Assembly (NCBI GenBank): GCA_024372625.1
Contig: CP099605.1
Span: 930,001-994,000 of the forward strand
Length of the DNA: 64,000 bases
Direction of reading: 5' to 3'
Origin: Comamonadaceae bacterium OTU4NAUVB1
GTDB taxonomy: Bacteria > Pseudomonadota > Gammaproteobacteria > Burkholderiales > Burkholderiaceae_C
In this document: in pieces, positions 1 through 64,000 of the stretch
Layout of the letters: each line of letters opens with the position of its first letter
Position numbering within the stretch: the first letter of the stretch is position 1
Made by a program: the position numbers and the translations under genes
The notes under the pieces: generated by a model
What the model was told of the DNA's origin: nothing
Seen by the model: the letters and a program-made list of their open reading frames with translations, nothing else
Databases searched by the model: none

Positions 1-924
1 CGAGGTGACCAGCACCAGCGCCATCGACGCGGCCGCCAGCAGCGCGCTGCCGCGCACCAGCGCGGCGGGTTCGAAGCGCTTGCGCAGCGCGTCGCCGCCG
101 AAGCGCGCGGCGGCCATGGCGGCCGAGAAACTGCCATAGGCCAGCGCGGCCTGCTGCTGCGGACTGCCCAGCTCCTGCTGGAGGTACAGCACGCTCCAGT
201 CGTAGATGGCGCCTTCGGCGATCAGCCCCAGCGCCGCCAGGGTGCCGAGCACGGCCAGCGCGCCGCGCGGCAGCCGGAACCCGTCCGTGCCGCCGCCGGG
301 CCCGCGTTCGGTCGCGGTGACGGCGCCCGGCAGCATCCGCGTCGTCGCCAGCGCCACGGCCACCAGCATGGCGCCGGCCACCAGCCACAGGTGGTGCTGC
401 GGCGGCAGGCCGGCGGCGATCGCGGCGCCCCCGGTGAGCGCGCCGGCCATCCCGCCCAGGCTGAACATGCCGTGCATGCCGCTCATCAGGGGCTGTCCCC
501 CGCGCATCTCCAGCTGCGCGGCCTCGGTGTTGATGGCGACGTCGAACACGCTGGTGACCAGGCCGAACAGCACCAGCAGCGCCAGCAGGCCGATCAGGCC
601 CGGCATCGCGATCAGGCCGGTCAGCAGCAGCGCGTAGACCGTGCCGCACAGGCCGCAGACGAGGCGCGCGCCGTGGCGCCCGATGACGCGGCCCGCCTGC
701 GAGATGCCCAGCAGCGCGCCGACGCCCGCGGCCAAAAGGGCCAGGCCGAGCTGGGCCTCGTCGATGCCGTAGTGCGCCTTGACGGTGGGAATGTGCACGC
801 CCCAGGTGGCGAAGATGAAGCCGGCGCAGAAGAACTGCGTGCGCGAGGCCCAGCGCGTGGCGGTGGAGGGCACCGATCGGTCGAGGGCACCACCGGCGGC
901 GGCGTTCGCGTGCTCCGTCGCCAT
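1..924 (-). CDS. MFS transporter, 3' end beyond window
   Basis: The minus strand reads open from an ATG at 924 to the window edge (308 codons, no stop). The product has alternating hydrophobic segments and short charged loops typical of a major facilitator transporter: a first helix around FFCAGFIFATWGVHIP, a cytoplasmic loop with GRVIGRHGARL resembling the MFS loop 2-3 signature, and a later GMHGMFSLGG segment. At least nine hydrophobic stretches are visible. The substrate cannot be told. The start overlaps the stop of the upstream methyltransferase by one base, so the two are probably co-transcribed. The C-terminal part lies outside the window. Confidence 0.85.
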   Translation of the reverse strand, partial: MATEHANAAAGGALDRSVPSTATRWASRTQFFCAGFIFATWGVHIPTVKAHYGIDEAQLGLALLAAGVGALLGISQAGRVIGRHGARLVCGLCGTVYALLLTGLIAMPGLIGLLALLVLFGLVTSVFDVAINTEAAQLEMRGGQPLMSGMHGMFSLGGMAGALTGGAAIAAGLPPQHHLWLVAGAMLVAVALATTRMLPGAVTATERGPGGGTDGFRLPRGALAVLGTLAALGLIAEGAIYDWSVLYLQQELGSPQQQAALAYGSFSAAMAAARFGGDALRKRFEPAALVRGSALLAAASMALVLVTS

Positions 925-1742
925 CAGCGGCCGATCGCGAAGACGGCCGGCAGGCGCGTGTCGGCGGTCTCCGGCGCGGTGGCGCGCCAGCCCCTGACCG
1001 TGTCGCTGCGCACGCTGGCGCCGGCCAGCGTCAGGCCACGCGCCACCGACAGGCGGGTGTGGTGCTGCAGCGACTGCTTGAGCGCCTGCAGCAGCGCGGC
1101 GTTGCGGTAGGGCGTCTCGATGAAGAGCTGGGTCTGTCCGGTGCGCAGCGCCAGCGCCTCCAGTTCGCGGATGCGCCCGACGCGTTCGTCGGCGTCCTGC
1201 GGCAGGTAGCCCACGAAGGCGAAATTCTGGCCGTTGAGCCCGCTCGCGGCCAAGGCCAGCAACAGCGACACCGGGCCGGTCAGCGGCACCACCTCGACGC
1301 CCAGGAGGTGCGCCGCGCGCGCCACCGAGGAGCCCGGGTCGGCCACCGCCGGCATTCCCGCCTCGCTCAGCAGGCCGATGTCGTGGCCCTGCAGCGCCGC
1401 CGCCAGCATGCCGCGAGCGTCGAACTCCCCGGCATGGTCGCCCTTCTTGTGCACCTCGCGCGGCAGCTCGTCGATGCGCTGCGACTGCAGCGGCACGGCC
1501 AGCGGCACGACGGCGTCGATGCGCTTGAGGTAGGCGCGGGCCGATTTCGCGTTCTCGCAGATCCAGTGCGTGATGCGCGCGGCCGCCTGCAGCGTGCCGA
1601 GCGGCAACGCGTCCTGCAGGGGCGACTGGGCGTCGCAGCCGAAGTCCAGCGGCGCGGGCACGAGGTACAGCCGGCCCCTGGCAGCGGCCCCTCCGGAGGC
1701 GGCCTCGCCCGGGGCGGGCGCGGGCGCGGTGGCCCCGCTCAC
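924..1742 (-). CDS. SAM-dependent methyltransferase, RsmI-like (tetrapyrrole methylase fold)
   Basis: A 272-residue protein. I chose the GTG at 1742 because it overlaps the maf stop as GTGA; the open frame continues upstream only as a shadow of maf. After a short Ala/Pro/Gly-rich leader it has LYLVPAPLDFG, then GLLSEAGMPAVADPGS and VVPLTGPVSLLLALAASG, which match the SAM-binding core of the RsmI (16S rRNA C1402 2'-O-methyltransferase) family. It is shorter and more divergent than true RsmI, and betaproteobacteria usually carry a separate rsmI. It may therefore be a paralogue with another target. It sits between maf and an MFS gene on the same strand. Confidence 0.8.
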   Translation of the reverse strand: MSGATAPAPAPGEAASGGAAARGRLYLVPAPLDFGCDAQSPLQDALPLGTLQAAARITHWICENAKSARAYLKRIDAVVPLAVPLQSQRIDELPREVHKKGDHAGEFDARGMLAAALQGHDIGLLSEAGMPAVADPGSSVARAAHLLGVEVVPLTGPVSLLLALAASGLNGQNFAFVGYLPQDADERVGRIRELEALALRTGQTQLFIETPYRNAALLQALKQSLQHHTRLSVARGLTLAGASVRSDTVRGWRATAPETADTRLPAVFAIGR

Positions 1743-2320
1743 AGCAGCTCCAGGCCGGCGGCGCGCAGCATCCGCGCCGTGCGGATGAGCGGCAGGCCGA
1801 CCAGCGCGGTGGGGTCGTCGCTGTCGATGGCGTCGAGCAGGGCGATGCCCAGGCCCTCGCTCTTGGCGCTGCCGGCGCAGTCGTAGGGCGTCTCCGCGCG
1901 CAGGTAGGTCTCGATGGCCTCGTCGCTCAGGGGTCGGAAGACCACGCGCACCGGTGCCACGTCGCTGTGGGCGAAGCCGCTGGCGGCGCACACCACCGCC
2001 ACCGCCGTCTGGAACACCAGGGTGTGCCCGCGCATGCGGCGCAGCTGGGCGGTGGCGCGGTCGTGATCGCCAGGCTTGCCCAGCGGCTCGCCGTCGAGAT
2101 CGGCCACCTGGTCGGAGCCGATCACGATCGCCTCCGGAAAGCGCGCCGCGACCGTGTTGGCCTTGGACAGGGCCAGCCGTTGCGCGAGCGCCAGGGGGGT
2201 CTCGCCAGGCAACGGGGTCTCGTCGACCTCCGGGGCCTGAACGTCGAAGGGCATGCGCAGGCGCGCGAGCAGTTCGCGGCGATAGCGCGAAGTCGAGGCG
2301 AGGATCAAAGGGCGTTGCAT
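1739..2320 (-). CDS. Maf-like nucleotide pyrophosphatase (YceF type)
   Basis: A 193-residue protein that begins LILASTSRYRRELLARL and contains the Maf signature VDETPLPGE and the catalytic-loop region IGSDQVADLDG. Maf proteins hydrolyse non-canonical or modified NTPs to NMP and PPi; the YceF branch prefers m7GTP. The substrate class is inferred from neighbourhood: in E. coli yceF sits next to yceD-rpmF-plsX-fabH, and here maf is divergent from yceD with only 38 bp between the starts. Its stop overlaps the start of the downstream methyltransferase, suggesting translational coupling. Confidence 0.92.
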   Translation of the reverse strand: MQRPLILASTSRYRRELLARLRMPFDVQAPEVDETPLPGETPLALAQRLALSKANTVAARFPEAIVIGSDQVADLDGEPLGKPGDHDRATAQLRRMRGHTLVFQTAVAVVCAASGFAHSDVAPVRVVFRPLSDEAIETYLRAETPYDCAGSAKSEGLGIALLDAIDSDDPTALVGLPLIRTARMLRAAGLELL

Positions 2321-2358
2321 GGGTCGGAATTGTGCGTGAGCCGTTTAGACTGGCCGTG

Positions 2359-2943
2359 ATGAAAAGAGATGCCGCACCCGCCAGACTCGATGTGATCGAT
2401 TTCGCCAGCACCGCCGCGACGCTCGCGGGCGAAGAACCCGTGAGCGGTTTTCCGCGCGTGGCCGCCGAGCTGGCGGGCGCCGCGGAAACGGCACCGTCGG
2501 CGCCGGGGGCCACCGGCGCACCCGACGCGCCATCGGTCCGGTGGACCGCCACCGGGGCGCGCCGCGCGGGCGCGAGCGGTGCCGTCGAGCCCTGGCTCCA
2601 TCTGCAGGCCGACGCGGTGGTGCCGCTGATCTGCCAGCGCTGCCTCGCGCCGGTCGACACCGCGCTGCAGGTCGATCGGTGGTTCCGTTTCGCGCCCGAC
2701 GAAGCCACGGCGGCGGTCGAGGACGAGCTCGCCGACGAGGATGTGCTCGTGGCCGCGCGCGACTTCGCGCTCCGTGAGCTGATCGAGGACGAGTTGCTGA
2801 TGGAGATTCCCTTCACCCCACGGCACGACGTGTGCCCGCAGCCGGTGCGGCTGACCGCGTCCGACGAGGCATTCGACGAAGGGGAGGGCGAGCGTGCCAA
2901 TCCTTTCGCGGTGCTGGGCAGCCTGCGCCCGCGCAAGTCCTGA
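2359..2943 (+). CDS. yceD: YceD family 23S rRNA accumulation protein (DUF177)
   Basis: A 194-residue protein. I chose the ATG at 2359 because upstream codons lie inside the divergent maf gene. The family signature is visible: ICQRCLAP (CxxC motif) at about residues 93-100, then an acidic segment DELADEDVLV and LIEDELLMEIPFTPRHD. YceD/DUF177 is required for normal 23S rRNA levels in several bacteria and for plastids. The gene almost always precedes rpmF, as it does here. An Ala/Pro/Gly-rich stretch at about residues 45-60 is longer than in E. coli YceD and may be a lineage insertion. Confidence 0.92.
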   Translation: MKRDAAPARLDVIDFASTAATLAGEEPVSGFPRVAAELAGAAETAPSAPGATGAPDAPSVRWTATGARRAGASGAVEPWLHLQADAVVPLICQRCLAPVDTALQVDRWFRFAPDEATAAVEDELADEDVLVAARDFALRELIEDELLMEIPFTPRHDVCPQPVRLTASDEAFDEGEGERANPFAVLGSLRPRKS

Positions 2944-2967
2944 GTGGCATCGACGCCGGCGTCGCGC

Positions 2968-2973
2968 TATAAT
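2968..2973 (+). promoter_or_regulatory. candidate -10 element for rpmF-plsX-fab
   Basis: A perfect TATAAT lies 24 bases after the yceD stop and about 98 bases before rpmF. No good -35 hexamer is visible at 16-18 bases, so this is a moderate candidate for a promoter feeding rpmF and the fab genes. The long leader would leave room for L32 autoregulation, but I see no defined structure in it. Confidence 0.4.
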
Positions 2974-3070
2974 CGCAGGCTTCGCGCGCGCCGCTGACGG
3001 CGTCTGACTCAGTGTCCGGCGTTTCGCAGTCCCGCAGCCCACCCACCTCACCGTACATTCAGGAGCCTCC

Positions 3071-3253
3071 ATGGCCGTCCAACAAAACAAGAAGTCGCCC
3101 TCCAAGCGCGGCATGCACCGTTCCCACAATGCGCTGGACGTGCCCGGCATCGCCGTGGAGCCGACCACCGGCGAGATCCACCTGCGCCATCACATCAGCC
3201 CGACCGGTTTCTACCGCGGCCGCAAGGTCCTGAAGACCAAGTCCGAATCCTGA
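3071..3253 (+). CDS. rpmF: 50S ribosomal protein L32
   Basis: A 60-residue basic protein, the usual L32 length. It begins [20 protein letters not shown], the conserved L32 N-terminus, followed by the [15 protein letters not shown] block. It is the C-minus type: the zinc-ribbon cysteines of some L32 proteins are absent, as in many proteobacteria. It lies between yceD and plsX, the standard arrangement that links ribosome and membrane-lipid synthesis. The start is preceded by AGGAG with good spacing. A factor-independent terminator follows directly. Confidence 0.98.
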
Positions 3254-3270
3254 TCACTTGATTCAAGGCC

Positions 3271-3311
3271 AAGGCCCGAAGCTACCTCTGCCGTAGCGTC
3301 GGGCCTTTGTT
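3271..3311 (+). terminator. intrinsic terminator or attenuator between rpmF and plsX
   Basis: A nine-base stem (AAGGCCCGA at 3271-3279 with TCGGGCCTT at 3299-3307) encloses an inner stem (GCTAC/GTAGC) and is followed by TGTTTT. This is a strong factor-independent terminator. It ends only a few bases before the plsX start codon, so it should limit read-through from rpmF into plsX-fabH and could act as an attenuator. Confidence 0.8.
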
Positions 3312-3314
3312 TTG

Positions 3315-4421
3315 ATGGTCGTCGCCTCCAACCCCGCTTCCGTACCGCCCGCGATCACGCTTGCCGTGGATTGCATGGGTGGCGATCACGGGCCGCGCAT
3401 CACGCTGGCGGCCTGTCGCGCCTTCCTCGACCGCCATCCCGAGGCCTCGCTCCTGCTGGTCGGCCTGCCCGCCGTGCTGCAGGGTCTGGTGCATCCGCGC
3501 GCCCGCATCGTGGCGGCGACCGAGGTGGTCGGCATGGACGATCCCCTGGAAGTCGCACTGCGCCGGAAGAAGGACTCCTCGATGCGGGTCGCCATCCAGC
3601 AGGTCAAGGATGGCGCGGCGCAGGCGGCGGTGTCGGCCGGCAACACCGGTGCGCTCATGGCGATCGCGCGTTACCTCCTCAAGACCATGGACGGCATCGA
3701 CCGGCCGGCCATCGCGCCCCAGTTGCCCAATCGCAAGGGCGGCGCCACGACGGTGCTCGACCTGGGTGCCAATGTCGACTGCGACGCCGAGGACCTGCTG
3801 CAGTTCGCGGTGCTGGGCTCCGCGCTGGTCTCCGCGCTCACTGGCAACGAGTCGCCCACGGTCGGACTCCTGAACGTCGGCGAGGAGGCCATCAAGGGCA
3901 GCGAGACGATCAAGAAGGCAAGTCTGCTGCTGCGCGCCGCCGCCAATTCGCAGGACCTGAACTTCTACGGAAATGTCGAAGGCAACGACATCTTCAAGGG
4001 CACGACGGACATCGTGGTGTGTGACGGCTTCGTCGGCAACATCACGCTCAAGGCGACCGAAGGCGTGGCGTCTATGATCGTGGAGTTCCTGCGCTTCGAG
4101 TATTCCAACGGGCTGTTCAGCAAGTTCGCCGCGCTGGTGTCCTATCCGGTCCTGAAATCGCTGAAGCGGCGGCTCGACCACCGCCGATACAACGGCGCCG
4201 CGCTGCTGGGCCTGCGCGGACTGGTTTTCAAGAGCCATGGTTCGGCCGACGAGGTGGCGTTCGGCTACGCGCTCGATCGCGCTTATGATGCCGCCCGCAA
4301 CAACCTGCTCGAGCGCGTGCGCTCCCGCATCGCCCGAGCCGCTCCCCTGCTCGCACGCACCCAGCCTGCAACCCCGGGGGCGTCGACCGAAGTCACCGCA
4401 TCCGCCGCATTGCACGCTTGA
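3315..4421 (+). CDS. plsX: phosphate acyltransferase PlsX
   Basis: A 368-residue protein that makes acyl-phosphate from acyl-ACP for PlsY in phospholipid synthesis. The core begins [14 protein letters not shown], the PlsX signature, and continues with [22 protein letters not shown] and [15 protein letters not shown], all typical. The ATG at 3315 gives a slightly long N-terminus ([13 protein letters not shown]) and has no clear ribosome binding site because the preceding terminator hairpin occupies that space; no better in-frame start precedes the conserved core. The stop overlaps the fabH ATG (TGATG), so plsX and fabH are probably translationally coupled. Confidence 0.96.
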
Positions 4422-5398
4422 TGACCTCCTTCTCCCGCATCACCGGTACCGGCAGTTACCTGCCGCCTCGCTGCCTCAGCAACGACGATCTGGCCCGCGA
4501 ACTCGCCGAGCGTGGCGTCGAGACGTCGGATCAGTGGATCGTGGAGCGCACCGGCATCCGCGCGCGTCATTTCGCCGCGCCGGACGTGGCCAGCAGCGAC
4601 CTGGGCCTCGAAGCCGCCCGGCGCGCGCTCGAGGCAGCGGGTCGAACGGCCGAGGACGTCGACCTGATCATCGTCGCCACCTCGACGCCGGACATGGTGT
4701 TTCCCTCGACGGCCGCGATCCTGCAGCACAAGCTGGGAATCGCGGGCTGCGCGGCCTTCGACGTGCAGGCGGTCTGCAGCGGGTTCATCTATGCGCTGAC
4801 CGTGGCCGACGCGCTGATCAAGACCGGCACTGCCCGCTGTGCCCTGGTGATCGGCGCCGAGGTGTTTTCCCGCATCCTGGACTTCGACGACCGCACCACC
4901 TGCGTGCTGTTCGGCGACGGCGCCGGTGCCGTGGTGCTCGAGGCCAGCGAGCGGCCCGGCATCCTGGCGAGCGACCTGCATGCCGATGGCAGGCATGTCG
5001 GCATCCTGTGCGTGCCGGGGCAGGTCGCCGGCGGCGAGGTGGTGGGCACGCCGCTGCTGCGCATGGACGGCCAGGCCGTCTTCAAGCTGGCCGTGCGCGT
5101 CCTCGAGGAAGCGGCGCGCGCCACGCTCGCCAAGGCCGGAAAGACACCCGAGGACATCGACTGGCTGATCCCGCACCAGGCCAACCTCCGCATCATGCAG
5201 GGCACGGCCCGCAAGCTGCGATTGCCGCTGGAAAAGCTCGTCGTGACCGTGCACGATCACGGCAACACGTCGGCCGCCTCCATTCCGCTCGCGCTCGACG
5301 TCGCGGTGCGTGGCAGTCAGGTGAAGCCCGGCGACACCGTGATGCTCGAAGGCGTGGGCGGGGGTTTCACCTGGGGTGCCGTCCTCCTGAATCTTTAG
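4421..5398 (+). CDS. fabH: 3-oxoacyl-ACP synthase III (KAS III)
   Basis: A 325-residue condensing enzyme that joins acetyl-CoA and malonyl-ACP to start fatty acid synthesis. The catalytic triad is visible: Cys in [10 protein letters not shown] (about residue 115), His in [10 protein letters not shown] and Asn in [14 protein letters not shown]. The glycine-rich C-terminus [13 protein letters not shown] is also typical. The ATG at 4421 is used because it overlaps the plsX stop by one base and leads straight into the conserved ITGTGSYLP. It is followed after 70 bases by fabD in the usual order. Confidence 0.97.
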
Positions 5399-5468
5399 GC
5401 TCGTCCCGTCCACGGTCGCCGACCTTCGGTCCGCGCCTCGATGATCGACCCTCACACAACGAGACACG

Positions 5469-6425
5469 ATGAACTCCTTCGCTTTCGTATTTCCCGGCCA
5501 GGGTTCCCAGGCCGTCGGCATGCTCGACGCATGGTCCGGTCACCCGGTGATCGCCGAGACGCTGGACGAGGCATCCGAGGCGCTCGGCGAGGATGTGGGC
5601 GCCCTGATCCAGCAGGGTCCGAAGGAGGCGCTCGCACTCACGACCAACACGCAGCCGGTCATGCTGGTCGCCGGCGTGGCCGCGTGGCGTGCCTGGCTGG
5701 CCGAAGGTGGTCGCCAGCCGTCGGTCGTGGCGGGGCATTCGCTGGGCGAATATTCGGCGCTCGTGGCGGCCGGTGCACTCACGCTGGCGCAGGCTGCGCC
5801 GCTGGTCCGCTTTCGTGCCCAGGCGATGCAGCAGGCGGTGCCGGTCGGTGTCGGCGCCATGGCCGCCGTGCTCGGCATGGACGCTGCCCGTGTCATCGTC
5901 GGCTGTGCCGAGGCGACCGCCTCCTTCGACATCGGCAGTGGCGAGGTGGTGGAGGCCGTGAACTTCAACGATCCGATGCAGACCGTCATTGCCGGCAGCA
6001 AGGCCGCGGTCGACAAGGCGTGCGAGATCGTGAAGACGGGGGGTGCGAAGCGCGCGCTGTTGCTGCCGGTGTCGGCGCCGTTCCATTCGAGCCTGATGCG
6101 GCCGGCCGCCGAGGCGCTGCGCGAGCGCCTGGCGTCGGTGCGGATCGAGACGCCGCGAATTCCCGTGATCAACAACATCGACGTGGCCGTCGAGACCGAT
6201 GCGGGCCGCATCCGCGACGCGCTGGTGCGGCAGGCGGCGGGCCCGGTGCGCTGGGTCGAGACGGTACAGGCGCTGCAAGCACGCGGCGTGGACGCCATCG
6301 TGGAGTGCGGACCGGGCCGCGTGCTCGCCGGCATGGCCAAACGAATCGCGCCGGACCTGCCCTCGGCGGCTCTCTACGATCCGGCGTCGCTCGCGCAGAC
6401 CCGCCAACTCCTGACGACTTCATGA
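5469..6425 (+). CDS. fabD: malonyl-CoA:ACP transacylase
   Basis: A 318-residue enzyme that transfers malonyl from CoA to acyl carrier protein, feeding FabH and FabF. It starts FAFVFPGQGSQAVGM, the family N-terminus. The nucleophile motif is GHSLGEYSAL (Ser at about residue 92), and the catalytic His lies in VSAPFHSSLM. The stop overlaps the fabG start as ATGA. Length and motifs are canonical and nothing appears damaged. Confidence 0.97.
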   Translation: MNSFAFVFPGQGSQAVGMLDAWSGHPVIAETLDEASEALGEDVGALIQQGPKEALALTTNTQPVMLVAGVAAWRAWLAEGGRQPSVVAGHSLGEYSALVAAGALTLAQAAPLVRFRAQAMQQAVPVGVGAMAAVLGMDAARVIVGCAEATASFDIGSGEVVEAVNFNDPMQTVIAGSKAAVDKACEIVKTGGAKRALLLPVSAPFHSSLMRPAAEALRERLASVRIETPRIPVINNIDVAVETDAGRIRDALVRQAAGPVRWVETVQALQARGVDAIVECGPGRVLAGMAKRIAPDLPSAALYDPASLAQTRQLLTTS

Positions 6426-7168
6426 CCCATCCCAAATTCGAAGGACAGATCGCACTGGTCACCGGTGCATCGCGCGGCATCGGCGCGGCCATCGCCCTGG
6501 AACTCGCGCAGCGCGGCCTGGTGGTGATCGGCACCGGCACCAGCACCGAGAGCGCCCAGAAGATCACCGCCGCGCTCGGCGCGTTCGGAGGCCAGGGCCG
6601 TCCCCTGGACGTCAACGACGGCGCGGCACTCGACGCATTGGTCGACGACATCGTCAAGACCCGTGGCGGTCTGCATGTCGTGGTGAACAACGCCGGAATC
6701 ACCCGCGACATGCTGGCCATGCGCCTGAAGGACGACGACTGGGACGCCGTGCTCGACACCAACCTGAAAGCCGTGTTCCGCGTCTCGCGCGCGGCGATAC
6801 GTCCGATGATGAAGCAACGCTACGGTCGCATCATCAGCATCACCAGCGTGGTCGGCGCGGCCGGCAACGCGGGTCAGGCCAACTACGCCGCGGCCAAGGC
6901 CGGTGTCGCGGGCATGACGCGCGCGCTGGCGCGCGAACTCGGCAGCCGCAACATCACCGTCAACTGCGTCGCGCCGGGCTTCATCGAGACCGACATGACC
7001 TCGCGGCTGCCCGAAGCGCAGCAGCAGGCACTGCTTGCCCAGATCCCGTTGGGCCATCTGGGCAAGCCGGCCGACGTCGCGCACGCCGTCGCCTACCTCG
7101 CATCGCCGCAAGCTTCCTACGTGACGGGGCAGGAATTGCACGTCAATGGCGGCATGCACATGCAGTAG
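6422..7168 (+). CDS. fabG: 3-oxoacyl-ACP reductase
   Basis: A 248-residue short-chain dehydrogenase that reduces 3-oxoacyl-ACP with NADPH. The start ATG at 6422 overlaps the fabD stop (ATGA). It shows the TGASRGIG cofactor loop, NNAGITRD, the catalytic Ser (SITSVVG), the YAAAKAG Tyr/Lys pair and the terminal GQELHVNGGMHM, all hallmarks of FabG. The position between fabD and acpP confirms the assignment over other SDRs. Confidence 0.97.
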   Translation: MTHPKFEGQIALVTGASRGIGAAIALELAQRGLVVIGTGTSTESAQKITAALGAFGGQGRPLDVNDGAALDALVDDIVKTRGGLHVVVNNAGITRDMLAMRLKDDDWDAVLDTNLKAVFRVSRAAIRPMMKQRYGRIISITSVVGAAGNAGQANYAAAKAGVAGMTRALARELGSRNITVNCVAPGFIETDMTSRLPEAQQQALLAQIPLGHLGKPADVAHAVAYLASPQASYVTGQELHVNGGMHMQ

Positions 7169-7507
<339 letters not shown>

Positions 7508-7605
7508 TTGGCCGTCCACCGCTTGATGGGCGCGCGACGCGGGATCGCGGTCCACGCCCGTCGAAGGCCCGTGATGGCGGTGTTGTTCCAGAAAGGTTTG
7601 CCGGC

Positions 7606-8850
7606 ATGACCAAACGCCGCGTTGTCGTGACCGGACTCGGTTGCATCGCTCCCGTCGGAAACACGGTGGCCGAATGCTGGGACCATCTGTTGGCCGGCCA
7701 GTCGGGCATCGACACGATCCGTTCGTTCGACGCCAGTGCCTTCGCCTGCAAGTTCGCGGGCGAGGTCAAGGGCTTCGACGTCACCCAATACATCTCCGAG
7801 AAGGAAGCGCGTCACATGGACCGCTTCATCCATCTCGGAATGGCCGCTGCCATGCAAGCCGTGCAGGACAGTGGTCTGAAGACCAACGACGCGCTTTCCC
7901 CCGACGAGGCGGCGCGCATCGGTTGCAACATCGGTTCGGGCATCGGCGGCTTGCCGATGATCGAGCAGACGCGCGACGAACTGGTCAATCGTGGCCCCCG
8001 TCGCGTCTCGCCATTCTTCGTGCCGGCTTCGATCATCAACATGATCTCGGGCCACGTCTCGATCAAGTATGGCTTCGAGGGCCCCAACGTCGCGGTCGTC
8101 ACGGCCTGCACCACCGGACTGCATGCCATCGGCCTGTCGGCCCGGATGATCGAATACGGCGATGCCGACGTGATGGTCGCCGGCGGCGCCGAGTCCACCG
8201 TCTCGCCGCTGGGCATCGGCGGTTTCGCTGCCGCGCGGGCCTTGTCCACGCGCAACGACGATCCCCGGACCGCTTCCCGGCCGTGGGACAAGGACCGTGA
8301 CGGTTTTGTTCTCGGCGAAGGTGCGGGCGTGGTGGTGCTCGAGGAGTACGAGCACGCACGGGCGCGCGGGGCCAAGATCTACGCCGAGGTGGCGGGTTTC
8401 GGCATGAGCGCGGACGCCTACCACATGACCGCACCCAACGTCGATGGTCCGCGCCGTTCGATGGCCGCCGCGCTGAAGAACGCCGGTGTCAATGCGGACC
8501 AGGTCCAGTACCTCAACGCGCATGGCACCTCGACGCCGCTGGGTGACCTGAACGAGACCAATGCGATCAAGAACGCGTTCGGCGACCATGCCCGCGAGCT
8601 GGTCGTGAATTCGACCAAATCGATGACGGGCCACCTCCTGGGCGGCGCGGGAGGCATCGAATCGGTGTTCACGGTCCTCGCGCTGCACCACCAGAAAAGT
8701 CCACCGACGATCAACATCTTCAATCAGGATCCCGAGTGCGATCTTGATTACTGTGCCAACGAGGCGAGGGATCTCCCCATCGATGTCGCGGTGAAGAACA
8801 ATTTCGGGTTCGGCGGCACCAACGGAACCCTGGTGTTCAAGCGCGTTTGA
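7606..8850 (+). CDS. fabF: 3-oxoacyl-ACP synthase II (KAS II)
   Basis: A 414-residue elongating condensing enzyme. The Cys-His-His triad is present: [10 protein letters not shown] (Cys about residue 165), [14 protein letters not shown] and [15 protein letters not shown]. The start [15 protein letters not shown] and the end [14 protein letters not shown] are canonical. It lies 98 bp after acpP, completing the plsX-fabHDG-acpP-fabF block that supplies acyl chains for phospholipids. There is no obvious terminator after it; the next gene starts 19 bases on. Confidence 0.97.
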
Positions 8851-8868
8851 ATCCATTGCCGTCTTTCG

Positions 8869-9348
8869 ATGCATAGCCCGCCGTCGGTCTGTTATCCGGT
8901 CGGGCGATCACGAACCGCCGATCGTCTGATGGGACTGGGCTGGCTGTCGGGCGCTGCCTGCGCCGCTGGCGCCGCGTTCGCACCCGGTCTGTCGGGCGTG
9001 GCGGACTGGCGCGCATGGGCACCGTGTGCACTGGCGGCGCTGGCCGGTCTGGCGTCGTGGCATTTCCGCTGGCGATCGTCGAAGGGCCAACTCGTGCTCG
9101 ACGGCGGCCAGTGGTCCTGGCAGTCCGAAGCCGGCACTGCCTCCCAGATCGATTGCCCCCGGACATGCCTGGATCTGCAAGGAACCATGCTCCTGCACCT
9201 GTGCACGCCCGGACGGTCCGATCGCTGGCTGTGGGTCGATCGCGACGCCATGCCATCGTGTTGGAGCGACCTGCGTCGCGCGCTCTGCGCGGGCAGGGAA
9301 GCCCAGGCTGAAGCTTTCACGACGTCGGGTGACCGGGTGACGGGGTGA
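8869..9348 (+). CDS. small membrane protein, possibly YgfX-like
   Basis: A 159-residue protein I cannot name firmly. Two hydrophobic segments (about residues 22-40 and 50-64) are followed by a charged hairpin and a soluble C-terminal half with LVLDGGQWSWQSEAG, LDLQGTMLLHL, RWLWVDRDAMP and WSDLRRAL. That pattern (two membrane helices, then a W-rich beta domain ending in a W..LRRAL helix) resembles the YgfX/CptA-like family, but similarity is only by eye. It sits between fabF and rpoE with 7 bases to the rpoE start, so it may be co-transcribed with the sigma-E module. Confidence 0.55.
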   Translation: MHSPPSVCYPVGRSRTADRLMGLGWLSGAACAAGAAFAPGLSGVADWRAWAPCALAALAGLASWHFRWRSSKGQLVLDGGQWSWQSEAGTASQIDCPRTCLDLQGTMLLHLCTPGRSDRWLWVDRDAMPSCWSDLRRALCAGREAQAEAFTTSGDRVTG

Positions 9349-9355
9349 CCGCGAC

Positions 9356-10051
9356 ATGACCGTTCCCCCACCGCCCGTTCCGCCGTCTGAGGCCCCGGAG
9401 CTTTCCGGTGACAAGCCTTCCGAGGCCGTTCACCCGGAAGCGCGTCCGGGCGCCGTCGATTTCGAACTCGTGCGGCGCACCGTGGCGGGTGATCAGAAGG
9501 CATTCGAGATGCTGGTCATCAAGTACCAGCGCCGCATCGAACGCCTGATCGGGCGGATGGTGCGGGATGTGGATCTCGTGGAGGACATCGCGCAGGAGAC
9601 GTTCATCCGCGCCTACCGCGCCTTGCATCAGTTCCGCGGCGAGGCGCAGTTCTACACGTGGCTCTACCGGATCGCCGTGAACACGGCCAAGAAGGCGCTC
9701 GTGGACATGAAACGCGATCCGACCATCTCCGAAAGTGCGCTCAGGCCTTCTTCGTCCGACGACGATGAAACTTACCAGCCGAGAAACGAACCAATCAGCG
9801 ACGAAACCCCCGAAACGGTGCTGGCGGCCAACGAGATCGCGGCGGTGGTCGAGGCGGCGATGGAAGCCCTGCCGGCCGAATTGCGGCAGGCGGTCACGCT
9901 GCGCGAGATCGAGGGTTTGAGTTACGAAGAGATCGCCGAGGTCATGGATTGTCCGATCGGCACGGTGCGTTCGCGGATTTTCCGGGCGCGCGAAGCGATT
10001 TCTGCACGAGTCAAGCCGATGCTCGACAACCAGTCCGGCAAGCGTTGGTAA
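9356..10051 (+). CDS. rpoE: extracytoplasmic stress sigma factor RpoE (sigma-E)
   Basis: A 231-residue ECF sigma factor. Region 2 is seen as FEMLVIKYQRRIERLIGRMV and VEDIAQETFIRAYRAL (about residues 50-100), with YTWLYRIAVNTAKKAL. Region 4 is EGLSYEEIAEVMDCPIGTVRSRIFRAREAI. The N-terminus is about 35 residues longer than E. coli RpoE and rich in Pro/Ser/Glu; a shorter start cannot be excluded. The downstream genes encode its anti-sigma factor RseA, the co-regulator RseB and a DegP/MucD protease, forming the standard envelope-stress module. Confidence 0.95.
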   Translation: MTVPPPPVPPSEAPELSGDKPSEAVHPEARPGAVDFELVRRTVAGDQKAFEMLVIKYQRRIERLIGRMVRDVDLVEDIAQETFIRAYRALHQFRGEAQFYTWLYRIAVNTAKKALVDMKRDPTISESALRPSSSDDDETYQPRNEPISDETPETVLAANEIAAVVEAAMEALPAELRQAVTLREIEGLSYEEIAEVMDCPIGTVRSRIFRAREAISARVKPMLDNQSGKRW

Positions 10052-10064
10052 TCAGGTGATTGCA

Positions 10065-10796
10065 ATGAACCCCTCAGACGAATCTTCCCGCGAACAGATT
10101 TCCGCCTTGGCCGATGGCGCCCTGCACGGGCAGGCCATGACGCGCACGATCGAGGCGTTGTGCGCGCAACGGTCCATGCAGCAGGTCTGGCAGGACCACC
10201 ACGCCGTGGGCGATCTGTTGCGCGCCGGTGCGCGCCGGCCATGCACCGACAACGCCGCCTTTCTGGAACGCTTTCAGCAGCGTCTCGCCGCCGAGCCGGC
10301 ATCGATCCCGGTCGCGGTCGCCGCGCCTGTGTCTTCCGTGGTGCAACTGCCTGTGCGCCAGCCGGTGACGACCGTCGCCGGACGGATCGGACGCAACGAA
10401 GCCGCCAACGAACCGGTCTTTCGCTGGAAGCTCGTCGCCGGCGTGGCGTCGCTGGCGGCGGTGGCGGCCATCGGTTGGAATCTGGTGGGAGGCGTGGGCC
10501 TGCCGGCGTCCGGATCCCAGCTTGCGCAACAGCAGGCACAGCCTGCGGTCCAGACAGCATCGCGTGAAGCACCCTTGGTGGTACCGGTCGCTGCTTCGCC
10601 GAACGACGCGTTCGCTGCCGGTGAACCGCAGACGCAAGTGACCACGCGGGTTGCTGCGGGCGCGGGCGAGCCGCAGGTGATGTTGCGCGACGCCCGGCTC
10701 GATCAACTGCTCGAGGCGCATCGGCAGGCCGGCGGTGCGGCCCAGATGCCTTCGGGCTTCCTGCGCAACGCGACCTTCGACGGCCCGTCGCGCTGA
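10065..10796 (+). CDS. rseA: anti-sigma-E factor RseA/MucA
   Basis: A 243-residue protein. I prefer the ATG at 10065 to the in-frame GTG at 10056 because AGGTGA lies five bases upstream of the ATG. The N-terminal cytoplasmic domain has ISALADGALHG and WQDHHAVGDLLRAG, the RseA sigma-binding region. A single membrane helix follows at about residues 124-145 (LVAGVASLAAVAAIGWNLVGG), and the rest is Gln/Ala-rich periplasmic sequence. It should hold RpoE at the membrane until stress proteolysis. The periplasmic end is poorly conserved, as is usual in this family. Confidence 0.88.
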   Translation: MNPSDESSREQISALADGALHGQAMTRTIEALCAQRSMQQVWQDHHAVGDLLRAGARRPCTDNAAFLERFQQRLAAEPASIPVAVAAPVSSVVQLPVRQPVTTVAGRIGRNEAANEPVFRWKLVAGVASLAAVAAIGWNLVGGVGLPASGSQLAQQQAQPAVQTASREAPLVVPVAASPNDAFAAGEPQTQVTTRVAAGAGEPQVMLRDARLDQLLEAHRQAGGAAQMPSGFLRNATFDGPSR

Positions 10797-10819
10797 ACGA
10801 TCACAAGGAAATTCCAACG

Positions 10820-11863
10820 ATGCCGATCGTCGCCCGCAGGTCCCTGCTGATCCTTTCCACCGCCGGTCTGGTGGAAGTCGCTGTGGGGCAGCCGCGCACA
10901 GGCGATGAGCAGGAGGCACGCCGACCGGTCGCGACCGAGCCATCGAAGCTCGGCACCGTGGACTGGCTGCGTCGCATGCATGCGGCGTCGCGCCAGTTCA
11001 GCTACGTGGGCACTTTCGTGGTGTCGGCGACGACCGGCAACTTGTCGAGCGCCCGCATCTGGCATGTGGCACAGGGCGATCTGCTCATGGAGCGCGTCGA
11101 GTCGCTGTCGGGCGCGCCCCGCTCCACCTTCCGTCGCAACGGCCAGATCATGACCTTCCTTCCCGAGGACAAGGTCGTGAAGAGCGAGAAGCGGGAGAAC
11201 CTCGACTTCTTCCCCAACCTGCCCGGTGCGCCGGACTCGACCATCGGCGAGCTCTACGACGCGCAGATGCTGGGGAAAGGCCGTGTCGCCGCCCTGGATG
11301 CGGACGTGGTCCAACTCGTGCCTCGCGATGCCCTGCGCTTCGGGTATCGCGTCTGGTGCGAGCGCCGCACCGGGCTGGTCGTCGCGCTGCAGACCGTCGA
11401 TCGCGATGGCCGTGTGGTCGAGCAGTCGGCGTTCTCCGAACTGCAGTTCAACGCGCCTGTGAAGGTCAAGGCGCTTCAACAGATGATGAGCGACACCACC
11501 GGCTACCGCATCGAGAAGGCCGAACTCGAACGCACCACGGCGGCGGCCGAAGGCTGGAACCTGCGCGAGTCCGTTCCCGGGTTCCGGGCCATCAATTGCT
11601 ATCGGCGTTCGCTCGACGGCCATGCCAAGCCCGAACGCACGATGCAATGGACGTTCTCCGACGGCCTCGCGTCCGTGTCGCTGTTCGTGGAACCGTTCGA
11701 CGTCCGGCGTGCTGCACGTGAAGCCACGCTCGCTCTCGGGGCCACGCACACGATGACACGGCGTCTCGCCGACCGCGATGGCGACTGGTGGCTCACCGCC
11801 GTGGGCGAAGTGCCCGCGCAGACGCTGGATGCCTTCGCGCAGGCGCTCGTTCGCGTGCGCTGA
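10820..11863 (+). CDS. rseB: sigma-E regulatory protein RseB/MucB
   Basis: A 347-residue periplasmic protein. An N-terminal signal-like stretch (RRSLLILSTAGLVEVAVGQ) is followed by the MucB/RseB domain: WLRRMHAASRQFSYVGTFVV, LMERVESLSGAPR, YRVWCERRTGLVVALQTVD. The C-terminal domain contains FSDGLASVSLFVEPF and ends with the GATHTMTRRLADRDGDWWLT block. RseB binds RseA and lipoprotein or LPS signals to control cleavage of RseA. It lies between rseA and mucD in the expected order. Confidence 0.93.
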   Translation: MPIVARRSLLILSTAGLVEVAVGQPRTGDEQEARRPVATEPSKLGTVDWLRRMHAASRQFSYVGTFVVSATTGNLSSARIWHVAQGDLLMERVESLSGAPRSTFRRNGQIMTFLPEDKVVKSEKRENLDFFPNLPGAPDSTIGELYDAQMLGKGRVAALDADVVQLVPRDALRFGYRVWCERRTGLVVALQTVDRDGRVVEQSAFSELQFNAPVKVKALQQMMSDTTGYRIEKAELERTTAAAEGWNLRESVPGFRAINCYRRSLDGHAKPERTMQWTFSDGLASVSLFVEPFDVRRAAREATLALGATHTMTRRLADRDGDWWLTAVGEVPAQTLDAFAQALVRVR

Positions 11864-11962
11864 ACTTCTTTATCGGATGCCGCTCGCCGGGAGCGTGAAC
11901 CAAAACGCCCCGAGAGATTCACAAGGCGACGTGTTTCGCGTTCTTGCATGGAAAGAAATCCA

Positions 11963-13489
11963 ATGATGCTCACTTTCGACGGTCGCAGAAAACTTCGTTC
12001 TTCCCTTCTCGCCTGTGCTATGGCGGTGACCACAGCGGGCACCTTCCTGCCAATGGTGCCCGCGGTGGCGCAGGTGAGGGCCTTGCCCGATTTCACGGAC
12101 CTGGTCGACCAGGTCGGACCCGCCGTGGTCAACATCCGCACGGTGGAGCGCGTTGCCCAGCGTGGTGGCTCTGGCGGCGGGGCCGCCAATGGCGAGATGG
12201 ACCAGGAGATGCAGGAATTCCTGCGCCGGTTCTTCGGCCAGAACGCGCCCGGCGCGCCCAATGCGCCCAATTCGCCCCGTCAGGGACCGCGCTCGTCGCC
12301 GCAACCGCAGGAGCCCCAGGAGGAGTCGCGTCCGCGCGGCGTCGGATCGGGGTTCATCCTGAGCCCGGACGGCTACGTGATGACCAATGCGCACGTCGTG
12401 GAGGATGCGTCCGAGGTGATCGTCACCCTCACAGACAAGCGCGAGTTCAAGGCGAGGATCGTCGGCGCCGACAAGCGCACCGACGTGGCGGTCGTGAAGA
12501 TCGATGCGACGGGGCTGCCCGCACTCAAGGTGGGGGACGTCTCCAAGCTCCGGGTCGGCGAGTGGGTGATGGCGATCGGATCGCCGTTCGGTCTCGAAAA
12601 CACCGTGACGGCCGGCATCGTGAGTGCCAAGCAGCGCGACACGGGCGACTACCTGCCTTTCATCCAGACCGACGTGGCGATCAACCCGGGCAATTCCGGC
12701 GGTCCCCTCATCAACATGCGCGGCGAGGTGGTGGGCATCAACAGCCAGATCTATTCGCGCTCGGGCGGCTTCATGGGCATCTCGTTCTCGATCCCGATCG
12801 ACGAGGCGATCCGCGTGAGCGAGCAGCTCCAGGCCACCGGACGCGTCTCCCGCGGTCGCATCGGGGTGCAGATCGACCGTGTCTCGAAGGACGTGGCCGA
12901 ATCGATCGGTCTGGGAACGGGGCAGGGCGTGCTGGTGCGCAGCGTCGAGGCCGGATCGCCCGGCGAGAAGGCGGGCATCGAGGCGGGCGACATCATCACC
13001 AAGTTCGACGGCAAGGTGGTCGACAAGCCGAGCGATCTGCCGCGCATGGTGGGCAACACGAAGCCGGGCACGCGCAGCACGGTGACCGTGTTCCGCCGTG
13101 GCGCCTCGCGCGATCTGGCCGTGACGATCGCCGAGATCGAGCCCGACAAGCCGACGCGCAAGGCCAGTGCCGAGCGCGAGGAGCAGCCGCCCAAGGTGGC
13201 TTCGTCCGCTGCGGCCAAGGCCCTCGGACTCGCGGTGAGCGATCTTCCCGAGGCGCAGAAGAAGGAGTTGAAGGTGCGCGGTGGCGTGAAGATCGAAGCG
13301 GCCACCGATGCGGCCGCGCGGGTCGGCCTGAAGGAAGGCGACGTGATCCTGGCGGTCGGCAACATCGAGGTGTCGAGCGTCAAGGAATTCGATGCGGCCC
13401 TGGCGAAGCTCGAGAAGTCCAAACCCGTGAGCGTGCTGTTCCGACGTGGCGACTGGGCTCAGTACGCGCTGATTCGACCGGCGCGCTGA
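11963..13489 (+). CDS. mucD: periplasmic serine protease DegP/MucD (HtrA family)
   Basis: A 508-residue protease-chaperone. I prefer the ATG at 11963 because GGAAAG lies seven bases upstream; an ATG at 11948 lacks a binding site. It has a signal peptide ending near AVAQ. The trypsin-like domain shows the triad His (TNAHVVED), Asp (KRTDVAVVKI) and Ser (NPGNSGGPLI). Two PDZ domains follow, one around IGVQIDRVSKDVAE and one near the C-terminus (VGLKEGDVILAVGN). A Gly/Asn/Pro-rich loop follows residue 70. It degrades misfolded envelope proteins and closes the sigma-E operon; a terminator follows. Confidence 0.95.
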   Translation: MMLTFDGRRKLRSSLLACAMAVTTAGTFLPMVPAVAQVRALPDFTDLVDQVGPAVVNIRTVERVAQRGGSGGGAANGEMDQEMQEFLRRFFGQNAPGAPNAPNSPRQGPRSSPQPQEPQEESRPRGVGSGFILSPDGYVMTNAHVVEDASEVIVTLTDKREFKARIVGADKRTDVAVVKIDATGLPALKVGDVSKLRVGEWVMAIGSPFGLENTVTAGIVSAKQRDTGDYLPFIQTDVAINPGNSGGPLINMRGEVVGINSQIYSRSGGFMGISFSIPIDEAIRVSEQLQATGRVSRGRIGVQIDRVSKDVAESIGLGTGQGVLVRSVEAGSPGEKAGIEAGDIITKFDGKVVDKPSDLPRMVGNTKPGTRSTVTVFRRGASRDLAVTIAEIEPDKPTRKASAEREEQPPKVASSAAAKALGLAVSDLPEAQKKELKVRGGVKIEAATDAAARVGLKEGDVILAVGNIEVSSVKEFDAALAKLEKSKPVSVLFRRGDWAQYALIRPAR

Positions 13490-13509
13490 CGTTTCACCCT
13501 GATGCAGTG

Positions 13510-13543
13510 GCCCCAACCCTCAGTCGGGTTTGGGGCTTTTTTT
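13510..13543 (+). terminator. intrinsic terminator after mucD
   Basis: GCCCCAACCC and GGGTTTGGGGC form a GC-rich stem with one bulged base and a six-base loop (TCAGTC), followed by seven T residues. It ends transcription of the rpoE-rseA-rseB-mucD unit. Confidence 0.9.
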
Positions 13544-13599
13544 GGTGGCGCCCTTGCGACGTTCTTGGTTTGCACGACTATTTTTTTGCGTCGCGATGT

Positions 13600-13615
13600 G
13601 TTAGCGAACGCTAAC
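13600..13615. repeat. interrupted palindrome GTTAGCG-AA-CGCTAAC
   Basis: Two perfect seven-base arms separated by AA. The size and symmetry fit a dimeric repressor operator. No regulator gene is adjacent, so the binding protein is unknown. Confidence 0.5.
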
Positions 13616-13731
13616 TGGCGGCGCAGGGCCAACGACGATTTTCAGTAGAATGGACTCCTTTCGAAGGATCGGAGTGGCATAAGGATGCAGGACCTGTTCA
13701 CCATGCGGTACGGATCCGAGTCGCTGGCCAA

Positions 13732-13817
13732 TGCTCCACAGATCGCCCACAAGTTGTCCCCCAATCCATTCACCGAAGGTGTGGACAACTTGTTGATAAA
13801 CCAATCGTTGTGGACCT
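13732..13817. promoter_or_regulatory. cluster of DnaA-box-like 9-mers
   Basis: Compared with TTATCCACA, the sites are 13732-13740 (TGCTCCACA, two mismatches), 13780-13788 (minus strand TTGTCCACA, one mismatch), 13791-13799 (minus strand TTATCAACA, one mismatch) and 13809-13817 (minus strand, three mismatches). An 11-bp perfect inverted repeat, ACAAGTTGTCC at 13749-13759 and GGACAACTTGT at 13783-13793, overlaps them. No dnaA, dnaN or gidA lies nearby, so this is not the replication origin by context. A DnaA-titration or regulatory site is possible. Confidence 0.35.
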
Positions 13818-13880
13818 GCAACGTCATTTCCGACCCCGCACCGACATGGACGTCACCCCCTTTTTGCCTACAATGAAGTC

Positions 13881-13945
13881 CCAACTACTGCAGTTGCCAT
13901 TGCTTGTTGGTTCAGGGCGCGTCTCCTTCGGACGCGCCCTTTTTT
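13881..13945 (+). ncRNA. candidate small RNA or lepA leader attenuator
   Basis: A promoter-like pair, TGGACG at 13847 and TACAAT at 13869 with 16-base spacing, would start transcription near 13881. About 35 bases on, GGGCGCGTC (13915-13923) and GACGCGCCC (13931-13939) form a perfect nine-base stem with a seven-base loop, followed by six T residues. The unit would yield an RNA of about 65 nt. Alternatively it is a terminator-attenuator in the lepA leader, because lepA starts 55 bases further on. No known RNA family is recognised. Confidence 0.4.
13915..13945 (+). terminator. intrinsic terminator upstream of lepA
   Basis: A nine-base perfect GC-rich stem (GGGCGCGTC/GACGCGCCC), loop TCCTTCG and a T6 run. 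The structure itself is unambiguous; whether it ends a separate small RNA or attenuates lepA is not settled by sequence. Confidence 0.85.
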
Positions 13946-14000
13946 CTTGTCCGACGCGTTCTGCGTTCGAGGCAATTCAAGTACTTAAGCGTCTTCGTTG

Positions 14001-15812
14001 ATGAATCACATCAGAAATTTCTCCATCATTGCGCACATCGACCATGGCAAGTCGACACTGGCCGACCGACTGATCCAGCGCTGTGGGGGACTCGCCGAAC
14101 GGGAAATGGAAGCCCAGGTGCTCGATTCGATGGACATCGAGAAGGAACGTGGGATAACCATCAAGGCGCAGACGGCGGCACTGCGCTACAAGGCCAACGA
14201 CGGCAAGGTCTACAACCTCAATCTCATCGACACGCCCGGCCACGTCGATTTCTCCTACGAAGTGTCGCGCTCGCTTTCCGCGTGTGAGGGTGCCCTGCTG
14301 GTGGTGGATGCGTCGCAGGGCGTCGAGGCGCAGACGGTGGCCAACTGCTACACCGCGCTGGACCTCGGTGTGGAGGTGGTGCCGGTCCTCAACAAGATGG
14401 ACCTGCCCAATGCCGATCCGCAGAACGCGCGCACCGAGATCGAGGATGTGATCGGCATCGACGCGACCGACGCGATTCCCTGCTCCGCCAAGACCGGCAT
14501 GGGCATCGACGAGATCCTGGAGGCGGTGGTGCAGCGGATGCCGCCACCGCGCGGCAATCCGGAAGGCCCCCTGCGCGCGATGATCGTGGACAGCTGGTTC
14601 GACGCCTATGTGGGCGTGGTGATGCTGGTGCGCGTGGTGGACGGCCGGCTGGTCAAGGGCGAGCGCATCAAGATGATGGCTTCCGGCGCCACCTACAACG
14701 CGGACAACCTCGGCGTCTTCACGCCGGCGACCGAAAAGCGCGACTCCCTCGAAGCTGGCGAGGTCGGCTTCATCATCGCGGGCATCAAGGAACTGCAGGC
14801 GGCCAAGGTCGGCGACACCGTGACGGTCATCAAGACCGGCACCGGGGGCGCCGCCGCGACGGCGACCGAGGCGCTGCCCGGTTTCAAGGAAATCCAGCCG
14901 CAGGTCTTCGCCGGCCTCTATCCGACCGAAGCCAGCGAATACGAGTCGCTGCGCGATGCGCTGGAGAAACTCAAGCTCAACGATTCGTCGCTGCGCTACG
15001 AGCCCGAGGTGAGCCAGGCACTGGGTTTCGGCTTCCGCTGCGGCTTCCTGGGCCTGCTGCACATGGAGATCGTCCAAGAGCGTCTGGAGCGCGAGTTCGA
15101 CCAGGATCTCATCACGACCGCGCCCAGCGTGGTCTACCAGGTGGTGCGCAACGACGGCGAGGTCATCATGGTGGAGAACCCGTCGAAGATGCCCGATGTC
15201 GGGCGCATGAGCGAGATCCGCGAGCCGATCGTCACGGTGCACCTCTACATGCCGCAGGAGTACGTCGGCGCCGTCATGACGCTGGCCAACCAGAAGCGCG
15301 GCGTGCAGATGAACATGGCCTATCACGGCCGCCAGGTCATGTTGACCTACGAGATGCCGCTCGGCGAGATCGTGCTGGACTTCTTCGACAAGCTGAAGTC
15401 GCAGAGTCGCGGCTACGCGTCGATGGACTACGAGTTCAAGGAATACCGTGCCTCCGATGTCGTGAAGGTCGACATCCTGCTCAACGGCGACCGCGTCGAC
15501 GCATTGTCGATCATCGTGCACCGCAGCCAGAGCCAGTACCGTGGGCGGGCCGTGGTCTCGAAGATGCGCGAGATCATCTCGCGCCAGATGTACGACGTCG
15601 CCATCCAGGCGGCCATCGGGGTCACCATCATCGCGCGTGAGACAATCAAGGCGCTGCGCAAGAACGTGCTCGCCAAGTGCTATGGCGGCGACATCTCCCG
15701 CAAGAAAAAGCTGCTCGAGAAGCAGAAGGCGGGCAAGAAGCGCATGAAGCAGATCGGCTCGGTCGAGGTTCCGCAAGAGGCCTTCCTCGCGATCCTGCAG
15801 GTCGAAGACTAA
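14001..15812 (+). CDS. lepA: elongation factor 4 (LepA)
   Basis: A 603-residue translational GTPase that affects ribosome function and initiation under stress. G1 is [10 protein letters not shown]3 DTPGHVDF and G4 NKMDLP; the start [20 protein letters not shown] is canonical. The LepA-specific C-terminus is present ([20 protein letters not shown]). The ATG at 14001 is chosen over the preceding TTG. It is followed after six bases by lepB, the classical lepAB arrangement, and then by rnc-era. Confidence 0.98.
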
Positions 15813-15818
15813 GAAAAC

Positions 15819-16790
15819 ATGGCACTCCTCACCTCCCTGATCCTGGCCGTGTTCGCGGCATACGTCGGTTCCTGGTATTTCGGCGCGGTCGAAGGCAACT
15901 TCGCGCTCCTGCTGTTCCTGGCGACCGTCGTCACCGGTCTCTACTGGCTGGCCGAACGCCTGTATTTCCTGCCCCGGCGCCGGCGCACGGCCGCCGCCCT
16001 GGACGCCTCGCTCGAACAGCGGCGTGCCGAACTGGAGCGCCAGGGCATCAAGCAGGTCGACACGGTCGACACCAAGGCGCGCGAGCGTCTGGTGATGCAG
16101 CCCTGGTGGCTCGACTGGACCGCCGGCCTGTTCCCGGTGATCCTGGTCGTGTTCCTGCTGCGTTCGTTCCTGTTCGAGCCCTTCAAGATTCCCTCGGGCT
16201 CGATGATGCCGACGCTGCTCACCGGCGACCTGATCCTGGTCAACAAGTTCACCTACGGCCTGCGCCTGCCCGTGCTCAATACCAAGGTCACCGACGGGAC
16301 GCCCCCCGCACGCGGCGACGTGATGGTGTTCCGCTATCCGCCCAAGCCCAGCCTGGACTACATCAAGCGCGTCGTCGGCCTGCCCGGCGACGAAGTGGCC
16401 TACCTCAACAAGAAACTCACCATCAACGGCCAGCCGGTCAACAAGGACGCGATTCCCGACTACTTCGACGAGGAAGCCATGCGCTACCTGAAGCAGTACA
16501 GCGAGAACCTCGGCGCGCGCCAGCACAAGATCCTGAACGACGACACGCGGCGCGCGGGAATCTCGGAGATCGAGGTGATGACGTTTCCGAATCAGGACAA
16601 TTGCCGCTACAGCGTCGAAGGCGTGGTGTGCAAGGTGCCCGCCGGCCATTACTTCATGATGGGCGACAACCGCGACAACTCGCTCGATTCCCGCTACTGG
16701 GGGTTCGTCCCGGACAGGAACATCGTCGGACGCGCCTTCTTCGTCTGGATGAACTTCGGCAACCTGGGGCGCATCGGCGCTTTCCAGTGA
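15819..16790 (+). CDS. lepB: signal peptidase I
   Basis: A 323-residue inner-membrane protease that removes signal peptides from exported proteins. Two N-terminal membrane segments (about residues 1-20 and 28-45) and a third near residue 105 precede the catalytic Ser in PSGSMMPTLLTGD. The Lys base is in YIKRVVGLPGDEV, and GDNRDNSLDSRYWGFV is the third family box. It is typical in length and placement between lepA and rnc. Confidence 0.97.
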   Translation: MALLTSLILAVFAAYVGSWYFGAVEGNFALLLFLATVVTGLYWLAERLYFLPRRRRTAAALDASLEQRRAELERQGIKQVDTVDTKARERLVMQPWWLDWTAGLFPVILVVFLLRSFLFEPFKIPSGSMMPTLLTGDLILVNKFTYGLRLPVLNTKVTDGTPPARGDVMVFRYPPKPSLDYIKRVVGLPGDEVAYLNKKLTINGQPVNKDAIPDYFDEEAMRYLKQYSENLGARQHKILNDDTRRAGISEIEVMTFPNQDNCRYSVEGVVCKVPAGHYFMMGDNRDNSLDSRYWGFVPDRNIVGRAFFVWMNFGNLGRIGAFQ

Positions 16791-16825
16791 GGGCCGTCGG
16801 CGCACGCATGCAAGGAGCAGGGCAC

Positions 16826-17197
16826 ATGAGGATTTCCCGGTCCATCCGATCGGCGTCGCGGCAGCGCGGCATCTCGTTCATCGGACTGTTGTTCGTCGCC
16901 GTCGTGCTGGGCTGCGCCGGCGTGGTGCTGGCGCAGGTCATTCCGACGGTGATCGAGTACCAGGCCATCGGCAAGGCCGCCAACAAGGCCGCCGAGGGCA
17001 ACACGGTGCCCGAGGTGCGCGCCCTGTTCGACCGCGCGCAGGCCGTCGACGACTTCAAGTCCGTCAGCGGCAAGGACCTCGACGTGCGCAAGGTCGGCGA
17101 TCGGGTCGTGGTCTCCTTCGCCTATGACCGCGAGATCCATCTGGCCGGACCGGCTTACCTCGTGCTCAAGTACAAGGGCCAGGGGCAGGCGCGCTGA
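16826..17197 (+). CDS. DUF4845 protein with pilin-like N-terminus
   Basis: A 123-residue protein. I chose the ATG at 16826 because AAGGAG lies eight bases upstream. The N-terminus [20 protein letters not shown] resembles a type IV pilin or pseudopilin leader and helix, followed by a small soluble domain with [17 protein letters not shown] and [18 protein letters not shown]4845 proteins are commonly found between lepB and rnc in betaproteobacteria; their function is unknown. The pilin-like start suggests membrane anchoring, but the conserved Glu at position +5 of true pilins is absent. Confidence 0.8.
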
Positions 17198-17202
17198 GCC
17201 CG

Positions 17203-17937
17203 GTGACATCCTCGACGAAACCGGACCCCCGTCAGCGCCCGGCCGACGCCACGCTGGGTGCCCTGGCCACGCGCCTGAAGCATGCCTTCGGCGACCCGCG
17301 CCTGCTGCAGCTCGCGCTGACCCATCGGAGCTTCTCGGCCGACCACAACGAGCGTCTCGAATTCCTCGGCGATTCGGTGCTGAACCTGGCGGTCTCGCAC
17401 CTGCTGTACGAGCGCCTCGCGGCCCTGCCCGAAGGCGATCTCTCGCGGGTGCGTGCCAACCTCGTCAAGCAGGACACGCTGCACCGGATCGCCGTTCGTC
17501 TGGCGCTGTCGCCGCTGCTGCGGCTGGGCGAGGGCGAGGCGCGCTCGGGTGGCCCCGAGCGGCCGTCGATCCTGGCCGATGCGCTGGAGGCCGTGATCGG
17601 CGCGGTCTACCTCGATGCCGGCTACGACGCCGCGCAGGCACTGGTGCGCCGGCTCTACGAGTCCGTGGAGATCAACCCCCGCATGGAGGCCGCCTCCAAG
17701 GACCCCAAGACCGAATTGCAGGAATGGCTGCAGGGGCACAAAATGAAACTGCCCGTCTACCGCGTCGCCGACACGCTGGGGGCGGCCCATCAACAGACCT
17801 TCGATGTCGAGTGCGAGGTGCCCGAACTGGGCCTGCTCGAACGCGGCATCGGTGGGTCTCGCCGCGCTGGCGAGCAAGCCGCCGCCGCGGCCATGCTGAT
17901 TCGACTCAAGTCCCGCGGGACCTCCAAGGCCAAATGA
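17203..17937 (+). CDS. rnc: ribonuclease III
   Basis: A 244-residue double-strand-specific RNase that processes rRNA and mRNAs. It starts with GTG at 17203, five bases after the previous stop. The catalytic signature [11 protein letters not shown] is at about residues 46-56, and [13 protein letters not shown] carries the second acidic pair. The C-terminal double-stranded RNA-binding domain begins [12 protein letters not shown] and ends [13 protein letters not shown]. Its stop overlaps the era start (ATGA), the usual rnc-era coupling. Confidence 0.97.
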
Positions 17938-18998
17938 ATTCCATCCCTGACGCGACGCCGCCGGCACCTGAACCCGAACCCGATGCCCCGCACGAGCACG
18001 GCGACGACGCCATTCCCGACGTGCGACTCGAAGACCAGTTGCGCCAGCTGACGGCGGGCCGCGCCTCGAGCACCGGCGAAGGCGTCCAGCGCTGTGGGCT
18101 GATCGCCATCGTCGGCAAGCCCAACGTGGGCAAGTCGACCTTGCTCAACGCGCTGGTCGGACAGAAGATCAGCATCACCTCGCGCAAGGCGCAGACCACC
18201 CGCCATCGCATCACCGGCATGCGCACGCGCGCCGCGCCCGAGGGCGGCGGCACGCAGTTCGTGTTCGTCGACACGCCCGGCTTCCAGACGCTGCGCGCCA
18301 ATGCGCTCAACAAGTCGCTCAACAAGACCGTCAAGGGTGCCGTCGCCGACGTCGACCTGATCCTGTTCGTGGTGGAGGCGGGGAGCTTCACGCCGGCCGA
18401 TGCCAAGGTGCTGGCCCTGCTGGGCAAGGACATTCCGGCGCTGCTGATCGCCAACAAGTTCGACAACATCCATCGGCGCGGCGACATCGCGCCCTGGCTG
18501 CAGACGATGCAGCAGAAGCACCCGTTCGCCGAGTTCGTGCCGATGTCGGCCAACAACGCCCGGGACGTGGAGCGACTGTTCGGCATCTGCGAGAAGTACC
18601 TGCCCGAGCAGGCCTGGTGGTATGCCGAGGACGAGCTCACCGACCGCAGCGAGAAGTTCCTCGCCAGCGAGACGGTGCGCGAGAAGCTGTTCCGCCTGAC
18701 CGGCGACGAACTGCCCTACACCTCGACCGTCATCATCGACAAGTTCGACGAGGAGCCGCCCCAGCGCAAGGGCCACCGGCGCCTGCTGAAGATCGCCGCG
18801 ACGATCGTGGTCGAGCGCGAGGGCCACAAGGCGATGGTCATCGGCGACAAGGGCGAGCGCATCAAGCGCATCGGCACCGAGACGCGCCAGGAACTGGAGA
18901 AGCTGCTCGACGCCAAGGTGTTCATCGAGATGTGGGTCAAGGTGCGTTCCGGCTGGGCCGACGACGAGGCGCGCGTGCGCAGCTTCGGCTACGAGTAG
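17934..18998 (+). CDS. era: GTPase Era
   Basis: A 354-residue 16S rRNA-binding GTPase for 30S assembly. G1 is [10 protein letters not shown]3 DTPGFQT and G4 NKFD; the KH domain carries [22 protein letters not shown]. The ATG at 17934 overlaps the rnc stop. The protein has about 50 extra N-terminal residues, rich in Pro, Glu and Asp (for example [13 protein letters not shown]), which typical 300-residue Era proteins lack. A shorter start inside that extension is not obvious, so the extension is probably real. Confidence 0.96.
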
Positions 18999-19001
18999 CG
19001 C

Positions 19002-19772
19002 GTGGCCGTCCAGCGGATCTCCCACGAGCCGGCCTATGTGCTGCATCGCTACGACTGGAGCGAGTCGAGCCTGATCCTGGAGACCTTCACCCGCCACCAT
19101 GGGCGCATCGCGCTGGTGGCCAAGGGAGCGAAGCGGCCGAGTTCGAACTTCCGGCCGATCCTGCTGCCGTTGCAACCGCTGCAGGTGAGCTACGGGGGCG
19201 ACACCGAGATCCGCACGCTCAAGGCGGTCGAGTGGATGGGCGGCCATGTCATGCCCACCGGGGACGCGCTGCTGTCGGGCTACTACGTCAACGAACTGCT
19301 GCTGCGGCTGCTGGCGCGCGACGACGCGCACGAGGCCCTGTTCGACGCCTACGCCGGCGTGGTGCAGGTGCTGGCGTCGTCGCACGAGGGCGCTCAGGCG
19401 GCCGCGCAGGCCTCGGCCCTGCGCGCCTTCGAACTGCTGCTGCTGCGCGAGACCGGGTTCCTGCCGACGCTCGACGTCCAGACACTCACGCTGGCGCCAC
19501 TGGCCGTCGACGGCCGCTATGCGCTCGTGCCCGAGGCCGGCGTGCGGGAGGCGGGCGGCGACGAGTCCTCGCTCCCGGGCGCCGACTGGCAGGCCCTGCA
19601 GCGCGCACTCGACGACACGGCGCCGTTCACCGCGCTGCTGCGTCGCGTCGCCGAGCTCACGCCCGGCACCAACGCGGCCCTGCGCATGCAGCTGCGCGCA
19701 CTGCTCAACTACCATTGCGGCGTCAACACGCTGCGCACGCGCCAGATGATGCGCGAGCTGCAAAACCTATGA
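19002..19772 (+). CDS. recO: DNA repair protein RecO
   Basis: A 256-residue recombination mediator that works with RecF/RecR to load RecA. The N-terminal OB-fold region shows [20 protein letters not shown] and [13 protein letters not shown]; the middle has [15 protein letters not shown] and [16 protein letters not shown], both typical of RecO. The zinc cysteines of some RecO proteins are absent. The start is GTG at 19002, three bases after the era stop. Its stop overlaps the pdxJ start. Confidence 0.95.
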
Positions 19773-20545
19773 GCAATTCCTCCGGATCCCGCACCGCCGC
19801 GCGCGCCACCGCGCTGTCGGTCAACGTCAACAAGGTCGCCTTGCTGCGCAACACGCGCCACCTCGGCATCCCGAGCGTCGCGCGCGCGGCGCGCCTGTGC
19901 CTGGAGGCGGGAGCGCACGGCATCACCGTGCATCCACGCCCCGATGCCCGCCATGTCCGCGCCGGCGATGTGCATGAACTCCATGCCCTGCTGAAGGCCG
20001 ACTGGCCGCAGGCCGAGTTCAACATCGAGGGCAACCCGTTCCAGAACCTGATGGACTTCGTGCGCGAATTGCGTCCGCACCAGGCGACGTTCGTCCCCGA
20101 TGGGGAGGACCAGTTCACCAGCGACCATGGCTGGACCTTTCCGCAGGATGCCGAGCGCCTGCGGCCCTTGATCGCCGAAGCGCGCGCGCTGGGCGTGCGC
20201 GTGAGTCTGTTCATGGACCCGGACGCCGGTGCGATGGCCGCTGCCCGGGCCGTGGGCGCCGACCGCGTCGAGCTCTACACCGAGGCGTACGCCTCGTCGC
20301 GCGGCACGCCCGACGCCGATGCCGTGCTCGCGCGCTATGCCGAGGCGGCGCGCGCCGCCCAGGCCGCGGGCCTGGAGGTCAACGCCGGCCACGATCTGAG
20401 CCAGGGCAACCTGGCCGATTTTTTGCGCGGCGTGCCGGGCGTGCGCGAGGTGTCGATCGGCCACGCCTTCGTCGCCGATGCGCTGGAAGCCGGGTATGCC
20501 GCCACCACGCGCGCCTACCTGCGGTGCATCGACGCGGCGGCGTGA
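19769..20545 (+). CDS. pdxJ: pyridoxine 5'-phosphate synthase
   Basis: A 258-residue TIM-barrel enzyme that condenses 3-amino-2-oxopropyl phosphate with deoxyxylulose 5-phosphate to make PNP in vitamin B6 synthesis. [15 protein letters not shown] is the family N-terminus; [23 protein letters not shown] and EVNAGHDLS are conserved active-site strands. The ATG at 19769 overlaps the recO stop as ATGA. The era-recO-pdxJ-acpS order is the same as in many gammaproteobacteria. Confidence 0.97.
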
Positions 20546-20549
20546 ATCC

Positions 20550-20954
20550 GTGATCTACGGCATCGGCACCGACATCTGCGACATCCGGCGCATGGCCGCC
20601 ACCGTCGAGCGCCAGGGCGAACGCTTCGCGCGCCGCGTGCTGGCCGACACCGAATTCGCGGTCTGGCAGGCGCGCGGCACGCGCTGGCCGAAGCGCGGTC
20701 TGAGCTACCTGGCGACGCGCTTCTCCGCCAAGGAGGCTTTCAGCAAGGCCATCGGCACCGGCATCCATTCGCCGATGAGCTGGCGGCTGTGCGAGATCGC
20801 CAATGAACGCAGCGGCAAGCCGGTGATCGTGCTGCACGGCGCGCTCAAGGACTGGTTCGACGGCGAGCGCCTGGTGGCTCACGTCACCGTGACCGACGAG
20901 ACCGACTACGCGGCGAGTTTCGTGGTCGTGGAACGCCGGAGCGACGTGCCGTGA
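20550..20954 (+). CDS. acpS: holo-[acyl-carrier-protein] synthase
   Basis: A 134-residue phosphopantetheinyl transferase that activates AcpP. The magnesium-binding Asp is in [13 protein letters not shown], and the second motif is [14 protein letters not shown]. The GTG start at 20550 lies four bases after the pdxJ stop and leads directly into the conserved IYGIGTD. The stop overlaps the nagZ start (GTGA). Confidence 0.96.
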
Positions 20955-22078
20955 GCCGTCGCCCCCCGAGCGCCCCCATCGCCGCGAACCCCGTCGCCGA
21001 CGGCACTGCGATGCAGCGCCCGCTCGTCATCGACGTCGCCGGCACGGCGCTGACCGCCGCCGACCGCCGTCGGCTCGCGCACCCCGGGGTCGGCGGCGTG
21101 ATCCACTTCGCGCGCAACTGGCGTGACCGCGCGCAGTTGCGTGCGCTCAACGCGGAGATCAAGGCCATCCGCCCGGACCTCCTCGTCAGTGTCGACCACG
21201 AGGGCGGGCGCGTGCAGCGCTTCCGCACCGACGGCTTCACGCGGCTGCCGTCGATGCGCGCCCTGGGGACGCTGTGGATGGAGGATCCGATGCGCGCCGT
21301 CGAGGCCGCCACGGCGGCCGGCCACGTGCTGGCCGGCGAACTGCGCGCCTGTGGCGTCGACTTCACCTTCGCGCCGGTGCTCGACCTCGACCATGGCGGC
21401 AGCACCGTCATCGGCGACCGCAGCTTCCATCGCGATCCGCGTGTCGTCGCGCTGCTGGCCCAGGCCCTGGTGCACGGGCTGCTGCAGTCGGGCATGGCCA
21501 GCTGCGGCAAGCACTTTCCCGGCCACGGCCACGTCGAGGCGGATTCGCACGTCGCGATCCCCGTCGATCGCCGTGGCCTGAAGACGCTGCTGGCCGACGA
21601 TGCACGGCCCTTCGACTGGCTGGCGGGCACGCTGGCGGCCGTCATGCCGGCGCACGTCATCTATGCCCGCGTGGATGCGCGGCCGGCTGGTTTCTCGTCG
21701 CGCTGGCTCCGGGACATCCTGCGTGGCCGCCTCGGCTTCCAGGGGGCCATCTTCAGCGACGACCTCAGCATGGAAGCCGGCCGCTACATCGACGGCGAAC
21801 TGCTGAGCTACACCGACGCCGCGCTCGCGGCGCTGGGCGCTGGCTGCGACATGGCGCTGCTGTGCAACCAGAGCGTGGGCGAGGGCGCGGCGCTCGACGA
21901 ACTGCTCGACGGCTTCGACGCCGCTGCCGCGTCCGGTCGCTGGCGCCCCGACGTGGCCGGCGAGGCGCGCCGGCTCGCGCTGCTGCCCAAGGCGTCCGCG
22001 CTCGACTGGGACGCGTTGGTGGCATCGCCGGCCTATCGGCGCGCGCAGCACGTGCTGGCGCGGCTGCAGCCGAACTGA
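20951..22078 (+). CDS. nagZ: beta-N-acetylhexosaminidase NagZ
   Basis: A 375-residue family 3 glycosidase that removes GlcNAc from muropeptides during cell-wall recycling. The conserved sites are [25 protein letters not shown] (catalytic His/Asp) and the nucleophile Asp in [10 protein letters not shown]. The GTG start at 20951 overlaps acpS; an ATG at 21011 would give [11 protein letters not shown] and is the alternative. The protein is cytoplasmic with no signal peptide. It ends the lepA-to-nagZ chain. Confidence 0.95.
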
Positions 22079-22149
22079 AGCCGCGCCGATGGGTCGTTGC
22101 GGCCGCCGGCCGCTGCGCGACCTCTCCGGCCCGGCGAGCACCCGGGTCC

Positions 22150-22752
22150 TCAGACCGACCCGGTGGCGGCGCGCATCGCCTCCGTCGCGAGGATTGCGTC
22201 GTCTTCGCCGCCATCCCGGCGGGTCTCCTCGCCCCACAGCCGGGCGCCGCCGGCCTCCAGGTGCGTCAGGTACAGCCGCAGGTCGAACTCGTGCTGGTGG
22301 TAGTCGGGCTCCATGTGCGTGCACAGGGCGTAGAAGGCGCGGTCGTGGTCGCGCTCCTTCATGTGCGCGAGTTCGTGCACGACGATCATGCGCAGCCAGG
22401 CATCGGGCACGGCCTTGAACAGGCTCGCCACGCGGATCTCGCGCTTGGCCTTGAGCTTGCCGCCCTGGACGCGGGAGATCGTCGTGTGGGTGCCCAGGGC
22501 ATGGCGCACGACGTGCAGCTTGCTGTCGAAGGCGACCTTCGACAGCGGGTCGGCGTTGCGCAGGAACTCGCCCTTGAGCGCCGTCACGTAGTCGTACAGG
22601 GCGCGGTCGGTGCGCACCGCGTGCGCCTCGGGATGGCGCGCGCGCAGGTGGTCGCCCAGCCGCCCCTCGTCGATCATCCGCCGCACCTGCGCCTGCACGC
22701 CGACCGGGTAGTGGGCGATGTACTTCATGCGGGGGGTCGTGGCGGCGGTCAT
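22150..22752 (-). CDS. YgjP-like zinc metallopeptidase (DUF45)
   Basis: A 200-residue protein with the zinc motif VVHELAHMKERDHDRAF (HExxH plus a downstream His), followed by EPDYHQHEFDLRLYL, the arrangement of the YgjP/DUF45 (M48-like) metallopeptidases. The ATG at 22752 is used; an ATG at 22728 (MKYIAHY) is possible. No signal peptide or membrane helix is seen. The substrate is unknown. It follows the Hsp70-like gene by 14 bases on the same strand, so the two may form one unit with lysS. Confidence 0.85.
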   Translation of the reverse strand: MTAATTPRMKYIAHYPVGVQAQVRRMIDEGRLGDHLRARHPEAHAVRTDRALYDYVTALKGEFLRNADPLSKVAFDSKLHVVRHALGTHTTISRVQGGKLKAKREIRVASLFKAVPDAWLRMIVVHELAHMKERDHDRAFYALCTHMEPDYHQHEFDLRLYLTHLEAGGARLWGEETRRDGGEDDAILATEAMRAATGSV

Positions 22753-22766
22753 GGCGGAGAGCCGGT

Positions 22767-24038
22767 TCAGGCGACGCTGTCCGTGCTCCGGGGCGCCCCG
22801 GCCGCGCGCGCGGTGTAGGCGAGCCCGGCGGCAACGCCGCCGAAGCGGTCGCCCTCGACCAGCTTCACACCCGCGAAGCCGCGCCGCAGCGCCTCCTGGA
22901 ACGCCCGCAGCGCCGACGAGCCGCCGGTCAGATAGAGCGCGTCGAGGTCGTTGCTGCGCAGGCCCGCCCGCCGCACGCATTCGTGCGCGCTGGCGACCAC
23001 CTTGGCCAGGGGATCGGCCAGTTCGCGCGCCATGTCGGCCACGCCCAGCGTCACGGCCAGGCCGCGTTCGGCGCACGACAGGTCGATCGCGGTGTCGCCG
23101 CCGGAGAGGGAGCCCTCGATCTTGGCCTCCTCGACCGCGCTGGCGATGCGGTGGCCGTGGCGTTCCTCCAGCACCGTCATCAGCCGGTCGTGCAGCCGTG
23201 CGTCGGCATAGCTGGTGCGCAGTTCCTTCGCCTGGCGCACCGCCTTGGCCGCGTAGAGCCAATTGATCAGGTGCCACGACGAGAGCTCGAAGAACACCTT
23301 GCTGGGCACTTCGCGTCCACGCGCGTCCTTGTGGCGAAAGCCGAACTGCGGCATCACGCGCTCCAGGTTCAGGCGCTGGTCGAAGTCGGTGCCCCCGATG
23401 TGCACGCCGCTGGTGGCCAGCACGTCGGCGGTGCGGTCGGGGCGGCCCATGCGCTCGGGGCCCAGACGCACCACGGTGAAGTCGGAGGTGCCGCCGCCGA
23501 TGTCGACGATCAGCACCAGCGACTCCTTGGTCACGCGCTGCTCGTAGTCGAAGGCCGCGGCGATGGGCTCGAACTGGAAGCGGACGTCGCGGAAACCCGC
23601 CGTGCGCGCGGCCTGACGCAGGCTGTCCTCGGCCTGGCGGTCGCGTTTGGCGTCGTCGTCGACGAAATGCACCGGCCGTCCCAGCACGACGCTGGCGGGC
23701 CGCTCGCCCAGCGTGCGTTCGGCGCGGTGGCCGAGCTCCAGCAGGAAGCGCGCGACGATGTCCTGGAAGCTCACCAGCCCGTCGTAGACGGCGGTGGTCT
23801 CCTGCATCAGCGAACTGCCCAGCAGGCTCTTGAGCGAGCGCATCAGACGCCCTTCGACGCCCGCCAGGTAGAGCGCGACGGCCTCCCGGCCGAAGTGCGT
23901 GCTGCGGTCCTCGGCGTTGTAGAACAGGGCCGTGGGCATCGTCGTGGCCGTGCCCTCGAGCGGCAACGCCCGCGCCAGTTCGCCCTCGGGCGCCCAGGCG
24001 ACGGCGGAATTGGAGGTGCCGAAGTCGATGCCGATCAT
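22767..24038 (-). CDS. Hsp70 family protein, YegD-like
   Basis: A 423-residue actin/Hsp70-fold ATPase. It begins MIGIDFGTSNSAVAW (phosphate 1) and has LVLIVDIGGGTSDFTVV (phosphate 2) and LYLTGGSSALRAFQEAL (adenosine motif). It lacks a full DnaK substrate-binding domain and lid, matching the truncated YegD-type Hsp70. The role is unknown, and a nucleotide-dependent chaperone-like function is assumed. It starts eight bases after the lysS stop, indicating co-transcription. Confidence 0.9.
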   Translation of the reverse strand: MIGIDFGTSNSAVAWAPEGELARALPLEGTATTMPTALFYNAEDRSTHFGREAVALYLAGVEGRLMRSLKSLLGSSLMQETTAVYDGLVSFQDIVARFLLELGHRAERTLGERPASVVLGRPVHFVDDDAKRDRQAEDSLRQAARTAGFRDVRFQFEPIAAAFDYEQRVTKESLVLIVDIGGGTSDFTVVRLGPERMGRPDRTADVLATSGVHIGGTDFDQRLNLERVMPQFGFRHKDARGREVPSKVFFELSSWHLINWLYAAKAVRQAKELRTSYADARLHDRLMTVLEERHGHRIASAVEEAKIEGSLSGGDTAIDLSCAERGLAVTLGVADMARELADPLAKVVASAHECVRRAGLRSNDLDALYLTGGSSALRAFQEALRRGFAGVKLVEGDRFGGVAAGLAYTARAAGAPRSTDSVA

Positions 24039-24046
24039 TGCGCCGC

Positions 24047-25627
<1,581 letters not shown>

Positions 25628-25753
25628 TGGAAGGGCCAGGAAGGGGACGGCGCGACGGCCGGCGGGCGCGGCCCCGGGAAGGACCGTGACCGGCTCGGGC
25701 GTCGCGCACGAGAGGGAAGCAGGGCGCGCCGGCGTGGCGCGGAACCCTCGATT

Positions 25754-26419
25754 TTAAGGCGCGCGGTCACCGATGCCGTTGCGCGAGAGCAGGTCGTCCA
25801 CCAGTTCGAGGCGCATGAGCGGACTGTCGAGCTCCATCAGGCGCTGGCGCGCCTCCGGCTGCATCGGCAGCAGTTCGCTCCACCGGTTGGCCAGCCAGCC
25901 GCAGTCGTCGAAACGGTGCGGCTCGGTCATCGGCAGGCGCAGGGCATCGGCGTCGCCGGCCTTGCGCCGTTCCTCCAGCGTGTCGACCAGCCGGCGCAGG
26001 GCATCGGCAACGTGACGCAGGTCCTCTGGCACGGCGAGCGCCACGTCGGCCTCCACCGCCTCGGCCTCGGCGGTCCACAGGCCGTGCTTCTGCAAGGCGC
26101 TGCTGCGGATGCGGAAACGCTGCGTACCGGTGCACTCGACGCGCATCAGACCGGGCTGCGGGGCGTCGAACTCGCGGATCACGGCCAGCGTGCCGATCGT
26201 CGCGAAGCGCTCGGTGCCGGCGCCGGCCACGCGCACTTCGGCGCCCTGCACCAGGCTCACCACACCGAAGGGCGAACCCTGCCGGCGGCAGCGCCCGATC
26301 ATGTCGAGGTAGCGCACCTCGAAGACCTGCAACGGCAGCAGGCCGTCGGGAAACAGCACGGTGCCCAGCGGGAAGAGGGGCAGGTCGTGCAGGACGGCGG
26401 GAAGGGGAAGGGGGGTCAT
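25754..26419 (-). CDS. LON substrate-binding domain protein
   Basis: A 221-residue protein that is essentially one LON N-terminal (PUA-like) domain. DLPLFPLGTVLFPDGLLPLQVFEVRYLDMI is the family start (cited in parts: LPLFPLGTVLFPDG, LQVFEVRYLDM). FGVVSLVQG and TIGTLAVIREF follow. No ATPase or protease domain is attached, so it is a stand-alone LON-domain protein of unknown function. The ATG at 26419 is chosen because GAGGTG lies eight bases upstream; longer starts overlap the divergent yggT. Confidence 0.9.
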   Translation of the reverse strand: MTPLPLPAVLHDLPLFPLGTVLFPDGLLPLQVFEVRYLDMIGRCRRQGSPFGVVSLVQGAEVRVAGAGTERFATIGTLAVIREFDAPQPGLMRVECTGTQRFRIRSSALQKHGLWTAEAEAVEADVALAVPEDLRHVADALRRLVDTLEERRKAGDADALRLPMTEPHRFDDCGWLANRWSELLPMQPEARQRLMELDSPLMRLELVDDLLSRNGIGDRAP

Positions 26420-26450
26420 GGGAACACCTCGCTGGCTATCATCGGACTCC

Positions 26451-27002
26451 ATGCTCTACCAGATCACCGCGTTCCTGCTCGATGTCATTGCCGGCCTTCT
26501 GGGCGGAGCATGCCTGTTGAGGCTGTACATGCAGTATCACCGCGTACCGTTCGACAATCCGCTCGGTCGTTTCGTGTTCGCGCTGACCGACTGGATCGTC
26601 ATGCCATTGCGCCGCATCGTGCCCGCGTTTCGGCGCTGGGATCTGGCCAGCCTCGTCGCCGCCTGGCTCGTGATCACGGTCAAGTACGTGCTGCTGTTCC
26701 TGCTGGCGGGCCAGACCGCGCGGATGGGACTGCTGCCCGTGCTGTCGCTGATCGGGCTGGTGCAGTTGGCGGTGTCGGGACTCACGATGCTGCTGATCGT
26801 GCATGCCGTGCTGTCGTGGGTGCCGGGGGCCTCGCCCGCACTGCGCGACGTCGTCGCGCGCCTGGCCGATCCGCTGGTGGCGCCGTTGCGGCGCTTCATC
26901 CCTCTGGTCGGCGGTGTCGACCTGTCGCCGCTGGCCGCCATCGTGCTGCTGCAGGTGGCAGGGATGGTGGTCGGCAGCGTGCTGGGTTCGTTGCTCAGGT
27001 GA
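26451..27002 (+). CDS. YggT family membrane protein
   Basis: A 183-residue integral membrane protein with two YggT repeats: [21 protein letters not shown]...[15 protein letters not shown] in the first half, and [16 protein letters not shown]...[13 protein letters not shown] in the second. At least four membrane helices are seen. YggT proteins are linked to osmotic or cation homeostasis and cell division but are poorly defined. The ATG at 26451 is divergent from the LON gene (31 bp apart). Its 3' end overlaps the convergent accD by eight bases. Confidence 0.9.
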
Positions 27003-27867
27003 CGGCGTCGGCGGGCTGGCGCAGCAGCATCGCCAGCGTGCTGGCCACGGTCTTGCGCAACTCGCGGCGGTCGCAGATGAAATCGACGGCGCCTTTGGTC
27101 TGCAGGAATTCCGAGCGCTGGAAGCCTTCGGGCAGGGTGACCCGAACCGTCGACTCGATCACGCGCGGCCCGGCGAATCCGATCAGCGCCTTGGGCTCGG
27201 CGACCACCACGTCGCCCAGGAACGCGAAGCCCGCCGAGACGCCACCCATGGTCGGATCGGTCAGCACGCTGACGTAGGGCAGTCCCTTCTTGGCCAGGTG
27301 CGTGAGCGCGGCGTTGGTCTTGGCCATCTGCATGAGCGACAGCAGGCCTTCCTGCATGCGCGCGCCGCCGGTGGCGGTGAAGCACACGAACGGCACCTTC
27401 TGCTCGATTGCGGTCTCCACGCCGCGCACGAAGCGCTCGCCGACCACGCTGCCCATGCTGCCGCCCATGAACTCGAACTCGAAGCAGGCGACCACCGCGC
27501 TGATGCTGTGGATCGATCCGCCCATCACCACCAGCGCGTCGGTCTCGCCGGTGTGCTCCATCGCCTCCTTCAGGCGCTCGGGATACTTGCGGCTGTCCTT
27601 GAACTTGAGCGGGTCGACCGGCAGCACTTCCTGGCCCAGCTCGTAGCGGCCTTCGGGATCGAGGAACTTGTCCAGCCGCGCCCGGGCGCCGATGCGGAAG
27701 TGGTGGCTGCAGTTGGGGCAGACGTTCTGGTTGTGCTCCAGGTCGGTCTTGTAGAGCACCGTCTCGCAGCTCGGGCACTTGGTCCACAGGCCGCCGGGCA
27801 CCTGACGGCGCTCGCTGGGATCGGTCTGCGTGATCTTCGGGGGCAGGAGTTTTTCTAGCCAGCTCAT
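26995..27867 (-). CDS. accD: acetyl-CoA carboxylase carboxyltransferase subunit beta
   Basis: A 290-residue subunit of the enzyme that makes malonyl-CoA. The N-terminal zinc ribbon is visible as CPSC and CPNC (about residues 31-34 and 50-53). The carboxyltransferase core has [27 protein letters not shown] and [16 protein letters not shown]. It lies downstream of trpFBA on the same strand with 61 bp after trpA, an order common in Burkholderiales, where folC usually follows; here yggT converges instead. Confidence 0.97.
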
Positions 27868-27928
27868 GGGCGGTCCTCGTTGAAGTCGGTGCGGGGGGCG
27901 ATTATCGGCCGATCGAACGCCTCGCGGA

Positions 27929-28774
27929 TCAGCCGCCGGCCGCGTTCTTGGGCGTGGCGCCCGGCAGGGCGTCGAGGGCCTGGCGGATCTCGCCGAGGAA
28001 CTCGCGCACCACCGGAACGACGCGCTCGCGCGGCTGGTCGCCGATGAGCTGCAGGATCCGCGTGCCGATCACCACCGCATCGGCGGTCGAGCCCACCGCC
28101 TGGGCCGTGCGGGCGTCGCGGATGCCGAAGCCCACGCCCACGGGCACCGTCACGTGCGCGCGGATGCGCGGGATCATGCGGCCGACGGCCTCGGTGTCGA
28201 GGTGGCCGGCGCCGGTCACGCCCTTGAGCGAGACGTAGTAGACGTAGCCCGTGGCGATGCGCGCGACCTGCGCCATGCGCGCCTCGGTGCTGGTCGGGGC
28301 CAGCAGGAAGATCAGGTCGATGCCCACGGCGCGCAGCTCGGCGGCGAAGACCTCGCACTCCTCCGGCGGGTAGTCGACGATCAGCAGTCCGTCGACGCCG
28401 GCGGTGGCCGCGTCGCGCACGAAGCTGCCCTTGCCGTGGACGCCGTCGTAGCGCTCGACCGGGTTGGCGTAGCCCATCAGCACGACCGGCGTGCGGGTGT
28501 CGTCGCGGCGGAAGTCCGCCACCATCGCCAGCACCTGGCGCGTGCCGACGCCCTGCGCGAGTGCCGCCTCGCCGGCCTGCTGGATCACCGGGCCGTCGGC
28601 CATCGGGTCGGAGAAGGGGACGCCCAGTTCGATGACGTCGGCGCCGGCCGCGACCATGCCGTGCATCAGCTCGGGCGTGACGTCGGGGAACGGGAAGCCC
28701 GCCGTCACGTAGGGAATGAGGGCCTTTCGCCCGTCACGCGCCAGCGCCTCGAAGGTCGCGGCGATGCGGCTCAT
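27929..28774 (-). CDS. trpA: tryptophan synthase alpha subunit
   Basis: A 281-residue TIM-barrel enzyme that releases indole from indole-3-glycerol phosphate. The catalytic Glu is in [17 protein letters not shown], which also holds the Asp; [14 protein letters not shown] and GVGFGIRDA are phosphate-binding segments. The ATG at 28774 overlaps the trpB stop by four bases (ATGA), coupling the two subunits. Downstream after 61 bases is accD. Confidence 0.97.
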
Positions 28775-30054
28775 GCCTTGCCTCCCTTCACGCCCAGACC
28801 GCGCATCGACGGCCGGTCGTAGAAGTCGACGCCCGACAGATCGGCCACCGTGCCGATGTCCTTGTCGCCGCGACCCGAGAGGTTGACCAGGATCGACTGG
28901 TCGGCGCGCATCGTCGGGGCCAGCTTCATGGCGTAGGCCACCGCGTGGGCCGATTCGAGCGCGGGGATGATGCCCTCGGTCCGGCACAGGTAGTGGAAGG
29001 CCGCGAGCGCCTCGGCGTCGGTGACGCCGACGTACTCGGCGCGGCCGATGTCGGCCAGGTGCGCGTGCTCGGGGCCGACGCCGGGATAGTCCAGGCCGGC
29101 GCTGATGCTGTGCGTCTCGGTGATCTGGCCGTCCTCGGTCTGCAGCAGGTAGGTCCGGTTGCCGTGCAGCACGCCGGGGCTGCCGCGCAGGATCGAGGCC
29201 GAGTGCTTGCCGCTGTCCAGGCCTTCACCGGCGGCCTCGACGCCGATCAGGCGCGTCTGCTCGTACGGGATGTAGGGATGGAAGATACCCATCGCGTTGC
29301 TGCCCCCGCCCACGCAGGCGACCACCACGTCGGGTTGCCGGTCGGCGCGGTCGGTGACGCCGTCGACCGCCAGCATCGCGGGCATCTGGGCGATGCATTC
29401 GGTGCCGATGACGCTCTGGAAGTCGCGCACCATCATCGGATAGGGGTGCGGACCGGCCACGGTGCCGATGATGTAGAAAGTGTTCTCGACGTTGGTGACC
29501 CAGTCGCGCATGGCCTCGTTGAGCGCGTCCTTCAGGGTCTTGCTGCCCGACTCGACCGGCACCACCGTCGCGCCCAGCAGGTTCATGCGGTAGACGTTGG
29601 GGCTCTGGCGCAGGACGTCCTGGCTGCCCATGTAGACCACGCATTCGAGGCCGTAGCGCGCGCAGATCGTGGCCGTGGCCACCCCGTGCTGGCCGGCGCC
29701 GGTCTCGGCGATCACGCGCGGCTTGCCCATGCGCTTGGCGAGCATCGCCTGGCCGATCACGTTGTTGATCTTGTGCGCGCCGGTGTGATTGAGGTCCTCG
29801 CGCTTGAGGTAGATCTGCGCGCCGCCCATCTCGTGGCTGGTGCGCGCGGCGTGATAGACCGGCGAGGGCCGCCCCACGAAGTGGGCCAGTTCGTAGTGGA
29901 ATTCGGCCAGGAACGCCGGATCGTCCTTGTAGCGGGCGTAGGCCTCGCGCAGTTCGGCGATGGCGTGGGTGAGCGTCTCGCTCGCGAAGGTGCCGCCATA
30001 GGGGCCGAAATGGCCACTGGCGTCGGGTTGCTGATAGCGGGTGCTGGCGTCCAT
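28771..30054 (-). CDS. trpB: tryptophan synthase beta subunit
   Basis: A 427-residue PLP enzyme that joins indole and serine to make tryptophan. The PLP lysine is in [11 protein letters not shown] (about residue 99), and the phosphate loop is [25 protein letters not shown] and [15 protein letters not shown] are also diagnostic of the TrpB1 type. It is 77 bases after trpF on the same strand. No leader peptide or attenuator is apparent at trpF, so regulation of the cluster is unresolved. Confidence 0.97.
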
Positions 30055-30131
30055 GGGATGCTTTCTCTGTGTCTCTCGATGGGGAGCGTCGGCGACGGCC
30101 CGGATGAGTGGGCGTCGCGCGGCGGGTGGGG

Positions 30132-30857
30132 TCAGGTCGCGAGGTCGGCGGTGCGCACGGCGGCGATGAAGGCGCCGACCTTGGCGGCGTCCTTGATGCC
30201 TTTCATGCCCGGGCCGTCGGCCTCGACGCCGGAGCTGACGTCAACGGCCAGCGACCGGCAACGCGGGCGCAGCGCGGCGATGCCCTCTGCCACGTTTGCA
30301 GGTGTGAGTCCACCACTCAAGACGAGGTGAGCGTCGACGGCGGTTGGAAGGAGTGACCAATCGAATGCATTGCCGCCGCCGCCGAAACCCGCGACTTCGG
30401 CGTCGAGCAGGATGGCGTGGGCGTGGGAGAAATCGGATGCGTATTTTAGGAGGTCGAAACTTGCCCCTGCCGCCCCCAGAGGAATGCGCGCCGCGCGCAG
30501 GAAGCGGTGGGCGCCGTCGCCGCTCGCCTCGACGCACCACGCGGGCGATTCGTCACCGTGGAACTGGGCCATCGCGCCGGGCACCCGCCGCAGGGCGTCG
30601 CGCACCCGGGTCGCGTCGTCGTTGACGAACAGCAGCACCGGCGTGACGAAGGGCGGCAGGCGCGCCGCCAACTCGGCCGCCCGCGCGACCGACACGGCGC
30701 GCGGACTCGGCGGATAGAGCACGAAGCCGACCGCGTCGGCGCCGGACTCGACGGCCGCGTCGACGTCGGCCTCGCGCGTCAAGCCGCAGATCTTGATGCG
30801 CGTGCGGGATGACGCGGACCTCGCGACGGCAGTGGACGGAACGGTTGGAAGGCTCAT
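30132..30857 (-). CDS. trpF: phosphoribosylanthranilate isomerase
   Basis: A 241-residue TIM-barrel isomerase of tryptophan synthesis. The catalytic Cys lies in [15 protein letters not shown] and the Asp in [29 protein letters not shown] and [13 protein letters not shown] are family strands. The first 20 residues are Ser/Thr/Val-rich and precede the conserved core; the ATG at 30857 is the first good start. It lies 46 bases after truA. Confidence 0.95.
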
Positions 30858-30903
30858 GCGGACGATGATACGCACGCCCCTCCCGGCACGCCGGCACCCG
30901 ACT

Positions 30904-31698
30904 TCAGGCGCCGAGCGTGGCCTCGGCCGGCAGGCCCCAGGCCGCATCGTAGAGCGGGCCGAGGAAATACAGCCCGTCGGCGGAGAAGGTCGGCGCGGCG
31001 ACCTTGCGGCTGCGCGCGGCCAACACCTCGGCGATCCACTCCGGCGGCGCCTCGCCATGACCCACCCGCAGCAGGCAGCCCATCAGGTTGCGGATCATGT
31101 GATGCAGGAAGGCATCGGCCTCGAACTCGAAGCGCCAATGGCAGCGCTCGCCGTCGGCGGACGCGTCACGCCGGAGGATGTCGATGCGCCGCAGGTGCTT
31201 GACCGGCGATCGCGCCTGGCAGGCCGAGGCCCGGAACGAACTGAAGTCGTGGGTGCCGATCAAATGGGCGGCGGCCGCACGCATGGCGTCGCCGTCGAGC
31301 GCGCGCATCGACCAGCCGACGCGTCCGGCGTCCAGGCTCGGGCGCACCGGGGATTGCGAGAGCTCGTAGCGGTAGCGGCGCGTCAGCGCGCTGGCCCGGC
31401 AGTGGAAGGCGTCGGGCACCGGATGCGCCCACTGCAACGCGATGTCCGCCGGCAGGTAGCGGTTGGTGCCACGAACCCAGGAGAACGGCGCGCGCTCGAT
31501 GTCGGTGTCGAAGTGCGCCACCTGCATGAGCGCGTGCACGCCGGCGTCGGTGCGACCGGCGCACAGCGTCGAGATCGGGGCGTCGGCGAATCGGCCCAAG
31601 GCGGCTTCGAGCCGGTCCTGCACGGTCCGTCCCGAGCGCTGACTCTGCCAGCCCTGGTAGGCCTGCCCGTTGTAGCGCACGCCCAGCGCGATCCTCAT
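30904..31698 (-). CDS. truA: tRNA pseudouridine(38-40) synthase
   Basis: A 264-residue enzyme that modifies the anticodon arm of tRNAs. The catalytic Asp is in CAGRTDAGVHALMQ (about residue 48); the start RIALGVRYNGQAYQGWQSQ and FLHHMIRNLMGCLL are typical. The ATG at 31698 is chosen because AGGGAAG precedes it; the open frame extends upstream without conserved sequence. The fimV-truA-trpF order recurs in beta- and gammaproteobacteria (as in Pseudomonas). Confidence 0.97.
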   Translation of the reverse strand: MRIALGVRYNGQAYQGWQSQRSGRTVQDRLEAALGRFADAPISTLCAGRTDAGVHALMQVAHFDTDIERAPFSWVRGTNRYLPADIALQWAHPVPDAFHCRASALTRRYRYELSQSPVRPSLDAGRVGWSMRALDGDAMRAAAAHLIGTHDFSSFRASACQARSPVKHLRRIDILRRDASADGERCHWRFEFEADAFLHHMIRNLMGCLLRVGHGEAPPEWIAEVLAARSRKVAAPTFSADGLYFLGPLYDAAWGLPAEATLGA

Positions 31699-31749
31699 GT
31701 CACTTCCCTGCGACGAAACGGGGCACCCGAGGCGCCATCCCACCTGCGA

Positions 31750-34452
31750 TCACTCGAGCTGGCTCAGCATCCGCCGGGCCTGCTGGCGCAGCTCGCCGGA
31801 ACTCTCGGATTCGACCTCCTCGATCAGCGACCGCGCGCCTTCGAGGTCGCCCATGGCCTGCAGCTCGCGCGCCAGCGCCAGCTTGATCGCCTGCGGGTCA
31901 CTGTCGATCTGGCGCTGCGACTCCAGGCTCGCGCGAACCGTGTCGGCCGCTGCCGGCGTGCGCGTCTGGGACAGGTCGCGGACGTCGAAATCGATCAGGC
32001 CCGAGTCCGGCGGCAGGTCGGCACGCAAGGTGGCGTACTCGCTCTCGGGCACCTCTGGCAGTGCCTGACGCGGGGGGGGCGTCTCGAGTGCGGCCGGCGT
32101 CGTGTCGAAATCCGCCAGATCGATCGTCAGCGGATGGTCCGCACCGCCGTCGAGGGGCGGATGCGGCATGGTGGACAGGAAGGGGTTCTGCGGCCGGTTC
32201 GCCTCGGGCGGGTTCTCGAGGGGCATCGAGATCGTCGTGTCCAGGGGCGGTTGCATGGGATCGACGGGCTTGCGAGCGGCTGGCGCAGGGGGCGGGACGG
32301 GATCGGGCCGATCGAGGTCCAGATCGAAATCGAGCGGCGCCACGGAAGGCACGAAGGCCGGTGCCTGCGACGTGAAGACCGGGGGCAGCGCCGACACGGG
32401 CTCGGGCGTGGAGGGCACGGCCGCGGGCACGGACACGGCCACCGGCACCGACGCGGTCTGCGCGCGGATCGCCTCGGCCGACATGCTCAGGGCTGCGGCC
32501 CCCGCCAGGCCACCGGCGCGGCCGTCGGCGTCGTAGGCCGGATTGCCGGGGTCCAGTTCGCGGCCCATCTCCAGCACGCGCGCCCAGTCGCCGCCGGTGC
32601 CGCCGGTCAGTGCGTGGACGTCCTGCGCCAGCGTCGCGTAAGCACGGACGTCGCGACGCTTGGCATGGATCTCCAGCAGCTTCAGGTGGATGGCCACGCG
32701 TTCCGGTTGCGCCTTCAGGGCCTCGCGCAGGATTTCCTCGGCCTGCAGGTCGCGGCCGTAGGCGAGGTAGACATCGGCCTCCGCGACCGGATCGACATCG
32801 GCGGCATCGACGTGGCTGGGCGAATAGGAAAGCGACGATGCCAACGCGCCGCCGCGCTGGCGCGTGTCCACCGATTCGCCGCCGCTCGCGGCGAAGAACG
32901 AGTCCTTGGGCACGTTGCTTTCCAGGAAGACGCTGTCGGCCGCATCCCGGCGCCTGCGGCTGTTCAGACGGAACGCCAGCCAGGCGATCAGCAGACCCAT
33001 CAGGCCGAGGCCGCCGAGCGCCAGCGGGTTGGCCAGGATGGACTCGTACCAGGCCTCTTCGGAACCGGCCGCGGTGGCAGCAGCGGGCACGGACACGCTC
33101 GCGGCGGGCGTGGCGGGCGTGGTGGGCGTGCTGGCCGTCGGCGCGGCGGTGCCGTTGCCCGGGCCGGCCGCATCGGCTGCGGCGGGTGCGGCTGCGACGG
33201 CGGTCGCGGCGGTACTGCCGGACGCTGGCGTGATCGCCGGCGTACCTGGAGTGGGCGCGCTGGCGACGCCCAGCGGACCTGCGACGCCCGCGGTGGGCGC
33301 CCCGGGCGCGGAACCGGCCACGCCACCACCACCGGCGCCCGCCTGCGGCGTCGGGGCATTCGCGGATGCCGGCGCGCTGCCGCCCGGTGCGATGGTCAAC
33401 CGGTCGGCGGGCGTGTCGGGCGTGCGCGCCTGCACGTCGGACTGCACCCTGCCGGCCGCCTGCCGACCCGGCGGCGCCAGGCCGGAAGCCGGCGCGTTGT
33501 CGGCCAGCTGGCGGCGGTAGTCACCGAAGTCGCGACTCTGGGCGATGACGGCGCGCCGTGCGTCCTGCGGCGACAAGGCGCCGGCCTGCGACGCATCGGG
33601 CACTTCCATCACGGCACCGGCCCGGACGCGATTGAGGTTGCCTTCCATGAAGGCGTCGGGATTGGCGCGCAGCAGCGCCACGAGCATCTGGTCGAGCGAG
33701 ATCTCGGCGGGCTTGACGGCGTTGGCGATCCGGCTGGCGGTGTCGCCGGGGCGCACGGTGATCTGGCGACCACCGCCACCGTCGACGCTGCTCCTGGCCG
33801 TGGGAGGCACGATGCGTTCCGCCGGTGCCGGCGCCGGCGCCGGTGCTTGCGTGACGCTCGTGGGCCGTTGAGCGGGCACGGCACGTGGCCGATCCGTCGG
33901 CGGCGTCGAGGGTCTGGCGCGGTCCTCGCCCGCGACGGACGCCGGACGCGACGCGGGGACCGGCACGGCCGCCACGGCCGGGGGCGGGGCCACCGGGCGG
34001 GCGCCCGCCGGATCGATCAGCACGGTGTAGTCGCGGAACACGCGTCCCGAACTGCCGTTGGCTTCGAGCAGCACGTCGATGAAGGGATCGGCCATCTGCC
34101 GGCTGCTGGACAGCTGCACGACATAGCGGCCGTTCGGGCGGCGCTGCACGGTCGCCTGCACGTCCGCGAGCGCCGAGTTGTAGGGCACGCCGATGGCACG
34201 GAACGCATCGGCCGACGGGATGCGGACCCGCAGGCCGTCGGCCTCGGCGGCCGTGACGTCCGTCAGTTCGACTTCCGCGCGAAGCGGCTCCCCCAGGGAC
34301 GACAGCACGTTGATCCGACCCAGGGAGAGCGCTGCCGCGTCGATGCCGAACGTGCCGAGGGCCAGTGCGATGCCCGCCGCGACGAGGGACAGGGCGGGGC
34401 GGCGGGGGAGGGAAGGCAGGAGGGGAGCGGCGCGTGCCGGAGATCTGTTCAT
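31750..34452 (-). CDS. fimV: FimV-like inner-membrane hub protein
   Basis: A 900-residue protein. A signal-type helix (LSLVAAGIALALGTFG) is followed by the FimV N-terminal domain (LSLGRINVLSSLGEPLRAEV). A LysM-type domain at about residues 225-285 (ITVRPGDTASRIA) probably binds peptidoglycan. After a long Pro/Ala/Gly-rich linker, a single membrane helix is at about residues 473-495, then an acidic cytoplasmic part with TPR-like helices (DPVAEADVYLAYGRD) and the FimV C-terminal motif DLEGARSLIEEV. FimV organises polar type IV pili and twitching in Pseudomonas. The ATG at 34452 is preferred to an upstream TTG. Confidence 0.9.
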   Translation of the reverse strand: MNRSPARAAPLLPSLPRRPALSLVAAGIALALGTFGIDAAALSLGRINVLSSLGEPLRAEVELTDVTAAEADGLRVRIPSADAFRAIGVPYNSALADVQATVQRRPNGRYVVQLSSSRQMADPFIDVLLEANGSSGRVFRDYTVLIDPAGARPVAPPPAVAAVPVPASRPASVAGEDRARPSTPPTDRPRAVPAQRPTSVTQAPAPAPAPAERIVPPTARSSVDGGGGRQITVRPGDTASRIANAVKPAEISLDQMLVALLRANPDAFMEGNLNRVRAGAVMEVPDASQAGALSPQDARRAVIAQSRDFGDYRRQLADNAPASGLAPPGRQAAGRVQSDVQARTPDTPADRLTIAPGGSAPASANAPTPQAGAGGGGVAGSAPGAPTAGVAGPLGVASAPTPGTPAITPASGSTAATAVAAAPAAADAAGPGNGTAAPTASTPTTPATPAASVSVPAAATAAGSEEAWYESILANPLALGGLGLMGLLIAWLAFRLNSRRRRDAADSVFLESNVPKDSFFAASGGESVDTRQRGGALASSLSYSPSHVDAADVDPVAEADVYLAYGRDLQAEEILREALKAQPERVAIHLKLLEIHAKRRDVRAYATLAQDVHALTGGTGGDWARVLEMGRELDPGNPAYDADGRAGGLAGAAALSMSAEAIRAQTASVPVAVSVPAAVPSTPEPVSALPPVFTSQAPAFVPSVAPLDFDLDLDRPDPVPPPAPAARKPVDPMQPPLDTTISMPLENPPEANRPQNPFLSTMPHPPLDGGADHPLTIDLADFDTTPAALETPPPRQALPEVPESEYATLRADLPPDSGLIDFDVRDLSQTRTPAAADTVRASLESQRQIDSDPQAIKLALARELQAMGDLEGARSLIEEVESESSGELRQQARRMLSQLE

Positions 34453-34586
34453 TCGGGGCGGAGCCAAACAGCGTTAAGAATTGTAAGGGGACGTTAACAT
34501 TATCGTTTCGCACTGACAAGGCGCCGTCCATCACCCCCGCCCGGCAGCGCGCGGCCTGTCGACCGGGCGCCGCGTCGTCGGGAAAC

Positions 34587-35756
34587 TCAGGCTTCCAGCA
34601 GGATGCGCAGCATGCGGCGCAGCGGCTCGGCCGCGCCCCACAGCAGCTGGTCGCCGATGGTAAAGGCGCCGACGTAGTCGGGCCCCATGGCCAGCTTGCG
34701 GATGCGGCCGACCGGAATGTCCATGGTGCCGGTCACGGCCACCGGGGTGAGCGACCTGACCGTCGCCTCGCGCGTGTTGGGCACGACCTTCGCCCATGGG
34801 TTGTCAGCGGCGATCATGGCCTCGATGTCCGCCACGGGCACGTTCTTCTTCAACTTGAAGGTCAGCGCCTGACTGTGGCAGCGCATGGCGCCGACGCGCA
34901 CGCAGAAGCCGTCGACCGGCGTCGCCGCGGTGCCGAAGCCGGCGCCCTGGCCCAGGATCTTGTTGGTCTCCGCGCCGCCCTTCCACTCTTCCTTGGACGT
35001 GCCCCAGCCTTCCTCTTCCTGGCCCTTGCCCAGGCCCAGGTCCTTGTCGATCCAGGGAATCAGCGAGCCGCCCAGGGGGGCGCCGAAGTTCGCGATCTCG
35101 CTCGCGCCGAGGTTCTGCTGCTTCTGCAGCACCTTGCGGTCGATCTCCAGGATGGCGGACTTGGGGTCGTCCAGCAATGCGCGCACCTCGGCGTTGAGCG
35201 TGCCGAACTGCGTGAGCAGTTCGCGCATGTGCTGCGCGCCGCCGCCCGACGCGGCCTGGTAGGTCATGCTGGTCATCCACTCGACCAGGCCGGCCTTGTA
35301 CAGCGCGCCGACGCCCATCAGCATGCAGCTGACGGTGCAATTGCCGCCGATCCAGTTCTTGCCGCCCTTGACCAGCGCGTTGCGGATGACGGGCAGGTTG
35401 ACCGGGTCCAGCACGATGACGGCATCGTCCTGCATGCGCAGGGTGGAGGCGGCGTCGATCCAGTGGCCGGTCCAGCCGGTCGCGCGCAGCTTGGAAAACA
35501 CGGCGGAGGTGTAGTCGCCGCCCTGCGCCGTGACGACGATCTCGCACTTCTTGAGCGCCTCGATGTCGTGGGCGTCCTGGAGCGTGGTCTCGTTCTTCGC
35601 CCAGGCCGGAGCCTTGCCGCCGGCGTTGGAGGTGGAGAAGAAGACCGGCTCGATGAGACCGAAGTCGTCTTCGGCCTGCATGCGGTCCATCAGGACCGAG
35701 CCGACCATGCCGCGCCAGCCCACGAGGCCGACCAGAGGTTGAGATGCGTTCGCCAT
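34587..35756 (-). CDS. asd: aspartate-semialdehyde dehydrogenase
   Basis: A 389-residue enzyme that reduces aspartyl phosphate to the semialdehyde for Lys, Met, Thr and diaminopimelate synthesis. [18 protein letters not shown] is the NADP-binding start; the catalytic Cys is in [13 protein letters not shown] (about residue 135), and [13 protein letters not shown] carries the active-site His. It is of the gammaproteobacterial type with the GWRGMVG motif. It sits between leuB and fimV on the same strand, an order seen widely in proteobacteria. Confidence 0.97.
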
Positions 35757-35843
35757 TTCAGTGTGCCCTTTGAGAAAAAGAAGGATGGGTTTCTCTTTGC
35801 GCCCGGCTCGTCGGGCCGGGGGGCATGACGAAGCGGGCCGCGG

Positions 35844-36956
<1,113 letters not shown>

Positions 36957-37016
36957 GAGTCTTTTCTTTTGTCTTGGAGAGGGGGCGAGGCGGGTGCGCG
37001 CATCCGCCTCGGCGGT

Positions 37017-37667
37017 TCAGACCAGCGCGGTCTTCGCCAGCCAGGGCTTGGTGGCCAGGCGCTCGGTCTCGAAGGCCAGGATCTTGTCCTTCTTCTGCAG
37101 CGTGAGCCCGATGTCGTCGAGACCGTTGAGCAGGCAGAACTTGCGGAAGGCCTGCACCTCGAAGGCCAGTTCGGTGCCGTCGGGCTTGACGACGACCTGG
37201 CGCTCCAGGTCGATGGTGAGCGCATAGCCGGGAAAGGCGAACACCTCGTCGAACAGCTGCGCGACCTGCGACTCCGGCAGCACGATCGGCAGCAGGCCGT
37301 TCTTGAAGCTGTTGTTGAAGAAGATGTCGGCGTAGCTCGGCGCGATGATGGCGCGGAAGCCGAACTGGTCGAGTGCCCACGGCGCGTGCTCGCGCGACGA
37401 GCCGCAACCGAAGTTCTTCCGCGCCAGCAGCACGGAGGCGCCGGCGTAGCGCGGCTGGTTGAGGACGAAATCGGGATTGGGCCTGCGCGAGCCCGGGTCC
37501 TGTCCCGGTTCGCCGTGGTCGAGGTAGCGCCACTCGTCGAACAGGTTCGGGCCGAAGCCGGTCTTGCGGATCGACTTGAGGAACTGCTTGGGGATGATGG
37601 CGTCGGTGTCGACGTTCTCGCGATCCATCGGTGCCGCGAGGCCTTTGTGAACGGTGAATTTCTGCAT
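37017..37667 (-). CDS. leuD: 3-isopropylmalate dehydratase small subunit
   Basis: A 216-residue swivel-domain subunit that pairs with LeuC to isomerise 2- to 3-isopropylmalate. [16 protein letters not shown] is the signature, with [15 protein letters not shown] and [17 protein letters not shown], which mark the bacterial LeuD type. It lies 16 bases downstream of leuC, so the two are surely co-translated. Confidence 0.97.
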
Positions 37668-37683
37668 TTGAGGTTTTCCTCGA

Positions 37684-39105
37684 TCAGGCGAATTGACGGA
37701 TGTCGACGAAGTGGCCGTGCACCGCGGCGGCGGCGGCCATGGCCGGACTCACGAGGTGGGTGCGTCCGCCGGCGCCCTGGCGGCCCTCGAAGTTGCGGTT
37801 GCTGGTCGAGGCGCAACGCTCGCCCGGCTCCAGCCGGTCGGCGTTCATCGCCAGGCACATCGAGCAGCCGGGCTCGCGCCACTCGAAGCCGGCGGCCTTG
37901 AAGATCTGGTCGAGTCCTTCGCGCTCGGCCTGTTCCTTGACGAGTCCGGACCCCGGCACCACCATCGCCAGCTTGACGTTCCCGGCCACCTTCTGGCCGA
38001 GTCGCTTGACCACCGCGGCGGCCTCGCGCATGTCCTCGATCCGGCTGTTGGTGCACGAGCCGATGAAGACCTTGTCGACGAAGATGTCGTTCATCGGCTT
38101 GTTGGGCTCCAGGCCCATGTAGGTGAGGGCGCGCTCGATGGCGCCACGCTTGTTGGCGTCCTTTTCCTTGTCAGGATCGGGCACGCGGCCGTCGATGGCC
38201 GTCACCATCTCGGGCGAAGTGCCCCAGGTGACCTGCGGCGGGATCTGCGCCGCGTCGAGTTCGACCACGGCGTCGAAGCGTGCATCGGGGTCCGACTGCA
38301 GCGTCTTCCAGTAGGCCACCGCCTGATCCCATTCGACGCCGGTCGGCGCGAAAGGGCGGCCCTTGACGTAGGCGATGGTCTTGTCGTCGACCGCCACCAG
38401 CCCGGCGCGCGCACCGGCCTCGATGGCCATGTTGCACACGGTCATGCGGCCTTCCATGCTCAGTTCACGGATCGCCGAGCCGCCGAACTCGATGGTGTAG
38501 CCGGTGCCCCCGGCGGTGCCGATGCGTCCGATGATCGCCAGCACGATGTCCTTGGCCGTGCAGCCCAGGGGCAGCTTGCCCTCGACCTTGATCAGCAGGT
38601 TCTTGGCCTTCTTGGCCAGCAGCGTCTGCGTCGCCATCACGTGCTCGACCTCGCTGGTGCCGATGCCGTGCGCGAGGGCGCCGAACGCGCCGTGCGTGGA
38701 GGTGTGGGAGTCGCCGCAGACGACGGTCATGCCCGGCAGCGTCGCGCCCGACTCGGGGCCGATGACGTGGACGATGCCCTGGCGCTTGCTCAGGAACGGG
38801 AAGAAGGCGGCGGCGCCGAATTCCTCGATGTTGTGATCGAGCGTGGTGACCTGTTCCTTGCTGATCGGATCGGTGATGCCGTCGTAGCCGCGTTCCCAGC
38901 CTGTGGTGGGCGTGTTGTGGTCGGCCGTGGCGACCACCGAACTGATGCGCCAGAGCTTGCGCCCCGCGACGCGCAGGCCCTCGAAGGCCTGCGGGCTGGT
39001 CACCTCGTGGACCAGGTGGCGGTCGATGTAGAGGATGGAAGTGCCGTCCTCCTCGGTGTGGACGACGTGTTCGTCCCAGAGCTTGTCGTAGAGCGTGCGT
39101 GCCAT
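37684..39105 (-). CDS. leuC: 3-isopropylmalate dehydratase large subunit
   Basis: A 473-residue aconitase-family subunit. The iron-sulfur cysteines are visible in FIGSCTNSR and [29 protein letters not shown] and [15 protein letters not shown] are typical. The ATG at 39105 starts the conserved [14 protein letters not shown]. It lies 82 bases downstream of a LysR-type regulator gene on the same strand, with no terminator between them, suggesting that lysR and leuCDB may share a transcript. Confidence 0.97.
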
Positions 39106-39187
39106 GGTGGGTTTTCCTTCGTGGGTTCTCTTGGGATTCGGGAGCGTGTCGGTGGTGGGGTGTCGGCGGCGCGGGAGCGTCCGTGCC

Positions 39188-40138
39188 TCAGGCGGCGAGT
39201 CCGGCGGGCGCCGGCTCGACCGCTTCGCCGGAGGCACGCAGGTGCGCGACCAGTGCCCGTGCGGCGACGGGCAAGGTGGAGAAATCGCGTGCCACGAGCC
39301 GGATCTCGCGCCGGGCCCACCCGTCCGCGAGGGGAAGGCCGCGCAGCCGGTGGCCGATGCCCGCGCGCATGAGGTCGAACGCACGGCCCGGCATCACGCC
39401 GATGCCCAGGCCGTTCTCGATCATGCGGCACATGGCGTCCAGCCCGGTCACGTGGATGCGCAATCGGAGGTTGCGGCCGGCTTCCAGGGCCGCCTGGCGC
39501 GTCGCGACATAGATCGAACTGTTGGTGTGCAGGCCGACGTGGTCGAAGTCGAGCGCTTCGGCGAACGCCACGCTTGGCGCGGACCCGTCATCACCCCCGG
39601 ACTCTGCCCGCAGGAGGGCATGACCGGTCGGCACGACCAGCATCAGGTGATCGGTGCGATAAGGCTGGGTCTGCAGTTCGCTGGCCCCCTCCGGCGCGTG
39701 GCACACGCCCAGGTCGGCCGCACCTTCCCGAACGGCACGCAGCACTTCGGTGCTCAGGTGCTCCTCCAGATCGATCTTGATCTCCTCGTGCCGGTGGCGG
39801 AAGGCTCCCAGGTCCTCCGGCAGGAACTGGACGATGGCGGAGATGTTCGCGTGCATGCGAACATGGCCGCGCACGCCATCGGCGTATTCGCTGAGCTCGC
39901 CCTGCATCTTCTCGAGGCTGTAGAGCACCGAACGCGCGTGGTGCAGCAGACTCTCCCCGGCCGGTGTCAGGTCGACACCGCGGGCGTGGCGATAGAGCAG
40001 GCGCGTGGACAAGGTGGTCTCCAGGTCGGACAGGCGCTTGCTGACCGCCGAAGCGGCGATGAATTCGCGCTCCGCGGCGCGGCCGATGCTGCCCAGCTCG
40101 CACACCGCCACGAACAGCTGCAGCGAGGTCAGGTCCAT
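39188..40138 (-). CDS. LysR family transcriptional regulator
   Basis: A 316-residue regulator. The N-terminal helix-turn-helix is seen in [35 protein letters not shown] (parts: [21 protein letters not shown]), followed by a periplasmic-binding-like effector domain ([33 protein letters not shown]). I use the ATG at 40138 (MDLTSLQLF), the usual LysR start. It lies directly upstream of leuCDB in the same direction. Whether it controls the leu genes is inference; most LysR targets are divergent, and the adjacent divergent strand here is empty. Confidence 0.9.
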
Positions 40139-40292
40139 GCGGCGGGCGAAACTGCGTTCTGAGGCAATCACGAAGGGGCATCGCGCGAAAAGATGGGGGG
40201 ACCATATTCTCTCCGCTTCGGACGGGTCTGGCCATCGCCAAGCGAGATGGCCAAGCCATCGATGGGCGATGAACCCCAGCATCGAGCGCCCA

Positions 40293-40318
40293 GAAAAAAG
40301 CGGACCGAAGTCCGCTTT
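40293..40318 (-). terminator. intrinsic terminator for the small lipoprotein gene
   Basis: Read on the minus strand, AAAGCGGAC-TTCG-GTCCGCTTT forms a nine-base stem with a stable TTCG tetraloop, followed by further T residues. It lies 22 bases past the stop of the entericidin-like gene. Confidence 0.9.
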
Positions 40319-40339
40319 CTCCAACGGGGTCGACCCGAT

Positions 40340-40480
40340 TTACTTCTTGCGCTCGGCGGCGTTCTCGATCTTCTCGCCACCCTTCTGGATGTCCTGGCCA
40401 GCGCCCTTGAACGTGTTGCAGCCTGCGAGGGGCACGGCGAAGGCAAAGGTAACGGCGATCAGTGCGGCAAGTTTCTTCAT
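40340..40480 (-). CDS. entericidin-like small lipoprotein
   Basis: A 46-residue lipoprotein. A basic start (MKKLAALIA), hydrophobic core and lipobox PLAGC (Cys at about residue 21) are followed by NTFKGAGQDIQKGGEKIENAA, the entericidin A/B pattern. I chose the ATG at 40480 since AAGGAG precedes it. In E. coli these are a small toxin/antidote pair; in Burkholderiales single copies are common, with unclear function. It has its own terminator, and an independent one for gltA lies upstream, so it is a single-gene transcript. Confidence 0.9.
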   Translation of the reverse strand: MKKLAALIAVTFAFAVPLAGCNTFKGAGQDIQKGGEKIENAAERKK

Positions 40481-40573
40481 GGGAACTCCTTCGGGATTTA
40501 TGGAATTGAAGTGGGTTGATCCACCGTCGAGGAGCGTAAGCAGATCGCGCGAAACACCCTGTAATCCAAAAGG

Positions 40574-40599
40574 CAAAAAAGCTGCCCTCGGGCAGCTTT
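40574..40599 (-). terminator. intrinsic terminator after gltA
   Basis: On the minus strand, AAAGCTGCC-CGAG-GGCAGCTTT forms a nine-base stem with a four-base loop and is followed by TTTG. It lies about 60 bases after the gltA stop. Confidence 0.9.
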
Positions 40600-40658
40600 C
40601 AGGGACAACCCGGGAAACTGTGTTGCAAATCCAACAACCCGGCGTTCGTTCCTGCGAA

Positions 40659-41969
40659 TCAGCGCGTGGCGATCGCCTGCACGTCGCGCTGCACCGAGCC
40701 TTCGAAGAGCTGGCGCGGCCGGCCGATCTTGTACTCCGGATCGCCGATCATCTCGTTGAGCTGAGCGATCCAGCCCACGGTGCGGGCGAGGGCGAACACG
40801 GCGGTGAACAACGGCACTGGAATGCCGATCGCGCGCTGCACGATGCCCGAATAGAAATCGACGTTCGGGTAGAGCTTGCGCGAGACGAAATACTCGTCTT
40901 CCAGGGCGATCTTCTCGAGGGCCATGGCCAGCTTGAACAGCGGGTCGTTTTCCAGGCCCATCTCGGCGAGCACTTCCTTGCAGGTTTCCTGCATCAGCTT
41001 GGCGCGCGGATCGTAGTTCTTGTAGACCCGGTGACCGAAGCCCATCAGCTTGACGTTGGAGTTCTTGTCCTTGACCTGCTTGATGAACTCACCGATCTTC
41101 TCGACGCCGCCCGCCTTCTGGATGTCGTAGAGCATGTTCAGCGCCGCCTCGTTGGCACCGCCATGGGCAGGACCCCAGAGGCACGCCACGCCGGCCGCGA
41201 TGGCGGCGAACGGGTTGGTCCCGGACGATCCGCACAGGCGCACGGTGGACGTCGAGGCATTCTGTTCATGATCGGCGTGCAGGATGAAGATGCGGTCGAG
41301 CGCGCGTTCGAGCACCGGGCTGACCTTGTATTCCTCGCACGGCGTGGCGAACATCATGTGCAGGAAATTGCCCGCGTAGCTCAGGTCGTTCCTGGGATAC
41401 ATGTACGGCTGGCCGATCGTGTACTTGTACGCCATGGCCACCAGCGTGGGCATCTTCGCGATGAGGCGGATCGCCGCGATCTCGCGGTGCTTCGGATTGT
41501 TGATGTCCGTGCTGTCGTGATAGAAGGCCGAGAGCGCGCCGACCAGCCCGGTCATGATCGCCATCGGATGGGCGTCGCGGCGGAAGCCGCGCAGGAAGAA
41601 CTGCATCTGCTCGTTGACCATCGTGTGGTTGGTCACGAGCTTGGTGAAGTCGCCCTTCTGGGTCTCGTTGGGCAGTTCTCCGTACAGCAGCAGGTGGCAG
41701 GTCTCGAGGAAGTCGCAGTTGGTGGCGAGCTGTTCGATCGGATAGCCGCGATAGAGCAGTTCGCCCTTGTCTCCATCGATGTAGGTGATGTGCGACTGGC
41801 ACGAGGCGGTCGACATGAAGCCTGGGTCGTACGTGAACATGCCGGTCTGCGCGTACAGCTTGCGGATGTCGATGACGTCGGGGCCCAAGGTGCCCTTGTA
41901 GATCGGCAGTTCGACGTTGTCACCGCCGTTGCTGAACGACAGGGTGGCTTTGGTGTCGGATGCTTTCAT
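40659..41969 (-). CDS. gltA: citrate synthase (type II)
   Basis: A 436-residue enzyme that condenses oxaloacetate and acetyl-CoA. Catalytic residues lie in [12 protein letters not shown] (His), [15 protein letters not shown] (His) and [13 protein letters not shown] (Asp). The N-terminal beta domain ([19 protein letters not shown]) marks the proteobacterial hexameric type II form, which is usually inhibited by NADH. It follows sdhE by 60 bases on the same strand, so it closes the sdhCDAB-sdhE-gltA unit, with a terminator downstream. Confidence 0.97.
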
Positions 41970-42029
41970 TGCGTTGCTTTCTTCAAAGAGGACATGCGAA
42001 AAGGTTGGAGGACGGGAAATTCGCGCCGG

Positions 42030-42314
42030 CTAGACACGCATCAGCCGCAACAGATCGACCACATCGGCCCCGGCCCATGCGGGCTCGGGCTCCTTTCGTT
42101 GCAGGAGGATGTCCAGCAGGTCCGGGTCCGAAAGGTCCATCAGGGTGTTGAGCGCCTGGGCCTGCCGGACCGTGAGGCCCGCCTCGTGCCGCTGGAAGAA
42201 GCGCTCGATGAACAGGTCGTTCTCGAGCAGGCCGCGTCGGCAGCGCCACCTCAGTTTGCTGAGCGCTCGCTCGTCCAGGGGCTGGTCGAGGTCGTCGGTG
42301 GCAGGGGCTTGCAT
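42030..42314 (-). CDS. sdhE: succinate dehydrogenase flavinylation factor SdhE
   Basis: A 94-residue protein with KLRWRCRRGLLENDLFIERFF, containing the RGxxE motif that SdhE/Sdh5 proteins use to promote covalent FAD attachment to SdhA. LMDLSDPDLLDILL and a C-terminal DLLRLMRV are also typical. The ATG at 42314 is 14 bases after the sdhB stop. Its place between sdhB and gltA is standard for betaproteobacteria. Confidence 0.95.
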   Translation of the reverse strand: MQAPATDDLDQPLDERALSKLRWRCRRGLLENDLFIERFFQRHEAGLTVRQAQALNTLMDLSDPDLLDILLQRKEPEPAWAGADVVDLLRLMRV

Positions 42315-42328
42315 CGAGAGGTGTCCGT

Positions 42329-43030
42329 TCAGATGGCGCGCCGCACCATCAGTTCCTTGATCTTGCCGATCGCCTTGGTGGGATTGAGGTTCTTCGGGCA
42401 CACGTCGACGCAGTTCATGATCGTGTGGCAACGGAACAGGCGATACGGATCCTCGAGGTTGTCCAGGCGCTCGCCGGTGGCTTCGTCGCGGCTGTCGGCG
42501 ATGAAGCGATAGGCCTGCAGCAGGCCGGCCGGGCCGACGAACTTGTCGGGGTTCCACCAGAAGCTCGGGCAGCTGGTGGAGCAGCTCGCGCACAGGATGC
42601 ATTCGTAGAGGCCGTCGAGCTCCTCGCGTTCCTCGGGCGACTGCAGGCGTTCCTTCTCGGGCGGCACGTTGTCGTTCTGCAGGTACGGCTTGATCGAGTT
42701 GTACTGCTTGAAGAACTGGGTCATGTCCACGATCAGGTCGCGGATGACCGGCAGACCCGGGAGCGGCTTCAGCACGATCGTGCCCTTGAGCGTGAGCATG
42801 TTGGTCAGGCAGGCCAGGCCGTTCTTGCCGTTGATGTTCATGGCGTCGGAGCCACAGACGCCTTCGCGGCACGAGCGGCGGAACGACAGCGTCGGATCCT
42901 GTGCCTTGAGCTTCATCAGCGCGTCGAGCAGCATGCGCTCGTGACCGTCGAGTTCGATCTCGATGGTCTGCATGTAGGGCTTGGCGTCCTTGTCCGGGTC
43001 GTAGCGGTAGATCTGGAATGTGCGCTTCAT
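42329..43030 (-). CDS. sdhB: succinate dehydrogenase iron-sulfur subunit
   Basis: A 233-residue subunit with three clusters. The [2Fe-2S] cysteines are in [16 protein letters not shown]; the [4Fe-4S] and [3Fe-4S] ligands are in [16 protein letters not shown] and [14 protein letters not shown]. It passes electrons from SdhA FAD to ubiquinone at SdhCD. It lies 52 bases after sdhA on the same strand. Confidence 0.98.
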
Positions 43031-43082
43031 CGTGGGGACCTTCGTTGGTTTCTTGGCTTCCGTATCGCGGCGTGCGGCCGGA

Positions 43083-44894
43083 TCAGAACGTGCGGACCTT
43101 GGGCGGGACCGAGGCGACCGTGAGCGGTTGCAGGCGCACGGGCTTGTAGGTGAGGTTGTTGGGCTCGCTGTGCCAGAGCGTGTGCTTCATCCAGTTGGCA
43201 TCGTCACGGCCGAGTGGCGAGACCGGATCGTCGGCCGGGCGCTCGTAGTCCTCGACCGTGTGGGCGCCGCGGCATTCCCGGCGGGCGGCGGCCGACACCA
43301 TCGTGGCCTGCGCCACCTCGATCAGGTTGTCCACCTCGAGCGCCTCGATGCGCGCGGTGTTGAACACCCGCGACTTGTCCTTGAGCGTGATGGCCGCGAC
43401 GCGTTGGCGCACGGCGGCGATCTTCGCGACCCCCTCGTCCATCGACACCTGCTTGCGGAACACCGCGGCATGCTGCTGCATGACCGTGCGGATCTCGTTG
43501 GCGACATCCTGCGCGTACTCGCCCGATGTCGAGTTCTCAAGTTCGTTCAGGCGTGCCAGCGAGCGATCGGCCGTGTCGACCGGCAGCGGCTTGTGCTCCT
43601 TGAGCTTGTCGTTGAACTGCACGATGTGGTTGCCCGCGGCGCGGCCGAACACCAGCAGGTCGAGCAGGGAGTTGGTGCCCAGGCGGTTGGCGCCGTGCAC
43701 GCTCACGCAGGAGCATTCGCCCACGGCATAGAGGCCGTTGACGACGGCGCTGTGCTCGTCGCCCTTCTGGATGACGACCTGGCCGTTGATGTTGGTCGGG
43801 ATGCCGCCCATCTGGTAGTGGATGGTCGGCACCACGGGGATCGGCTCCTTCGTGACGTCGACGTTCGCGAAGTTGATGCCGATCTCGTAGACCGAGGGCA
43901 GTCGCTTGTGGATCGTCTCGGCGCCCAGGTGATCGAGCTTCATGTGGATGTAGTCCTTATTGGGACCGCAGCCGCGACCTTCCTTGATCTCCTGGTCCAT
44001 GCACCGCGAGACGAAGTCGCGCGGCGCCAGGTCCTTCAGGGTGGGCGCATAGCGCTCCATGAAGCGTTCGCCATTGCTGTTGAGCAGGATGGCGCCTTCG
44101 CCACGGCAGCCTTCGGTCAGCAGCACGCCGGCACCGGCCACGCCGGTCGGGTGGAATTGCCAGAACTCCATGTCCTGCAGCGGGATGCCCGCGCGCGCGG
44201 CCATGCCCAGGCCGTCGCCGGTGTTGATGAAGGCGTTGGTGGACGCCTGGAAGATGCGGCCCGCGCCGCCCGTGGCCAGCAGCACGGTCTTGGCCTGCAG
44301 CACGTGCAGGTCGCCGGTCTCCATCTCGAGCGCGGTCACGCCGACGACGTCGCCGTCTTCGTCGCGGATCAGGTCGAGCGCCATCCATTCGACGAAGAAC
44401 TGGGTGCGGGCCTCGACGTTCTTCTGGTAGAGCGTGTGCAGCATCGCGTGGCCGGTGCGGTCTGCGGCCGCGCAGGCGCGCTGGACCGGCTTCTCGCCGT
44501 AGTTGGCGGTGTGACCACCGAACGGACGCTGATAGATCGTGCCGTCGGGATTGCGGTCGAACGGCATGCCGAAGTGTTCGAGCTCGTAGACCACCTTGGG
44601 GGCCTCACGGCACATGAACTCGATCGCATCCTGGTCGCCGAGCCAGTCGGAGCCCTTGATGGTGTCGTAGAAGTGGTAGTGCCAGTTGTCCTCGCTCATG
44701 TTGCCCAGCGAGGCGCCGACGCCACCCTGGGCGGCCACGGTGTGCGAACGCGTCGGGAACACCTTGGAGAGCACGGCCACGTTGAGGCCGGCGCGGGCGA
44801 GCTGCAGCGAGGCACGCATGCCGGAGCCGCCGGCCCCGACGATGACGACGTCGAACTTGCGCTTGGTGATTTGGTCTTTGGTATAGGCGGTCAT
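43083..44894 (-). CDS. sdhA: succinate dehydrogenase flavoprotein subunit
   Basis: A 603-residue catalytic subunit that oxidises succinate to fumarate. The FAD Rossmann motif is [18 protein letters not shown] and the covalent-FAD His is in [13 protein letters not shown]. The active-site block is [20 protein letters not shown]. The ATG at 44894 leaves only five bases to the sdhD stop. The length is canonical. Confidence 0.98.
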
Positions 44895-44899
44895 GGGGT

Positions 44900-45265
44900 T
44901 CAGAGTCTCCAGAGCACTTGGATGGCCCAGCCGGCGCAACCCACGAGCCACACGATGGTGAAGATTTGGCAGGTAAGGCGGATGCCGATGGGCTGGACGT
45001 AGTCCATCAAAATGTTCCGCGCGCCGACCCACACGTGATACAGGATGGAGCCGATGACGACGAACGTGAGCACCTTCATCCACTGGGCGGCGAAGATGCC
45101 GGCCCAGGTCTCGTAGCCGATCGGGCCGCGCGAGAAGACGAGCTGGGCCAGCAGCAGCACCGTGAAGAGGGCCAGCAGGCCCCCGGTGACATGCTGGGCC
45201 ATCCAGTCGCGCAGACCGTAGTGCGCGCCGACGACGATGCGCTTGGAGCCGTAGTTCACAGACAT
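44900..45265 (-). CDS. sdhD: succinate dehydrogenase membrane anchor SdhD
   Basis: A 121-residue membrane protein with three helices (about residues 28-45, 58-78 and 95-117). GLRDWMAQHVTGGLLALFT and LYHVWVGARNILMDYVQP carry the haem b and quinone-site residues expected of SdhD. It starts 13 bases after sdhC, in the order sdhC-D-A-B. Confidence 0.95.
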   Translation of the reverse strand: MSVNYGSKRIVVGAHYGLRDWMAQHVTGGLLALFTVLLLAQLVFSRGPIGYETWAGIFAAQWMKVLTFVVIGSILYHVWVGARNILMDYVQPIGIRLTCQIFTIVWLVGCAGWAIQVLWRL

Positions 45266-45278
45266 TTGGAGTTTTCCT

Positions 45279-45722
45279 TCAATACAGACCGAAGAGCTTG
45301 GCGCCGAGGACGACGGTCAGCGCGATGCTCGATGCGAGCGTGAACAGGGCCGACTTGTGGCTGAAGTTCTTGTTGACGGACGCATGGCTCACGTCCATCC
45401 ACAGGTGGCGCAGGCCGGCGATCAGGTGATGGAGGTAGGCCCAGATCAGCGCGAGCGCGACGAGCTTGAGGAACCAGCCGGGCGCGAAGCCCAGGCCGCT
45501 GTTGAAGGCCGCCTTGAAGCGCGCGAAGGAGATCTCGGACGAAACCGAGGTGTCGAACATCCAGATGATGAACGGCAGCAACAGGAACATGATCACACCG
45601 CTGATGCGGTGCAGGATCGACACGATGCCCGCAGGTGGCAGCCGGTAGGTCGTCAGGTCCGTGAAGGCGTTGATGTTGCGAAACTGGCGGCGCGGCGGCC
45701 TGGAGGAGGCGAGCTCTGTCAT
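45279..45722 (-). CDS. sdhC: succinate dehydrogenase cytochrome b556 subunit
   Basis: A 147-residue membrane subunit. The SdhC signature is seen as ILHRISGVIMFLLLPF, with HHLIAGLRHLWMD giving the haem-ligand His region; three membrane helices are predicted. It opens the sdh operon. The 114-bp upstream gap to the gntR stop is unusually AT-rich for this genome and probably holds the operon promoter. Confidence 0.96.
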   Translation of the reverse strand: MTELASSRPPRRQFRNINAFTDLTTYRLPPAGIVSILHRISGVIMFLLLPFIIWMFDTSVSSEISFARFKAAFNSGLGFAPGWFLKLVALALIWAYLHHLIAGLRHLWMDVSHASVNKNFSHKSALFTLASSIALTVVLGAKLFGLY

Positions 45723-45836
45723 GGGGGGCTTTCTTTGCTTTTGATGAACGACTTGTTCTTTGACAAATTTGCAAACAACACAAAATTCTATTGCAATGCA
45801 CCATTCGACGGCGCATCCGGGCGTGTCGAATCGCTT
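45723..45836 (-). promoter_or_regulatory. AT-rich probable promoter region of sdhCDAB-sdhE-gltA
   Basis: This gap between the gntR stop and the sdhC start holds runs such as TTGCAATAGAATTTTGTGTT on the minus strand, with TTGCAA and TAGAAT elements. I cannot fix one -35/-10 pair with good spacing. The base composition stands out from the surrounding GC-rich coding sequence. Confidence 0.4.
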
Positions 45837-46622
45837 TCAGCCGAGTGCGTTGCGATAGTGGTGCGTGTCGGTCCGGTACAGCGCGCGGCGCAGTTCCATG
45901 GGTGCGTCATGGTACGTGTGGGCCACCCGCTCTACGCTCAGAAGGGGCATGTCCGCAGGCAACTGCAGCAGGGCGGCCTGCTCCGCGTCGGGGTGCACGG
46001 CGCGGATGCGCTCCTCGGCGCGCACCATGCGCACGCCGAATTCGGTTTCGAACAGGGCGTACATCGGGCCGTGCCAGTCGCGCAGACGCTCCGCCGTCAG
46101 TCCCTTGAAGGGGGTGCCCGGCAGCCACAGGTCCTCCAGGATCGTCGGTACGCCGCCATAGGCCAGCACGCGACGCACCTGCAGCACGGCATCGCCCGCA
46201 CGAAGGCCCAGGGCCCGTGCCACGTCGGCCGCGGCCCTCTGGCGCCGGCAGTCGACGATGGTGCGCTCGGCCGGACCCTCGGCGCGCGCGTCGCCGTGGT
46301 CGGGCACCAGGCGCAGGAAACGGTACTGCACGTGGTGCTCCGCGTGCGTGGCCACGAAGGTCCCCTTGCCCTGGCGCCGCACCACGAGGTTCTCGGCGGC
46401 GAGTTCGTCGATCGCCTTGCGCACCGTGCCCTGGCTGACGCGGAACCGGGCGGCGAGCTCGATCTCGCTCGGGATGGGCTCGCCCGGCTTCCATTCGCCG
46501 GCCTGCAGCCGTTGCAGGATCAATGCCTTGATCTGCTGGTAGAGGGGGCTGAACGACGGCGTCGCGTTCTCCGCCGCGACGTGGGCCAGGGGCGGCAGGA
46601 GGGCGGACGAAGGTGTGTTCAT
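45837..46622 (-). CDS. GntR family transcriptional regulator (UTRA type)
   Basis: A 261-residue regulator. The winged helix begins LYQQIKALILQRLQAGEW and has PSEIELAARFRVSQGTVRKAIDEL (parts: AARFRVSQGTVRKAI). A C-terminal UTRA-like ligand domain follows (YRFLRLVPDHGDAR, LQVRRVLAYGGVP, PLLSVERVAHTYHD). The ATG at 46622 is chosen over upstream codons that fall in the operator. It lies between the sdh operon and divergent mdh, with a 12-bp perfect palindrome 21 bases upstream. Autoregulation and control of the TCA genes are inferred. Confidence 0.9.
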   Translation of the reverse strand: MNTPSSALLPPLAHVAAENATPSFSPLYQQIKALILQRLQAGEWKPGEPIPSEIELAARFRVSQGTVRKAIDELAAENLVVRRQGKGTFVATHAEHHVQYRFLRLVPDHGDARAEGPAERTIVDCRRQRAAADVARALGLRAGDAVLQVRRVLAYGGVPTILEDLWLPGTPFKGLTAERLRDWHGPMYALFETEFGVRMVRAEERIRAVHPDAEQAALLQLPADMPLLSVERVAHTYHDAPMELRRALYRTDTHHYRNALG

Positions 46623-46642
46623 GGACGGGGCGAAAAGGCATA

Positions 46643-46654
46643 TCTTATATAAGA
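46643..46654. promoter_or_regulatory. palindromic operator TCTTATATAAGA
   Basis: A 12-bp perfect palindrome in the gntR-mdh intergenic region, 21 bases upstream of gntR. It extends into tandem AAGACA repeats on the mdh side. Size and symmetry suit a dimeric GntR-type regulator, most simply the product of the adjacent gene. Confidence 0.6.
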
Positions 46655-46807
46655 CACAAGACATGAACGAACAAAGTGAGAATCGGCACTAAAATGCCGC
46701 CCGGACTTGTGCAATGGCGTTTTCCCCGACGATCCGGCGCACGCCAGCCCCGGCGGCCGGATCCGCCCGCCGGCACCGTTTTCCATTACCTTCTGGAGTC
46801 TTTTCCC

Positions 46808-47800
46808 ATGAGCAAGAAGCCCGTTCGCGTCGCCGTCACCGGCGCCGCAGGCCAAATCGGTTATGCCCTGTTGTTCCGCATCGCTTCGGGCGAGATGCTC
46901 GGCAAGGACCAGCCGGTCATCCTGCAGTTGCTCGAGATCCCCGACGAGAAGGCCCAGAAGGCGCTCAAGGGCGTGATCATGGAGCTCGAGGACTGCGCGT
47001 TCCCGCTGCTCGCCGGCGTCGTGCCCACCGGCGATCCGCTGGTCGCCTTCAAGGATGCCGACTACGCGCTGCTGGTCGGCTCGCGCCCGCGCGGCCCCGG
47101 CATGGAACGCGCCGAACTGCTGGCCGTCAACGGCGCCATCTTCACGGCGCAGGGCAAGGCGCTCAACGACGTGGCCAGCCGCGACGTCAAGGTGCTGGTC
47201 GTGGGCAACCCGGCCAACACCAACGCCTACATCGCCATGAAGAGCGCGCCGGACCTGCCGCGCGAGAACTTCACCGCCATGCTGCGCCTGGACCACAACC
47301 GCGCCGCCAGCCAGATCGCCGCCAAGACCGGCGTCGCCGTGGGCGACATCGAGAAGCTCACCGTCTGGGGCAACCATTCGCCCACGATGTACGCCGACTA
47401 CCGTTTCGCCACGGCCGGCGGCAAGGGCATCAAGGACCAGATCAACGACCAGGCCTGGAATGCCGACACCTTCCTGCCGACCGTCGGCAAGCGCGGCGCG
47501 GCCATCATCGAGGCGCGCGGCCTGTCCTCGGCCGCCTCGGCCGCCAACGCCGCCATCGACCACATGCGCGACTGGGCGCTGGGCTCCAACGGCAAGTGGG
47601 TCACCATGGGCGTGCCCTCCAACGGCGAATACGGCATTCCGAAGGACGTGATGTTCGGCTTCCCGGTCACCACCGAAGGCGGCAAGTACAAGATCGTCGA
47701 AGGCCTCGAGATCGACGCCTTCAGCCAGGAACGCATCGACAAGACGCTCAAGGAACTGACCGACGAGCAGGCCGGCGTGGCCCACCTGATCAAGGGCTGA
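46808..47800 (+). CDS. mdh: malate dehydrogenase
   Basis: A 330-residue NAD-dependent dehydrogenase of the TCA cycle. The Rossmann motif is [17 protein letters not shown]; catalytic and substrate residues are in [14 protein letters not shown] and [12 protein letters not shown]. It is the cytosolic-type Mdh found in Burkholderiales. The ATG at 46808 is used; CTGGAG lies about 11 bases upstream. The leader (46623-46807) contains the GntR palindrome, so mdh expression is probably regulated by the divergent gene. Confidence 0.97.
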
Positions 47801-47808
47801 GCATCGCC

Positions 47809-48591
47809 ATGCTCGACTGGAACCCCGCGCTCTACGGCCGCTACGAGGACGAGCGCACGCGCCCGGCCGCCGAGCTGCTGGCGCGGGTTCCGTTGTCCGG
47901 CGCGACGCGCGCGGTCGACCTCGGCTGCGGGCCGGGCAACTCGACCGAACTCGTCGCCCGACGTTTTCCCGATGCCGAGCTGCTCGGCATCGACAACTCC
48001 GAAGCCATGCTGGCCGCCGCGCGCACGCGCCTGCCGGCCGCGCGCTTCGAAGCCGGCGACATCGCGCGGTGGACGCCCGCCGCCGATGCTCCGCCCGATC
48101 TCATCTATGCCAACGCCGCCCTGCAGTGGGTGCCCGACCACGAGGCGCTGATCCCGCGCCTGTTCGCGGCGCTCGCCCCCGGCGGCGTGCTGGCCATCCA
48201 GATGCCCGACAACCGCGCCGAGCCCACGCATCGCCTGATGCGCGAGGTCGCGGCCGAGCCGGCCTGGCGCGAGGCCATCGGCGATGCCGACCGCCTGCGC
48301 ACCGAGCTGCTGCCGCTGGCCGGCTATTACGACCTGCTCTCGCGCGACGCGGCGGCGGTCGACGTCTGGCACACCATCTACCAGCATCCGCTGGCCTCGC
48401 CCGAGGCGATCGTCGAGTGGGTGCGGGCCACCGGGCTCAAGCCCTTCATCGACCGCCTGACGCCCGCCTTGCGGACGAGCTACCTGGCCGAATACGAGCG
48501 CCGCGTCGACGCGGCCTACCCGCCACGCGCCGATGGCCGGCGGCTGCTCGCGTTCCCCCGACTGTTCATCGTGGCGCGAAAGGCGACATGA
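47809..48591 (+). CDS. tam: trans-aconitate 2-methyltransferase-like protein
   Basis: A 260-residue SAM methyltransferase. The start [41 protein letters not shown] (motif I), GDIARWTP and [11 protein letters not shown] follow the Tam family closely. Tam methylates trans-aconitate, a spontaneous by-product and inhibitor of aconitase. Location between mdh and acnB makes that role coherent. It starts eight bases after mdh, and its stop overlaps the next start (ATGA). Confidence 0.88.
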
Positions 48592-49604
48592 CCGCATCGA
48601 CGACTTCCGATCCGTCGCACCCGCGCGCGGTGCTGCTCGGCGCCCAGGCCGGTGCCGTGGTGCTCCCGGTGTGCGACCACTACAGCGGCGTCGAGGCGCG
48701 CATGCGCAAGAGCCTCGCGCTGCAGGCCGAGATGACGGCCGAATTCGGCGCCTGCGTGTTCGACGTCACGCTCGACTGCGAGGATGGCGCGCCCGTCGGC
48801 GGCGAGACCGAGCACGCCGCGCTGGTCACCGAACTGGCGCTGGGCGCCGCGCCCGGCGCCCGCGTCGGCGTGCGCGTGCATCCGGTGGACCATTCCTCGT
48901 TCGAGGCCGACGTGGCCGCCATCGCCGGCCACGCCGGGGCGCGCCTGAGCCATTTGATGGTGCCCAAGGTCGAATCGGTGGCCGACGTGGCGCGCGCCGC
49001 CGCCGCGCTCGACGCCGCCGGCGCCGCCGACCTGCCGCTGCACGTGCTGATCGAGTCGCCGCTGGCGGTGCACCGCGCGTTCGACATCGCCGCACACCCG
49101 CGCGTGCAGTCGCTGAGCTTCGGCCTGATGGATTTCGTCTCGGCCCACGCCGGCGCCATCCCGGCCGGCGGCATGGGCGCGGCCGGCCAGTTCTCGCATC
49201 CGCTGGTGGTGCGTGCCAAGCTGGCGATCGCCTCGGCCGCGCACGCGCACGGCAAGGTGCCCTCGCACTGCGTCGTGACCGAGTTCGGCGAGGCGGACGC
49301 GATGCGCCGGGCGGCGCGCCGCGCCGCGAGGGAGTTCGGCTACACGCGCATGTGGAGCATCCATCCGGCGCAGATCCGGCCGATCCTCGAAGCCTTCGCG
49401 CCCGACGCGGGCGAGATCGACGTCGCCGTCCGCATCGTCGAGGCGGCCCGGCGCGCCCAGTGGGCACCCGTCAGCATCGACGGCGTCCTGCACGACCGCG
49501 CGAGCTACCGCCATTTCTGGCAGGTGCTCGAACGCGCCCATGCCACGGGCCGGTCCCTGCCGGCCGAGGCCCGGACCTGGTTCGTACCGGCGGGGAACGG
49601 TTGA
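48588..49604 (+). CDS. HpcH/HpaI aldolase / CitE-like CoA-ester lyase
   Basis: A 338-residue TIM-barrel protein. [42 protein letters not shown] and [16 protein letters not shown] follow the citrate-lyase beta / malyl-CoA lyase superfamily; the Glu in IESP and the Asp in LDCED are expected metal or substrate ligands. True CitE has partner CitDF genes, which are absent here, so the substrate is probably a CoA ester such as malyl-, citramalyl- or a related acyl-CoA. It overlaps the Tam-like gene by four bases, in an mdh-to-acnB unit. Confidence 0.85.
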
Positions 49605-49718
49605 CGCGTTTCCCGCTCCACTTCGGGCCTGGCCTCGGATTTGCATCGCCCCCGGCGACGCGGTCGTCTCCAGGCACTCCTCACACACCGTCCCTGTCTT
49701 CCTAGGAAACCCCGCTCC

Positions 49719-50354
49719 ATGAAAACCAACGTCCTGATCGCTGCCGTCGCGCTGGCACTGCCCTTCGCCACGTTCGCGCAGAGTGCGGCGAACGCCGACA
49801 AGGCCAAGCCCGCGCCCAAGAGCGCCGCCGCCAAGCCCGCGGCCAAGGCGACGCCCAAGGCCGCCGACAAGACCGCCGCCGCGAAGGCCGCCGTGAAGAA
49901 GCCCACCCGCCAGATCACCCGCCGCGCCGCCAAGGCGGTCGAGGAAGTCACGCCGGTCGACACCAACACCGACGTCGCGCTCAACGACGCCGACCTCGCC
50001 GTCGCCCAGCTCGTGCACACCGGCAAGATCCAGTGCGAACTCGGCGCCGACGTGACCGTCACCGCCGACGAGAAGAAGCCCGGCTTCTTCAGCGTCTCCA
50101 CCAAGGGCGCGAAGTACCGCATGCATCCGGTGGAGAGCCGCACCGGCGCGATCCGCCTGGAAGACCCTCGCGCGGGCGCCATGTGGCTGCAGATCGCCAA
50201 CAAGTCGATGCTCATGAACCAGAAGATGGGCCTGCGGCTGGCCGACGACTGCCAGGCCCCGCAGCAGCTCGCCTTCGCCGACGAGATGAAGAAGAACCCG
50301 CCCAAGAGCCTGTTCGAAGGCGCCGATCCGCAGCCCGGCGCCGCCGGCAAGTAA
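49719..50354 (+). CDS. exported Lys/Ala-rich hypothetical protein
   Basis: A 211-residue protein without an assigned family. A signal peptide ([21 protein letters not shown]) is followed by about 60 residues rich in Lys, Ala and Pro with repeated KPAAK/KAA units (histone H1-like). A compact C-terminal domain then has [40 protein letters not shown] and QMKNPPKSL-type helices. It lies 114 bases after the CitE-like gene and 29 before acnB. The basic tail could bind polyanions such as peptidoglycan, polyphosphate or DNA; the function is unknown. Confidence 0.75.
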
Positions 50355-50383
50355 GTCAGTTCCTTTCAGCCCTGGAGAAAAAG

Positions 50384-52978
50384 ATGTTGCAAGCCTACGT
50401 TGACCATGTCGCCGAGCGCGCCGCGCTCGGTATCCCGCCGCTTCCCCTGACGGCCAAGCAGACCTCCGAGATGATCGAGCTGCTCAAGACCGCGCAACCC
50501 GGTGCCGACGGCGAGTTCCTGCTCGACCTGCTGACCCACCGCGTGCCCGCGGGCGTCGACGATGCGGCCAAGGTCAAGGCCAGCTACCTCGCGGCCGTGG
50601 CGCACGGCACCGAGAAGAACCCGCTGCTCTCGCGCGAACGCGCCACCGAGCTGCTGGGCACCATGCTGGGCGGCTACAACATCGGACCGATGATCGACCT
50701 GCTCAAGGACGAGCAGGTCGGCGCGGTCGCCGCCGAAGGGCTGAAGAAGACGCTGCTGATGTTCGACCAGTTCCACGACGTCAAGGAACTGGCCGACGGC
50801 GGCAACGCCCACGCCATCGCGGTGATGCAGAGCTGGGCCGACGCCGAGTGGTTCACCGACCGTCCCGAGGTGCCGCAGCGCATCACCTTCACCGTCTTCA
50901 AGGTCCCGGGCGAGACCAACACCGACGACCTGTCGCCCGCGCCCGACGCCACCACGCGCCCGGACATCCCGATGCACGCGCTGGCCATGCTCAAGAACAA
51001 GCGCGACGGCGCCGCCTTCGAGCCCGAGGAGGACGGCAAGCGCGGCCCCATCAGGTTCATCCAGGACCTCGTGGCGCGCGGCCTGCCGGTGGCCTACGTC
51101 GGCGACGTGGTCGGCACCGGCTCCAGCCGCAAGTCGGCCACCAACTCGGTGCTCTGGTTCACCGGCGAGGACATCCCCTTCATCCCGAACAAGAAGTTCG
51201 GCGGCGTCTGCCTGGGCGCCAAGATCGCGCCGATCTTCTACAACACCATGGAAGACGCCGGCGCGCTGCCCATCGAGCTGGACGTGAGCCAGATGGAGAT
51301 GGGCGACACCATCGAGCTGCGCCCCTACGAGGGCAAGGCCCTGAAGGACGGCCAGGTCATCGCCGAGTTCCAGGTCAAGAGCGAGGTGCTGTTCGACGAA
51401 GTGCGCGCCGGTGGCCGCATTCCGCTGATCATCGGCCGTGGCCTCACGGGCAAGGCGCGCGAGGCGCTGGGCCTGCCGGCATCGACGCTGTTCCGCCTGC
51501 CGCAGGCCCCCGCGGACAGCGGCAAGGGCTTCTCGCTCGCGCAGAAGATGGTCGGCCGTGCCTGCGGCCTGCCCGAAGGCCAGGGCGTGCGCCCCGGCAC
51601 GTACTGCGAGCCGAAGATGACCTCGGTCGGTTCGCAGGACACCACCGGCCCGATGACGCGCGACGAGCTCAAGGACCTGGCCTGCCTGGGCTTCTCGGCG
51701 GACCTCGTCATGCAGTCGTTCTGCCACACGGCGGCCTACCCGAAGAAGGTCGACGTGAAGATGCACCACGAGCTGCCCGACTTCATGGCCACCCGCGGCG
51801 GCGTGTCGCTGCGCCCGGGCGACGGCGTGATCCACAGCTGGCTCAACCGCCTGCTCACGCCCGACACCGTCGGCACGGGCGGCGACAGCCACACGCGCTT
51901 CCCGATCGGCATCAGCTTCCCGGCCGGTTCCGGCCTGGTCGCCTTCGCGGCGGCCACCGGCGTGATGCCGCTGGACATGCCCGAATCGGTGCTGGTGCGC
52001 TTCAAGGGCACGATGCAGCCGGGCGTCACGCTGCGCGACCTGGTCAACGCCATCCCGCTCTACGCCATCAAGAGCGGCCTGCTGACGGTCGCCAAGCAGG
52101 GCAAGAAGAACATTTTCTCCGGCCGCATCCTGGAGATCGAGGGCCTGCCGGACCTGAAGGTCGAACAGGCCTTCGAACTGAGCGACGCGTCGGCCGAACG
52201 CTCGGCCGCCGGCTGCACCGTGCACCTGAACAAGGCGCCGATCATGGAATACATCAACAGCAACATCACCCTGATGCGCTGGATGATCGCCGAGGGCTAT
52301 GCCGACGCCCGCACACTGGCGCGCCGCATCGCCGCCCAGGAAGCCTGGCTGAAGGACCCGCAGCTGCTCAAGGGCGACGAGGACGCCGAGTACGCGGCCG
52401 TCATCGAGATCGACCTGGCCGACATCCATGAACCCATCGTGGCCTGCCCGAACGACCCGGACGACGTGAAGACGCTGTCCGACGTCGCCGGCGCCACCAT
52501 CGACGAGGTGTTCATCGGCTCGTGCATGACCAACATCGGCCACTTCCGCGCGGCTTCCAAGCTGCTCGAGGGCAAGCGCGACATCCCGGTCAAGCTGTGG
52601 ATCGCGCCGCCGACGAAGATGGACGCGCAGCAGCTGACCGAGGAAGGCCACTACGGCGTCTTCGGCAACGCCGGCGCGCGCACCGAGATGCCCGGCTGCT
52701 CGCTGTGCATGGGCAACCAGGCACAGGTGCGCGAGGGCGCGACCGTGATGTCGACGTCCACGCGCAACTTCCCCAACCGCCTGGGCAAGAACACCTTCGT
52801 CTACCTCGGCAGCGCCGAACTCGCCGCGATCTGCTCGCGCCTGGGCCGCATCCCGACGAAGCAGGAGTACATGGACGGTGTCGGCGTGCTGGACGCGTCC
52901 AGCGCGCAGATCTACCAGTACCTCAACTTCGACAAGATCGAGGACTACCAGTCGGTGGCCGACGGCGTCGCCGCCTGA
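50384..52978 (+). CDS. acnB: aconitate hydratase B
   Basis: An 864-residue bifunctional aconitase / 2-methylisocitrate dehydratase of the TCA cycle. The AcnB-type N-terminal HEAT-like domain ([23 protein letters not shown]) and swivel domain ([18 protein letters not shown]) precede the catalytic part, with cluster cysteines in [12 protein letters not shown] and [14 protein letters not shown]. The ATG at 50384 has CTGGAG seven bases upstream. A terminator follows the gene. Confidence 0.97.
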
Positions 52979-53017
52979 CGCGCGGATCGATGCGCACGGG
53001 GCCAGCGCCCCGATGAC

Positions 53018-53044
53018 GAGGCCCACTCCGGTGGGCCTTTTTCA
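53018..53044 (+). terminator. intrinsic terminator after acnB
   Basis: AGGCCCAC-TCCG-GTGGGCCT forms an eight-base GC-rich stem with a TCCG loop and is followed by TTTT. It separates acnB from the convergent glycosyltransferase gene. Confidence 0.9.
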
Positions 53045-53074
53045 TGGGCGCCGCGCCGCGACGGGCCGAGGCCG

Positions 53075-53785
53075 TCAGTCGATGGCCGGCTGCACCGTCG
53101 TCGCGACGGCGGTGGCCGCCAGCCCCGCGGCGATGACGGCCAGCAAGGTGTCGCCGAACCCGCCACGGGCACGCGCATCGGCGCGTGCGCTCGTCGTCAC
53201 GCGCGGCGCGGCGCTCCAGGCGATGCGCGCGCCGCTGGCCTGGAGCGCCTCGACCAGCGCCACGTCCTCGCTGCAGGCCAGCGGCTGGAAGCCGCCGGCG
53301 CGCTCGTACGCTTCGGCCGAGACGCCCAGGTTCGCGCCGTGGATGTGGCGGTGACCGTCCATCTCGTGATAGGTGACGGCGAAGTGGTCACGGATGAAGC
53401 CGGCCTGGTCGCCATGCGCGCTCCAGTCCGCCACGCCGATGCAGCCGCAGACCGCGTCGGCGTCCAGTTCGAGCTGGCGCACCAGCCAGTCGGGCGCGAC
53501 CCGCGTGTCGGCGTCGGTGAACGCCAGCCAGCGCGCGCCGCGCGCCAGTAGCGCCGACGCCCCGGCCGCCCGGGCCCGGCCGACGTTGCGCGCCGCGATC
53601 GACAGGGACGCCACGCCGTGCGTCCGCACGATGTCCGCGGTGGCGTCCGCGCAGCTGTCGAGCACCACCAGGAGTTCCACCGGCTCTCCGGCGAGGCCGG
53701 GATGGCGTGCCGCCAGCGCCAGCGCGGCGAGCGTGCCGCCGATGTGGTCGGCCTCGTCGTGCGCGGGAACGATCACGCCGATCAC
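53075..53785 (-). CDS. glycosyltransferase family 2 protein
   Basis: A 236-residue GT-A fold transferase. VIGVIVPAHDEADHIGGTLAALA is the N-terminal nucleotide-binding strand; the DxD-type motif is FTDADTRVAPDWL, and the acceptor/catalytic acidic pair is in ACSEDVALVEAL. The GTG at 53785 is chosen because it overlaps the upstream methyltransferase stop (GTGA); a longer start would extend into that gene. A weakly hydrophobic C-terminal stretch (LLAVIAAGLAATAVATTV) might contact the membrane. It is the last gene of a four-gene overlapped set; the sugar is unknown. Confidence 0.85.
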   Translation of the reverse strand: MIGVIVPAHDEADHIGGTLAALALAARHPGLAGEPVELLVVLDSCADATADIVRTHGVASLSIAARNVGRARAAGASALLARGARWLAFTDADTRVAPDWLVRQLELDADAVCGCIGVADWSAHGDQAGFIRDHFAVTYHEMDGHRHIHGANLGVSAEAYERAGGFQPLACSEDVALVEALQASGARIAWSAAPRVTTSARADARARGGFGDTLLAVIAAGLAATAVATTVQPAID

Positions 53786-54420
53786 CGGATGCCTTCGCGT
53801 TGCGCGACCGAGCGGGCGTCGCGGCACCAGACGTCGAGCACGAAGTCGTCCTCGACGTGATGCACGGTACGGGCCAGCCCCAGGTCGGCCAGGGCGGCGT
53901 GCACGGCATCGGTGGACAGTGCCCGGGCATCGAAGTCGGGCCGCCAGTGGCAGGCCGCCAGCACGCCGTCCTCGGCCAGCGCGTCGTGGCAGCGGGCCGC
54001 CAGCGACCGCATCGCCTCCGCATCGAGGAAATAGCCGAGTTCGCCCACGACGATGAGGTCGAAGGTGCCTTCGGGCCAGTCGCGCGGCAGCACGTGCGAG
54101 GCGATGCGCACGTTGGCGAGCGTCGCCGTGCGCGCGCGGGCCGACGCGAGCGCGCCCGGGCTGAAGTCGCTGGCGAGCAGGTCGTCGCAGCGCATGGCGA
54201 GTTCGGCGGTCGTCTCGCCGGCGCCGCAGCCCGGCTCGTAGGCGCGGGCGTAGCGCGGATGGGGCAGGGCGGCGAGCAGCGCGGCGCGCTTGCGTGCCTC
54301 GTACCAGCGCGTGCGCAGGCCGTAGGGATCGGGACTGTCGCCGTAGAGGCGCTCGAAGTAGGTCAGGCGGTCGGTGGTGCCGTTCCCGCCGTCGTTCCCC
54401 CCGTTGTCCATCGCGCTCAT
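53782..54420 (-). CDS. NodS-like SAM-dependent methyltransferase
   Basis: A 212-residue class I methyltransferase. RLYGDSPDPYGLRTRWYEARKRAALLAAL and AYEPGCGAGETTAELAM (SAM motif I) with VVGELGYFLDAEAM match the NodS family, whose founding member N-methylates the deacetylated amino sugar of Nod factors. The first 18 residues are Gly/Asn-rich and may be disordered. It overlaps the PIG-L deacetylase stop by four bases and the glycosyltransferase start by four bases. Its substrate is probably a free amine, judged by family and neighbours. Confidence 0.87.
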   Translation of the reverse strand: MSAMDNGGNDGGNGTTDRLTYFERLYGDSPDPYGLRTRWYEARKRAALLAALPHPRYARAYEPGCGAGETTAELAMRCDDLLASDFSPGALASARARTATLANVRIASHVLPRDWPEGTFDLIVVGELGYFLDAEAMRSLAARCHDALAEDGVLAACHWRPDFDARALSTDAVHAALADLGLARTVHHVEDDFVLDVWCRDARSVAQREGIR

Positions 54421-55214
54421 GCGAACACCACCTCGAACGGCCGCCGGGCCCGCTCGACCGTGGTGGGCCGCAGGATCGGTCCGGCGCCGGTCGACGGGTC
54501 GGGCAGCAACTGGCTGCGGAAGGCTTCGACGGCGTCGGCCTTGCGGCGCGCGATCGGAGCGTCGAGCGTCACGCGGTGCGCGCGCGACCAGGGCAGGCGT
54601 GCATCGCCCGCCGCCGCCCAGTGCCAGGCCCAGACCGGCACCTCCACGAGTCGCAGCGCCATGCACGCGGCCACCGCGGCGCAGGCCTGGCCGGTGGCCT
54701 CGTGGTCGGGATGGCCGTCGAGACGCCACGTGGTGAAGACGACGTCGCCCGGGCGCAGGAGGGCGGCGATGCGCTCGGCCAGCGTGCCGCGCAATCCCAT
54801 CAGGCCGCCGTCGGGCAGACCCAGGCGGCGCACTTCGCACCACGACAGGCCCAGCCGGGCGAGCGCCTGCTCGGTCTCCAGGGGACGCTCGCGGCCCAGC
54901 CGCTCGGGCGGCCACAGCGGCGACCCGTCGTGGCTGCCCGTGCCGTCGGTCGCGGCCACGACCAGCAGTTCGCGTCCCAAGGCGGCCAGGTGCCCGAAGA
55001 GGCCGCCGACCGACAGCACCTCGTCGTCCGGGTGCGGCGCCACCACCACCGCGCGGCAGCCCGGTGGCACCAGGGTGGCGGGCGCGATCTCGGGCAGCCG
55101 CCGCCGGGTCAGCCAGGGAAGCCAGTCGGCTTCCGGCGTGCCGGCGCCTTCGATGGCGCGGTCGTTGGCGGCCTCGTCCGCCGATGGCGGCTCGGCGGCG
55201 GGCGATGGGTTCAC
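54417..55214 (-). CDS. PIG-L/LmbE family deacetylase
   Basis: A 265-residue zinc hydrolase. The metal motif is VVVAPHPDDEVLSVGG (PHPDDE form), and the third ligand is in RLDGHPDHEATG. VAATDGTGSHDGSPLWPPERLGRERPLE and LGLPDGGL follow the LmbE pattern. PIG-L/MshB/BshB enzymes remove acetyl from GlcNAc conjugates. The GTG at 55214 overlaps the upstream acyl-CoA dehydrogenase stop (GTGA), and its stop overlaps the methyltransferase ATG. No signal peptide is seen, so it acts in the cytoplasm. Confidence 0.9.
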   Translation of the reverse strand: MNPSPAAEPPSADEAANDRAIEGAGTPEADWLPWLTRRRLPEIAPATLVPPGCRAVVVAPHPDDEVLSVGGLFGHLAALGRELLVVAATDGTGSHDGSPLWPPERLGRERPLETEQALARLGLSWCEVRRLGLPDGGLMGLRGTLAERIAALLRPGDVVFTTWRLDGHPDHEATGQACAAVAACMALRLVEVPVWAWHWAAAGDARLPWSRAHRVTLDAPIARRKADAVEAFRSQLLPDPSTGAGPILRPTTVERARRPFEVVFA

Positions 55215-56221
55215 AGGGTCCACGGGGAATCCTCGTCGATGACCAGACCGGCGCCGAGCGACGCCAGGTCGCGCTCGGCGTGGCTCTGGCGCAGGAAGAC
55301 CGGCAGGTCGGCCATCGCCCGCGCGAAGCGCGCATCGCGGCACAGCGGACCGGCGCCCAGCGCCCGGCCCGCGTGGTCGAGCACCCGGGTCGCCGCGTCC
55401 TCGACCGTCAGCCGCGCGCGCGACGCGGGACGCTGGGCATCGGCGCGCGGATGGGCATCGATCCACGCCGCCGTCTCGCGCAGCGTGGCGGCGGCCCCGG
55501 CCAGCGCGACATCCATGGCTCCCAGATGCGCGAGCCGGTGCGCGTCGGGTTTCGACCCCAGCCGGCGGCGTGTCATTTCGGCGATGCCCTGGGCACCGCC
55601 GTACCAGCAGGCGGCGATGCCGGCGCCCCCCTGCCAGAAGCCGGGACGCGCCACGTAGGCGCCGGGCCGGCCGACCGGGGTCGCCAAGGCGCCGTCGAAA
55701 CGCACGTCGACGCTGCCCGTGTCCGCCATGCCCACGGCGTGCCAGCCATCGGAGGTCACCGTGACGCCCGGCTGGTCGAGCGCGACGGCGGCCAGACAGG
55801 GTTCGCCCCGGTCGTTCCAGGCGCTGAGCAGCGCGTGCGTCGACATGGCGGCGCCCGAGCACCAAGCCTTGGTACCGTGGAGCCGGACGCCCCGGCCGTC
55901 CGGGTCGGGGCGGAGTTCGACACGCGCATCGGGCGGCTCCGCGCACCAGGTTCCCCAGCGGCTCGCGGCCGGTGGGGGCGGACCGTCGAGTTCGGCCAGG
56001 ATGGCCAGGGCGTCGGTGTGGCCCTCGTACAGCTTCACCAGCGCGAGATCCCGTGCGGCCACGGCGGCCAGTGCCCGCCAGCGTGCGAGCGTGCGGCCCG
56101 CGCCGGGCCGTGGCAGACGGTCCGTGTCCGCCCCGATCAGGGCCTGGAGCGTCGGCGTCGCCGATCCGGCGGCGAGCAGCGCGGCGAGCCGGACCAACAC
56201 GTCGTCATCGCGGGGCGACAC
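55211..56221 (-). CDS. acyl-CoA dehydrogenase family protein
   Basis: A 336-residue flavoprotein homologue, shorter than typical 380-residue acyl-CoA dehydrogenases. The middle beta domain is recognisable (RLHGTKAWCSGAAMSTHALLSA and DGWHAVGMADTGSVDVRFD), and a C-terminal helical bundle follows (QGIAEMTRRRLG...DAATRVLDHAGRALGAGPL). The N-terminal helical domain is short and Ala-rich, and I cannot place the usual catalytic Glu. It may oxidise or hydroxylate a non-standard substrate. It is the first gene of the overlapped four-gene set. Confidence 0.8.
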   Translation of the reverse strand: MSPRDDDVLVRLAALLAAGSATPTLQALIGADTDRLPRPGAGRTLARWRALAAVAARDLALVKLYEGHTDALAILAELDGPPPPAASRWGTWCAEPPDARVELRPDPDGRGVRLHGTKAWCSGAAMSTHALLSAWNDRGEPCLAAVALDQPGVTVTSDGWHAVGMADTGSVDVRFDGALATPVGRPGAYVARPGFWQGGAGIAACWYGGAQGIAEMTRRRLGSKPDAHRLAHLGAMDVALAGAAATLRETAAWIDAHPRADAQRPASRARLTVEDAATRVLDHAGRALGAGPLCRDARFARAMADLPVFLRQSHAERDLASLGAGLVIDEDSPWTL

Positions 56222-56236
56222 CGGGCGTCTTCCGGC

Positions 56237-56740
56237 TCAGAGATCGACCTTCTTGTGCTCGCCGAGGTTCTTCGGCACTTCGCCGGTCAGGGCGGCCTTG
56301 GCCATCTTCAGCAGCTGGACCATCTTGCTGTCGTCGACGTCCCAGTACTCGGCTTCCTCGATGTGCACCGCCAGCAGACCGGTGTTGGGATCGGTCGGGC
56401 CGTTGGGGAACCAGGCCTTGGCCATGGGATTGAAGAGTTCCTGCTTCTTGGCGAGGTCGTCGAGCATCGAGGCACGGCCGGCCACGGAGACATAGCTGTC
56501 GCTGTCGGTGTTCGCGTAGGCCACGTTCACGACGCCGTCTTCCGCCACGTGGCGAGCGATGTCGCCGTCGGCGGGCACGAAGAAGTACAGCGTGGCGTGC
56601 TCGTCGAGGTCCTTGTTCTGGGTGGTCAACGGGTGGCTGTGCAGCAGGCCGTCGTGGTGGCGGTGCGTGAGCATGCCGAAGCGGGTGTCCTTGATCAGCT
56701 CCCAGAGTTTCTGGTGGGTGTTGTCGTTCGAGTCGGCCAT
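56237..56740 (-). CDS. pyridoxamine 5'-phosphate oxidase-like FMN split-barrel protein (general stress protein 26 type)
   Basis: A 167-residue protein with KLWELIKDTRFGMLTHRHHDG, LYFFVPADGDIARHVAEDG, VNVAYANTDSDSYVSVAGRA and EEAEYWDVDDSKMVQLLKMAKA, the pattern of the FMN-binding general stress protein 26 family. It lacks the conserved PNP oxidase C-terminus. It lies 15 bases before the acyl-CoA dehydrogenase start on the same strand, so it may share a transcript with the four genes downstream. Binding of a flavin is inferred. Confidence 0.85.
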   Translation of the reverse strand: MADSNDNTHQKLWELIKDTRFGMLTHRHHDGLLHSHPLTTQNKDLDEHATLYFFVPADGDIARHVAEDGVVNVAYANTDSDSYVSVAGRASMLDDLAKKQELFNPMAKAWFPNGPTDPNTGLLAVHIEEAEYWDVDDSKMVQLLKMAKAALTGEVPKNLGEHKKVDL

Positions 56741-57036
56741 CTGGAAGTTCCCGTTGTGTGGTTGGTGACCGGAGCACCCTACTGGCGGCGGGCGCCCCGC
56801 ACCGGCCTTCCCGTGGCTGATGATCGTGTCGTCCTGAACCGACGAAAGTCCTGGCCCACCAGGCTGTCGCGGTCGCCGACGATCGAGGCGACTCCGTCCT
56901 ACGCGCGCTGGTCGGCGGTCCGGGTGACGGTCGCGGCATCGGGCTGTTAACGTCCGATGTCGATGTCCGCGGGACCGGATCCATCCCCGTGCCGATGTCG
57001 CCCCCCACGTTCGCAGCCATTCCCAAGGAGCCCCTC
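56741..57036. other. 296-bp divergent intergenic region between the stress protein gene and acnA
   Basis: No credible gene or strong promoter is visible. It should hold both divergent promoters. The acnA ribosome binding site (AAGGAG) closes it. Short plus-strand open frames here are antisense or lack initiation signals. Confidence 0.6.
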
Positions 57037-59931
<2,895 letters not shown>

Positions 59932-59978
59932 GCCGGCAGCGCGGAAGGGAAAAGCAGGCGGTTCGGCCCAGATCGAGT

Positions 59979-59993
59979 TGAGAATGGTTAGCA
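59979..59993. promoter_or_regulatory. candidate Fur box upstream of feoAB
   Basis: TGAGAAT-G-GTTAGCA compared with the 7-1-7 Fur pattern TGATAAT-N-ATTATCA gives 11 matches in 14. It lies 49 bases before the feoA start, the expected place for an iron-repressed operator. Confidence 0.65.
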
Positions 59994-60042
59994 TCTGGCT
60001 TTTGACATCGCGCAGTCCGCCGACGCGACGCGCGTCCCGCCC

Positions 60043-60345
60043 GTGCCCCATACCGACTCCGACGCAGCGCCGCTGCAGGCCGCCGTGCTGCGGCTCGACC
60101 AATTCCCGTCGCACCAGTGGGCGACCGTCATCGACCTGCGCCGCCCCGAGGCGGCCGAGGACCGCGACCTCGTCCTGCGCCTGACCGAGATCGGCTTCGT
60201 ACCCGGCGAGGCGGTGCGCATCGTGGCCAGCGGCCAGCCGGGGCGCGAGCCATTGGCCGTGCGCCTGGGCCACACCACCTTCGCCCTGCGGCGCCACGAG
60301 GCGTCGTTCATCCACGTCACGGCCGGGGCGACGCGGCATGGCTGA
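60043..60345 (+). CDS. feoA: ferrous iron transport protein FeoA
   Basis: A 100-residue SH3-like protein. AVLRLDQFPSHQWATVIDLR, RLTEIGFVPGEAVRIVASG and LAVRLGHTTFALRRHEASFIHV match FeoA throughout. The start is GTG at 60043; the first 10 residues precede the conserved core. Its 3' end overlaps feoB by eight bases. It works with FeoB in Fe(II) uptake. Confidence 0.93.
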   Translation: MPHTDSDAAPLQAAVLRLDQFPSHQWATVIDLRRPEAAEDRDLVLRLTEIGFVPGEAVRIVASGQPGREPLAVRLGHTTFALRRHEASFIHVTAGATRHG

Positions 60346-62260
60346 GGCCACGCTCGTCTTCCATCCGGGCGCCGCGCGTTCCGGGGCTCCGGCGTCCGAT
60401 GCGCCGCCGGAGCGCATCGCCCTGCTGGGCAACCCGAACTGCGGCAAGACCGCGCTGTTCAACCTGCTGACCGGCAGCCGCCAGAAGGTCGCGAACTACG
60501 CGGGCGTCACGGTCGAGCGCAAGGAGGGCGTGCTGGAGACCGCTGGCGGGCGCCGCGTCTTCGTGCTGGACCTGCCGGGGGCCTACAGCCTGAACGCGCT
60601 GTCGGCCGACGAGGCCGTCACCCGCGACATCGTCACCGGCCGCAGCAAGGAGGCGCTGCCCGACCTGATCGTCTGCGTCACCGACGCCACCAACCTGCGC
60701 CTGAACCTGCGCCTGGTGCTGGAGGCCCGGCAGCTCGGCCTGCCGATGGTGGTGGTGCTCAACATGACCGACATGGCCAGGAAGCAGGGCATCGCCGTGG
60801 ACACCGCGGTGCTCTCGCGCGAACTGGGCCTGCCGGTGATCGAGACCGTGGGCGTGCAGGCCGGCGGCGCCGACCGGCTGCTGGCCGCGCTCGACGCGCC
60901 GGTGGCCGCCGCGGCGCCGGTGCCGTGGATCGCGCCCCGGCTCGACGACGTGCTCGCCACGCAGCGCGAGGTCCGCCGCATCCTGGGTCTGGCGGTCACC
61001 GAGCCGGTCGGCAGCCTGGCCGCGAGCGACCGCATCGACCGCGTGGTGCTGCATCCGGTGTGGGGCATGGTGGTGCTGGCCGTGACGCTGTTCCTGATGT
61101 TCCAGGCCGTCTTCAGCTGGGCCAACGTGCCCATGGACCTGATCAAGGGCGCCACCGAGGCGCTCGGCGAACTCGTCGGCCGCCTCCTGCCCGAGGGCCT
61201 GCTGCAGAGCCTGCTGGTCGACGGCGTGGTGGCGGGCCTGGGCGGGGTGATCGTCTTCCTGCCGCAGATCCTGATCCTGTTCCTGTTCATCCTGGCGCTG
61301 GAGGATTCGGGCTACCTGCCGCGCGCGGCCTTCCTGCTCGACCGCGTGATGGGCACCGTCGGGCTGTCGGGGCGCTCGTTCATCCCGCTGCTCTCGAGCT
61401 TCGCCTGCGCCATCCCCGGCGTGATGGCCACGCGCACCATCAGCAACTGGCGCGACCGCCTGACGACCATCATGATCGCGCCGCTGATGACCTGCTCGGC
61501 GCGGCTGCCGGTGTATGCCCTGCTGATCGCCGCGTTCATCCCCGAGCGCACGGTCGGTGGCGTCTTCAACCTGCAGGGCGTGGTGCTGTTCGGGCTGTAC
61601 GTCTTCGGCATCGTCTCGGCGATGGCCGTGGCGTGGGTGATGAAGCGCTTCCGCCAGGCGGGCGACGCCGGCGTGCATTCCCCGCTGCTGATGGAACTGC
61701 CGGCCTACCGCTGGCCGAACCCGCGCAACCTGGCGCTCGGCCTGTACGAGCGCGCCTGGATCTTCCTGCAGCGCGTGGGCACGATCATCCTGACGATGAC
61801 CATCCTGCTGTGGTTCCTCTCGACCTTCCCGTCGCCCCCCGAGGGCGCCACCGGCCCGGCCATCCAGTACAGCGCCGCCGGCGTGATCGGCGGCTGGCTG
61901 GAGCACGTCTTCGCGCCGATCGGCTTCAACTGGCAGATCTCCATCGCGCTGGTGCCGGGCATGGCCGCACGCGAGGTGGCGGTGGGTGCGCTGGGCACGG
62001 TGTACGCGCTGTCGGCGACCGGCGAGGGCGTCGCCACGGCGCTGGAGCCGCTGATCGCGACCAGCTGGTCGCTGGCGACGGCGCTGTCGCTGCTGGTGTG
62101 GTTCGTGTTCGCACCGCAGTGCCTGTCAACCCTGGCGGCGGTGCGCCGCGAGACCAACTCCTGGCGCTACGTCTGGATCATGGCCGGCTACCTCTTCGGG
62201 CTCGCCTACCTGGCGTGCTTCGTCACCTACCGCATCGCGCTGGCCCTGGGCTGGGGCTGA
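60338..62260 (+). CDS. feoB: ferrous iron transporter FeoB
   Basis: A 640-residue GTPase-permease. The cytoplasmic G domain shows GNPNCGKTALFNLLTG (G1), DLPGAYSLN (G3) and NMTDMARKQG (G4). The membrane part has two GATE-type regions (LPQILILFLFILALEDSGYLPRAAFLLDR) with the FeoB hallmarks PLLSSFACAIPGVMATRTI and LVPGMAAREVAVGALGTVYAL. It is shorter than E. coli FeoB (773), as in many betaproteobacteria. A short Ala/Pro leader precedes the G domain. Confidence 0.97.
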   Translation: MAEATLVFHPGAARSGAPASDAPPERIALLGNPNCGKTALFNLLTGSRQKVANYAGVTVERKEGVLETAGGRRVFVLDLPGAYSLNALSADEAVTRDIVTGRSKEALPDLIVCVTDATNLRLNLRLVLEARQLGLPMVVVLNMTDMARKQGIAVDTAVLSRELGLPVIETVGVQAGGADRLLAALDAPVAAAAPVPWIAPRLDDVLATQREVRRILGLAVTEPVGSLAASDRIDRVVLHPVWGMVVLAVTLFLMFQAVFSWANVPMDLIKGATEALGELVGRLLPEGLLQSLLVDGVVAGLGGVIVFLPQILILFLFILALEDSGYLPRAAFLLDRVMGTVGLSGRSFIPLLSSFACAIPGVMATRTISNWRDRLTTIMIAPLMTCSARLPVYALLIAAFIPERTVGGVFNLQGVVLFGLYVFGIVSAMAVAWVMKRFRQAGDAGVHSPLLMELPAYRWPNPRNLALGLYERAWIFLQRVGTIILTMTILLWFLSTFPSPPEGATGPAIQYSAAGVIGGWLEHVFAPIGFNWQISIALVPGMAAREVAVGALGTVYALSATGEGVATALEPLIATSWSLATALSLLVWFVFAPQCLSTLAAVRRETNSWRYVWIMAGYLFGLAYLACFVTYRIALALGWG

Positions 62261-62286
62261 CGCGACCATCCCACCGGAGGTTCCCA

Positions 62287-62607
62287 ATGGCCCAGCAGAT
62301 CATCGTCGGACTCATCGTCGCCTGCGCCGCGCTCTACGCCGTCTGGCGCTGGATGCCGGCGACCTGGCGGCGCGCGGCGGCGGGCCGGGTCGCCGCCGGG
62401 TCGCGGCGCGCCGGGCTGGTCGACGCGCGGCGCGCCGAGGCGCTGGCCGCCTCGCTCGCGAAGACCTCGGGCTGCGGGTCGTGCGACAGCTGCGGCAGCT
62501 GCGGGACCGCCGCGCAGCGGGGCGGCGCCTCGGTCGACGGCGCGGCCGCCCCGGCGCGCGCGACCGGCACGGCGGGACCCGCGTCGCCGGCCCGCGCCGG
62601 ACGCTGA
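62287..62607 (+). CDS. FeoB-associated Cys-rich membrane protein
   Basis: A 106-residue protein with one N-terminal membrane helix (IIVGLIVACAALYAVW), a basic stretch and the cluster CGSCDSCGSCG at about residues 62-72. Small Cys-rich membrane proteins follow feoB in many bacteria and may act like FeoC or hand off iron. The C-terminus is Ala/Gly/Pro-rich and low complexity. The ATG at 62287 lies 26 bases after feoB, with GGAGG upstream. Confidence 0.85.
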   Translation: MAQQIIVGLIVACAALYAVWRWMPATWRRAAAGRVAAGSRRAGLVDARRAEALAASLAKTSGCGSCDSCGSCGTAAQRGGASVDGAAAPARATGTAGPASPARAGR

Positions 62608-62615
62608 CGCCGGCC

Positions 62616-63848
62616 GTGGCATCGCGCATCCTCGTCGCCGGCGGCGGCATCGGCGGGCTTGCGTGCGCGCTAGCGCTCGCGCGCGGCGCGGCCGTCGATG
62701 GGGACGCGATGTCCGCGCACCGCACGGTCCGGGCGCCGCGCCATCGCGTCGACCTGCTGGAGCAGGCCGACGCCTTCGGCGAAGTCGGCGCCGGTCTGCA
62801 GCTGGGTCCCAATGCCACGCGGCGGCTGCACGCGCTCGGGCTGGCGCGGGCGCTGGCCGGCATCGCGGCGGTGCCCGATGCGCTGGTGGTGCGTGGCACC
62901 GGCGGCGACGGCGTCGTCGCGCGGCTGCCGCTGGGGGAGGCCATGCGCCGGCGCTACGGCGCGCCCTATTGCTGCGTGCATCGCGCCGACCTGCACGCGA
63001 TGCTGCTCGACGCCGCGCGCGGCAGCGCCGGCACCACGCTCCACCTGGGCGCGCGCATCGACCGGATCGACGCCGGCGACGCAGCGGTCCGCGTCGACGG
63101 TGCCGACGGCCGCCACTGGTCCGGCGACGCCCTGATCGGCGCCGACGGCCTGTGGAGCGCCGTGCGGGCCCAGGTCAGCGGCCCGGCCGATCCGCCACCG
63201 CGCGTCACCGGCCACACGGCGTGGCGCGCGCTGGTGCCGCAGGCCGCGCTGCCGGCCGCGCTGCGCGGCGCCGACGTGCGCGTCTGGCTCGGCGCGCGAC
63301 TGCACGCGGTGGCCTACCCGGTGCGTGGCGGCGCGGCGCTCAACGTCGTCGTGCTGGCCGAGTCGGCCCCGGCCGGCGACGCGCGCGACTGGGACCAGGC
63401 CACCGGCCTCGACGCCCTGCAGCGCGCCACGGGCCGCTGCGGCGGGATGCTGCAGGCGCTGATCGAGGCGATGCCCGCCTGGCGCGCCTGGACGCTGTGC
63501 GACCGCGCGCCGCTCGCCGGCCCGTCCGGCATGGCGCGCGGGCGCGTCGCGCTGGCCGGCGACGCCGCGCACCCGATGCTGCCGTACATGGCGCAGGGCG
63601 CGGGCATGGCGATCGAGGACGCGGTGGCGCTGGCCGACGCGCTGGGCGACGCGGCGGCCGCGGACGTGCCCGCCGCGCTGGCGCGCTATGCCGACGCGCG
63701 CTGGCGGCGCAACGCCCGGGTACAGGCGCGCGCCCGGCGCAACGGGGTCGTCTTCCATCTGTCGGGTCCGGCCCGGCTCGCGCGCGACGCCGGCCTGCGC
63801 GCCCTGGGCCCGAAGCTGCTGGACGTGCCCTGGCTCTACGCCGGCTGA
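62616..63848 (+). CDS. FAD-dependent monooxygenase (salicylate-hydroxylase-like)
   Basis: A 410-residue flavoprotein hydroxylase. The FAD motif is ILVAGGGIGGLACALALA, the second is GADGLWSAVRAQV and the third is GDAAHPMLPYMAQGAGMAIEDAVAL, all aromatic-hydroxylase hallmarks. An insertion of about 15 residues follows the first helix (GAAVDGDAMSAHRTVRAPRH) before the VDLLEQ strand. The start is GTG at 62616, eight bases after the Cys-rich gene. The substrate is unknown; salicylate or a related aromatic acid is possible. Confidence 0.85.
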   Translation: MASRILVAGGGIGGLACALALARGAAVDGDAMSAHRTVRAPRHRVDLLEQADAFGEVGAGLQLGPNATRRLHALGLARALAGIAAVPDALVVRGTGGDGVVARLPLGEAMRRRYGAPYCCVHRADLHAMLLDAARGSAGTTLHLGARIDRIDAGDAAVRVDGADGRHWSGDALIGADGLWSAVRAQVSGPADPPPRVTGHTAWRALVPQAALPAALRGADVRVWLGARLHAVAYPVRGGAALNVVVLAESAPAGDARDWDQATGLDALQRATGRCGGMLQALIEAMPAWRAWTLCDRAPLAGPSGMARGRVALAGDAAHPMLPYMAQGAGMAIEDAVALADALGDAAAADVPAALARYADARWRRNARVQARARRNGVVFHLSGPARLARDAGLRALGPKLLDVPWLYAG

Positions 63849-63849
63849 C

Positions 63850-64000
63850 TCAGAGGTCGGTGCGCAGCGCCCACAGTTCCGGGAACAGCACCACGTCGAG
63901 CATCCTGCGCAGGTAGCTCACGCCGCCCGTGCCGCCGGTGCCGCGCTTGAAGCCGATCACGCGCTCGACCGTCGTCACGTGGCGGAAGCGCCAGAGCCGG
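63850..64000 (-). CDS. kynA: tryptophan 2,3-dioxygenase, 3' end of gene
   Basis: Minus-strand codons from the window edge to a TGA at 63850 encode the last 49 residues: [39 protein letters not shown] and TDL. This matches the haem-pocket and C-terminal end of bacterial tryptophan 2,3-dioxygenase (the GTGGT segment is diagnostic). The N-terminal part lies beyond the window. It converges on the monooxygenase with one base between the stops. Confidence 0.93.

Follow-up and report, generated by a model that had tools for sequence, protein, structure and literature searches.

A recurring flavoprotein, PIG-L deacetylase, NodS-like methyltransferase and GT2 glycosyltransferase gene set as a candidate amino-sugar pathway

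Introduction

Four overlapping genes in the window (the whole 64,000-nucleotide stretch of the Comamonadaceae bacterium OTU4NAUVB1 genome that was analysed) raise the question whether an acyl-CoA dehydrogenase (ACAD) homologue, a PIG-L deacetylase, a NodS-like methyltransferase (MT) and a GT2 glycosyltransferase act on one substrate. Our answer, to which we give close to an even chance, is that the four genes form one pathway, in which a sugar is transferred, de-N-acetylated, N-methylated and oxidised by a flavoenzyme, giving an N-methyl amino-sugar conjugate as part of a stress programme.

Results

All four genes lie on the minus strand, in the order ACAD homologue (55211..56221, 336 aa, GTG start), an ACAD-fold flavoprotein, PIG-L (LmbE) family de-N-acetylase (54417..55214, 265 aa, GTG start), NodS-like class I SAM methyltransferase (53782..54420, 212 aa, ATG start) and GT2 glycosyltransferase of the GT-A fold (53075..53785, 236 aa, GTG start). 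A longer open reading frame for GT2, reaching to 53827, is the same frame extended upstream. Pfam matches bore out this make-up, as proposed in the original prediction, and the three junctions proved at sequence level to be exact 4-bp overlaps, all on the minus strand: GTGA at the ACAD stop and PIG-L start (55211..55214), ATGA at the PIG-L stop and MT start (54417..54420) and GTGA at the MT stop and GT2 start (53782..53785). The four genes share a third-position GC of 89-93%, and when 52900-57050 was scanned with consensus patterns, neither a sigma-70-like promoter nor a terminator came up. A gene for a pyridoxamine-phosphate-oxidase-like protein (56237..56740, minus strand) ends only 15 bp before ACAD begins and may, judging from the spacing alone, open the transcript that carries the set. 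It was found in 4/80 loci and is not a conserved member of the set.

To what extent the set is kept together was followed across genomes. Among 80 loci selected by PIG-L, ACAD and MT were each present in 74 and GT2 in 58 (55 in a later count, since a second script dropped some matches), which makes GT2 the least faithful member. ACAD was found in 13 of 200 genomes of the phylum, with MT within 1 kb of it in all 13, and any MT match occurred in 7 of the 187 genomes without ACAD; full scoring in this survey covered only some candidates in each genome, so that misses are possible, and related genomes in the locus and genome counts are not independent. Relatives of the set occur in Deinococcota, Actinomycetota and Cyanobacteriota. 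For close same-strand pairs in 96 loci, the 4-bp overlap was seen at 56/85 ACAD/PIG-L, 61/85 PIG-L/MT and 45/53 MT/GT2 junctions. As the same gene order, often with the same 4-bp overlap, recurs elsewhere, the cluster is more than a chance arrangement. By the original prediction's own criterion, the single-pathway reading would have failed had the four genes been scattered in other genomes; instead they stay together in different genera and even phyla, ACAD and MT most of all. The original prediction knew of no cluster of this make-up with an established product; the set turned out to be common and not singular. No published description of it was recognised in the openly licensed PubMed Central literature, which was the scope of the search, and the accessible part of PMC13130816 makes no mention of the set's genes.

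Several loci speak against a single pathway. GT2 was not found in 22/80 loci, and in 6/80 PIG-L is kept with ACAD, MT and GT2 all absent. In 3/13 sampled genomes the place between ACAD and MT is not taken by PIG-L, which is found on another contig, about 280 kb off or about 12 kb off. In Deinococcus radiodurans (L121) ACAD, PIG-L and MT are all present, but a further gene breaks up their row. For Methylobacterium FF17, the 14.8 kb examined gave an ACAD match but neither PIG-L nor MT, and two genomes (G277 and G240) carry strong PIG-L matches with no ACAD or MT matches.

The PIG-L protein matches Pfam PF02585 at 4e-25 (89.2 bits against a cut-off of 28.2), and its HPDDE and HPDH motifs are intact. 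H61, D64, D170 and H171 are present in 44/44 aligned rows and D63 in 43/44; the residues of the HPDD...HPDH motif presumably have a metal role. Its closest structures are diacetylchitobiose deacetylases, and BshB (6p2t) and MshB (1q74) are relatives as well. The MT matches the Pfam NodS model at 9e-10 (39.2 bits, cut-off 24), together with general methyltransferase models, and reaches 49.4 bits against the NCBIfam NodS equivalog NF041650, which has a cut-off of 300. Among named proteins with a solved structure NodS comes closest (3ofj, 2.3e-30), and identity to R. etli NodS is 33% over 129 aa. By its sequence, the MT is thus a relative of NodS and not NodS itself. In an unrooted tree without outgroup, which holds three NodS rows and long branches for c_L118 and NodS, NodS adjoins trifunctional proteins (support 81/85); a wider group (99/95) joins both with the Deinococcus, Nostoc, Legionella and most alphaproteobacterial cluster enzymes. 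The label NodS-like is no proof of N-methylation, as MMAR_2193, which carries this label, is reported as an O-methyltransferase (PMC8730385).

The GT2 protein matches Pfam Glycos_transf_2 (2.6e-11) and keeps its DAD and ED motifs, with D91, D93, E173 and D174 invariant in 31 rows. The predicted model has a GT-A fold of the soluble type, and identifies neither donor nor acceptor. It bears on the possibility that N-methylglucosamine is added by the cluster to a surface polysaccharide or to lipopolysaccharide. A Novosphingobium locus adds GT4 and further glycosyltransferase genes, in one genome PIG-L is flanked by genes of the GT4, GT2 and GT61 families, and in Sulfitobacter a trifunctional GT2/MT/CE4 protein is found near polysaccharide genes. 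The beta- and gammaproteobacterial loci that were opened, however, mostly have one small GT2, and together with its soluble-type model this makes a surface glycan an unlikely product.

The chemistry of the set depends on the flavoprotein, for which the methods gave different rankings. Its match to the Pfam middle domain Acyl-CoA_dh_M is exactly at the cut-off (33.3 bits), its best NCBIfam match, SfnB, is far below the cut-off, and the ACAD fold spans the whole chain in the predicted model (pLDDT 92.8). In the profile search DszC/TdsC and MsuC rank first and KijD3, DnmZ and ORF36 stand below several dehydrogenases. By Foldseek E-value DszC and TdsC are on top together with KijD3, DnmZ and ORF36, which are amino-sugar N-oxygenases. 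By profile and Foldseek E-values the protein is nearest to flavin monooxygenases, whereas TM-scores and VIA-align do not separate these from dehydrogenases: true dehydrogenases equal or surpass DszC in TM-score (0.80 for 2dvl against 0.71-0.79), and in VIA-align dehydrogenases come close to monooxygenases in Z (30-32). Identity to the ACAD-fold flavin oxygenases is about 20%, and use of a sugar-nucleotide substrate as in this group is only putative. A WCSGA motif, invariant in 45/45 rows, aligns with FCSG of DszC/TdsC. S313 (serine in 43/45 rows) stands at the position of the catalytic glutamate of SCAD/MCAD, which we take as the canonical ACAD motif position, if the alignment of the C-terminal part, which ends a few residues before it, is extended without gaps. 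E316, close by, is replaced by A or Q in 5/45 rows.

If the protein were a dehydrogenase after all, it could desaturate or oxidise a CoA- or ACP-bound acyl chain, and the remaining enzymes of the set would assemble and trim a sugar on this lipid, giving an envelope glycolipid. The complete fold, the Pfam match, the TM-scores, VIA-align and the C-terminal part, whose sole solved-structure match is dehydrogenase 3nf4, all point this way. We regard it as rather improbable, since the profile and Foldseek E-value rankings lower the case for an acyl-CoA dehydrogenase role. The residues at positions 313 and 316 may also speak against it, and no acyltransferase or carrier gene was recognised among the annotated neighbour families, a set outside which many open reading frames lie. 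Of the name acyl-CoA dehydrogenase homologue the fold stands, but the protein may well be something other than an acyl-CoA dehydrogenase, and possibly is a DszC- or nitrososynthase-like oxygenase or oxidase.

Fusion proteins argue for a joint function of PIG-L and MT. When a joined PIG-L and MT sequence was used as query, the best 120 matches listed comprised 90 PIG-L/NodS-type MT fusions, the other 30 being PIG-L proteins alone; as such a query favours fusions, this shows that they are numerous, not what share they make up. Fusions of this kind occur in Actinomycetota. In a plasmid search with one fusion, none of the 30 records listed out of 157 carried a fused-gene annotation. Rubrobacter has a gene for a CE4 deacetylase (NodB superfamily) directly upstream of a row of ACAD, MT, a FAD oxidoreductase and GT2, with no PIG-L match within the 12.5 kb examined. 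The proteins named by NCBI as trifunctional glycosyltransferase/SAM methyltransferase/polysaccharide deacetylase also share GT2, NodS-model MT and deacetylase with the set. All three that were opened are single GT2/NodS-type MT/CE4 polypeptides, with CE4 in place of the PIG-L of the window set, and no ACAD gene is annotated near them in the Sulfitobacter and Mesorhizobium stretches examined.

The neighbourhood of the set adds a link that the original prediction did not contain, namely to trehalose and other stress genes. Stress genes, by a list drawn up post hoc after the loci had been seen, adjoin the set in 35/80 loci, and catalase genes are neighbours in several. Trehalose genes adjoin it in L113 (where an MFS transporter gene follows the set), L119, L128, L144 and L146; one operon has the order otsA-ACAD-PIGL-MT-GT2-otsB, and in L070 glgX overlaps ACAD by 4 bp. 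OtsA is present in 12/13 ACAD-carrying genomes and in 41/187 others. Against a stress link, OtsA lies about 463 kb from the set in the window genome, and genome G285 has ACAD and MT with neither OtsA nor TreY. The genes might also stand together only because all are stress-induced, each with its own substrate. Such co-regulation would account for the stress genes around the cluster, for the three genomes with PIG-L apart from ACAD and MT, and for ACAD alone in L120. The PIG-L/MT fusions, the frequent 4-bp overlaps and the joint presence of the genes across phyla with differing surrounding genes leave it a small probability.

Discussion

The original prediction saw in the set the logic of Nod factor synthesis (NodC, NodB, NodS) with a different deacetylase family. 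Both combine a GT2, a de-N-acetylase and a NodS-family MT, and in R. etli nodB-nodC-nodS stand in a row. The comparison gains from the NodS 3ofj match, the PIG-L/MT fusions, the CE4 gene before ACAD-MT in Rubrobacter and the trifunctional proteins. The Nod factor deacetylase is the CE4 protein NodB, whereas the window protein matches PIG-L only. Likewise, NodC is a membrane chitooligosaccharide synthase, in contrast to the small 236-aa GT2 of the window, which has no NodC model among its NCBIfam matches. In addition, the window set has a flavoprotein, and in the loci opened the neighbours are stress genes, not nodulation genes.

Deacetylation of a GlcNAc conjugate by a PIG-L enzyme (MshB or BshB) is the central step of mycothiol and bacillithiol synthesis. 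The operon could accordingly make a low-molecular-weight thiol or redox cofactor of this style, in line with the shared deacetylase family, the BshB and MshB relatives and the catalase neighbours. Where those pathways add cysteine, however, the window set has a GT2, methylation and oxidation. No cysteine-adding enzyme was found in the window genome: BshC has 0 matches there (3/14 control genomes match), and the best MshC match of 289 bits is below the 485-bit cut-off (14/14 controls match, 1 over the cut-off). This lowers both thiol readings, and as the nearest PIG-L structures are diacetylchitobiose deacetylases we consider a thiol very unlikely.

For the single pathway, an amino-sugar product is plausible. 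What was computed for it are the four families and their conserved clustering, the PIG-L/MT fusions, a single cluster whose deacetylase is of a different family and the stress neighbourhood. We infer the substrate, the order of steps, the oxidation chemistry, the product and its protective role. GT2 would attach an N-acetylated sugar, GlcNAc being the likeliest, to an acceptor inside the cell, and PIG-L would remove the acetyl group from the GT2 product. The NodS-like MT would then methylate the freed amine, and the ACAD-fold flavoprotein would oxidise the product, perhaps at nitrogen. The resulting N-methyl amino-sugar conjugate would be made as part of the cell's programme for stress, stationary phase or desiccation, in many cases together with trehalose. 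Trehalose itself was considered as acceptor; its genes adjoin the set in five loci, but not in the window. A bolder version, which we offer as speculation and think more probably wrong than right, is that a widespread and so far undescribed stress metabolite is an N-methylated, N-oxygenated amino-sugar conjugate, for which trehalose or some similar glucoside possibly forms the base. A single cassette, present in at least four phyla and also on plasmids, would make it, with an MT from the stock that gave the symbiotic NodS.

If the proposed pathway is true, a group of proteins now annotated as 'PIG-L', 'NodS' and 'acyl-CoA dehydrogenase' would receive a role, and the origin of the Nod factor methyltransferase may become visible. 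A pathway near trehalose, DNA-repair and catalase genes would then point to a stress compound overlooked by metabolomics, in hosts that include soil, plant-associated, radiation-resistant and clinical bacteria.

Layout of the cluster in the window

On the minus strand of the window (56221-53075) the genes of an acyl-CoA dehydrogenase-fold flavoprotein homologue (ACAD), a PIG-L (LmbE-family) de-N-acetylase, a NodS-like methyltransferase (MT) and a family-2 glycosyltransferase (GT2) are found in this order, with the start codons GTG, GTG, ATG and GTG, respectively, and all three junctions are exactly 4-base overlaps. The four families named in the original prediction were borne out by family-model searches. 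The closest named relatives of the window ACAD come from Variovorax. Only 15 bp separate the ACAD start from the end of a PPOX-like gene (56237-56740), possibly the first gene of the transcript in the lineage of the window; this gene was found in just 4/80 related loci. GT2 is convergent with a downstream aconitase-like gene (identity by eye). Aconitase-like genes, again assigned by eye, lie on both sides of the cluster and its PPOX-like neighbour (50033-52978 and 56989-59931), and ORFs related to this pair also flank the cluster in L033, L034, L038 and L043.

Conservation and spread of the cluster

Public genomes were scanned with the PIG-L protein and neighbours were searched by tblastn within 6 kb either side of PIG-L. 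In the best 80 of 511 PIG-L loci, a sample selected by PIG-L similarity and skewed to Variovorax, Caballeronia and Pseudomonas, ACAD and MT were each found in 74, GT2 in 58, and PIG-L on its own in six. In a second, less biased sample of 200 Pseudomonadota genomes, including the window genome, 13 showed an ACAD profile match (E up to 1e-30). MT lies within 1 kb of ACAD in all 13 carriers (26 to 937 bp), and PIG-L is located between the two in 10 and elsewhere in the genome in the other three. Among the 187 genomes without ACAD seven had an MT match, six of these within reading frames that stay open for 880 to 1131 codons; two genomes (G240, G277) have strong PIG-L matches without ACAD or MT matches.

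ACAD-PIGL-MT was also detected on annotated plasmids or secondary replicons of Acinetobacter, Pandoraea, Kitasatospora, Sphingomonas, Novosphingobium, Roseomonas, Sulfitobacter, Komagataeibacter, Roseivivax, Bradyrhizobium and Comamonas, as well as in Nostoc (manual reading of ORFs) and in Deinococcus, with insertions in 2/3 examined records. In Legionella lytica the order is PIGL-MT-GT2-ACAD, and the Methylobacterium FF17 record contained ACAD and no other cluster member in the 14.8 kb examined. From both samples and the replicon records we therefore conclude that the cluster is an old, mobile unit with ACAD and MT as its most constant pair, while the deacetylase is nearly always in the genome and the glycosyltransferase is more variable.

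The Deinococcus insertions are an opposite-strand helicase gene between PIG-L and MT (D. radiodurans) and a TnpB gene that separates ACAD from PIG-L (D. wulumuqiensis). Deinococcus ACAD homologues are about 750-790 residues long (L115:4794-7043, L121:6618-8957, L125); the first 400 residues of the L115 protein gave no Pfam match and resemble, by eye, a putative glycoside hydrolase. GT2 was not found in Caballeronia-type loci L040-L042, L045-L047, L053-L055, L057 and L058. In L052, L062 and L067 (Caballeronia or Burkholderia) PIG-L is the sole cluster gene retained at this position, and the copies of L062 and L067 lack the HPDDE motif. Several Pseudomonas loci encode a PIG-L copy with HPGDE instead of HPDDE, and thus without the conserved aspartate (L084:8139-8930, L075, L082, L101, L104, L107, L108, L157). 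It is a second copy after GT2 in L075, L082, L084, L101 and L108, whereas in L107 and L157, which have neither ACAD nor MT, it is the PIG-L that neighbours glgX/treY genes.

Fusions and CE4 deacetylases as signs of a single pathway

A query joining the window PIG-L to the window MT scored 1178 proteins (E up to 0.001). The 120 listed comprise 90 natural PIG-L/MT fusions (at least 420 residues) and 30 single PIG-L proteins, a share that is uninformative because the joined query favours fusions. Such fusions are numerous and occur, for example, in Cryobacterium, Kineococcus, Microbacterium and Nakamurella, which we take to be Actinomycetota.

CE4 polysaccharide deacetylases form the superfamily of NodB. 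On a Rubrobacter indicoceani plasmid (L167:3948-8599) a CE4 gene 44 bp upstream of ACAD is followed by ACAD, MT, an FAD-dependent oxidoreductase and GT2, and PIG-L was not found within the 12.5 kb examined. Judging from this one example, which is suggestive but no proof, deacetylases of two unrelated families may work in the same cluster. Moreover, three trifunctional proteins examined (L161:4393-7473, L159:7379-10384, L163:4486-7398) combine GT2, NodS-type MT and CE4 deacetylase, possibly a Nod-like pathway in one polypeptide.

Stress genes near the cluster

The otsA and otsB genes enclose the cluster in Comamonas endophytica (otsA, ACAD, PIG-L, MT, GT2, otsB), where otsA overlaps ACAD by 4 bp. 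An overlap of this length also joins glgX and ACAD in L070, and in six more loci these genes overlap or are at most 12 bp apart, depending on the start chosen. Trehalose or glucan genes occur in 17/80 loci, LigD or Ku in 17/80, and any gene of a stress list drawn up post hoc, after inspection of the loci, in 35/80. Acinetobacter accounts for 19 of 39 plasmid records that match ACAD, and the one examined has the set with catalase and otsBA nearby. Genome-wide, OtsA was found in 12/13 ACAD carriers versus 41/187 others, TreY in 10/13 versus 17/187 and Ku in 7/13 versus 28/187, all raw counts uncorrected for relatedness and genome size. The window genome has all three, with OtsA about 463 kb from the cluster. 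In pseudomonads trehalose and alpha-glucan operons are upregulated under osmotic or water stress, according to a P. aeruginosa study (PMC8084333).

A putative amino-sugar pathway

The four genes form a genuine, widespread unit, and a single compound is its most likely product, as originally proposed. The best-supported chemistry is removal of an N-acetyl group and then methylation of the amine that this exposes; we infer the oxidation step, the acceptor and the biological role. The unit works like the amino-sugar pathways of Nod factor and mycothiol, yet is a member of neither.
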